Shown piece by piece: positions 1 through 33,840 of a DNA stretch of 33,840 bases. Origin of the DNA: an uncultured Helicobacter sp. (GTDB lineage: Bacteria; Campylobacterota; Campylobacteria; Campylobacterales; Helicobacteraceae). Below the pieces are notes generated by a model. It did not search any database and had not been told where the DNA came from. It saw only the letters and a program-made list of their open reading frames with translations. The stretch spans positions 1-33,840 of the forward strand of contig CAMWUR010000024.1 in the NCBI GenBank assembly GCA_947177485.1, written 5' to 3'. Numbering within the stretch: position 1 is the first letter of the stretch; each line of letters begins with the position of its first letter. The position numbers were made by a program, and so were the translations under genes.

Positions 1-28
1 GCCGAAACATCTCATGATTGACAACATG

Positions 29-60
29 AGATTCTTCAGCCTAAAGGCTTCAGAAGGACA
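29..60 (-). repeat. Dispersed hairpin repeat, ATTCT type
   Basis: Read on the minus strand this is TGTC, an outer arm (TTCT), GA, an inner hairpin AGCC-TTTA-GGCT, GA, and the closing arm AGAA followed by TCT. The same design recurs at 814-847 and 33790-33821. The first bases of the window (about 3-13) look like the end of another unit of the AACAT type, cut by the window edge. Confidence 0.8.
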
Positions 61-101
61 AATCATGAGATTTGTTTTGAGATTCCCAATGTGGTTATTT
101 T

Positions 102-128
102 CTAAGGGGGATAAGGGGGCTTAATTGC
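102..128. repeat. Left arm of inverted repeat flanking the truncated LOG copy
   Basis: A G-rich segment (two runs of five G, then CTTAATTGC). Its near reverse complement lies at 747-772, so the pair brackets the truncated LOG copy. There is no transposase between them. The arms differ by a small indel in the centre. Confidence 0.6.
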
Positions 129-229
129 CAAAGTAAACATGGAATGTTTGTGTGTTCAATGATAGCTTCGCGCTAAGTCATCGCATTCTAAGTCCACAAA
201 AGCTAGAATCAGAACAAAAAGGATACGAG

Positions 230-754
230 ATGGAACAGATTTGGTTGCAAAACCTTGATGAGATACACAAAGTCAAAGATTTGGTGCGCATGCGTGCAGG
301 AGGCGCACAAAAGCAGGCAGTCGTTGTGTTTGGCAGTGCGCGTATTCGTGCGGATTCACAAAGCTATGCCGAGGCGCTTGGGGTGAGCACCGAGCTTGCG
401 CGGCGCGGCTATTTTATCGTTACAGGCGGGGGATATGGCATTATGGAAGCGGCAAATCGAGGCGCAAAGGACGGCGGCGCACTCTCTGTTGGGCTCAATA
501 TTTCACTGCCACATGAAGAGATTCCTAACTCCTATCTTGATGTGAGCGTGCAATTTCATGATTTTTGGTTGCGCAAGATGTTTTTCGAGCATATTCTAAT
601 AATCCCAGCCACAGCGCGCAACGTCTATGTTCGAACCGAAAGGCGTAACATAGACGCAGCGCTGTGGAAAATGGGCATAGTCCGTGCGGAGCACAAACCT
701 TTAAAAAGCGTGCTAGGGGTTTGGGGATTGTTAAGAGGGCTATTTCGCAATTAA
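230..754 (+). pseudogene. Truncated LOG-family gene copy
   Basis: The first 120 residues correspond to the full-length LOG gene at 2434-3078, including FGSAR, the GGGYG nucleotide-binding turn and the helix with WLRKMFFE. Homology stops at about base 589, just before the AGGFGTLDE active-site motif. The frame then runs 54 residues through unrelated sequence to a stop at 752-754. Loss of the second catalytic motif makes phosphoribohydrolase activity very unlikely. The native start is ATG at 230, matching the other copy; a GTG at 152 in the same frame is not conserved. Upstream sequence (about 170-229) is also homologous to the region before 2434, so promoter and 5' end were duplicated together. 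Bases 299-468 are identical to 2503-2672. Whether the chimeric ORF is translated is unknown. Confidence 0.85.
622..656. repeat. Inverted repeat in the foreign tail of the truncated LOG copy
   Basis: CGTCTATGTT at 622-631 pairs perfectly with AACATAGACG at 647-656 across a 15-nt loop. It lies just after the point where LOG homology ends (about 589), so it may belong to the sequence that replaced the 3' half of this copy. Confidence 0.65.
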
Positions 755-775
755 GCCCCCTGTCCCCCTTAACAA
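728..775. repeat. Right arm of flanking inverted repeat, with its own hairpin
   Basis: Bases 747-772 are the near reverse complement of 102-128. In addition TTGTTAAGAGGG (728-739) pairs with CCCCCTTAACAA (764-775) with one mismatch. The hairpin is terminator-like, but no T-run follows. Confidence 0.6.
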
Positions 776-813
776 AAACAAAAAGAAATGAACCTCCAAA
801 GAATCTAGTAAAT

Positions 814-847
814 TGTCATTCTGAAGCTTTTAGGCCGAAGAATCTCA
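814..847 (+). repeat. Dispersed hairpin repeat, ATTCT type
   Basis: TGTC-ATTCT-GA-inner loop-GA-AGAAT-CTCA. The inner hairpin is slightly degenerate (AGCT/GGCC) relative to the copy at 33790-33821. Confidence 0.8.
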
Positions 848-866
848 AATGTTAAGAATCTAAAGA

Positions 867-894
867 GATGTTTCGGCTTCGCCTCAACATGTCA
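867..894 (-). repeat. Dispersed hairpin repeat, ATGTT type
   Basis: On the minus strand: outer arm ATGTT, GA, GGC-GAA-GCC, GA, outer arm AACAT. Both stems pair perfectly. It has the same architecture as the ATTCT type but a different, compensated outer stem. Confidence 0.75.
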
Positions 895-936
895 AGATTC
901 CATGCGAGCGAGCAGCGCGAGCGTGGCAATCAACGA
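895..936 (+). repeat. Degenerate hairpin repeat, GCAAT type
   Basis: Resembles 33725-33757: a GCGAGCG core, then CGTGGCAATC. The left outer arm is eroded. Confidence 0.5.
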
Positions 937-967
937 GCAAAGAATCTCAAGTGAGCATTCAATACGG

Positions 968-998
968 TTGATTGCTTCGACTTCGCATCGCAATGACA
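968..998 (-). repeat. Dispersed hairpin repeat, ATTGC type
   Basis: On the minus strand: TGTC-ATTGC-GA, a poorly paired inner segment, GA, A, GCAAT. The outer stem ATTGC/GCAAT pairs perfectly. Confidence 0.7.
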
Positions 999-1013
999 AG
1001 AAAGCTTCCGTTT

Positions 1014-1051
1014 TGTCATTCTGAACTCGCGTCCGCGAGTGAAGAATCTCA
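1014..1051 (+). repeat. Dispersed hairpin repeat, ATTCT type with long inner stem
   Basis: TGTC-ATTCT-GA, then ACTCGCG-TC-CGCGAGT, then GA-AGAAT-CTCA. The inner stem differs completely in sequence from the other ATTCT copies, yet pairs perfectly over 7 bp. Between this unit and 1262 I see no gene, only AT-rich sequence, a hairpin and a candidate promoter. Confidence 0.75.
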
Positions 1052-1140
1052 AAACATAAGAAACCATAGAGATATTTTACTTATCTCCTTAACATAGTAA
1101 GCACAGCTGCGGAACGAGCGCATAAAATAGAAAATTTCAT

Positions 1141-1171
1141 ATCAAAAGTGCCGAAAAATCGCATTTTTGAT
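1141..1171 (+). promoter_or_regulatory. Hairpin in AT-rich leader upstream of the secreted-peptide cassette
   Basis: ATCAAAAGTGC (1141-1151) and GCATTTTTGAT (1161-1171) pair at 10 of 11 positions around a 9-nt loop. It lies about 50 bp upstream of the candidate -10 box of the cassette, in a stretch far more AT-rich than its surroundings. It could be an operator or a terminator of upstream transcription; the sequence does not decide. Confidence 0.45.
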
Positions 1172-1220
1172 AATAAATTAACTTTATTTTGTTAAATTTC
1201 AATTTCATTTAAGCATAAAA

Positions 1221-1229
1221 TGCTATCAT
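1221..1229 (+). promoter_or_regulatory. Candidate extended -10 promoter of the cassette
   Basis: TGC-TATCAT (hexamer 1224-1229) has the extended -10 form common in Helicobacter. A start near 1236 would give a leader of about 27 nt before the ATG at 1263. Confidence 0.4.
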
Positions 1230-1262
1230 TCCATTGTTTAAATCTTATCACAAAGAGTCGTT

Positions 1263-1637
1263 ATGACCAAATTTGTTTCTAGCCTCATCGTTTGCGGTGC
1301 TTTGACAACCGCTTCTTTGTCTGCCGCAGAGCTCAATTATGAGCAAGATATTGCACCGAATGCGCCGAGTGTGCTGTTTGGGCATGCACCCCAAAAGCTC
1401 GATTTGATTTCAATCGCAAGCAATGGCGCGCTCACGGAGCAAAGCGAGGGTGTCTACGTCCTTAGCGCGCTCGAAATGCAAGAGGTGCAAGGTGGAGGAA
1501 GGTTTAAAAAGTTATGGAAAAGGGTCAATGGCAAGCTTTTTGAAGGCACTATTGCTGGAATCATAGCTGGCGTAAATACTGGACCCATTAGCGGAGTTGT
1601 AACTGGAGTTGGCACTGCTCTCGTAAGCAGAAGGTAA
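1263..1637 (+). CDS. Secreted peptide precursor with double-glycine motif and glycine zipper
   Basis: A 124-residue protein. Residues 1-22 form a Sec-type signal peptide (hydrophobic core, then ASLSAA). Residues 67-78 match a double-glycine leader end: L67-S68, E71-M72, V75, G77-G78, with the spacing used by peptidase-containing ABC exporters. After G78 come 46 residues: a basic start (six K/R between 80 and 91), then glycines exactly every fourth residue at 95, 99, 103, 107, 111 and 115, ending SRR. This resembles class II bacteriocins and glycine-zipper toxins such as the Cdz system. Having both a Sec signal and an internal GG site is unusual, and no exporter or C39 peptidase gene is in the window. 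Two small lipoproteins follow, the first 7 bp downstream. Toxin function is inference; a structural glycine-zipper membrane protein is the main alternative. Confidence 0.75.
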   Translation: MTKFVSSLIVCGALTTASLSAAELNYEQDIAPNAPSVLFGHAPQKLDLISIASNGALTEQSEGVYVLSALEMQEVQGGGRFKKLWKRVNGKLFEGTIAGIIAGVNTGPISGVVTGVGTALVSRR

Positions 1638-1644
1638 CAAGCAG

Positions 1645-1896
1645 ATGAAAGTCTTGTTGTCTATTGGAATCATGCTTGTTGCATTGTTTCTCAACGCTTG
1701 CAGCTTGCAACGTCAAGCAAGCGCTGTTGAAATAGGATGCGAGGCTGATAAGGTTGTTTTCCCAAAGGGCGAATCTTCTTTGTTTATGCCCCAATATTGG
1801 GAAGCAAATTGTGGCAATAGAAAATATGTTTGCCAACCATCAGGAATCGCAATATTCCAAGCACCAAGCGCGAAATGCAAGGAACTTGTTCCATAA
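1645..1896 (+). CDS. Small cysteine-rich lipoprotein A (candidate immunity/partner)
   Basis: An 83-residue protein with a lipoprotein signal ending LNAC (C19 lipidated). The mature part holds four cysteines at 32, 56, 63 and 78, plus a YWEANC...RKYVC core. It aligns with lipoprotein B downstream: same length, C-x23-C-x6-C spacing, and shared proline-glycine and WEA-C-R-Y-C residues, so the two are tandem paralogues. The conserved cysteines suggest two disulfides in the periplasm. Start ATG 1645 is 7 bp after the secreted-peptide gene, suggesting co-transcription. I recognise no named family. Its position behind a bacteriocin-like gene suggests immunity, which is inference only. Confidence 0.75.
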   Translation: MKVLLSIGIMLVALFLNACSLQRQASAVEIGCEADKVVFPKGESSLFMPQYWEANCGNRKYVCQPSGIAIFQAPSAKCKELVP

Positions 1897-1965
1897 ATGT
1901 ATCTTGCTTGCCCCTTTGCCGCTTGCGGCGAATGGGGCGATTCTCATTTCAGTAAAGGCAAATCC

Positions 1966-2217
1966 ATGCGTTTTTTGTTGTTAGCAGGTCTCTTGGTTTT
2001 TGTTGTGGGCTGCTATCAAGAAAGAATGACAGCTGCCAGAACAGGCTGTGCGCCCGAAGAGCTTGACTACCCCGAGGGGAAACATTGGATAATAACACCA
2101 ACACATTGGGAGGCGCTTTGCAATGGCAGAAGATATGCTTGCAAAACTAAGCCCGAAAATTTTCTTCTATTTTGGGGTTGGCAAGATACAGAATGCACGT
2201 TGGTTTCTGTGCCATAA
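1966..2217 (+). CDS. Small cysteine-rich lipoprotein B (paralogue of A)
   Basis: An 83-residue protein from ATG 1966. The frame is open further upstream to 1897, but only the 1966 start gives a signal peptide (MRFLLLAGLLVFVVGC, C16 lipidated) and the same length as paralogue A. Cysteines at 28, 52, 59 and 77 match those of A, as does HWEALC...RRYAC. A weak AAAGG precedes the start. Sequence divergence from A is large (I estimate about one third identity), so the duplication is old or the pair diversified under selection. Function unknown; likely exported and lipid-anchored. Confidence 0.75.
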   Translation: MRFLLLAGLLVFVVGCYQERMTAARTGCAPEELDYPEGKHWIITPTHWEALCNGRRYACKTKPENFLLFWGWQDTECTLVSVP

Positions 2218-2392
2218 ACGCGACATGCGGCAAAATTTCTAGCCCCTAACTTCTCGCGTCTGAATGTGCCTTTGCGGCGCATTCGGGCATTATGCCATTT
2301 TTGAATCCCCATTCCATTTGTCCCTAAAAACTTTGACAATTTAAAATGATGATAGCTAGGAATCTTTCGCCGTTTTTGCCCAAGTCATGGCA

Positions 2393-2416
2393 TTCTAAGC
2401 CCACAAAGGCTAGAAT
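2393..2416 (+). promoter_or_regulatory. Conserved promoter region of the LOG gene
   Basis: TAGAAT at 2411-2416 is a plausible -10 box, giving a start near 2423 and an 11-nt leader containing AAAGGAAAA before ATG 2434. An ATTCTA at 2393-2398 forms an inverted repeat with it. Both elements are also present upstream of the truncated copy (185-210), supporting function. Confidence 0.5.
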
Positions 2417-2433
2417 CGAAAAAAGGAAAAGAT

Positions 2434-3078
2434 ATGGAACAGATTTTATTGCAAAACCTCGATGAGGTGCAAAGGGTCGAAAACCGCGTGCGTATGCGCG
2501 CTGGAGGCGCACAAAAGCAGGCAGTCGTTGTGTTTGGCAGTGCGCGTATTCGTGCGGATTCACAAAGCTATGCCGAGGCGCTTGGGGTGAGCACCGAGCT
2601 TGCGCGGCGCGGCTATTTTATCGTTACAGGCGGGGGATATGGCATTATGGAAGCGGCAAATCGAGGCGCAAAAGACGGCGGGGCGCTCTCTGTGGGGCTC
2701 AACATCTCGCTGCCACACGAGGAGATTCCAAATTCTTACCTCGATGTGAGCGTGCAATTTCATGATTTTTGGTTGCGCAAGATGTTCTTTGAACAGATTG
2801 CAAGCGCGTTTGTGCTGTTTGCAGGTGGCTTTGGAACGCTCGATGAACTCTTTGATGTGCTCGTGTTGATTCAGACACAAAAGCGCTCACGTCGCCCAAT
2901 TATACTCTATGGCAAAGACTTTTGGACACCGCTTGTGCGCTTTTTTGAACAATCTTTGTTGGCGCAATCATGCATTGAGCAAGGCGAGCTAGAGTTGGTT
3001 AAGATTGTCGAGAATCGCGAGGAGCTTTTGCCGATTCTGCTTGGAGAATCTCGCGAATCTGTGGGTAATGCTCGATAA
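2434..3078 (+). CDS. LOG-family (TIGR00730-type) Rossmann-fold protein
   Basis: A 214-residue LOG/lysine-decarboxylase-like protein. LOG enzymes are cytosolic nucleotide 5'-monophosphate phosphoribohydrolases; in bacteria the substrate is often unknown. Visible motifs are FGSAR (34-38), GGGYG (67-71), catalytic-type R115, and AGGFGTLDE (130-138), a variant of PGGxGTxxE with Ala for Pro and the Glu kept. Start ATG 2434 follows AAAGGAAAA. The 3' end overlaps the convergent glycosyltransferase gene by 80 bp. A 5'-half duplicate lies at 230-588; the block 2503-2672 is identical to 299-468, while sequence after it differs almost only at synonymous sites. Confidence 0.85.
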   Translation: MEQILLQNLDEVQRVENRVRMRAGGAQKQAVVVFGSARIRADSQSYAEALGVSTELARRGYFIVTGGGYGIMEAANRGAKDGGALSVGLNISLPHEEIPNSYLDVSVQFHDFWLRKMFFEQIASAFVLFAGGFGTLDELFDVLVLIQTQKRSRRPIILYGKDFWTPLVRFFEQSLLAQSCIEQGELELVKIVENREELLPILLGESRESVGNAR

Positions 3079-3949
3079 GTTTTTTGATTTGTTTGTCGTT
3101 GAATTTATGGTAAATATTATCTTTCACAAGCGCGATTTTTTGCGAAACCATTGTGGGCAACGTGCGTTCAGGCGCGTCCAAAAACAGAATCTCGCGCCCC
3201 GCTAGAAGCTCCATTCCCCATAGCCATATATCATCTGCCTTTGGGCAAAGCGCTGTATAGAGGTCTTTGCGGCAGACATCATCAAAAAAGCAATGCGGCG
3301 GATAGAGCACGCCACCAACGCCTGTGGCGAAATTGAGCATTGATGGATTAGCGAAATTGTTGCTATGATGTGCATGGAGCCAACGATTATAGGGCAAGGG
3401 ATTGGCATTATCATCTAGGAGTATGCGATGTACGCGATGTGCAACAATTGCTTCGGGGGCATTGGCATGCGCATTGAGGAGTTTGTGCAGCCATTGTGTG
3501 CTGTAATACTGGTCATCATCGCATGTAACGATAATCGAATCGGGGAAGCGCGCAAGCGTAGGCATGATTTTGAGATAGGAAAAGGTGCTGTCTTCGTTCC
3601 AAAACACCTCGAGCCCGAGCTTTTGCAGCTCGAGAATCTCTTGAGGCAGCTGCTTGCCCCCAAATTCGGCAAGCGAAAGATTGAGAATAATGCGATGAGG
3701 CAATGATTCTTGCAAAAACAACGATAGCAGAGACCAACCCACCGTGCGAATGCGCGCGGGGAAAGTCGTGAGCGACACGATGATTTCAGGCTCTCCTTCT
3801 CTTGGTGTTGGCAAACTTGGGCGAGAATCGAGCAACATCAAGAAATTGCGGCGCGCCGTCTTGATGTCAAAAAACGGGCGGTGGTTGAGCCTTGAGCGCA
3901 GGTTCTTGTGCCATCGCCGAAGAGAATCCCATAATCCCTCGTGAATCAT
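2999..3949 (-). CDS. Glycosyltransferase-like protein with DDD motif
   Basis: A 316-residue protein. Residues 55-150 look like a GT-A fold: a strand-rich IIVSLTTFPARI start (56-67), then VTCDDDQYYS (141-150), where DDD 144-146 would bind metal and nucleotide sugar. Later ATGVGGVLYPP (208-218) and KADDIWLWG (237-245) resemble acceptor and catalytic segments of Campylobacterota glycosyltransferases. No signal peptide or membrane segment is evident. It begins 16 bp after the ftsZ stop and is probably the last gene of that operon, although surface-glycan synthesis would be unrelated to division. Its last 26 codons overlap the end of the LOG gene on the other strand. The sugar and acceptor cannot be told. 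Confidence 0.7.
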   Translation of the reverse strand: MIHEGLWDSLRRWHKNLRSRLNHRPFFDIKTARRNFLMLLDSRPSLPTPREGEPEIIVSLTTFPARIRTVGWSLLSLFLQESLPHRIILNLSLAEFGGKQLPQEILELQKLGLEVFWNEDSTFSYLKIMPTLARFPDSIIVTCDDDQYYSTQWLHKLLNAHANAPEAIVAHRVHRILLDDNANPLPYNRWLHAHHSNNFANPSMLNFATGVGGVLYPPHCFFDDVCRKDLYTALCPKADDIWLWGMELLAGREILFLDAPERTLPTMVSQKIALVKDNIYHKFNDKQIKKLIEHYPQIREILQAESAKAPRDSRQS

Positions 3950-3965
3950 TCGTGTTCATCGCCTG

Positions 3966-5108
3966 TTAATCGGCTTGCATACGTGTATAAGAAGGCGTGT
4001 CGAGGTCGTCTGTGTCGCCTCCGCTCACACGTCTTAGCTGGGTGATAATTTTTTTAGGCGTTGGTGCTTGCACAGGCGCGCTCGAGAGTGGAAGCTTGAG
4101 CGGCGGCTCATCAAATTTGTATTCACTCTCAAGCCCCGTAACGACAACGGTGACTTCAAAGGTGTCTTTGGGCATTTCGGGGTCAGAATATGTTCCAAAG
4201 AACACATCAGCATTCTCATCAAGCATTTCTTGGACTTTGTCCATTGCCTCTTGGATTTCGTAGAATGAATAATCAGGGTGAATATGGAAATGTGCAATCA
4301 AGCCACGTGCGCCATTGATGGAGAGGTTGTCAAACAGCGGCGATTCGATAGCATTGCGAATCGCATCAAATGCACTCACCTCATTGTTTGCCTCGCCCAT
4401 TCCCATGAGCGCTGTGCCTTTGTGCTCCATCGCGGTGCGCATGTCGGCAAAGTCGACATTGATGTCGCTCTCACCCACTTGCAAGATGATATTGCTCACA
4501 CCAACAACGGCGCCAGCGAGGACAGAATCGACAATTCGATAGACAGCTTTGTTGCCTTGTGAGCGGTCAATCATGCTCGAGAGTTTGTCATTGAGAATGA
4601 CAATAATCGAATCGCATTCTGCCTTGAGTCTTTCAATGCCTGCTTCGGCGAGCTTGGCGCGTTTGCCACCTTCGTATTTGAAGGGCTTGGTAACCACGCC
4701 AACGGTGAGCGCGCCCACAGCCTTTGCGGCTTTGGCGATGATGGGCGCAGCGCCTGTGCCTGTGCCACCGCCCATTCCTGCCGAGACAAAGACCAAATCC
4801 GTGCCTTGCAAGAGCGAGACAATATCCTCATAACTCTCATTTGCTGCAGCCTCGCCAATCTCTGGCTTCATTCCTGCGCCAAGCCCTTTGGTGATGTTGT
4901 TGCCGAGCTGAATTTTGATTGGGGCGGGTGATTTCATCAATGCTTGTGCATCAGTATTTGCCACGATGAGTTCGATTCTTTGGTCAATATCGGTCTGCAT
5001 GAGATAATTCACCATATTGCTGCCCCCGCCCCCAACACCGATGACTTTGATTTTTGCAATTTCAGCAGATAAATCGGCTGATACCTCTTCTCTAATTTGC
5101 ACTTCCAT
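3966..5108 (-). CDS. ftsZ: Cell division protein FtsZ
   Basis: A 380-residue tubulin-like GTPase that polymerises into the division ring at midcell. The nucleotide-binding GGGTGTG motif is at 113-119. The catalytic T7 loop NVDFAD (217-222) supplies the residues that complete the active site of the neighbouring subunit. Residues 1-20 form a short N-terminal extension, and 320-380 are the variable linker plus C-terminal peptide (ending SYTRMQAD), which is poorly conserved relative to the usual FtsA-binding tail. It lies 27 bp downstream of ftsA on the same strand. AAGGGATTCGTA precedes the ATG. A TATAAA-like box in the gap (5122-5127) might give an extra promoter, but this is weak. Confidence 0.97.
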   Translation of the reverse strand: MEVQIREEVSADLSAEIAKIKVIGVGGGGSNMVNYLMQTDIDQRIELIVANTDAQALMKSPAPIKIQLGNNITKGLGAGMKPEIGEAAANESYEDIVSLLQGTDLVFVSAGMGGGTGTGAAPIIAKAAKAVGALTVGVVTKPFKYEGGKRAKLAEAGIERLKAECDSIIVILNDKLSSMIDRSQGNKAVYRIVDSVLAGAVVGVSNIILQVGESDINVDFADMRTAMEHKGTALMGMGEANNEVSAFDAIRNAIESPLFDNLSINGARGLIAHFHIHPDYSFYEIQEAMDKVQEMLDENADVFFGTYSDPEMPKDTFEVTVVVTGLESEYKFDEPPLKLPLSSAPVQAPTPKKIITQLRRVSGGDTDDLDTPSYTRMQAD

Positions 5109-5135
5109 TACGAATCCCTTTTTATAATGTGCATT

Positions 5136-6521
5136 CTAAAATAACTGCGTCAACCACTGCCAAAAGCGTTGCCAGAGGTTTTGTTTTGGCTTTTGCACCA
5201 CAACTTTTGTCTTGCGCGCATTCGCACCCGCTTTGCCTGTTGCCTCTTGTTCAGGCTTGTTTTTGGGGTCGAGGTCTGCTATGTCTTGAACTGGATTTGG
5301 TATCGTACCATCTTCATTATTAAATTTCGCCATTTTCACCAAAAGTTGCTTCTCTGACGCGTATTCATAATTGGTAAAATGCCCAGAACCATAGAGAATG
5401 AGCCCCACAACAGTCGCAAAGCTCGAATCGCGTTGGGATTCAAAAAAACCGCTGATGGGGTGAGGGTTTGCGATGCGCACGGGCATATTGGCGAAAACTG
5501 CGCTTGCGAGCTCGCGAATGCCATCGAGTTTGACCATTCCACCTGTCAGCACAACACCTGCGCCAAGCCGCTCTCTAAGCCCGCTTTTTTCGAGGAACTT
5601 AGCAAGGAACATGAGCGTTTCTTCGGTGCGCGCATGAATGATGTTATACACGACTTCGGTTTTTGCGGTTGTGGTCGTGCTCTCGTCTCCGCTGGTGGGC
5701 ATTTCGATGATTCCATCTGTGATTTGGTCATGTCGCAGCGAGCCATGTTTGAGCTTGATTTCTTCAGCTGCTGAAAGCGGTGTGCCAAGAATCATTGACA
5801 AATCGCTTGTGATGTGTTGCGAACCCACAGCAAGGAAATCGTTATATTGAATCGAATTGCCAAGATGAATCACCAAATCACATGTGCTGCCGCCCATATC
5901 AATGCACGCAACACCTTGTTCTTTTTCGTCATCTTGCAAAACGGCAATGGCAGACGCATAGCCAGCGAGGACGATGTTTGCTACCTCGACACCTGCTGTT
6001 TTCACGGCTTTGCGTAAGTTGTTGAGACTGCTTTTTGGCGCACAGATGATATGCACAAAAACCTCAAGCCTTTGTCCAACCATTCCCATAGGGTCGTCTA
6101 TGAGGTCTTGGTCATTGACTTTGAATTTGTAGGGTAAGGCATGAATTACATCAAAGTCAGGCTGAATCGTGGCATTATAGAGTGCAGTTTGCATCGCGCG
6201 GTTGATTTCTTTGATGCCAATCTCGCCGCTGTTGTTGTTGATGATTCCGATGCTGTTGTAGTTTTTGGTATAGGTGCCAGAAATAGAGACAATGGCTTTG
6301 CTGCAATTCACGCCCGCAACGCGCTTTGCATCATTGATGGCAGCGCGAATCGCTCGACTTGCAAGCTCAATATTGACAATTGCACCCTTTTTGAGCCCTT
6401 GTGATTTGTGTTGCCCAGCACCAATCACATGGGGAATCTCGTCTCTAATCTCTGCAATGATTGCATTGATGGTCGAAGATCCGATGTCGATACCGAGAAT
6501 GGTTTGATTCAACTCTGTCAT
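5136..6521 (-). CDS. ftsA: Cell division protein FtsA
   Basis: A 461-residue actin-like ATPase that tethers FtsZ to the membrane. The N-terminal ILGIDIGSSTINAII (8-22) is phosphate loop 1 of the actin/Hsp70 fold, and ACIDMGGSTCDLVIH (about 204-218) is phosphate loop 2. An insertion-type SHS2 1c region lies between them. The C terminus ends in an aromatic amphipathic helix (LWQRFWQWLTQLF), the membrane-targeting sequence, after a charged linker. Its ATG overlaps the stop of the upstream ppiD-like gene in TAATG, suggesting translational coupling, and ftsZ follows directly. Confidence 0.96.
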   Translation of the reverse strand: MTELNQTILGIDIGSSTINAIIAEIRDEIPHVIGAGQHKSQGLKKGAIVNIELASRAIRAAINDAKRVAGVNCSKAIVSISGTYTKNYNSIGIINNNSGEIGIKEINRAMQTALYNATIQPDFDVIHALPYKFKVNDQDLIDDPMGMVGQRLEVFVHIICAPKSSLNNLRKAVKTAGVEVANIVLAGYASAIAVLQDDEKEQGVACIDMGGSTCDLVIHLGNSIQYNDFLAVGSQHITSDLSMILGTPLSAAEEIKLKHGSLRHDQITDGIIEMPTSGDESTTTTAKTEVVYNIIHARTEETLMFLAKFLEKSGLRERLGAGVVLTGGMVKLDGIRELASAVFANMPVRIANPHPISGFFESQRDSSFATVVGLILYGSGHFTNYEYASEKQLLVKMAKFNNEDGTIPNPVQDIADLDPKNKPEQEATGKAGANARKTKVVVQKPKQNLWQRFWQWLTQLF

Positions 6522-7993
6522 TATCTATTTCCTAATGATTCATCTGCTCGGATAACGATATAACGTTTTTGCAAATAATTCATAAAAGCACTTTCAATGA
6601 TTCTATCTTTGAGCTGTATGACGTTGTTCTCAAGAAAATCTTTGTTACTCGCAAGATTTTCAAAGGCAAAGAGTTCTTGCGCACTAATCCGATACAAAAT
6701 GGCTTTTTGTGCAAGTATCATATAATCTTTAGCCTTTGTTTTGGCAAAAAGTTGTTCCAAAAATGCTGCCGCATCCTCCGCACTCAACATCGGGAGTTTG
6801 CTAATATCATCTCGTGCGACAAATCCAATGTCTGAACCCACAAAATTTTCGATACGTGAATCGGCATTTTGGCGCAAAAGCTGCTCGTGTTTTTGACGTA
6901 ATAAATCAGTAATGACTTGTTCTTTTGCAGCTTCAAAGTCGAGCGCGCGCGCTTGCTCGATGTTTTGGAGCTTGAGCGTAACAAAGCCTGATTCGGTGAG
7001 AATCGGCTTGAGCGCTTCTGTTGCTTTGAGCGCAAGCAAAGAATCAAGGAGTTCTTGCCCAAATCTTTGGGCGATTTGCTTGGAATCAAGCGTTACCTGC
7101 TCGCCCGTGTAGCTCTCGGATTGTTTTTTGTATTCGATATAACGGCGCAAAGCTTGTTTTTCGGCTTCAGATTTTTGATAATCCTCTCGGATTTGCGCTT
7201 TTGCTTCGGAAAATGTTTTGGCAGATTGATAATTTGTAATAAATTTTTCATAGTATTCTTGTAGTTCAGAATCACCTGCCGCAATGTCTTTTGGGGCAAA
7301 TGTATCGAAAATAAAAGCATAGCGCACAGCCCCTTTGTAGCTTTGTTGGTTTTGTTCCCAATATTGCCTAATTTCAGATTCATCAAGCGTAATAGGTTCT
7401 TTTTTGGGCTCGAGAATCTCGATAGACAGACGGTCTTTCATATAGAGTGCAGCAGCCACAGATTCCTTTTCAAGTTGTGTGGGTGCGATTTGGAGTACAT
7501 TATCAAGCTCTTTGAGCAGCAATGATTTACGAATCGCATTTTCATAATCTTTGGGCAAAAGATTGTTTTGCGCAAGAATCTCGCGGTAACGTTTTTGGCT
7601 AAAGATGCCTTGCTCATAGAATTGTGTCTCTTTGGCGATTTCTGCGGCGACTGTTTCATCGCTCACCAAAAGTCCCAAATCATGCGCATAATTCAACATG
7701 AGTTGTGTGTAGATGAGGTTGTTCAGTGCTTGAGCGCGAAGCCCCAGCCCCTCTGCTTCTTTCTGCCCGAGTTTGCCGCCGGTGAGTTGGTTGTAGATTG
7801 CAAAAAGACGTGCGTACTCACGTTCCAAATCGCTATTTGAAATCGTATTCTCACCCACTTTTGCCACAAAACGTTCACCCATTGCAAAGCTATATGCGCC
7901 CCAGCCAACAAAGCCCGCGCCGACAAAGGCAATCGTACTAATCCAAATGGTGATGACAAGATATTTTTTGTGCTTCTGCATCCATTGTATCAT
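6521..7993 (-). CDS. PpiD-like periplasmic chaperone, SurA N-domain
   Basis: About 490 residues from ATG 7993, which is preceded by AAAGGAC; an in-frame TTG at 8017 is less likely. One membrane helix near residues 12-34 anchors a periplasmic domain. Residues 40-190 resemble the SurA/PpiD N-terminal chaperone domain (VGENTISNSDLEREYARL, then paired helices). I see no convincing parvulin motif in the middle, so prolyl isomerase activity is doubtful and the role is more likely holding outer-membrane protein clients. It is the first gene of the run with ftsA, ftsZ and the glycosyltransferase, and its stop overlaps the ftsA start. In H. pylori a homologous gene sits in the same place, as I recall. 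Confidence 0.8.
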   Translation of the reverse strand: MIQWMQKHKKYLVITIWISTIAFVGAGFVGWGAYSFAMGERFVAKVGENTISNSDLEREYARLFAIYNQLTGGKLGQKEAEGLGLRAQALNNLIYTQLMLNYAHDLGLLVSDETVAAEIAKETQFYEQGIFSQKRYREILAQNNLLPKDYENAIRKSLLLKELDNVLQIAPTQLEKESVAAALYMKDRLSIEILEPKKEPITLDESEIRQYWEQNQQSYKGAVRYAFIFDTFAPKDIAAGDSELQEYYEKFITNYQSAKTFSEAKAQIREDYQKSEAEKQALRRYIEYKKQSESYTGEQVTLDSKQIAQRFGQELLDSLLALKATEALKPILTESGFVTLKLQNIEQARALDFEAAKEQVITDLLRQKHEQLLRQNADSRIENFVGSDIGFVARDDISKLPMLSAEDAAAFLEQLFAKTKAKDYMILAQKAILYRISAQELFAFENLASNKDFLENNVIQLKDRIIESAFMNYLQKRYIVIRADESLGNR

Positions 7994-8090
7994 CGGAGTT
8001 TCTGTCCTTTTGTGCAACGTCTATCGAAGCGACAAACGCAAATCCTATTTCCAAGATTCTACTAATATTTCGATTAAAAAGAGGTAAGAC
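7994..8090. other. Divergent intergenic region ppiD-like / bioA
   Basis: 97 bp between two divergent genes. It must hold promoters for both, but no -10 box stands out (TAATAT near 8069 is possible for bioA). AAGAGGTAA precedes the bioA ATG. Confidence 0.4.
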
Positions 8091-9392
8091 ATGAAGCAAT
8101 CAGCAAACGAATCTTTCAAGCAGCGCGATTTACGCTGTGTGTGGCATCCTTGCACGCAAATGCATGATCATGAACAATACCCGCTGATTCCCATTCAACG
8201 TGGACAGGGAATCTATCTCTATGATTATGACGAAAAAAGCTATATCGATGGTATTAGTAGTTGGTGGGTGAATCTGTTTGGGCATAGCCACCCATACCTG
8301 AATGCGGCGCTCACAGCGCAACTCCAAAGCCTCGAGCACACGTTGCTCGCGGGATTCACGCATGAGCCTATCATTACGCTTTCAGAGCGACTCATCGATT
8401 CCACGCCCGCAGGGCTTGATATGTGTTTCTATGCCGATAATGGCTCAAGCGCGATTGAGGTTGCGCTGAAGATGAGTTTCCATGCCGAACTCTTGCGCTC
8501 CAATATTGCAAAGCCTCTGTTTGCGAGCCTGCAAAATAGCTATCATGGCGAAACAATCGGTGCGCTAAGTGTCGGCGATGTGGGACTCTACAAAGCCATT
8601 TATGCGCCGCTTCTGCTGCAAAATATCGTGTTGCCTGTGCCAGAGGATTCCTCGCCCAGCGAGCTCAAACGCGCAATCGAGGGCGCAAAAGCAGTGTTTG
8701 CGCGCAATCGTGGCAAAATCTGTGCGCTTGTGCTTGAGCCGCTCGTGCAATGCGCAGGAGGAATGCGCATGCACAGCGCAGAGTTTGTACGTGCCCTCTG
8801 TGTGCTTGCGCGCGAGGAAGGAATCGCAATCATTTTTGATGAAATCGCCGTTGGCTTTGGGCGCACAGGCAGCTTTTTTGCGCTCGAACAATGCGGGGTT
8901 GTGCCCGATTATCTCTGCCTTTCAAAGGGCATTACAGGTGGCTATTTGCCGTTGTCTGTTGTGCTGCTAAGTCGCGCTATCTATGAGCTTTTTTATGCAC
9001 CATACACAAGCAACAAAAACTTCTTGCATTCACATAGCTACACGGGCAATGCGCTCGCAGCGAGTGTGGCAAATGCGGTGTTTGAGCTGTTTGCGCGCGA
9101 AAAGACGCTTGAGACAAACCGCCCAAAAGCTGCACATATCGCGCAGCGGCTCGCGAATCTTGCGCGGTTTCCAATCGTCAAGAATCCGCGCCAAACGGGT
9201 ATGATTGCGGCATTTGACTTGAATCTCTCTGGGCGCGTGGGAATGGAATTTTATGTACGTGCGCTCGCGCTTGGTGTTTTGTTGCGTCCGCTTGGCAATG
9301 TGATTTATTTCATGCCACCCTATATCATCACAATCGAAGAAATCGATTTTGTGTTTGACCAAATCGAGCGCATTTTGAGCGAGTTAGTTTAG
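8091..9392 (+). CDS. bioA: Adenosylmethionine--8-amino-7-oxononanoate aminotransferase (BioA)
   Basis: A 433-residue class III PLP aminotransferase that makes 7,8-diaminononanoate in biotin synthesis, using S-adenosylmethionine as amino donor. Typical BioA features are [13 protein letters not shown] (57-68), [12 protein letters not shown] (118-129), the PLP-contacting [12 protein letters not shown] with D250, and K279 in LSKGITGG as the PLP-binding lysine. Start ATG 8091 follows AAGAGG. No other bio gene is in the window, as is common in Helicobacter where the pathway is scattered. The last 9 bp overlap the 3' end of gatA on the opposite strand, leaving no room for a terminator. Confidence 0.95.
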
Positions 9393-10718
9393 CGCACTTT
9401 CGATTCCAAGCGCAACATCAAGCAGGCATTGCTCATCAAAATGCTTGCCGATGAGTTGCATTCCGACAGGCAAGCCATTTTTTTCGCCCGCAGGCACACA
9501 GATTGCCGGAAGCCCAGCGAGATTCACAGAGATGGTGTAAATATCGCCAAGATACATCTCAAGTGGGCTTGCGCTTGCGCCAAATTTTGGCGGGAGTGTG
9601 GGCGCAACGGGGCAGAGAATGAGCTCGGCATCGCGCAAAATCGAATCGAATTGATTCTTGATGAGATGGCGCACTTTTTGCGCCTTGAGATAATATGCGT
9701 CATAATAACCGCTGCTTAATACAAAGCTGCCAAGCAAGATTCGGCGCTTGACTTCCTCTCCAAAACCTTGCGTACGTGTTTGGATATAGACATCTTTGAG
9801 CTGTTTGGCATCGATTCTGTTGCCATAGCGGATTCCGTCAAATCGCGAGAGATTTGCACTCGCTTCGGCTGTACAAAGGACATAATAAGCAGAGATATGA
9901 TACGCAGTGTCGAGCATCGTTTTTTCAACGATTGTATGCCCCAATTTTTGCAAGAGCGCAATCGTCTCGTCATAGCTTTGTTGAATCTCGCTGCTTGCGT
10001 CTTTGAGCAAGTCGGGTAGAATCGCGATGGTGCATGTGCGCTTTGCATTGAGGTTCGCGTAAGTTTGTGTGGGCGCGAGATTTGCGCTTGTGCTGTCTTT
10101 TGGGTCATGCCCGCTGATACAATCAAGCAAAATTGCCGCGTCTGTAACATTTTGGGTGATGGGTCCAATTTGGTCGAGGCTGCTCGCATACGCAACAAGC
10201 CCATAGCGGCTCACTCTGCCATAGGTGGGCTTGAGCCCGACACAGCCGCAAAAGCCAGCAGGTTGGCGAATCGAGCCCCCCGTATCGCTGCCAAGTGCCG
10301 CAATGGCAAGCCCGCCCGCAACAGCAGCAGCGCTCCCTCCGCTCGAGCCTCCGGGGACTCTGTCATGTGCTTTTGGGTTGAGTGTTTTGCCATAGCAGCT
10401 GCTTTCAGTCGTGCTGCCCATTGCAAACTCGTCCATGTTCGCGCGCCCAAAGGCGCTCATCTTGTGTGCGGCGAGTCGGTCAATCACGGTTGCATTGTAG
10501 GGCGCGACATAGCCCTTTAAAATATTGCTTGCACATGTGAGCGGTTGGTCTTTGACATTGATATTGTCTTTAATCAAAATCGGAATGCCCGTGCCCGTAT
10601 CCACAATGTCGCCGATATAGGCATTGAGATTGCTCTGCTGCACGTTTTCGCGAATCTGTGCTTTGAGTGTTTGCAACACCACTTCATCGAGTTGCAAGGC
10701 TTGTTTGAGGGTTATCAT
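9384..10718 (-). CDS. gatA: Aspartyl/glutamyl-tRNA amidotransferase subunit A (GatA)
   Basis: A 444-residue amidase-signature enzyme of GatCAB, which converts misacylated Glu-tRNA(Gln) and Asp-tRNA(Asn) to the correct amides. This is needed in bacteria lacking GlnRS or AsnRS. The Ser-cisSer-Lys triad is visible: K50 (LIKDN), S125 in [12 protein letters not shown], and nucleophile S149 in [13 protein letters not shown], with the 24-residue spacing usual for GatA. The ATG overlaps the aroC stop as TAATG. gatB and gatC are not in the window. The gene converges with bioA and overlaps it by 9 bp. Confidence 0.96.
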
Positions 10719-11818
10719 TATTGTCCTTTGAATGGGGTTTGCATGGAATCATAAAAATTTTTGAATCCCGTGAGGGTTGCGCGCATGTTCAAAAGCGCCA
10801 TGTCCGCAAGCACGAGCGCGACAAGCGATTTCGCAACGACACAGCCGCGCACGGCGATGCATGGGTCGTGTCGCCCGCTTAGGTTGCATTGCACAGGCTC
10901 GTAACGCGTATTCAACGTGCCTTGGGGTATGAAAATGGACGCGGTGGGCTTGAAATAGGCGCGTACAATGAGCGTGTCGCCATTGCTGATTCCGCCCAAA
11001 ATGCCGCCGCTATGGTTGCTTGCAAAGCCTGTTTGCGTGATTGGGTCGTTAAAATCGCTGCCGCTAGAACTTGCGCTTGCGATTCCGTCTCCAATCTCGA
11101 CAGCCTTGACGCCGTTTAACCCCATAAGATTGCGCGCAAGCTCGGAATCGAGTTTGTGGGCGAGTGGTTCGCCCAATCCAATGGGCACGCAATAAGCGCG
11201 GATTTCGGCAGCACCGCCTATGCTATCATGATGTTTTTTTGCCTGTAAGATTCGTTGCATAAATAGCTCTTCAAAGGCAGAATCAAGCGCAAAAACCTCG
11301 CTATTTTGGGCAAAGGCAAAGTCACGTTCTTGCGTTTTGTGCTCACCAATTTGAAAGATTCCGCAATCGATTGTGATTCCAATCTCACGTAACAAAAGCT
11401 GTGCAACCGCCCCCGCTGCCACGCGTGCCGCCGTCTCGCGCGCGCTCGCTCGCCCACCGCCACGATAATCGCGATTGCCATATTTGTGGTGGTATGTCCA
11501 ATCGGCATGTGAGGGGCGAAACAGCTCGGCAACATTGGCATAATCGCGGCTTTTTTGGTTCTCGTTAGCAATCCATAGCGCAAGCGGCGTACCTGTGCTT
11601 TTGCCCCCAAAAACACCGCTCAAAATGCGCACACAATCGGATTCTTTGCGCGGAGTGCTTAGGTTGCTTCTGCCCGGCGCGCGCCGCCGCATCTCGCAAG
11701 CGATGAATTCTTCATCAATCACAAGCCCGCTTGGCAAGCCGTCTATGACGCAACCCACACCTTCGCCATGCGATTCGCCAAATGTGGTTACGCGCAATGC
11801 AAGCCCAAAGGTGTTCAC
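10718..11818 (-). CDS. aroC: Chorismate synthase (AroC)
   Basis: A 366-residue enzyme that converts 5-enolpyruvylshikimate 3-phosphate to chorismate, the last common step to aromatic compounds; it needs reduced FMN. GESHG (14-18), [13 protein letters not shown] and [16 protein letters not shown] are family signatures. I chose GTG 11818, which gives the canonical N terminus NTFG and has AAGGGGG with good spacing. An in-frame TTG at 11842 would put the start before this Shine-Dalgarno sequence. The GTG overlaps the rnc stop (GTGA), and the aroC stop overlaps the gatA start. The rnhA-rnc-aroC order is shared with H. pylori. Confidence 0.96.
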
Positions 11819-12519
11819 AAAATCCCCCTTGCTTTGAAGCAATGCAGGGCAATCTCGGCGGCATTTTGTTGCGCCTTTTTCTTGCTATTGCCCGTTGCTG
11901 TGGCGATTTCTTTGCCGCGAATGCTCACGCTGACTTCAAAGACTTTTTGGTGGTCTGGTCCTGTGGTGTTCAGAATCAGATATGTCGGCACTTCGCCATA
12001 ATGCGCCTGCGTGAGCTCTTGGAGCGTTGTTTTGTGGTCGATATTGAGATTATACAGATTGAAATCTGGGTAGACATTTTCGAGCAATGCAAAGATGATT
12101 TTCTTAACAGCGACAATGTTGGATTCGAGATAGATTGCCCCAAAAATCGCCTCGAACGCATCGCTAAGAATCGAAGGTTTTTTGCGCCCGTTGTTATTCT
12201 CTTCGGCGCTTGAAAGCAGCAAAAAATCGCCAATTCCAAGATGTTGTGCAAGTTGCGAAAAGCTTTTCTCATTCACAATCGCCGCACGCATTTTCGAGAG
12301 GCTGCCTTCTTGCAGTTGGGGGAATTTTTCAAACAAAAAATCGGCAATGACCAAATCAAGCACCGCATCGCCTAAAAATTCGAGTCGCTCGTTGTTGCTC
12401 GCACTCTTGTGGCTTCGGTGTGTGAGCGCTTCGAGCAGCCGCTTTTTGTTCTGAAAGCAATAGCCAAGTTTTTGTTCGAGAATCTCAAGTTGCTTGAGGT
12501 CAGTTTGATTGTTGTGCAT
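11815..12519 (-). CDS. rnc: Ribonuclease III
   Basis: A 234-residue double-strand-specific endoribonuclease for rRNA and mRNA processing. The signature [13 protein letters not shown] starts near residue 43. E44, E47, D51, D120 and E123 match the acidic residues of E. coli RNase III, so the active site is complete. The C-terminal ~75 residues ([12 protein letters not shown] to [12 protein letters not shown]) are a dsRNA-binding domain. The ATG lies inside the 3' end of rnhA (20-bp overlap), with AAGGAAAAG as ribosome-binding site. The stop overlaps the aroC GTG. Confidence 0.97.
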
Positions 12520-12943
12520 TCTTTTCCTTTAGGGCATTTGCAGCAGCTTTTGCGATTTTGTCGCATTGTTCATTTTCTTTGTGTCCGTCATGCCCGCGCA
12601 CCCAAACTGCATGCACTCTGTGCGGAGCAGAAACACGGAGATATTCTTGCCAAAGCTCTTTGTTTTTGACTTTCGCGAAGTCTTTTTGAATCCATGATGG
12701 CAGCCATTCGTTAATCGCTTTTGTAACATACGAAGAATCGCTAAAAAGTCTCACTTCGCAAGGTTCTTTGAGGCTTTTGAGCGATTCAATCACTGCCGTA
12801 AGCTCCATTTGATTGTTGGTTGCATGCGCGCATGCGCCTTGAATGATTTTTTCGGATTCTTTGTAACGCAAAATGCCGCAATATCCACCAAAGCCGGGAT
12901 TACCAAGACTCGAGCCATCACAAAAGAGCTGGACAATTTTCAT
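12500..12943 (-). CDS. rnhA: Ribonuclease HI
   Basis: A 147-residue enzyme that degrades RNA in RNA:DNA hybrids. Catalytic residues D9, E47, D69 and D128, and H118 in [17 protein letters not shown], are all present. I prefer ATG 12943 over an in-frame TTG two codons upstream. The start lies inside the last codons of the upstream LapB-like gene, and the end overlaps rnc, so it is embedded in a tightly coupled operon. No strong Shine-Dalgarno precedes it, consistent with coupling to upstream translation. Confidence 0.95.
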
Positions 12944-13952
12944 ACTCAAAACTTTGGAGGGGTTTTATGGCAAAACGTAGCTGTTGTGTCAAGAGTGCGC
13001 CGCAATGCGTGCAGCGGTCGATGCGCATAGGATAGGTCTGTGCGCAAATGCGGCATTGGTAGCTAAAGCACAAATCGCCTTTTTGGTTGCTGTGTTCATG
13101 CAGGCAACGCAAGGCTTCAAGCTCAAATAGCGCGCAGCTTTCTCCGCCATTTTTAGCACAATCGATTGCATGCAATATCGAATCGCTAGCAAGGTTTGGG
13201 GGAATCTCCTCATTCCAGAGCAAATCAAGAATCCCTTCTCCATGCGCTGCAAATTCAGTATATGTCTGCCAAAAAAGCGTTTTGTCAAGCGTTTTGAGGC
13301 AGCGCATCACAAACGGAAAAAGTTCATGATTTTCATGTAAATATTGCAGCAAGAGTTTTAGGTCAGGATTGTCCTTGTGCAGCTCCTTTTGAATCGCAAA
13401 ATAGCCTGTGTTGAGCATGACAATGTCCGAATCAAGCCCAAGCTGCTTGAGGCAGCCCAAAGCGTCCAATGCTTCGTCATAGAGAGTGAGCGATTCAAGA
13501 GTGCGCATGAGAATGCCCAAAGCCTTTTTGTTACGTGGATGGTTTTTGAGCACTTCGAGCAGGATTTTTTTTGCACGTTCTAAGAATCCCGTGAGATAGT
13601 AGATTTCGCCTAGAGATTGCAAGATAGCAAGACGCTCTTGGCTGCTTAGGTCGCATTCAAGAATAGCATGGTAGAGATTCATCGAACGTTCATAATCGCC
13701 CATTTTGCGGTAGGTTTCGGCGAGGAATTCGAGCGCAGGCAGCGAGCTGCCGAGTTTTTGCAACGTTTCTTTTGCCACATCATCGGTGCGCATGCCCTCA
13801 AAAATTTTCATAAAATTTCCAAGTGAATCATGCTGACGTTTTTTGGCGGCGAGATTCCAAAAATAGGTTGATAGAACAATAAGCGCAACAATCGCAATCA
13901 AGACTGCCACACCAAAAATCGGGTCTCTAAAAAAAGCAACGAGATTATTCAT
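12918..13952 (-). CDS. LapB-like TPR protein with C-terminal zinc ribbon
   Basis: A 344-residue protein. An N-terminal membrane helix (about 12-32) is followed by TPR-like helical repeats (LPALEFLAETYRKMGDYERSMNLY and similar, about 70-220). The C-terminal rubredoxin-like ribbon has C300-x2-C303 and C314-x2-C317. This is the architecture of LapB/YciM, which in E. coli controls LPS synthesis through FtsH/LpxC and needs the ribbon; the role in this lineage is inferred. The repeats are fewer or more diverged than in E. coli LapB. It is the first gene of the rnhA-rnc-aroC-gatA run and has its own promoter at 13972-13977. Confidence 0.75.
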   Translation of the reverse strand: MNNLVAFFRDPIFGVAVLIAIVALIVLSTYFWNLAAKKRQHDSLGNFMKIFEGMRTDDVAKETLQKLGSSLPALEFLAETYRKMGDYERSMNLYHAILECDLSSQERLAILQSLGEIYYLTGFLERAKKILLEVLKNHPRNKKALGILMRTLESLTLYDEALDALGCLKQLGLDSDIVMLNTGYFAIQKELHKDNPDLKLLLQYLHENHELFPFVMRCLKTLDKTLFWQTYTEFAAHGEGILDLLWNEEIPPNLASDSILHAIDCAKNGGESCALFELEALRCLHEHSNQKGDLCFSYQCRICAQTYPMRIDRCTHCGALLTQQLRFAIKPLQSFEYENCPALL

Positions 13953-13971
13953 GCGCTTGTCCTTTTCACGT

Positions 13972-13977
13972 ATTATA
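13972..13977 (-). promoter_or_regulatory. -10 box of the LapB-like/rnhA/rnc/aroC/gatA operon
   Basis: Perfect TATAAT on the minus strand. A start near 13965 gives a ~13-nt leader carrying AAAAGGAC before ATG 13952. It lies back to back with the dnaG promoter. Confidence 0.65.
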
Positions 13978-14010
13978 ACCTAGTTCGACAAAAAAGGGCA
14001 AGTAACGCGT

Positions 14011-14016
14011 TATAAT
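14011..14016 (+). promoter_or_regulatory. -10 box of dnaG (possible leaderless transcript)
   Basis: Perfect TATAAT only 6 bp before the dnaG ATG (14023). The expected transcription start coincides with the start codon, and no Shine-Dalgarno lies between, so a leaderless mRNA is predicted. Confidence 0.6.
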
Positions 14017-14022
14017 GTTGCG

Positions 14023-15666
14023 ATGATACGAGCCGAATCAATCGAATCGCTCAAGGCGATTGTGCAGATTGTAGATGTGATTAGCCAATATGTCGAGCTC
14101 CATAAGGTAGGAAGCAACTACAAAGGGCTTTGCCCGTTCCATACCGAAAAAACACCAAGCTTTGTGGTTGAGCCCAACAAGGGCTTGTTTTATTGCTTTG
14201 GCTGCCAAAAAGGCGGCGATGCAATTAAGTTTGTCATGGAATACGAACATCTTGAGTATAAAGATGCGATTGAAAAAATCGCAGCTCTATACAATTTCAC
14301 GCTTGCATACAGCAAATCCCAAACGCCACAAAGCGATGCGCTTCAAAAACTCGCCGAGTTTTTTCGACACAAACTTTTGCAATCTCCGCAGATGTTGCAA
14401 TATCTCCAAAAACGTGGAATTAGCGAGGCTTCACGCGAAACTTTTGAATTGGGTTTTGCGCCACAAAATGCCGAGATTCTAAGTTTTTTGCAAAGTCGTC
14501 ATTATGCAATGAGCGATTGTTTGCGGCTTGGAATCGTGGGTGAAGAGCGCGGGCGATTCTATGCGCGCATGGTGAATCGGCTGATTTTCCCAATCCATTC
14601 TCCGCAAGGAAGGCTCGTGGGCTTTGGAGGCAGAAGCCTTGAAAACGCAAGCGCGAAATATCTCAACACGCCCCAAACATCGCTTTTTAACAAATCGCGT
14701 TTGCTCTATGGCTATCATCTTGCCAAAGAGGCAATCTATCGCGAGCGGCGCGTGATTGTAACCGAGGGCTATATCGACACAATCTTGCTGCGTCAAGCAG
14801 GCTTTGCAACAGCCGTTGCAACGCTTGGAACGGCGCTTGGCAAAGACCATCTGCCATTGCTTTGCAAGGGCGAGCCACAGATTATCGTTGCGTATGATGG
14901 CGATTCTGCTGGGCGCGCGGCGGCGCTCAAAGCGGCGCGGTTGCTTGCGCAAAAAGACGGGGGAGTGGCGCTGCTACCTGCTGGATTCGACCCTGCGGAT
15001 ATGGTTGTTGCAAAGCGCGTTGAGGAATTGCAAGCGACGTTTGATTCTGCTGTGCCCTTCGCAGCGTTTGTGTTGCAAGAGATGAGCGCACGTTACGACC
15101 TCGCCAATCCATTGCAAAAAGAAAAAGCGTTGAGTGAAGGCAACGCCTTTTTGCGCACGCTCTCGCCGCTTTTGCATGAAGAATATGCGCCCATGCTCGC
15201 ATCGCTTCTGCGAGTGTCTCCTGCGCTTGTGGCGCGGGACAAAAGCGCAAAACCAAAGCGCACAAAAACGGCAAAAAATGACAGAAGCATAACAACACTC
15301 GAGATTCTCAAAACGATTGCAAGCGCACCAAATCTGCTTGAAGAAGTGCTTGAATATATCGACACGCCCGCGTTTATTGGCTTTGAAGAAGAATTTGAAC
15401 TCCTCAAAAGCGGGCAGCTCGAGCACCCAAAAGTTTTGCAGATTCTATTAAGCAATCGCCGTGCGCTTCCGCTTGATGGGCTACGCGAACAGCTGCGGGC
15501 GACGTTGTGGATTTATTACGAGGAAACATTGCGCCGACTCAAAGCACAAAAAATTGGCATTGCAGCAGACCAACGTTCGCACATGATGGCACAGATTCGG
15601 GATTTGTTGCGGCAGCTAAATCATGGCGAGTTCCCGCGATTTGTGGAGTTTGCGCTCAAAGGCTAA
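14023..15666 (+). CDS. dnaG: DNA primase (DnaG)
   Basis: A 547-residue primase that makes RNA primers at the replication fork. The N-terminal CHC2-type zinc finger has C37, H40, C58 and C61. The TOPRIM catalytic domain shows TEGYID with E248 and the DGD triplet at 292-294. The last ~120 residues are the helicase-binding region and are less conserved. Length is normal for the group. The TATAAT at 14011-14016 sits so close to the ATG that the mRNA may be leaderless. A structured repeat begins 2 bp after the stop codon. Confidence 0.97.
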   Translation: MIRAESIESLKAIVQIVDVISQYVELHKVGSNYKGLCPFHTEKTPSFVVEPNKGLFYCFGCQKGGDAIKFVMEYEHLEYKDAIEKIAALYNFTLAYSKSQTPQSDALQKLAEFFRHKLLQSPQMLQYLQKRGISEASRETFELGFAPQNAEILSFLQSRHYAMSDCLRLGIVGEERGRFYARMVNRLIFPIHSPQGRLVGFGGRSLENASAKYLNTPQTSLFNKSRLLYGYHLAKEAIYRERRVIVTEGYIDTILLRQAGFATAVATLGTALGKDHLPLLCKGEPQIIVAYDGDSAGRAAALKAARLLAQKDGGVALLPAGFDPADMVVAKRVEELQATFDSAVPFAAFVLQEMSARYDLANPLQKEKALSEGNAFLRTLSPLLHEEYAPMLASLLRVSPALVARDKSAKPKRTKTAKNDRSITTLEILKTIASAPNLLEEVLEYIDTPAFIGFEEEFELLKSGQLEHPKVLQILLSNRRALPLDGLREQLRATLWIYYEETLRRLKAQKIGIAADQRSHMMAQIRDLLRQLNHGEFPRFVEFALKG

Positions 15667-15667
15667 A

Positions 15668-15800
15668 ACCTCTCGCCGTCCGCGTAAGGACAGCGACTAA
15701 AGACTGCGGAACGAAGTGGAGCAGGCGTTGTCGCATCACTTTAGGGAGCTCGCGGAATTACAACCGCCGAGCGACAGCAAACGCAAAGCGTTTGCAATCC
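15668..15800 (+). repeat. ~130-nt structured repeat, copy A
   Basis: This segment is homologous to 21829-21957 on the minus strand. Predicted stems: (1) TCGC-c-GTCC, loop, GGAC-a-GCGA at 15673-15695; (2) a long-range CTAAAG/CTTTAG pairing (15697-15702 with 15739-15744); (3) GCAAACGC-AAA-GCGTTTGC at 15777-15795. Between copies, stem 1 changes GTCC/GGAC to GCCC/GGGC and stays paired. It starts 2 bp after dnaG and may form the 3' end of its mRNA, or be an independent RNA or a MITE-like element. Confidence 0.7.
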
Positions 15801-15817
15801 ATAAAAGCTGATTTGGA

Positions 15818-15823
15818 TATAAT
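15818..15823 (+). promoter_or_regulatory. -10 box of the 41-residue lipoprotein gene
   Basis: Perfect TATAAT, 22 bp before the ATG. A start near 15830 leaves a leader with AAGGAGA, a strong ribosome-binding site. Confidence 0.65.
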
Positions 15824-15844
15824 AGCGCAACAAGGAGAATCGAA

Positions 15845-15970
15845 ATGAGAAAGATAGCGATATGGATTGGAATCGGTGTGTTTTTAGCGTTTGTGGGCTG
15901 TGGACAGAGCAACCAAGAAGCGCTTGGCAATGCGCCATGCAGCTGCACGGCGCAAAACGATGCCAAGTAG
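15845..15970 (+). CDS. 41-residue lipoprotein
   Basis: The frame encodes a short basic start (MRK), a hydrophobic stretch, and a lipobox ending FVGC with C19 as the lipidated cysteine. The mature peptide is only 23 residues, polar, with a CSC pair near its end (C33 and C35). A perfect TATAAT and AAGGAG at good spacing support real expression. It resembles entericidin-size or small surface lipoproteins only in size, and I recognise no family. It lies alone between the dnaG-linked repeat and the oppositely oriented tRNA-Leu. Confidence 0.65.
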   Translation: MRKIAIWIGIGVFLAFVGCGQSNQEALGNAPCSCTAQNDAK

Positions 15971-16005
15971 GAGAACATCAAAATAACAATAAAAAAACCA
16001 CAGTC

Positions 16006-16089
<84 letters not shown>

Positions 16090-16130
16090 ATGGAAAGCAG
16101 CATTCTAACGCCTTTTTGCTAAAGCAAACC

Positions 16131-17183
16131 TTATGGAGATTGTAACGAAACGCGCGTGAGGAGCTCGTGCAGATTTGTGCATGCTTTTTCTTCATTTCCA
16201 CGTTCACAGCCGATTTTATACAGCAACATCGCCTGCTTTTTGGGCGAATCGAGCCGCGTGCTGCTCGTATCAATCACAATCGAATCCGCAACGCGTGTGC
16301 ACAGGTGTGGCGATTTTTCATAGCCCAAAACGCCTTGCGCAAAAAACATGCTTTCGCACGCGATTTTGCCCGCCGCAAACCACGAATCGGCATTTTTTTG
16401 TAGCGCATAGATGTCTTGCAGCTCTTCGCATGCAGGCACATAGCGGCGCACAAAGCAGTGTTTGTGCAAGATTCTCTGCCCTTCGCTCACATATTGTGGC
16501 GATGTTTGCCGCATTTTGCGCACAACCGCCACACATGCCATTCCCGAGCCCTTTGCGCATGCGTTTTGCAGAGTATTTTCTTGGACAAAGCGCCCTTGAA
16601 TCTGGCAATCCTCGTCCTCGCAAACAGAATCTTCGCCAAAATCGAGCAGCTTATTGTAGATTTCTTGTCGTTGCGTGTCGTTAGAATTAAGCGCAAAATA
16701 GAGTGCCTTGCAGCCGCGCACATTATCGAGCGCGCATGCCCTTTGCTGCCAACTTTTTGCCTCATCTCCCTGTGTGATTGCACCCAAATCAGCGCATGCC
16801 TCTGCATGCCCTAGCATGCATGCCTTTTGCAATGAATCGGTGGCGAGTCCGATTGCGCCGCGCGATTTTGCTGCGTAAAGAAAGCATGCATTAGGGACAT
16901 CAAGCGCACAGAGTTTGTCGAGATTTGCCGCGCTTTGGGTTTGCAAAAAGTCGATGTCATTGCATGCAATCGCATTTTTGATTCCTTGCGCCACAGCGCT
17001 TGCACAAAGCGAGCTAAAGTCGCGTATGAGGCTTGCGCGCGTTTCTAAATATTGCAGATAACCAGCACTTTGCAGCTGCTCTAGGTGCTGCTGTTGTAGC
17101 GAATCGATTGTATCGCTTTTATGGGCACATGCGCAAAGAAAGAATGATAAAAAAAGCAACAAAACATGCCTTGTGTGCAGCAT
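16131..17183 (-). CDS. Cysteine-rich Sel1/Hcp-like lipoprotein
   Basis: A 350-residue protein with a lipoprotein signal ending LCAC (C19). The body has regularly spaced cysteine pairs in helical units (for example ACMLGHAEACADLGAI, ACALDNVRGCKALYFAL, ACAKGSGMACVAVV), like the disulfide-locked repeats of Helicobacter cysteine-rich (Hcp) proteins. Repeats are irregular and some lack the typical A-x3-G spacing. It probably lies in the periplasm or on the outer membrane; some Hcp proteins bind beta-lactam-like ligands, but the role here is unknown. AAGGAATCGCC precedes the ATG. A tRNA-Leu gene follows 41 bp downstream. Confidence 0.7.
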   Translation of the reverse strand: MLHTRHVLLLFLSFFLCACAHKSDTIDSLQQQHLEQLQSAGYLQYLETRASLIRDFSSLCASAVAQGIKNAIACNDIDFLQTQSAANLDKLCALDVPNACFLYAAKSRGAIGLATDSLQKACMLGHAEACADLGAITQGDEAKSWQQRACALDNVRGCKALYFALNSNDTQRQEIYNKLLDFGEDSVCEDEDCQIQGRFVQENTLQNACAKGSGMACVAVVRKMRQTSPQYVSEGQRILHKHCFVRRYVPACEELQDIYALQKNADSWFAAGKIACESMFFAQGVLGYEKSPHLCTRVADSIVIDTSSTRLDSPKKQAMLLYKIGCERGNEEKACTNLHELLTRVSLQSP

Positions 17184-17202
17184 GGCGATTCCTTATGGTG
17201 GG

Positions 17203-17219
17203 ATTCTATATGATAGAAT
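17203..17219. promoter_or_regulatory. Palindromic bidirectional promoter
   Basis: ATTCTAT-ATG-ATAGAAT is a perfect 7-3-7 palindrome. It contains TAGAAT as a -10 box on both strands (17203-17208 minus; 17214-17219 plus), serving the cysteine-rich lipoprotein (minus) and the M48 protease (plus). Predicted starts are near 17197 and 17226. Confidence 0.55.
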
Positions 17220-17262
17220 GATGATACATTGATTTGAATTGAAATGCAAGGGTGTGGATTCT

Positions 17263-18465
17263 ATGATTTTTCTTGCGCTCTATCTTTTTGGCTATGCGCT
17301 ACCCAAACTCGTTGTGGCGAGTCTGCAAATCGCGCATATCAGGCGCACATTGCGGCTTTCGCCCGTTTTGCTCACAGGCGATTTGTATCGCAAAGCAGGG
17401 CATTATGCGCTTGCAAAGGAATCATTGCAGATTGTCAAAACATTGCTTGATTCGCTGCTTGTGTGTGCGCTTGTGTGGTGGGGAATGGCAGAACAAAGCT
17501 TTGGCTTGTGGGGCGATGCGCTGTTTGTCGTGTCTGTGTGTACTGCGGTGTCGCTCGCGCATCTCCCGCTTGAAATGTACGCAACGCTCGTGCTCGATAG
17601 GCGATATGGCTTCTTTCAGGGCACAACACGACTCTTTTGGAGCGACACTGCCAAAAGCCTCTTTCTGAACATAGTGTTGGGCATTCTCGCTTGTATTGTT
17701 GTTCTTGCACTCTTGCCATTTTCTTTGTGGTGGCTTTGGGCATGCCTTTTCTTTTGGATTTTACTTTTGGTTGCAAATTTTGTCTATCCTGTTTGGATTG
17801 CGCCATTTTTCAACCACTTCACTCCGCTTGAAAACAATGAGCAGGCGGAGCAAATCCATGCCCTGCTTGCACGTGTTGGTTTTGTTGCAAGCGGAATCTT
17901 CGTCATGGACGCAGGCAAGCGGGATTCTCGCCTAAATGCCTATTTTGGTGGGCTAGGCAAGGTAAAGCGCGTGGTGTTGTTTGACACATTGCTTGCGAAG
18001 ACCACAACTGCGCAGCTGCTTGCCATTTTGGGGCATGAGCTCGGGCATTTCAAGCATCACGATATTTACAAAAGCCTCTTGTTTGCGATGTGTGCCATTG
18101 CCGTTATCTTTTTTGCCGCTTCGCAAATTCCTGAAAGCTTCTATGCGCCCATTTTGCCTGTCGCGCCAAACATTATATTGATTCTTTTTTTCTGTGCCGA
18201 GATTGTCGGCTTTTGGGCAATGCCGCTTATGGGAATGATAAGCCGCCACAACGAATACGCCGCAGACGCATTTGGCGCGGAGTTGCAGGGCGCAGAGAAT
18301 CTCGCAAGCGCGCTGCTTGTGCTTGCAAAGGAGAATCGCAGCTTTCCGCATGCGCACCCATTGCAGATTTTTTTCTATCATACGCATCCGCCACTTTTAC
18401 AGCGGCTTTTGGCGCTTGGTATGCCACAAAGTGCGCTTGTTTGCGATGAATCCCACTCTCGCTGA
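17263..18465 (+). CDS. M48 (Ste24-like) membrane zinc metalloprotease
   Basis: About 400 residues with several membrane helices (near 1-25, 60-105, 135-180, 275-320). The zinc motif HELGH is at 258-262 and the third ligand E331 is in HNEYAADAFG. This is the CaaX-protease/Ste24 arrangement; bacterial members act in membrane protein quality control. I chose ATG 17263, preceded by AAGGG; an in-frame TTG at 17239 adds eight residues without a hydrophobic start. The last 20 bp overlap prmC, and the same pair is neighbouring in H. pylori as I recall. Confidence 0.88.
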   Translation: MIFLALYLFGYALPKLVVASLQIAHIRRTLRLSPVLLTGDLYRKAGHYALAKESLQIVKTLLDSLLVCALVWWGMAEQSFGLWGDALFVVSVCTAVSLAHLPLEMYATLVLDRRYGFFQGTTRLFWSDTAKSLFLNIVLGILACIVVLALLPFSLWWLWACLFFWILLLVANFVYPVWIAPFFNHFTPLENNEQAEQIHALLARVGFVASGIFVMDAGKRDSRLNAYFGGLGKVKRVVLFDTLLAKTTTAQLLAILGHELGHFKHHDIYKSLLFAMCAIAVIFFAASQIPESFYAPILPVAPNIILILFFCAEIVGFWAMPLMGMISRHNEYAADAFGAELQGAENLASALLVLAKENRSFPHAHPLQIFFYHTHPPLLQRLLALGMPQSALVCDESHSR

Positions 18466-19273
18466 TGTTTTGCGCGCTTCGAGCGCAGCGCTTGTGCCGC
18501 ATGTCGAGCGTCCGCGCCTTGAGTCCGAGATTTTGCTCTGCTTCGTGCTTGGTGTGCCGCGCACGTTTTTGCATACGCATGATTGCATGCGAATCGACAC
18601 ACAATCGTTGCAACGTTTTCAAGAATTGCTTGCGCGGCGCAAGGAGAATGAGCCCATTGAATATCTCACAAAACAAGTGAGCTTCTATAATCATGTCTTT
18701 TATATCGCGCCCGGTGCGCTCATTCCGCGCCCAGAATCCGAGCTTTTGGTCGATATTGTCGCTGATTTGATTCGGACGCATTCTATTGAACGTGTTGTCG
18801 AAGTGGGCGTTGGCAGCGGCGCGCTGCTCTGTTCGCTTGCGCTGATGTTTGATTCTGTGCGCTTTTCTGGCGGCGATGTTTCAGAACAAGCGCTCGCCAT
18901 TGCGCAGCAGAATCTCGCGCGCTTTGGGCTTTCTAGCCGCATTTCTCTGCACCATTGCACGTTTCTTTCGGGCTTTTTGTCCCCCATTCCGCTTGCGTAC
19001 GCGAATCTGCCCTATATCGCCGAGGATTATCCGCTCGAGTCGCCGCTCTCGTTTGAGCCGCGCGAGGCGCTCTTTGGCGGCAGACGTGGCGATGAGATTC
19101 TACTTGCTTTTCTCAAAGAGGCGCGCGCAAAGGACGTGCGCTTTGTGGCATGCGAGATGGGGCATGACCAAAAGGCAAGCATGGAATCCGCATTGCATCG
19201 TCTTTGTGCGCGCCATGTCTCATTCTATCGTGACTATGCAGGACATTGGCGTGGATTTGTCGCAGAATTTTAG
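18446..19273 (+). CDS. prmC: Release factor glutamine methyltransferase (PrmC/HemK)
   Basis: A 275-residue SAM-dependent enzyme that methylates the glutamine of the GGQ loop in RF1 and RF2. Typical features are the N-terminal helical domain (1-75), IPRPESELLV (93-102), and the SAM-binding VVEVGVGSG (117-125). The usual catalytic NPPY reads NLPY (187-190), the form seen in KsgA-type adenine methyltransferases; the Asn, second Pro and Tyr remain. The frame is open upstream, but those residues only shadow the protease gene; ATG 18446 gives the normal start and a 20-bp overlap. Confidence 0.9.
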   Translation: MNPTLADVLRASSAALVPHVERPRLESEILLCFVLGVPRTFLHTHDCMRIDTQSLQRFQELLARRKENEPIEYLTKQVSFYNHVFYIAPGALIPRPESELLVDIVADLIRTHSIERVVEVGVGSGALLCSLALMFDSVRFSGGDVSEQALAIAQQNLARFGLSSRISLHHCTFLSGFLSPIPLAYANLPYIAEDYPLESPLSFEPREALFGGRRGDEILLAFLKEARAKDVRFVACEMGHDQKASMESALHRLCARHVSFYRDYAGHWRGFVAEF

Positions 19274-19291
19274 GCAAGTTGTGTTATAAAA

Positions 19292-19312
19292 CTTGACATT
19301 TAATCACTCATA
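19292..19312. promoter_or_regulatory. HAIR-like operator overlapping the grpE -35 box
   Basis: CTTGACA-N7-ACTCATA matches the HspR-binding HAIR consensus CTTGAGT-N7-ACTCAAG at 10 of 14 positions with the exact 7-bp spacer. It covers the -35 box of the grpE-dnaK promoter, as expected for a repressor. HspR control of chaperone operons is known in H. pylori; binding here is inferred. Confidence 0.5.
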
Positions 19313-19321
19313 TTATATAAT
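19293..19321 (+). promoter_or_regulatory. Consensus promoter P1 of grpE-dnaK
   Basis: TTGACA (19293-19298), a 17-bp spacer, and TATAAT (19316-19321): a full sigma-70-type consensus with an expected start near 19328. A clear -35 box is uncommon in this lineage. Confidence 0.7.
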
Positions 19322-19368
19322 ACACATGCAGTTAGGGTTGAGTTGACTCGCTGCAAATCAAGTTTTTT

Positions 19369-19391
19369 TATGCTATAATATGCCTAGCATA
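19369..19391. promoter_or_regulatory. Inverted repeat over second promoter P2 of grpE-dnaK
   Basis: TATGCTA-N9-TAGCATA is a perfect 7-9-7 dyad that overlaps an extended -10 (TGC-TATAAT, hexamer 19374-19379). The N9 spacing is like CIRCE, but the arms do not match the CIRCE sequence. It is a candidate operator. Confidence 0.5.
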
Positions 19392-19414
19392 TCAAGCATT
19401 GGAAGGAGGATTGT

Positions 19415-19936
19415 TTGCAAGACGACAAGACAGAAATCAATCAGAATGAGAATGTGCTCGAGAATCTTGAGGCACAAGACGACATAGACGCCTTACATGC
19501 CAAAATCAAGGAGCTTGAGGACAAATATCTGCGCAATCATGCCGACTTTGAGAACACCAAGAAACGATTGGAACGTGAAAAAGCGCAATCGCTCGAATAT
19601 GCCTATGAAAATTTCGCAAAAGAGTTATTGCCTGTCATCGATTCGCTCGAAGCGGGGATTGTCAGTGTCGATGGAAGCTGTATCGAAGAATCGATGAAAG
19701 ATAAATTTAAAGAAGGGCTCTTGCTCACACTCGAGAATTTCAAAAAGGTTCTTGAGCGCTATGGAATCACGGAAATTGTGGCAATTGGCGAGTTCAATCC
19801 CAATGTCCATAACGCTGTGATGCAAGAAGATAGCCCCGAGCATGAGGACGGGCAAATCGTTCAAATCTTGCAAAAAGGCTATCAATACAAGGAGCGCGTT
19901 TTGCGACCCGCTCTTGTGAAAGTTTGTAAAAAATAA
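19415..19936 (+). CDS. grpE: Nucleotide exchange factor GrpE
   Basis: A 173-residue cochaperone that releases ADP from DnaK. Residues 20-65 form a long coiled coil ([24 protein letters not shown] in register), followed by the dimer four-helix region and the C-terminal beta domain ([18 protein letters not shown], then VLRPALVKV). The start is TTG at 19415, with a strong AAGGAGG six bases upstream; no in-frame ATG gives a full-length protein. dnaK follows 11 bp later. hrcA, which usually precedes grpE in this group, is absent here. Confidence 0.93.
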
Positions 19937-19947
19937 AGGAGAACATT

Positions 19948-21813
19948 ATGGCAAAAGTATTAGGAATTGACTTAGGAACAACAAACTCTGCAATGGCAGT
20001 TTATGAGGGTAATGAGGGTAAAATCATTACAAACAAAGAAGGCAAAAATACAACACCTTCTGTCGTGGCTTTTACGGACAAGGGCGAGATTCTTGTGGGA
20101 GACCCTGCAAAGCGTCAGGCGATTACGAATCCGAAGAAAACGATTTATTCTATCAAGCGCATCATGGGCTTGATGATGAGTGAGGACAAGGCGCAAGAGG
20201 CGCAAAAACGTCTGCCCTACACGATTATTGACAGAAATGGCGCATGCGCTGTTGAGATTAACGACAAAGTTTACACACCCCAAGAGATTTCGGCAAAGAT
20301 TCTCATGAAGCTCAAAGAAGATGCCGAAGCCTATTTGGGCGAAAGCGTCTCTGAAGCCGTGATTACAGTGCCTGCATATTTCAATGACGCGCAGCGCAAG
20401 GCGACCAAAGAGGCTGGAACGATTGCTGGGCTGAATGTTTTGCGTATCATCAACGAACCCACATCTGCCGCGCTCGCGTATGGGCTTGACAAGAAAAAAT
20501 CCGAAAAAATTGTCGTCTATGACCTCGGAGGAGGGACATTCGATGTTACAGTTCTCGAGACAGGCGATGGGCTTGTTGAGGTGAATGCGACAGGCGGAGA
20601 CGCATTTTTGGGTGGTGATGATTTCGACAATCGAATCATCGACTGGGCAGCAAAAGAGTTCCAAGACGAAAGCGGCATTGACCTCAAAAAAGACATCATG
20701 GCGCTCCAACGGCTCAAAGACGCTGCCGAAGCTGCTAAAAAAGAATTGAGTAGCGCGACTGAAACAGAGATTAATCTGCCCTTTATCACAGCCGATGCAA
20801 GCGGACCAAAGCATTTTGCAAAACGACTCACACGTGCAAAATTTGAGGGCTTAATTGATGATTTGATTGAAAAAACGATTCAAACCATTGATTTTGTGAT
20901 TAAAGACGCAAAGCTTAGCAAGAGTGATATTTCCGAAGTCGTGCTCGTGGGCGGCTCGACTCGGATTCCAAAGGTGCAAGAACGTGTCAAAGACTTTATC
21001 GGCAAAGAGCCCAATAAATCCGTCAATCCTGATGAAGTCGTTGCTGTGGGTGCGGCGATTCAAGGTGGGGTGCTCAAGGGCGATGTGAAAGATGTCTTGT
21101 TGCTCGATGTAACGCCGCTTAGTCTTGGAATCGAGACGCTCGGCGGCGTGATGACAAAGATTATCGAACGTGGCACAACGATTCCAACCAAAAAGCAACA
21201 GACATTCTCGACAGCCGAAGACAATCAGCCCGCTGTGAGCATCAAGGTTGTGCAAGGCGAACGCGAGCTTGCGCGCGACAACAAATCGCTCGGCGATTTT
21301 GAGCTTAGTGGAATCCCTGCCGCACCGCGCGGGATTCCACAAATCGAAGTCACGTTTGATATTGACGCAAACGGAATCTTGACGGTCTCGGCAAAAGACA
21401 AAGCCACAGGCAAGAGCCAAGAGATTAAAATCACCGGCAGCAGCGGGCTTAGCGATAGCGAAATCGACAAAATGGTCAAAGACGCGGAGATGAACAAAGA
21501 GGCAGACAGCAAGCGCAAAGAGATTATCGAAGCACGTAACAACGCTGAATCGCTGATTTATCAGACACGTAAGAGCCTCGATGAGTTCAAAGACCTCGAT
21601 GAATCCGAAAAAGGCAAGATTCTATCTGCCATCGAATCGCTCGAAGCCGCGCTCAAGAAAGAAGACGCAACAAAGGCAGAGATTGAGTCTCTGACCAAAA
21701 CTTTGAGCGAAGCAAGCCACGCGCTCGCCGAACGCATGTATGCCAAAAAAGGAGAGGCAGGAGCGCAAGACAAGAAAAAAGATGATGATGTGATTGACGC
21801 GGAGGTCGAGTAG
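19948..21813 (+). CDS. dnaK: Chaperone DnaK (Hsp70)
   Basis: A 621-residue Hsp70. The ATPase domain starts with [15 protein letters not shown] (4-18) and contains [12 protein letters not shown] and the adenosine-binding [12 protein letters not shown]. The conserved linker [13 protein letters not shown] leads to the substrate-binding domain, followed by a helical lid and an acidic tail ending VIDAEVE. It binds unfolded proteins in the cytosol and works with GrpE (upstream) and DnaJ (not here). AAAGGAGAAC precedes the ATG. The stop is 15 bp from the inverted structured repeat copy B, whose complement would form the dnaK 3' region. Confidence 0.98.
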
Positions 21814-21828
21814 TTAGGTTTTACATTA

Positions 21829-21957
21829 GGAATCGCAAACGTTTGAATCGAGCGTTTGCTGTCGTGTGCGGAATTACTTCCACATACTCCCTAAACCTAC
21901 GTGATAACGTCGCGCAGGAGCGTCTTTAATCGCTGCCCTACGCGGGCGGCGAAAGGT
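21829..21957 (-). repeat. ~130-nt structured repeat, copy B
   Basis: Read on the minus strand it aligns with copy A (15668-15800). Stem 1 is TCGC-c-GCCC, loop GCGTA, GGGC-a-GCGA. Stem 2 keeps TTAAA/TTTAG with one wobble. Stem 3 keeps GCAAACG/CGTTTGC around a longer, unrelated loop. Conserved blocks are CCGCGTA, AGCGA-TAAAGAC, TTTAGGGAG and CGACAGCAAACGC. It sits between the ends of dnaK and ogt. The GCAAACG/CGTTTGC hairpin (21835-21859) could also terminate dnaK transcription, though no T-run follows. Confidence 0.7.
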
Positions 21958-22017
21958 ATCTTTAGAATCTCAAATGATTCTAGCTACCGTCATGTGGCTT
22001 CAGAACGATAATAGAGT

Positions 22018-22043
22018 TGTCATATTGAGCGAAGCGAAATACC
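22018..22043 (+). repeat. Dispersed hairpin repeat, ATATT type
   Basis: TGTC-ATATT-GA-GCGAAGC-GA-AATAC: the outer arms pair at four positions, GC-GAA-GC forms the inner loop, and the GA/GA internal loop is kept. Confidence 0.65.
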
Positions 22044-22072
22044 TCATCAAACCATGCCGAGCGTTCAAGATA

Positions 22073-22098
22073 GATGTTTCGTTACGCTCAACATGACA
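22073..22098 (-). repeat. Dispersed hairpin repeat, ATGTT type
   Basis: Minus strand: TGTC-ATGTT-GA-GCGTAAC-GA-AACAT. The outer stem is perfect over 5 bp. Confidence 0.7.
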
Positions 22099-22114
22099 AT
22101 ATGGAATCTTATTT

Positions 22115-22212
22115 AGAATCTGCTATTTCGTCATTGCGAGGCAAAGCCGAAGCAACCAACCGTGTACGGTGGATTGTTTCGCGTAAGCTTGCAATGACGA
22201 ATAGCAGAATCC
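22115..22212. repeat. Composite ~98-bp palindrome of two opposed ATTGC-type repeats
   Basis: Two hairpin units face each other (22129-22157 plus; 22171-22200 minus) around ACCGT-GT-ACGGT at about 22160-22171. The flanks also pair: the sequence around 22115-22140 is the near reverse complement of 22189-22212 (TCTGCTATT-CGTCATTGC). The rest of the gap 21958-22224 holds no recognisable gene. Confidence 0.7.
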
Positions 22213-22224
22213 ACTAATGCGATT

Positions 22225-22684
22225 CTAAGATAAAATATGTCCCCGCTCCCATTGTAGTAGCGCAGCTTTTTTGTCGATTCCTCCTGCATAGCCCGTGAGC
22301 GCGTCATTAGTGCCAATCACACGGTGGCATGGAATTGGGTTGCGAGCAACAGCGCCACCAACAGCTTGTGCGGACATCTTAGCAATCCCTCTTTGAATCG
22401 CAATCTGCTGCGCAATCACGCGATATGTTGTCGTTGTACCATAAGGAATCGCGAGCAAAATTTCCCATACTTCTTGACAAAATGGCGAGCCTTGTGCGCT
22501 AAAAGGCGGCAGCGGCTCGACTTTGCCCGCAAAATAGGGGAATCAAGCCATGCGCATGTTTGCGCGATGACTTGCGGCAATGCGCCACGCATGCAGGGCT
22601 TGTTTCTGTGTCAAACCAATCTGCTAGCAAGAGGTTGCCAACGGGCGAAGAGATGCAAAAAGTAGACGTCGACTCGGAGCACAT
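22225..22684 (-). pseudogene. ogt: Broken methylated-DNA--protein-cysteine methyltransferase
   Basis: The C-terminal part encodes the active-site region NPIPCHRVIG (acceptor Cys) after LLAIPYGTTTTY, typical of O6-alkylguanine repair methyltransferases. The N-terminal part (TFCISSPVGNLLLADWF) lies in another frame. A shift near 22595-22615 is needed to reach the frame that reads QKQALHAW and continues to the C-terminal part. That frame also contains a TGA at 22543-22545, just before FPYFAGK. So two lesions separate the halves, and the gene is probably inactive. A fragment starting at TTG 22458 would keep the PCHR domain but lack the N-terminal fold. It follows the chemoreceptor gene by 3 bp. 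Confidence 0.75.
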
Positions 22685-22687
22685 CGT

Positions 22688-24037
22688 TTATTTTTTGGGC
22701 GCTTCTTCTGCTTTGTCGGCAGCTTTTGGAATCACGAAACGTTCCTCGGCGAGTTTGTCCATCAGCACAAACAACTCGGCACTTGATTGTTCCATTGTCG
22801 TAAAATACTCGAGCGCTTGTTGCGTGTTGCCTGCCTTTGTTGCGTCAAGCGCTGCTTGAGCATTGTTGTGTACACCTGCATGGAATGGGTCGATTTGTTT
22901 GAAATATTCGCTGTCAGCGAGGGTTTCTTGCGCTGGTCCAAAATACCATTTGCCAAAGCGACAAGCAGTATGCTTGGGCAGCGGGTTGGCAAAGTTCTGA
23001 TGCGAAGCCATATTGTAAGCATTGTTTTTGAAGAGAATATGGTCGACCATAATGAGATTGAGGAATAATCGATTCTTGATACTCTCGACAGATTGACTCA
23101 TATCTCCTGTTTGTCGGTTTAAATCAACAAGCGAATCTTCAAACGAGTGCATCGAGGCATTAAAAGATTCGATATGTTCTTGCATTTCTTCGCTATTGCT
23201 GTAAATATCGCCGCTATCTTGTTGCAAAACTTGAATCGAGGCACGGATTTCGCTTGTTGCCTTTTGCGTACGTTCGGCGAGCTTGCGCACCTCTTCTGCC
23301 ACGACAGCAAAGCCGCGCCCTTGCTCACCCGCACGCGCCGCTTCAATCGCAGCATTGAGCGCGAGCAAGTTTGTTTGGTCAGAAATATCATTAATCAAAT
23401 CGATAATCGAGTTGATTTCCGAGCTCCGCGTGAGCAGCATTTTGGTCGCGTCATTGTTGGCGGTGATGAGCCCCGTGAGCGTGTCGAGATTGTTAATCAC
23501 GCCTTCGATGTCGGCAAGCCGCTCGTTTGTCGTTGTTGCGGCGTTGTTCACAAAGATACTGATGTCGCCAAGCCGCTGCACACTCATCTGGAATTTGTCT
23601 TGCATATAGGTCAGCTGCTCGCGGTTTTTGTTTGTGCGCGTGAGCGCAATCACGAAATGTTCGCCATCTTCGCCTCGCGTTTGTTTAGACAATGTGGTGA
23701 GGATTGCATTGATTTGCTGCGCATTAGCAGCAAAGAGCGGCAGCTGCGCTTCTGTGGGAATCGGCACAAAGTCGCCTTTGCCACATTTGGAAATCGCTGC
23801 GACAACCGCTGTTGTGTGGTTTTCAAAGCCATCAATCAGGGCGTTGAGCAACGAATTAACACCTTCTGTTTTTCCACTTTCGAGATTCGCTCGCACTTGC
23901 AGATTGCCTTTTGAAAGTTCTGTCAGCACATGGTGTAAGTTCCCAAGCTGCGCACGCGCTTTTTGTAGCATTGTGCCCAATACAATCGCGCATACAGCCA
24001 ATATAACCAATACAATAACTAAACTAGCGAGTAACAT
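22688..24037 (-). CDS. Methyl-accepting chemoreceptor with C-terminal CZB domain
   Basis: A 449-residue protein from ATG 24037, which has GGAGG 8 bp upstream; an in-frame TTG five codons earlier lies before this site. One N-terminal membrane helix (2-24) is followed by a HAMP-like helical segment with no periplasmic sensor. The signalling hairpin tip [24 protein letters not shown] lies at about 220-243. The C-terminal CZB zinc-binding domain has H333, C359 (CRFGKWY), H386 and H390. CZB receptors such as H. pylori TlpD sense oxidants or hypochlorite from inside the cell; the ligand here is inferred. The C-terminal tail ([11 protein letters not shown]) is charged. Confidence 0.88.
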
Positions 24038-24069
24038 TTTTTGCCTCCACAACAGAATGTGAAGCGGTT

Positions 24070-24075
24070 ATTGTA
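24070..24075 (-). promoter_or_regulatory. -10 box of the chemoreceptor gene
   Basis: TACAAT on the minus strand, giving a start near 24063 and a ~26-nt leader with GTGGAGG before ATG 24037. A 12-mer here (GTTATTGTAACA) recurs at about 30888-30899. Confidence 0.45.
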
Positions 24076-24122
24076 ACATAAATCACAAAACGATTTTTAA
24101 GCGAAATGCTGCTTTTTCTTGG

Positions 24123-24128
24123 TATGAT
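24123..24128 (+). promoter_or_regulatory. -10 box of the lipoprotein-pdxA-hemE-dctQM operon
   Basis: TATGAT, with an expected start near 24135 and a leader containing AAAGAGG before the TTG start at 24155. Confidence 0.4.
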
Positions 24129-24154
24129 TCCATATTTCGCAAAAGAGGTGCGCG

Positions 24155-24829
24155 TTGAGAATCTTTCTGGCTGTGTTTGCATGCATAACGTTATGGGGTT
24201 GTGTGCAGATTCGCGATGAGAAGCTGCCACAAAAGGCGACACAGCTGCCTCAAAACATTTATGAAAGCCTCAAGCTGCCACGCGCACAGAGTTATTATAT
24301 CGACTATGTGCGCATGCGACGTGGATTTGCTGTGTCGTGCCAAGAGCCGCTGTCCATTGTTGAAATCGAACCGCCCGAACTTTCTGTGCCGCTTGCAAAG
24401 ATTCATCGCAATATTGCGCTGAATACGCATAGAGAATCGCTTGATTCCTTGCCCAACGTCTACTGGGCAGAGCCGCTTGAGTTTATGCTCCAAAAGCATT
24501 TTGCTCGCGTTTTGCCACGTGCATGCTATCGCACAACGCGCATTGCGGCAGATGATGTTGACTATCGGTTACTTTCGTTTGTGCATGACTTCAGCATTTT
24601 TGCGGATGCAAACGACAATGGGCTTCGCGGTGTGGTCGATATTGAATTTTGGTTGCTTGCGCCCAAAAGCGGTGAGATTGAGCGTTGGCGCCTTAGCGCT
24701 CAAGAAAATATCGGCGCGCCTTATGATATGCAAGCCGCTGTCGAGAGCCTCAATAAGGCATTTAGCCGTGTCGTCGAATCGAATTTTATGCAGATGGCAA
24801 CGATTTTGCAACCACAAGGTGCGCGATGA
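24155..24829 (+). CDS. ABC-transport auxiliary lipoprotein (PqiC-like)
   Basis: A 224-residue lipoprotein: signal peptide ending LWGC, C16 lipidated. The pattern of the mature part (YYIDYVRMR near 47, the WAEPLEFMLQKHFARVL segment near 105-122, and a C-terminal helix AAVESLNKAFSRVVES) resembles the PqiC/DUF330-type lipoproteins that work with MlaD-like lipid-transport systems. No mla genes are in the window, so the partner would be elsewhere. The start is TTG 24155 after AGAGG. The stop overlaps the pdxA start (ATGA), so it is probably co-transcribed with pdxA and hemE. Confidence 0.6.
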   Translation: MRIFLAVFACITLWGCVQIRDEKLPQKATQLPQNIYESLKLPRAQSYYIDYVRMRRGFAVSCQEPLSIVEIEPPELSVPLAKIHRNIALNTHRESLDSLPNVYWAEPLEFMLQKHFARVLPRACYRTTRIAADDVDYRLLSFVHDFSIFADANDNGLRGVVDIEFWLLAPKSGEIERWRLSAQENIGAPYDMQAAVESLNKAFSRVVESNFMQMATILQPQGAR

Positions 24830-25845
24830 GATTCTATGTGAGCATTGGCGATGTGAATGGCGTTTCTGTCGAGATTGCGTTGCGCTCCTTTGCGCGTTTG
24901 CGCACGCTTGGCATGGACGCAATCTATGGAATCGATTCCACGTTGCTCGATTCCGCGCGCGCTTTGCTCGCCGATTGCGATTTTGCGTGCGCACCATTGC
25001 AACCATGTGCGCTCGCGAATCTGGATTTGCGCGAGGATTTTATGCGCATTTTTCCGCATGCAGCCTCGCTTGGAATCGCGCATGCACTCGCGCCCATTGC
25101 GCCACCTACAATCCGTGCGGGAGAGGTGCGCGCGGATTGCGGATTATATGCGTGCAAAAGTTTCTTGTATGGAATCATGCTTGCCATGCGTGGCGAGGTT
25201 TCTGCGCTGCTCACGCTGCCTGTGCATAAGCGCGCGTGGAGCGAGGCGGGAATCGCCTTTGCGGGACATACGGAGCTTTTGCGTGCGCTGTTTGGTGTTG
25301 AGGTTATCATGGTCTTGGGCTGTGAGGAGATGATGGTCGCGCTCTATACCGACCATATCCCACTACATGCGGTGAGCTCGCGCATTTGCGAGGATTCTGT
25401 CTATGACTTTTTGCTGCGACTTTCCCAAAGCTCACTAACAGATGGCGAAGTCGCCGTGCTTGGGCTCAACCCGCATGCCGGCGATGGTGGCTGCATTGGC
25501 AGCGAAGATTCTATCATCGCCGCTGCGATTGTGCGTGCAAACAGCACCTTAGTGCGCGAGGTTTTTGTGGGTCCGCTTGTGCCTGATGTCGCGTTTGTGC
25601 CCAAAATGCGTGCGCGATTCCAAACCTTTGTGGCAATGTATCATGACCAAGGGCTCGCGCCGCTGAAAGCATTGCATTTTGAACAGAGTGTGCAAATCAG
25701 TTTGGGATTGCCCATTGTGCGTGTGAGCGTCGACCATGGAACGGCATTTGATATTGCATATAAGAACCAGAATCCATCAACAACAAGTTTTATCAATGCC
25801 TTTTTGGTTGCACAACAATTAGTAAAAAAGGAGGATTTGCGATGA
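24826..25845 (+). CDS. pdxA: 4-hydroxythreonine-4-phosphate dehydrogenase (PdxA)
   Basis: A 339-residue enzyme of pyridoxal 5'-phosphate synthesis that oxidises 4-phosphohydroxy-L-threonine with NAD(P). The metal-binding histidines are visible as H177 (TDHIPL), H217 (GLNPHAGD) and H273 (MYHDQG), and the substrate motif VSVDHGTAFDIAY lies near 300-313. The N terminus starts VSIGDVNGVSVEI, matching the family. The partner gene pdxJ, often adjacent in Campylobacterota, is not here. The ATG overlaps the lipoprotein stop, and the stop overlaps the next start (ATGA both times). Confidence 0.93.
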   Translation: MRFYVSIGDVNGVSVEIALRSFARLRTLGMDAIYGIDSTLLDSARALLADCDFACAPLQPCALANLDLREDFMRIFPHAASLGIAHALAPIAPPTIRAGEVRADCGLYACKSFLYGIMLAMRGEVSALLTLPVHKRAWSEAGIAFAGHTELLRALFGVEVIMVLGCEEMMVALYTDHIPLHAVSSRICEDSVYDFLLRLSQSSLTDGEVAVLGLNPHAGDGGCIGSEDSIIAAAIVRANSTLVREVFVGPLVPDVAFVPKMRARFQTFVAMYHDQGLAPLKALHFEQSVQISLGLPIVRVSVDHGTAFDIAYKNQNPSTTSFINAFLVAQQLVKKEDLR

Positions 25846-26468
25846 ATGAAACAGATTCGATTCAAGAATTGCAACAAGAGCTCGCGCAAAAACAAAGCGA
25901 AATCGAACAGCTGCGCGAGCAGATTGCCACATTGCAAGAAAATGAGCGCATTTTGCGCCAGAGGCTAAGCGACACAGAATCGGTTGCATCGGATTTGCGC
26001 AATGTGAGTTCATCGGTCAATGACTTGATGAATCTCTTTATGGATTCACCCAAACGTTTCGAGCAAAACGAGCAGCTGCCGCCATCGAGCGCATTTTTGG
26101 AATCTGTCGAGTTGCAAAACGACAAGGACCTCTTGTTTGGAATCAATATCAAGCAAGAGTTTTTGCAACAGAGCAGCGCGAGCACGATTAAGTATTATCT
26201 TTTTGCTTGCCAATGCACAGTGCGCGAAGAATTTGAGATTGTGAATCTCAAGATTGAAACCAAAGAGCAGCTTGCGCTTGTTGCCGAGGCGTTTGCGCAA
26301 TATGTCCGCCTGACGTCGCTTAGTGAAGGGAATGATTTGCAGGGCATTGTCGAAGCATTGGGTGCAACGATTCTCGAATCGCCCATGCTCAAGTATTATG
26401 GCGATAAAACGGCGCAACGTTATTTCCGTGAATTTGTGCAGGCATATAGTAAAGAACCTGCGAACTAA
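25842..26468 (+). CDS. Coiled-coil protein of unknown function
   Basis: A 208-residue soluble protein with no signal peptide. Residues 5-65 form a clear coiled coil rich in Gln, Glu and Leu (LQQELAQKQSEIEQLREQ). The rest (about 90-208) looks globular, with segments such as STIKYYLFACQCTVREEF and MLKYYGDKTAQRYFREFV. I do not recognise a named family. The start overlaps the pdxA stop, AAGGAGG precedes it, and hemE begins 10 bp after its end, so it is certainly part of this operon. No functional link to cofactor synthesis is evident. Confidence 0.8.
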   Translation: MNETDSIQELQQELAQKQSEIEQLREQIATLQENERILRQRLSDTESVASDLRNVSSSVNDLMNLFMDSPKRFEQNEQLPPSSAFLESVELQNDKDLLFGINIKQEFLQQSSASTIKYYLFACQCTVREEFEIVNLKIETKEQLALVAEAFAQYVRLTSLSEGNDLQGIVEALGATILESPMLKYYGDKTAQRYFREFVQAYSKEPAN

Positions 26469-26477
26469 GGAGAAAGA

Positions 26478-27494
26478 ATGATTTTTATCGATGCATGTTT
26501 TGGGCGCGCCACCTCGCACACGCCCGTTTGGTTCATGCGCCAAGCGGGGCGCTATCTGTCCGAATATCGTGCCACGCGTGCACGCGCAAAGGATTTTTTG
26601 GGTCTTTGCAAGAATCCCGAGCTTGCCTGTGAGGTGACGTTGCAGCCCATCGACATCTTAGACGTCGATGCAGCGATTTTGTTTAGTGATATTCTCGTGA
26701 TTCCGCTTGAGATGGGGCTTGGGCTCGGGTTTTATGAGGGCGAGGGTCCGCGCTTTGCGCAAACCGTGCGTTCCGAATCTGACTTGTCGCATCTGCAACC
26801 GCAGGCTTTTACACGTACAAACTATGTCTATGAGACGCTCGCAAAAACGCGCGCAAAATTGCCGCAAGACAAGGCATTGATTGGCTTTTGTGGTGCACCT
26901 TGGACGCTTGCAACATATATGATTGAGGGCGAGAGTAGCAAGCAGTTTGCGCATAGCAAACACATGCTCTATGCGAATCCGAGCACACTCAAGAAGCTGC
27001 TCGCAATCCTTTGTGAAGAACTCAAAAACTATTTGAGCATGCAAGCAAGCGCGGGCGCAAATGCCCTCATGATTTTTGATTCATGGGCTGGTGCGCTTGC
27101 TCCTGCGGCATATCTCGAATTTGGTTGGCAGCCGATTTGCGAGATTGCCGATTTCTTGCGCGCAAAGCACCCCGAGATTCCGCTCATTGTTTTTCCAAAA
27201 GGTGTCGGCGCGTTCCTCGAAATGCTCACGGGGAATTTCGCCGTGCTTGGAATTGATTGGGGTATTCCTATGGCAAAGGCGCGGAAACTTGTGGGCGAAC
27301 GTTTCGTGTTGCAGGGTAATCTCGAGCCCGCGACACTCTATGACGCAAACGCAATGGAGCAGGGCGCGCACGAGATTCTGCGCGCGATGAATGGGCAGCC
27401 TTTCATCTTCAATCTTGGACATGGAATGTTGCCCGATTTGCCGCGCGAGAATGCACAAAAGCTTGTCGAGATTGTACACAAAGGGCTTGCGTGA
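26478..27494 (+). CDS. hemE: Uroporphyrinogen decarboxylase (HemE)
   Basis: A 338-residue enzyme that decarboxylates uroporphyrinogen III to coproporphyrinogen III in haem synthesis. PVWFMRQAGRYLSEYR (about 15-30) is the N-terminal signature with the substrate-binding arginines, FSDILVIPLEMGLGL (about 74-88) holds the catalytic aspartate region, and GFCGAPWTLATYMIEG is the second signature. NLGHGMLP near the C terminus is also typical. Length is normal. AAGGAGAAAG precedes ATG 26478. Its TGA overlaps the GTG start of dctQ. Confidence 0.96.
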   Translation: MIFIDACFGRATSHTPVWFMRQAGRYLSEYRATRARAKDFLGLCKNPELACEVTLQPIDILDVDAAILFSDILVIPLEMGLGLGFYEGEGPRFAQTVRSESDLSHLQPQAFTRTNYVYETLAKTRAKLPQDKALIGFCGAPWTLATYMIEGESSKQFAHSKHMLYANPSTLKKLLAILCEELKNYLSMQASAGANALMIFDSWAGALAPAAYLEFGWQPICEIADFLRAKHPEIPLIVFPKGVGAFLEMLTGNFAVLGIDWGIPMAKARKLVGERFVLQGNLEPATLYDANAMEQGAHEILRAMNGQPFIFNLGHGMLPDLPRENAQKLVEIVHKGLA

Positions 27495-28054
27495 AAAATG
27501 AGCAAAGGAATCGGCGCGACCCGCTTTTGCATGGCGCGCATGTGCTCGATGGCTTCACAAACTTTGCCGGTTTGCTCTCTGCGTCATTGTTTGTCGTGCT
27601 GATTTTGCTTGTGTTGTATCACATCGGCTTGCGTCTGTGTGGGCTTTCGTCTATCGCGCTTTTCGAGCTACAATGGCATGTTTTTGCGACAGGATTCTTG
27701 CTCGCAATCCCCTATACTTTGCAACATGATAAACATGTGCGACTCGATGTTCTCTGCCAGCATTATAGCCCAAAGCAGATGCATTGCCTCAAGATTGTGA
27801 GCAATCTCTGCTTTGTGATGCCCTTCAGCCTGCTGATTTTGCATTATGGCAGCGATTTTGTGATGATGAGCTACCAACAAAACGAGGTTTCTGATAGCGG
27901 CGGGCTCACGCACCGTTACCTCATCAAGGCGGTCCCTCTGCTCGCGTTTTGCCTCTTATTCATGCAGGCATATTCCGAAATTTTAAAAAGTATTGCATTT
28001 CTCAAAAACGATTCAAAAACCCATAGCGATAAACAAAATAAAGAGTCCCAATGA
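27491..28054 (+). CDS. dctQ: TRAP transporter small membrane subunit (DctQ-like)
   Basis: A 187-residue protein with four predicted membrane helices (about 25-50, 65-85, 105-125, 147-168) and the family-like segment ATGFLLAIPYTLQHDKHVRLDVL between helices 2 and 3. It pairs with the large subunit DctM to form a sodium-driven uptake system for carboxylates or sugar acids. The start is GTG 27491, overlapping the hemE stop. The stop overlaps the dctM start (ATGA). No gene for the periplasmic receptor DctP is in the window, so the substrate is unknown. Confidence 0.85.
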   Translation: MKNEQRNRRDPLLHGAHVLDGFTNFAGLLSASLFVVLILLVLYHIGLRLCGLSSIALFELQWHVFATGFLLAIPYTLQHDKHVRLDVLCQHYSPKQMHCLKIVSNLCFVMPFSLLILHYGSDFVMMSYQQNEVSDSGGLTHRYLIKAVPLLAFCLLFMQAYSEILKSIAFLKNDSKTHSDKQNKESQ

Positions 28055-29331
28055 TTCTGTCTTTCATGCTATTTGCTATCGCATTTGCGTTTTTGTTTGT
28101 CGGCGTGCCTGTCGCGTTTGCGTTTGGCGGCGCGGCATTTTTGGTTGCGTGGTTTGCGCCCGAAATTGGAATCGACATCTTTGCGCTGCTGCCTGCGCGA
28201 ATCTATGGCATTATGACAAACACGACACTCATGGCGATGCCACTGTTCATCTTTATGGGCTTGGTACTCGAAAAAAGCGGAATTGCCGAGCGATTGCTTG
28301 GCAACATCAGTCAGCTTTTCGGGTTTTTGCGCGGCGGAATGGCGCTTGGCGTGGTGTTTGTCGGTGTTTTGCTCGCAGCAAGCACGGGTGTTGTGGGCGC
28401 GAGTGTCGTAATGATGGGTGTGATTGCGATTCCGTCTATGCTCTCTGCGCGCTATGCGCCAAGCTTTGCGAGCGGCGTTGTAACGGCGAGCGGCACGTTA
28501 GGGCAAATCATTCCGCCGAGTATCGTACTGATTTTGCTTGGCGATGTGTTGCAAATCTCGGTGGGTGATTTGTTTGCCGCTGCGCTGCTGCCTAGCGCAA
28601 TTTTGGTCGGGCTCTATCTCGCCTATATCCTCGCAATCGCGTTTTTGCGCCCCGATGTTGCGCCCGCAACAAAAAGCAATGCGAATCTACGCGTTTTGGC
28701 GCTCGATACGTTCAAATATTCCCTGCCTCCTGTCGCGCTCATCTCCGTTGTGCTTGGTGGAATCCTCGCTGGACTCGCGACTCCAAGCGAGGCTAGCGCA
28801 CTTGGTGCGGCTGGGGCTGTGCTGCTCACGATTTTGTTGCGTAGTTTTTCATTGTCGCTCTTGCGCTATGCGGCGCTGCAAACGGTGCTATTTTCGGGGC
28901 TCATCTTCGCGATTCTTATCGGTGCTTCGGCATTTACGCTTGTGTTCAACGAAACAGAGGGCGGGGATTTGATTTTTGCGCTCTTTGAACAAAGCGAGAA
29001 TCGATGGACATTTATCCTTGTGGCAATGTTGATTGTGTTTGTGCTCGGGTTTTTGATTGATTTCATCGAGATTTGTTTTATTGTTGTGCCGCTGTTTGTA
29101 CCACTGATAGCACATTTTGAGATAGACGCGCTGTGGTTTGCGATTCTGCTTGCACTCAACTTGCAGACATCATTTCTGACGCCGCCTTTTGGATTTGCGC
29201 TGTTTTATCTCAAGGGTGCAATGGGCAATACCCTGCGCACGCTTGAGATTTACAAAGGCGCTGTGCCGTTTATTGTTTTGCAGCTCGTGTTGCTCGCGCT
29301 CTTGCTGCTTTTTCCACAGATTGTGATATGA
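28051..29331 (+). CDS. dctM: TRAP transporter large membrane subunit (DctM-like)
   Basis: A 426-residue, very hydrophobic protein with about 12 membrane helices. Family features include VPVAFAFGGAAFL near the start, TNTTLMAMPLFIFMG (about 57-71), ASGTLGQIIPPSIVLILLG (about 146-164), and SFLTPPFGFALFYLKG near the end. It is the sodium-coupled channel component of a TRAP transporter and works with DctQ. It is the last gene of the operon starting at 24155 and ends 22 bp before the convergent aspA end. I see no strong terminator in that gap. Confidence 0.9.
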   Translation: MILSFMLFAIAFAFLFVGVPVAFAFGGAAFLVAWFAPEIGIDIFALLPARIYGIMTNTTLMAMPLFIFMGLVLEKSGIAERLLGNISQLFGFLRGGMALGVVFVGVLLAASTGVVGASVVMMGVIAIPSMLSARYAPSFASGVVTASGTLGQIIPPSIVLILLGDVLQISVGDLFAAALLPSAILVGLYLAYILAIAFLRPDVAPATKSNANLRVLALDTFKYSLPPVALISVVLGGILAGLATPSEASALGAAGAVLLTILLRSFSLSLLRYAALQTVLFSGLIFAILIGASAFTLVFNETEGGDLIFALFEQSENRWTFILVAMLIVFVLGFLIDFIEICFIVVPLFVPLIAHFEIDALWFAILLALNLQTSFLTPPFGFALFYLKGAMGNTLRTLEIYKGAVPFIVLQLVLLALLLLFPQIVI

Positions 29332-29352
29332 GCAGCCGGCGCGGGAAGCAAC

Positions 29353-30762
29353 CTAGAATTTGATTTTCTCACGTGGAGCGATGAGGCTTTCGGGTTCGAG
29401 AATCTTCTCGACTTGTTCGGCAGTGAGCAATCCTTTTTCGACAACCAAATCTCCGACTTTGAGATTTTTCTCGAGCGCCTCTTTGGCGATTGCTGTGGAG
29501 TTTGCATAGCCGATATACGGATTAAGTGCCGTTACAAGCCCAATGCTCTTGAGGACATATTCGCGGCATGTTTGTTTGTTTGCTTCGATTCCATTGATAC
29601 AAAGCGTTACAAATGTGTGCAACGCGTTTTTGAGCATATCAAGCGACTTGAAAAGCGTGTAAGCTGCCACAGGCTCGAAGACATTGAGCTGCAATTGTCC
29701 CGCTTCGGCAGCAAGCACAACGCAGCCATCTTGCCCGATGATATAATAGCACACTTGCCCGACAACTTCGGGAATGACGGGATTGACTTTGCCCGGCATG
29801 ATGGAGCTGCCCGGTTGCATTGCAGGGAGTTTGATTTCAGCGATTCCATCGCGAGGACCAGAACTCAAAAGCCGCAAATCGTTGCAGATTTTGGCGATTT
29901 TGGTTGCCGAGATTTTGAGTGCTGATGAGGTGATGAGATAGGCGCTTTGGTCGGGTGTTGCTTTGATAAGATTCTCTGAAATTTCATACTCATTGCCCGT
30001 TACTTCGCGCAAGGCTTTTTTAATCTCGCGTGTGTAGTTCGGGTGGGAGTTGATGCCTGTGCCGATGGCTGTCGCGCCCATATTAACTTCAAGGCATGCG
30101 ACTTGTGCGGTTTTAAGATATTTGATGTCATCGCGCACGCTCGCAGCAAAGCCGCCAAACTCTTGCCCCAAAGTCATCGGCACAGCGTCTTGGAGCTGTG
30201 TGCGCCCCATTTTAATCACATCTTCGAACTCTTGCGCCTTGCGCTCAAATGCGTTTGCGAGCTCTTCGTATGAAGCGAGCAGTTTTTCAATTTTATTGTA
30301 GAGTGTGATATGGATTGCTGTGGGGTAGGCATCGTTTGTCGATTGCGAGAGGTTGATATGGTTGTTGGGGTGGCAATATTGATATTCTCCCTTTTTGTGC
30401 CCCAATTTTTCAAGCGCGACATTCGCGATGACTTCATTTGCGTTCATATTTGTCGATGTTCCTGCGCCGCCTTGGAACATATCCACGACAAAATGGTCAT
30501 TGTATTTGCCATTATAGACATCATCGCATGCTGCATAGATAGCATCGGCGATTTTGGAATCCAAAAGCCCAAGCCGAGCGTTTGCAAGCGCAGCAGCCTT
30601 TTTGACTTGCGCAAAAGATTTGATAAAATCAGGATAGACGCGAAGTGTCGTGCCGCTGATTTGAAAATTTTCCTTTGCACGTGCTGTCTGTACACCATAA
30701 TAAAACTCATTGCTAATTTCTTTGTCGCCAATGAGGTCATGTTCGATTCGGGTGTCTGCCAT
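29353..30762 (-). CDS. aspA: Aspartate ammonia-lyase (AspA)
   Basis: A 469-residue enzyme that deaminates aspartate to fumarate. GSSIMPGKVNP (318-328) is the fumarase/aspartase signature with the catalytic serine loop, and GTSTNMNANE (101-110) and TNDAYPTA bind substrate. GSSIMPGKVNP is shared with fumarase and argininosuccinate lyase, but overall sequence and length fit aspartase. In microaerobes this links amino-acid use to fumarate respiration and the C4 pathway. AAGGAGACACA precedes the ATG. A dyad near the predicted transcription start may bind a regulator. Confidence 0.94.
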   Translation of the reverse strand: MADTRIEHDLIGDKEISNEFYYGVQTARAKENFQISGTTLRVYPDFIKSFAQVKKAAALANARLGLLDSKIADAIYAACDDVYNGKYNDHFVVDMFQGGAGTSTNMNANEVIANVALEKLGHKKGEYQYCHPNNHINLSQSTNDAYPTAIHITLYNKIEKLLASYEELANAFERKAQEFEDVIKMGRTQLQDAVPMTLGQEFGGFAASVRDDIKYLKTAQVACLEVNMGATAIGTGINSHPNYTREIKKALREVTGNEYEISENLIKATPDQSAYLITSSALKISATKIAKICNDLRLLSSGPRDGIAEIKLPAMQPGSSIMPGKVNPVIPEVVGQVCYYIIGQDGCVVLAAEAGQLQLNVFEPVAAYTLFKSLDMLKNALHTFVTLCINGIEANKQTCREYVLKSIGLVTALNPYIGYANSTAIAKEALEKNLKVGDLVVEKGLLTAEQVEKILEPESLIAPREKIKF

Positions 30763-30796
30763 TGTGTCTCCTTAGTTTTAACTGAAATTTTTACGC

Positions 30797-30816
30797 TTGC
30801 TGATTTGTTTCAGCAA
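30797..30816. promoter_or_regulatory. Perfect dyad at the aspA transcription start
   Basis: TTGCTGA-N6-TCAGCAA lies just downstream of the aspA -10 box (30824-30829), covering the predicted +1 near 30817. Half-sites spaced by N6 are typical of Crp-family operators. It could alternatively be a hairpin in the aspA leader. Confidence 0.5.
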
Positions 30817-30823
30817 ACAAGAC

Positions 30824-30829
30824 ATTATA
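30824..30829 (-). promoter_or_regulatory. Extended -10 promoter of aspA
   Basis: TGC-TATAAT on the minus strand, with a predicted start near 30817 and a ~55-nt leader. Confidence 0.65.
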
Positions 30830-30883
30830 GCAAAAATGTTCATTTTTTGAAATCCCCCCTTGAAAAAAATACAAAAATTACGA

Positions 30884-30889
30884 TATAGT
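30884..30889 (+). promoter_or_regulatory. -10 box of the EF-hand protein gene
   Basis: TATAGT, with a possible -35 TTGAAA 18 bp upstream (30860-30865). The start near 30896 leaves a ~50-nt leader ending in AAGGAGAGACAACC before ATG 30947. Confidence 0.45.
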
Positions 30890-30946
30890 TATTGTAACAA
30901 TCTCTGAAGGACCAGAGGATTCAAATTCATCTAAGGAGAGACAACC

Positions 30947-32629
30947 ATGGACGGTTTAGTTTCATCATTTCAATTCAGCTCCAGTCGTTTCACCACGAGC
31001 CTCTATGACAAGGGCGAAAACGACAAAACCACAACAACCACTACAACCACAACCACGCAAACAGCGGGCACAGCAGCAAACGCCGTGAGCGAACGTGACG
31101 CAAATGGCGGCAATCAGGGCGGAGGCAATGGCGGCAATGGCGGAATCGCCACAGCGATTCAAACAAACGGCGTGCAATTTGGCTCGGTGCTTGGCAATGC
31201 AGTCGCTCAAGAAGCGATTGTGAATCGCGCGCTCGAGCTCGTGCAGAGTGTGCGCGAAACAATGTTTGGAGAATTGACCCAAGCGCTTGGATTTTCGAAT
31301 GATATTATTAATAAGGTTAGCGAAAATCAGGCATTTATTGAAGCGCTCAATGGGAACGAATTTGCGATGAGCGGATTTACGCTCGAGTTTAGCACAACGC
31401 TTGTGAGCGGCGCGCAATCGCAGTCTGTGAATGTGAGCGTTTCGCTTTCGCAAAGCTTCCTCACAAACAATTTCGACAGCAAGCAGCTTTCGACATATAC
31501 AGCGTTGCGCAATATGGTCTTGCTCACAGGCGAAAATCCACAGATTGACACACTCGACAGTTGGATTCGCAAGGCATACGATGCGTATGGCAGTAGCTCG
31601 AGCAACAGCACATCGATTTCATCTCTCACACGTGTTGAGTTCAGCAGCATTAGCCTCCAAACGCTCTCAAATGCCAATAGCACCAATGTGAACGTGAGCC
31701 TTTCGACAACGTCGGTGAATACGAGCATTGTGCGATGGCAAGGCAATGATTCTGTCAATCTCATTGACCCGCTCATCATCGACCTTGGCGGCGATGGTGT
31801 TGAGCTTAGTGATGACACTTTCAGCTTCGACCTTGACGCCGATGGTGAAAGCGACCAAATCTCTCGCCCCAAAGGCAACAGCGGATTCCTCGCACTCGAT
31901 AAAAACGGCGATGGAATCATCAATGATGGCACAGAGCTTTTTGGCACACAAAATGGCGATGGATTCAAAGATTTAGCGCGCTATGATAGCAACGGCGATG
32001 GCAAGATTGATAAAGACGACCCAATTTATGACAAACTCCGAATCTGGAAGCCGGGCGCAAACGGCGACCAAGGCGAGCTCATCGGGCTTGGCGAAGTCGG
32101 AATCGGCGCGATTTATCTTGATGCAAAAAATAATGAGCAGCTTATGCAAAGCACAAACGGCGAGACGCTTGGTGTGCAACGCAAAAGCGCCGCCTATCAG
32201 CGCACTGATGGCAGTGAAGGACAGATTTATCATGTCGACCTTGCGAAACGTGATGAGCAAGCGACCGTGAGCAAAGACGTTGGAATCGCTGCGTATCATA
32301 AATCACAAAACGACCTCGACCTCTTGCGCACACTTGTTGGCAACACCAAAAACGAGGAAACAAGCGCAAATAACACAGGCAATCTTGAAAGTATCACCCA
32401 ACTCACGCCTGCCGAGATTCGCCAGCAAATCGAAGAGATTAAGCAGGGCAATGTGAGCGAAGAGAATCTCGCGCTTGTGCAGCTTGACGCGTTGCTTGGC
32501 AAAGCGAAAAACAACAACGGACTGACCGCGATTCTCAACCGCGTGGCGTTTGATGGCAACCTTTCATCGGTGAATGACCAATTCTTCAATTATCAAGCGC
32601 TTGTCAATGCACAACGGCTCTTGGCATAG
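30947..32629 (+). CDS. Large EF-hand/RTX-type calcium-binding protein
   Basis: A 560-residue protein without a Sec signal. The N terminus is Ser/Thr-rich, followed by ten threonines (28-37) and a Gly/Asn-rich linker (52-66). A helical part (75-215) and a Ser/Asn-rich stretch (215-262) precede a calcium-binding core. The core shows PLIIDLGGDGVEL (275-287), DLDADGESD (295-303), DKNGDGIINDGTELFG (318-333), RYDSNGDGKIDKDD (345-358), and LRIWKPGANGDQGEL (364-378). This module is found in secreted RTX and haemolysin-like proteins of several phyla. Secretion by a type I or flagellar route is possible but no exporter is adjacent. The C-terminal ~170 residues are polar and helical. It may be a surface or secreted protein; function unknown. 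Confidence 0.8.
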   Translation: MDGLVSSFQFSSSRFTTSLYDKGENDKTTTTTTTTTTQTAGTAANAVSERDANGGNQGGGNGGNGGIATAIQTNGVQFGSVLGNAVAQEAIVNRALELVQSVRETMFGELTQALGFSNDIINKVSENQAFIEALNGNEFAMSGFTLEFSTTLVSGAQSQSVNVSVSLSQSFLTNNFDSKQLSTYTALRNMVLLTGENPQIDTLDSWIRKAYDAYGSSSSNSTSISSLTRVEFSSISLQTLSNANSTNVNVSLSTTSVNTSIVRWQGNDSVNLIDPLIIDLGGDGVELSDDTFSFDLDADGESDQISRPKGNSGFLALDKNGDGIINDGTELFGTQNGDGFKDLARYDSNGDGKIDKDDPIYDKLRIWKPGANGDQGELIGLGEVGIGAIYLDAKNNEQLMQSTNGETLGVQRKSAAYQRTDGSEGQIYHVDLAKRDEQATVSKDVGIAAYHKSQNDLDLLRTLVGNTKNEETSANNTGNLESITQLTPAEIRQQIEEIKQGNVSEENLALVQLDALLGKAKNNNGLTAILNRVAFDGNLSSVNDQFFNYQALVNAQRLLA

Positions 32630-32637
32630 ATTTTGTG

Positions 32638-32672
32638 TTGCGAGATTCTAGGCAGCTGCTTGAATCTTGCAA
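32638..32672. terminator. Bidirectional terminator-like hairpin
   Basis: TTGCGAGATTC (32638-32648) and GAATCTTGCAA (32662-32672) pair at 10 of 11 positions around a 13-nt loop that contains GCAGCTGC. It sits between the convergent ends of the EF-hand gene (32629) and the 73-residue gene (stop 32675-32677). Confidence 0.6.
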
Positions 32673-32674
32673 TG

Positions 32675-32896
32675 CTACCGATGAGTTGGCTCAAGTCCGC
32701 TAGCACGGCTCGCAAACATTTGAGCTTGCTGCGGGGCTAGATCCGCAAAATCTTGAAGCTTTTCTTGCAGGATTGTGGCAAATGGGACAGATTCTTCTTT
32801 TTCTGTCTCTGCCTGCTGGTAGTGTCTTTGCGTGATATGCGCATATTGCGAAACGGAATTGTTGGAAAGCAAGCTATCGGCAAAAGAAAGATTCAT
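32675..32896 (-). CDS. 73-residue protein of unknown function
   Basis: The frame starts at ATG 32896 with AAGGAAAA upstream; an open stretch to 32932 lacks a ribosome-binding site. The protein is soluble, polar and helical (ESVPFATILQEKLQDFADL), with no signal peptide or cysteine. It converges with the EF-hand gene, and the regulator gene ends about 94 bp upstream on the same strand. I recognise no family. Its small size and Ser/Asn-rich start resemble the N termini of exported flagellar or EF-hand proteins, but this is weak. Confidence 0.6.
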   Translation of the reverse strand: MNLSFADSLLSNNSVSQYAHITQRHYQQAETEKEESVPFATILQEKLQDFADLAPQQAQMFASRASGLEPTHR

Positions 32897-32990
32897 CGTT
32901 TTTTCCTTAATTGGCTTTGCAATCCTTTGCATTTCTTATTGCATAAGCAAATGCCGTTCCTTTTATTGCCATACATCTTGCGCCCGCAAA

Positions 32991-33617
32991 TTAGATTCCA
33001 AGCAGCACAATCCTCTTTCTCCCAAGCTGAATCTCGCCTCGATTCTCCATTTCTTTGAGGATTCGCGAAACAACCTCGCGCGCGCTGCCGAGATGATTGG
33101 CGATACTTTCATGACTCATCTGCACCTCGCCATTGTGTTCGTTTTTGCGCAAAAAATCGCGAATCCGCTCGACAAGTGGCTTGAACAATGCTTGTTCAAG
33201 TGTCGTGATTGTTTGTGAGAGCCGCTTGCTTAGGAGCGTGAGTGTGAAATCAGCGAGTTTGGGATATTTCTCTTTGAGTGTTGCAAAGAGTTTGGCAGGC
33301 ACAATGAGAATCTCGCTTTTGCTGTTTGTTTCAAGCAGAATGTTGTGCTCGATAGACTGCAATGTGCAATGCGAGCAGACCACGCATGAATCGCCTGATT
33401 TGAGGCAAAAGAGTGTGATTTCTTTACCATTTTCACCGATGATATATGCGCGTATACTGCCCTGCAAAATGAGCACAAAGCCTAAGCAATCCTCGCTATT
33501 ATTGAGCAACGTTTGTGCCGCAAATGTCTTGACAATCGCCCTTTGTGCGACATCTTGTTTGTCACCTTCGGTGATTCCAAACGGCGCAAAAAGGCTTAAA
33601 AGCTCCTCGTGTGGCAT
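32991..33617 (-). CDS. Crp/Fnr-family transcriptional regulator
   Basis: A 208-residue protein. Residues 15-110 form the cyclic-nucleotide-binding-like beta-barrel (GFVLILQGSIRAYIIGENGKEITLFCLKSG in register), a dimer helix follows (110-145), and the C-terminal winged helix has recognition region MSHESIANHLGSAREVVSRILKEM (167-190). Cysteines 71, 78, 81 and 84 (GDSCVVCSHC) form a compact cluster like that of redox- or metal-sensing members, not the N-terminal Fnr iron-sulfur cluster. Start ATG 33617 follows GGAGGGAG. A dyad over its own -10 box suggests autoregulation. Targets may include aspA and the EF-hand gene, by proximity only. Confidence 0.85.
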   Translation of the reverse strand: MPHEELLSLFAPFGITEGDKQDVAQRAIVKTFAAQTLLNNSEDCLGFVLILQGSIRAYIIGENGKEITLFCLKSGDSCVVCSHCTLQSIEHNILLETNSKSEILIVPAKLFATLKEKYPKLADFTLTLLSKRLSQTITTLEQALFKPLVERIRDFLRKNEHNGEVQMSHESIANHLGSAREVVSRILKEMENRGEIQLGRKRIVLLGI

Positions 33618-33640
33618 TCTCCCTCCAAAGAGTTTGTGAA

Positions 33641-33655
33641 TGTGATTGTATCACA
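33641..33655. promoter_or_regulatory. Perfect dyad over the -10 box of the Crp/Fnr gene
   Basis: TGTGAT-TGT-ATCACA, with 6-bp arms, overlaps the extended -10 TACAAT on the minus strand (33645-33650). The half-sites look like Crp-type TGTGA/TCACA but spaced one base closer. The leader is ~20 nt. Confidence 0.6.
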
Positions 33656-33724
33656 GACGAGGCATATTTCTGTGCCATTTTTGGTATGACAGATTGGGAT
33701 AGCTTCAATGAGTCAAGATTCTGC

Positions 33725-33757
33725 CATTGCGAGCGAGTGAAACAAACGTGGCAATCC
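33725..33757 (+). repeat. Dispersed hairpin repeat, ATTGC type
   Basis: ATTGC-GA, a variable inner part, then GCAAT. The outer stem is perfect, but the second GA is not clear. Confidence 0.6.
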
Positions 33758-33763
33758 ACAATT

Positions 33764-33821
33764 TGTCATGTTGAGGCAAAGCCGATCATTGTCATTCTGA
33801 AGCCTTTAGGCTGAAGAATCT
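33764..33821 (+). repeat. Two adjoining hairpin repeats (ATGTT half plus ATTCT)
   Basis: TGTC-ATGTT-GA-GGC-AAA-GCC-GA begins an ATGTT unit whose closing arm is missing. It runs directly into an intact ATTCT unit (33790-33821) with inner hairpin AGCC-TTTA-GGCT. Confidence 0.7.
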
Positions 33822-33840
33822 TGGGTGATAGGAATCCAAA

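What the first reader, a model, noticed from the sequence alone, without database searches (positions are those of the whole stretch)
1263..2217. Possible new toxin-like cassette: glycine-zipper secreted peptide plus two paralogous lipoproteins
The first gene encodes a precursor with a Sec signal, an internal double-glycine cleavage-type motif and a cationic 46-residue tail with a glycine zipper. Two small lipoproteins with four matching cysteines follow at once. Known glycine-zipper bacteriocins (for example Caulobacter Cdz) pair a zipper peptide with an immunity protein. The cassette sits in a variable spot between LOG gene copies, as mobile or defence/attack genes often do. Toxin and immunity roles are inference.
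Basis: partly seen in the sequence, partly recalled or inferred. Interest (0 to 1): 0.85.

Follow-up and report, generated by a model that had tools for sequence, protein, structure and literature searches.

The report
Sec-exported double-glycine peptides, Fap-like route
This Helicobacter carries 22 related genes for small secreted proteins with an unusual two-part address label, alongside a protease and outer-membrane pore related to the Pseudomonas amyloid exporter; the reported peptide is one of them, perhaps a bacteriocin-like weapon with companion lipoproteins, and the family suggests what this poorly understood class of protease cuts.

Summary
In detail: a 124-aa precursor (Sec signal, double-glycine site, 46-aa cationic glycine-zipper tail) followed by two paralogous four-cysteine lipoproteins. 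The implied export route does not hold. No C39-ABC exporter was found; all C39 peptidases of this genome are stand-alone and signal-bearing, mostly beside a 12-stranded barrel that sequence profile and fold search both identify as a FapF homologue, i.e. the FapD/FapF pair of the Pseudomonas amyloid exporter. The peptide is one of 22 paralogues sharing a Sec signal plus a canonical double-glycine leader. Across Campylobacterales such precursors co-occur with, and lie beside, FapD/FapF. Leaders are conserved (median 71% identity), cargo is not (20%). Most likely the precursor crosses by Sec, is cut at GG in the periplasm by a FapD-like peptidase and leaves through a FapF-like pore; FapD's substrate is recorded as unknown in the papers I could read. 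A bacteriocin role with lipoprotein immunity is plausible but inferred: both glycine-rich precursors have lipoproteins directly downstream, and at two loci the precursor is only a signal-peptide relic while lipoproteins stay intact. Yet most precursors lack lipoproteins, and lipoproteins also occur alone.

The parts
1263..1637 (+). double-glycine precursor, 124 aa
   Evidence: ORF; one of 22 paralogues found with the leader alignment, E 8.1e-24; weak Pfam Bacteriocin_IIc E 0.0097, below cut-off
1263..1325 (+). Sec signal peptide MTKFVSSLIVCGALTTASLSA (cleavage site read by eye)
   Evidence: sequence; the same arrangement in the paralogues
1398..1496 (+). conserved leader KLDLISIASNGALTEQSEGVYVLSALEMQEVQGG; GG codons 1491-1496
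   Evidence: 64 precursors: GG in all, hydrophobic at -4 97%, -12 97%, -15 91%, E or Q at -8 95%
1497..1634 (+). predicted mature 46-aa cationic tail
   Evidence: sequence; net charge +7
1545..1607 (+). glycine zipper, six glycines at period 4
   Evidence: 47 of 200,000 shuffles reach it
1645..1896 (+). small lipoprotein 1, four conserved Cys besides the lipidated one
   Evidence: orthologue-like sequence beside LOG in G004
1966..2217 (+). small lipoprotein 2, paralogue of lipoprotein 1
   Evidence: 72% identical to the second lipoprotein of contig C15, dN/dS about 0.29
230..754 (+). truncated LOG-like gene copy, its end replaced by a dispersed repeat at 594-726
2434..3078 (+). intact LOG-like gene, flank of the cassette, syntenic in G002 and G004

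Best explanation
The gene makes a double-glycine precursor that uses a Fap-like, two-step export route instead of an ABC exporter. (1) Its Sec signal takes it to the periplasm (from sequence). (2) A stand-alone periplasmic FapD-type C39 peptidase recognises the canonical leader and cuts after GG (inferred from leader, linkage and co-occurrence). (3) The freed 46-aa cationic zipper peptide leaves through a FapF-type 12-stranded barrel (inferred). No peptidase lies in the window, so those of other loci (for example contig C40, whose precursors have among the most similar leaders) would act in trans. (4) The peptide inserts into membranes of competing relatives, and the adjacent lipoproteins protect the producer (inferred, weaker).
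For: 22 paralogous precursors in the genome; 64 distinct ones show the canonical GG-leader pattern behind a Sec signal. All C39 frames in the genome are at most 219 aa, i.e. stand-alone; their nearest solved relatives are C39 domains of PCAT1 and ComA. The upstream barrel is FapF-like: profile E 1e-9 against FapF, next match 0.16; AF2 model with 12 strands, pLDDT 78; the 18 top Foldseek hits are all FapF, E down to 3e-14, TM about 0.75. 15 of 22 precursors lie within 8 kb of a C39, about 7% expected. Co-occurrence: 16 of 19 precursor genomes in the family have a strong C39 versus 1 of 102 others; outside the family 9 of 11 versus 5 of 357. Independent test: of 49 named-genome loci fetched by C39 motifs alone, 30 carry a leader-family precursor and 38 a FapF homologue nearby; 0 of 242 control ORFs match the leader. 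Leader 71% versus cargo 20% median identity, tail lower in 108 of 109 pairs. FapD is periplasmic and its catalytic Cys is needed for Fap secretion (PMC5557850). Lipoproteins: directly downstream of both glycine-rich precursors; at C15 and at the orthologous LOG locus of G002 the precursor is only a signal-peptide relic, yet the lipoproteins are intact and lipoprotein 1 is under purifying selection, dN/dS about 0.13.
Against: No cleavage, secretion or killing has been measured. G001, G084, G130 and others have precursors without a detected strong C39 (mostly draft assemblies). Five sampled genomes outside the family have a strong C39 but no leader match. 20 of 22 precursors here have no lipoprotein; lipoproteins also occur alone at conserved loci (C6, C62) and in another genus, so they may have another job. 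The C87 tail is glycine-rich but not a clean zipper (2 glycines at period 4). Many precursors carry 90-150-aa cargo that does not look like a bacteriocin. Genomes are related and the C39 threshold was set after looking, so p-values overstate the case.
Confidence: 0.65

Rival explanations
1. Same export route, but the cargo is structural: surface, biofilm or amyloid-like peptides as in the Fap system; the lipoproteins are envelope assembly factors.
For: FapD/FapF export amyloid in Pseudomonas (PMC5557850); glycine zippers are also found in aggregating surface proteins such as CdzC (PMC5380434); long-class cargo is not bacteriocin-like.
Against: Short-class tails are highly variable and mostly strongly cationic, unlike repeat amyloids; orthologous leaders 98% identical carry unrelated tails.
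Confidence: 0.25
2. Cdz-like bacteriocin exported by a type I system with the C39 domain on an ABC transporter.
For: GG leader, zipper tail, weak Bacteriocin_IIc match.
Against: No C39-ABC fusion among the C39 hits of this genome; the precursors have a Sec signal, which a type I substrate does not need; linkage is to FapD/FapF.
Confidence: 0.04
3. Secreted signalling peptide (pheromone-like), the lipoproteins being its receptors or modulators.
For: Individual members weakly match ComC and BlpC pheromone models (1e-4), which reflects the shared leader type.
Against: No linked sensor kinase was seen in the loci read; hypervariable cationic or zipper tails suit membrane attack better.
Confidence: 0.06

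Closest known systems
Pseudomonas Fap system (FapD C39 peptidase with FapF pore)
   Same: Stand-alone signal-bearing C39 peptidase next to a homologous 12-stranded outer-membrane barrel
   Different: No FapABCE-type genes seen in the loci read; the barrel lacks the roughly 80-aa N-terminal coiled-coil region of FapF; substrates have canonical double-glycine leaders, which the Fap proteins lack (PMC5557850)
Caulobacter Cdz glycine-zipper bacteriocin
   Same: Small secreted zipper peptide, adjacent candidate protection genes
   Different: Cdz uses a type I system and an inner-membrane three-TM immunity protein CdzI (PMC5380434); here Sec plus a Fap-like route, and lipoproteins
Class II double-glycine bacteriocins and pheromones (PF10439, TIGR01847, ComC)
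   Same: Leader pattern: hydrophobic at -4, -12, -15, GG at -2/-1
   Different: A Sec signal precedes the leader; no peptidase-containing ABC exporter; the window protein scores below the Pfam cut-off

Membership tests
Fap-type FapD/FapF export module | FapF-homologous 12-stranded barrel | tested here: met
Fap-type FapD/FapF export module | adjacent stand-alone C39 peptidase with signal peptide and conserved Cys/His/Asp | tested here: met
   (Cys in SCGA, His in PHF, Asp in DP invariant); signal read by eye
Fap-type FapD/FapF export module | N-terminal coiled-coil domain of FapF | tested here: not met
   the barrel begins at about residue 30 of 275, including the signal peptide
Fap-type FapD/FapF export module | amyloid subunits FapB/FapC with FapA and FapE | not tested
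   none seen in the loci read; no dedicated search made
Cdz-like / type I double-glycine bacteriocin | C39-ABC exporter | tested here: not met
   all C39 frames in the genome are at most 219 aa
Cdz-like / type I double-glycine bacteriocin | canonical double-glycine leader | tested here: met
Cdz-like / type I double-glycine bacteriocin | glycine-zipper mature peptide | tested here: met
   (window peptide; the C87 paralogue only weakly)
Cdz-like / type I double-glycine bacteriocin | killing activity and specific immunity | not testable with these tools
   needs experiment
Pfam PF10439 Bacteriocin_IIc | score over the gathering cut-off | tested here: not met
   16.3 bits versus 27.1
toxin-immunity pair | consistent genetic linkage of peptide and lipoprotein | tested here: inconclusive
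   linked at window and C87; lipoproteins intact beside relic precursors at C15 and G002:C8; but lone lipoproteins and lone precursors are common

The most novel reading that the evidence does not exclude
A previously unrecognised secretion and antagonism system of Campylobacterales: Sec-exported double-glycine precursors with conserved leaders and swappable toxic cargo, matured in the periplasm by FapD-type C39 peptidases and released through minimal FapF pores, with lipoprotein immunity for the zipper class. It would also identify the native substrate class of stand-alone periplasmic C39 peptidases.
Probability: 0.4. Interest if true: 0.9.

Novelty: new variant of a known kind. Interest (0 to 1): 0.76.

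Why it matters
The substrate of FapD is described as unknown and its class of C39 peptidases as uncharacterised (PMC5557850, PMC6173800), and fapD-fapF pairs were seen in five further phyla with no cargo assigned. Here is a large family of precursors bearing the motif that C39 peptidases cut, behind a Sec signal and genetically tied to FapD/FapF. That makes the question directly testable with a single purified peptidase, and gives a search handle for unannotated secreted peptides in Campylobacter and Helicobacter.

Tried and rejected
A C39-ABC exporter in this genome: not found. Pfam and NCBIfam on the lipoproteins: nothing credible. Lipoprotein profile against the PDB and an AF2 model (pLDDT 72) against the PDB: no significant match. 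Single-protein scan of genome contigs with the precursor: nothing; the leader alignment was too variable to scan with. Phage records: no match. Promoter and terminator scan: at chance level. The window lipoprotein 1 versus G004 dN/dS value is void because the G004 fragment was taken in the wrong frame; it is not used. Literature (open-access library only): no description of Sec plus double-glycine precursors with FapD/FapF was found.

Full report
Observation. The precursor (1263-1637) has a Sec-type signal ending SLSA|AEL, the sequence LSALEMQEVQGG, and a 46-residue tail with net charge +7. Six glycines of the tail lie exactly four residues apart; 47 of 200,000 shuffles of the same residues do as well. 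Lipoprotein 1 (1645-1896) begins 7 bases after the precursor stop; lipoprotein 2 begins at ATG 1966. They share the lipidation cysteine and four others.

It is not alone. A profile of the leader finds 22 precursors in this one genome at E below 1e-5. Some have short tails (the operon-linked ones are 18-30 aa, mostly cationic, some with cysteines), others 90-150 aa, and the longer ones are usually followed by a roughly 280-470-aa protein without a signal peptide. Across 64 distinct precursors collected here the two glycines are invariant; -4 and -12 are hydrophobic in 97%, -15 in 91%, and -8 is E or Q in 95%. That is the classical double-glycine leader pattern (from general knowledge), placed here behind a Sec signal.

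The peptidase and the pore. A Pfam C39 search of the genome gives eight hits, all in reading frames of 219 aa or less, none fused to an ABC transporter; a profile search adds a ninth partial copy. At least one of the nine is broken and one lies at a contig edge of homology. The intact ones begin with a signal-like segment and keep the Cys, His and Asp of the family. The gene just upstream is a barrel for which Pfam gives nothing useful, but a profile of 24 homologues matches FapF in the PDB at 1e-9 with the next match at 0.16. Its AlphaFold2 model has 12 long strands, and the 18 best Foldseek hits are all FapF chains (E down to 3e-14, TM about 0.75). FapD and FapF are the peptidase and pore of the Pseudomonas amyloid system; there FapD is periplasmic, its active-site Cys is needed for secretion, its target is unknown, and the authors note that Fap proteins lack canonical C39 sites (PMC5557850). 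Co-located fapD-fapF pairs were noted in five further phyla (PMC6173800).

Linkage. In this genome 15 of 22 precursors, on 7 of 14 contigs, lie within 8 kb of a C39, with about 7% expected by chance. On contig C40 two short precursors lead an operon-like row of two barrels, a FapF-like barrel and the C39. In 121 Helicobacteraceae genomes precursors occur in 19 and strong C39 matches in 17, sharing 16; in Campylobacterales outside the family 9 of 11 precursor genomes have a strong C39 against 5 of 357 others. These counts ignore relatedness, and the C39 threshold was set after looking. An independent test does not use the precursors at all: 49 loci fetched from named genomes by C39 motifs alone contain a leader-family precursor in 30 and a FapF homologue in 38, while 242 ORFs of the rest of the window give none. 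Named hosts with a precursor at the locus include Campylobacter coli, C. troglodytis, Helicobacter pullorum, H. rodentium and H. apodemus. The C. jejuni records have the C39 but no precursor in the stretch held.

Cargo. Among 109 pairs of precursors with similar leaders, median identity is 71% in the leader and 20% in the tail, and the tail is the less similar part in 108 (some tails are cut by locus ends, which lowers their identity). One pair with 98% identical leaders, at matching operons of two species, has unrelated tails. Conserved leader and exchangeable cargo is what a leader-guided export route, and often a bacteriocin family, looks like.

Lipoproteins. In this genome only the two glycine-rich precursors (window, C87) are followed by them; C87 has two intact and one broken copy. 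Lipoprotein 1 of these two places differs with dN/dS about 0.13, so it is kept by selection without the peptide. That fits retained immunity, but also an independent job: related lipoproteins stand alone at C6 and C62, with orthologues in G002, and in another genus.

Judgement. Shown: the family, its leader, the FapF homology, the stand-alone C39s, and their association. Inferred: cleavage after GG, exit through the barrel, action in trans for the window precursor, antibacterial function, immunity. The window cassette is a zipper-class member of a Fap-like system whose substrates, unlike those of Fap, carry the canonical C39 site. I rate it a new variant of a known kind.

Noticed in passing
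window 594-726: A dispersed repeat of about 130 bp with about 40 copies in the genome (72-96% identical), many near contig ends; it has replaced the 3' end of the first LOG copy and probably fragments the assembly.
   Followed up: partly
L028, L029, L035, L038 (contigs C1, C26, C66, C7): Many longer-cargo precursors are paired with 280-470-aa proteins without signal peptide and with no credible Pfam match (one with a weak EF-hand hit); possibly cargo-specific chaperones.
   Followed up: partly
L025:893-2593: Two further secreted, barrel-like proteins (298 and 264 aa) between the short precursors and the FapF-like gene; no Pfam match.
   Followed up: no
L030:772-2221 (contig C46): A more distant FapF/FapD-like pair of the type found in many Helicobacteraceae without leader-family precursors; its substrate is unknown.
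   Followed up: no
L192, L193: A contig labelled uncultured Bacilli carries the C39, FapF and a Campylobacter-like precursor; probably a mis-binned contig.
   Followed up: no
L135 (G079:C38): A genome without leader-family precursors has its C39 gene broken by two stops, as if the peptidase decays when its substrates are lost.
   Followed up: no
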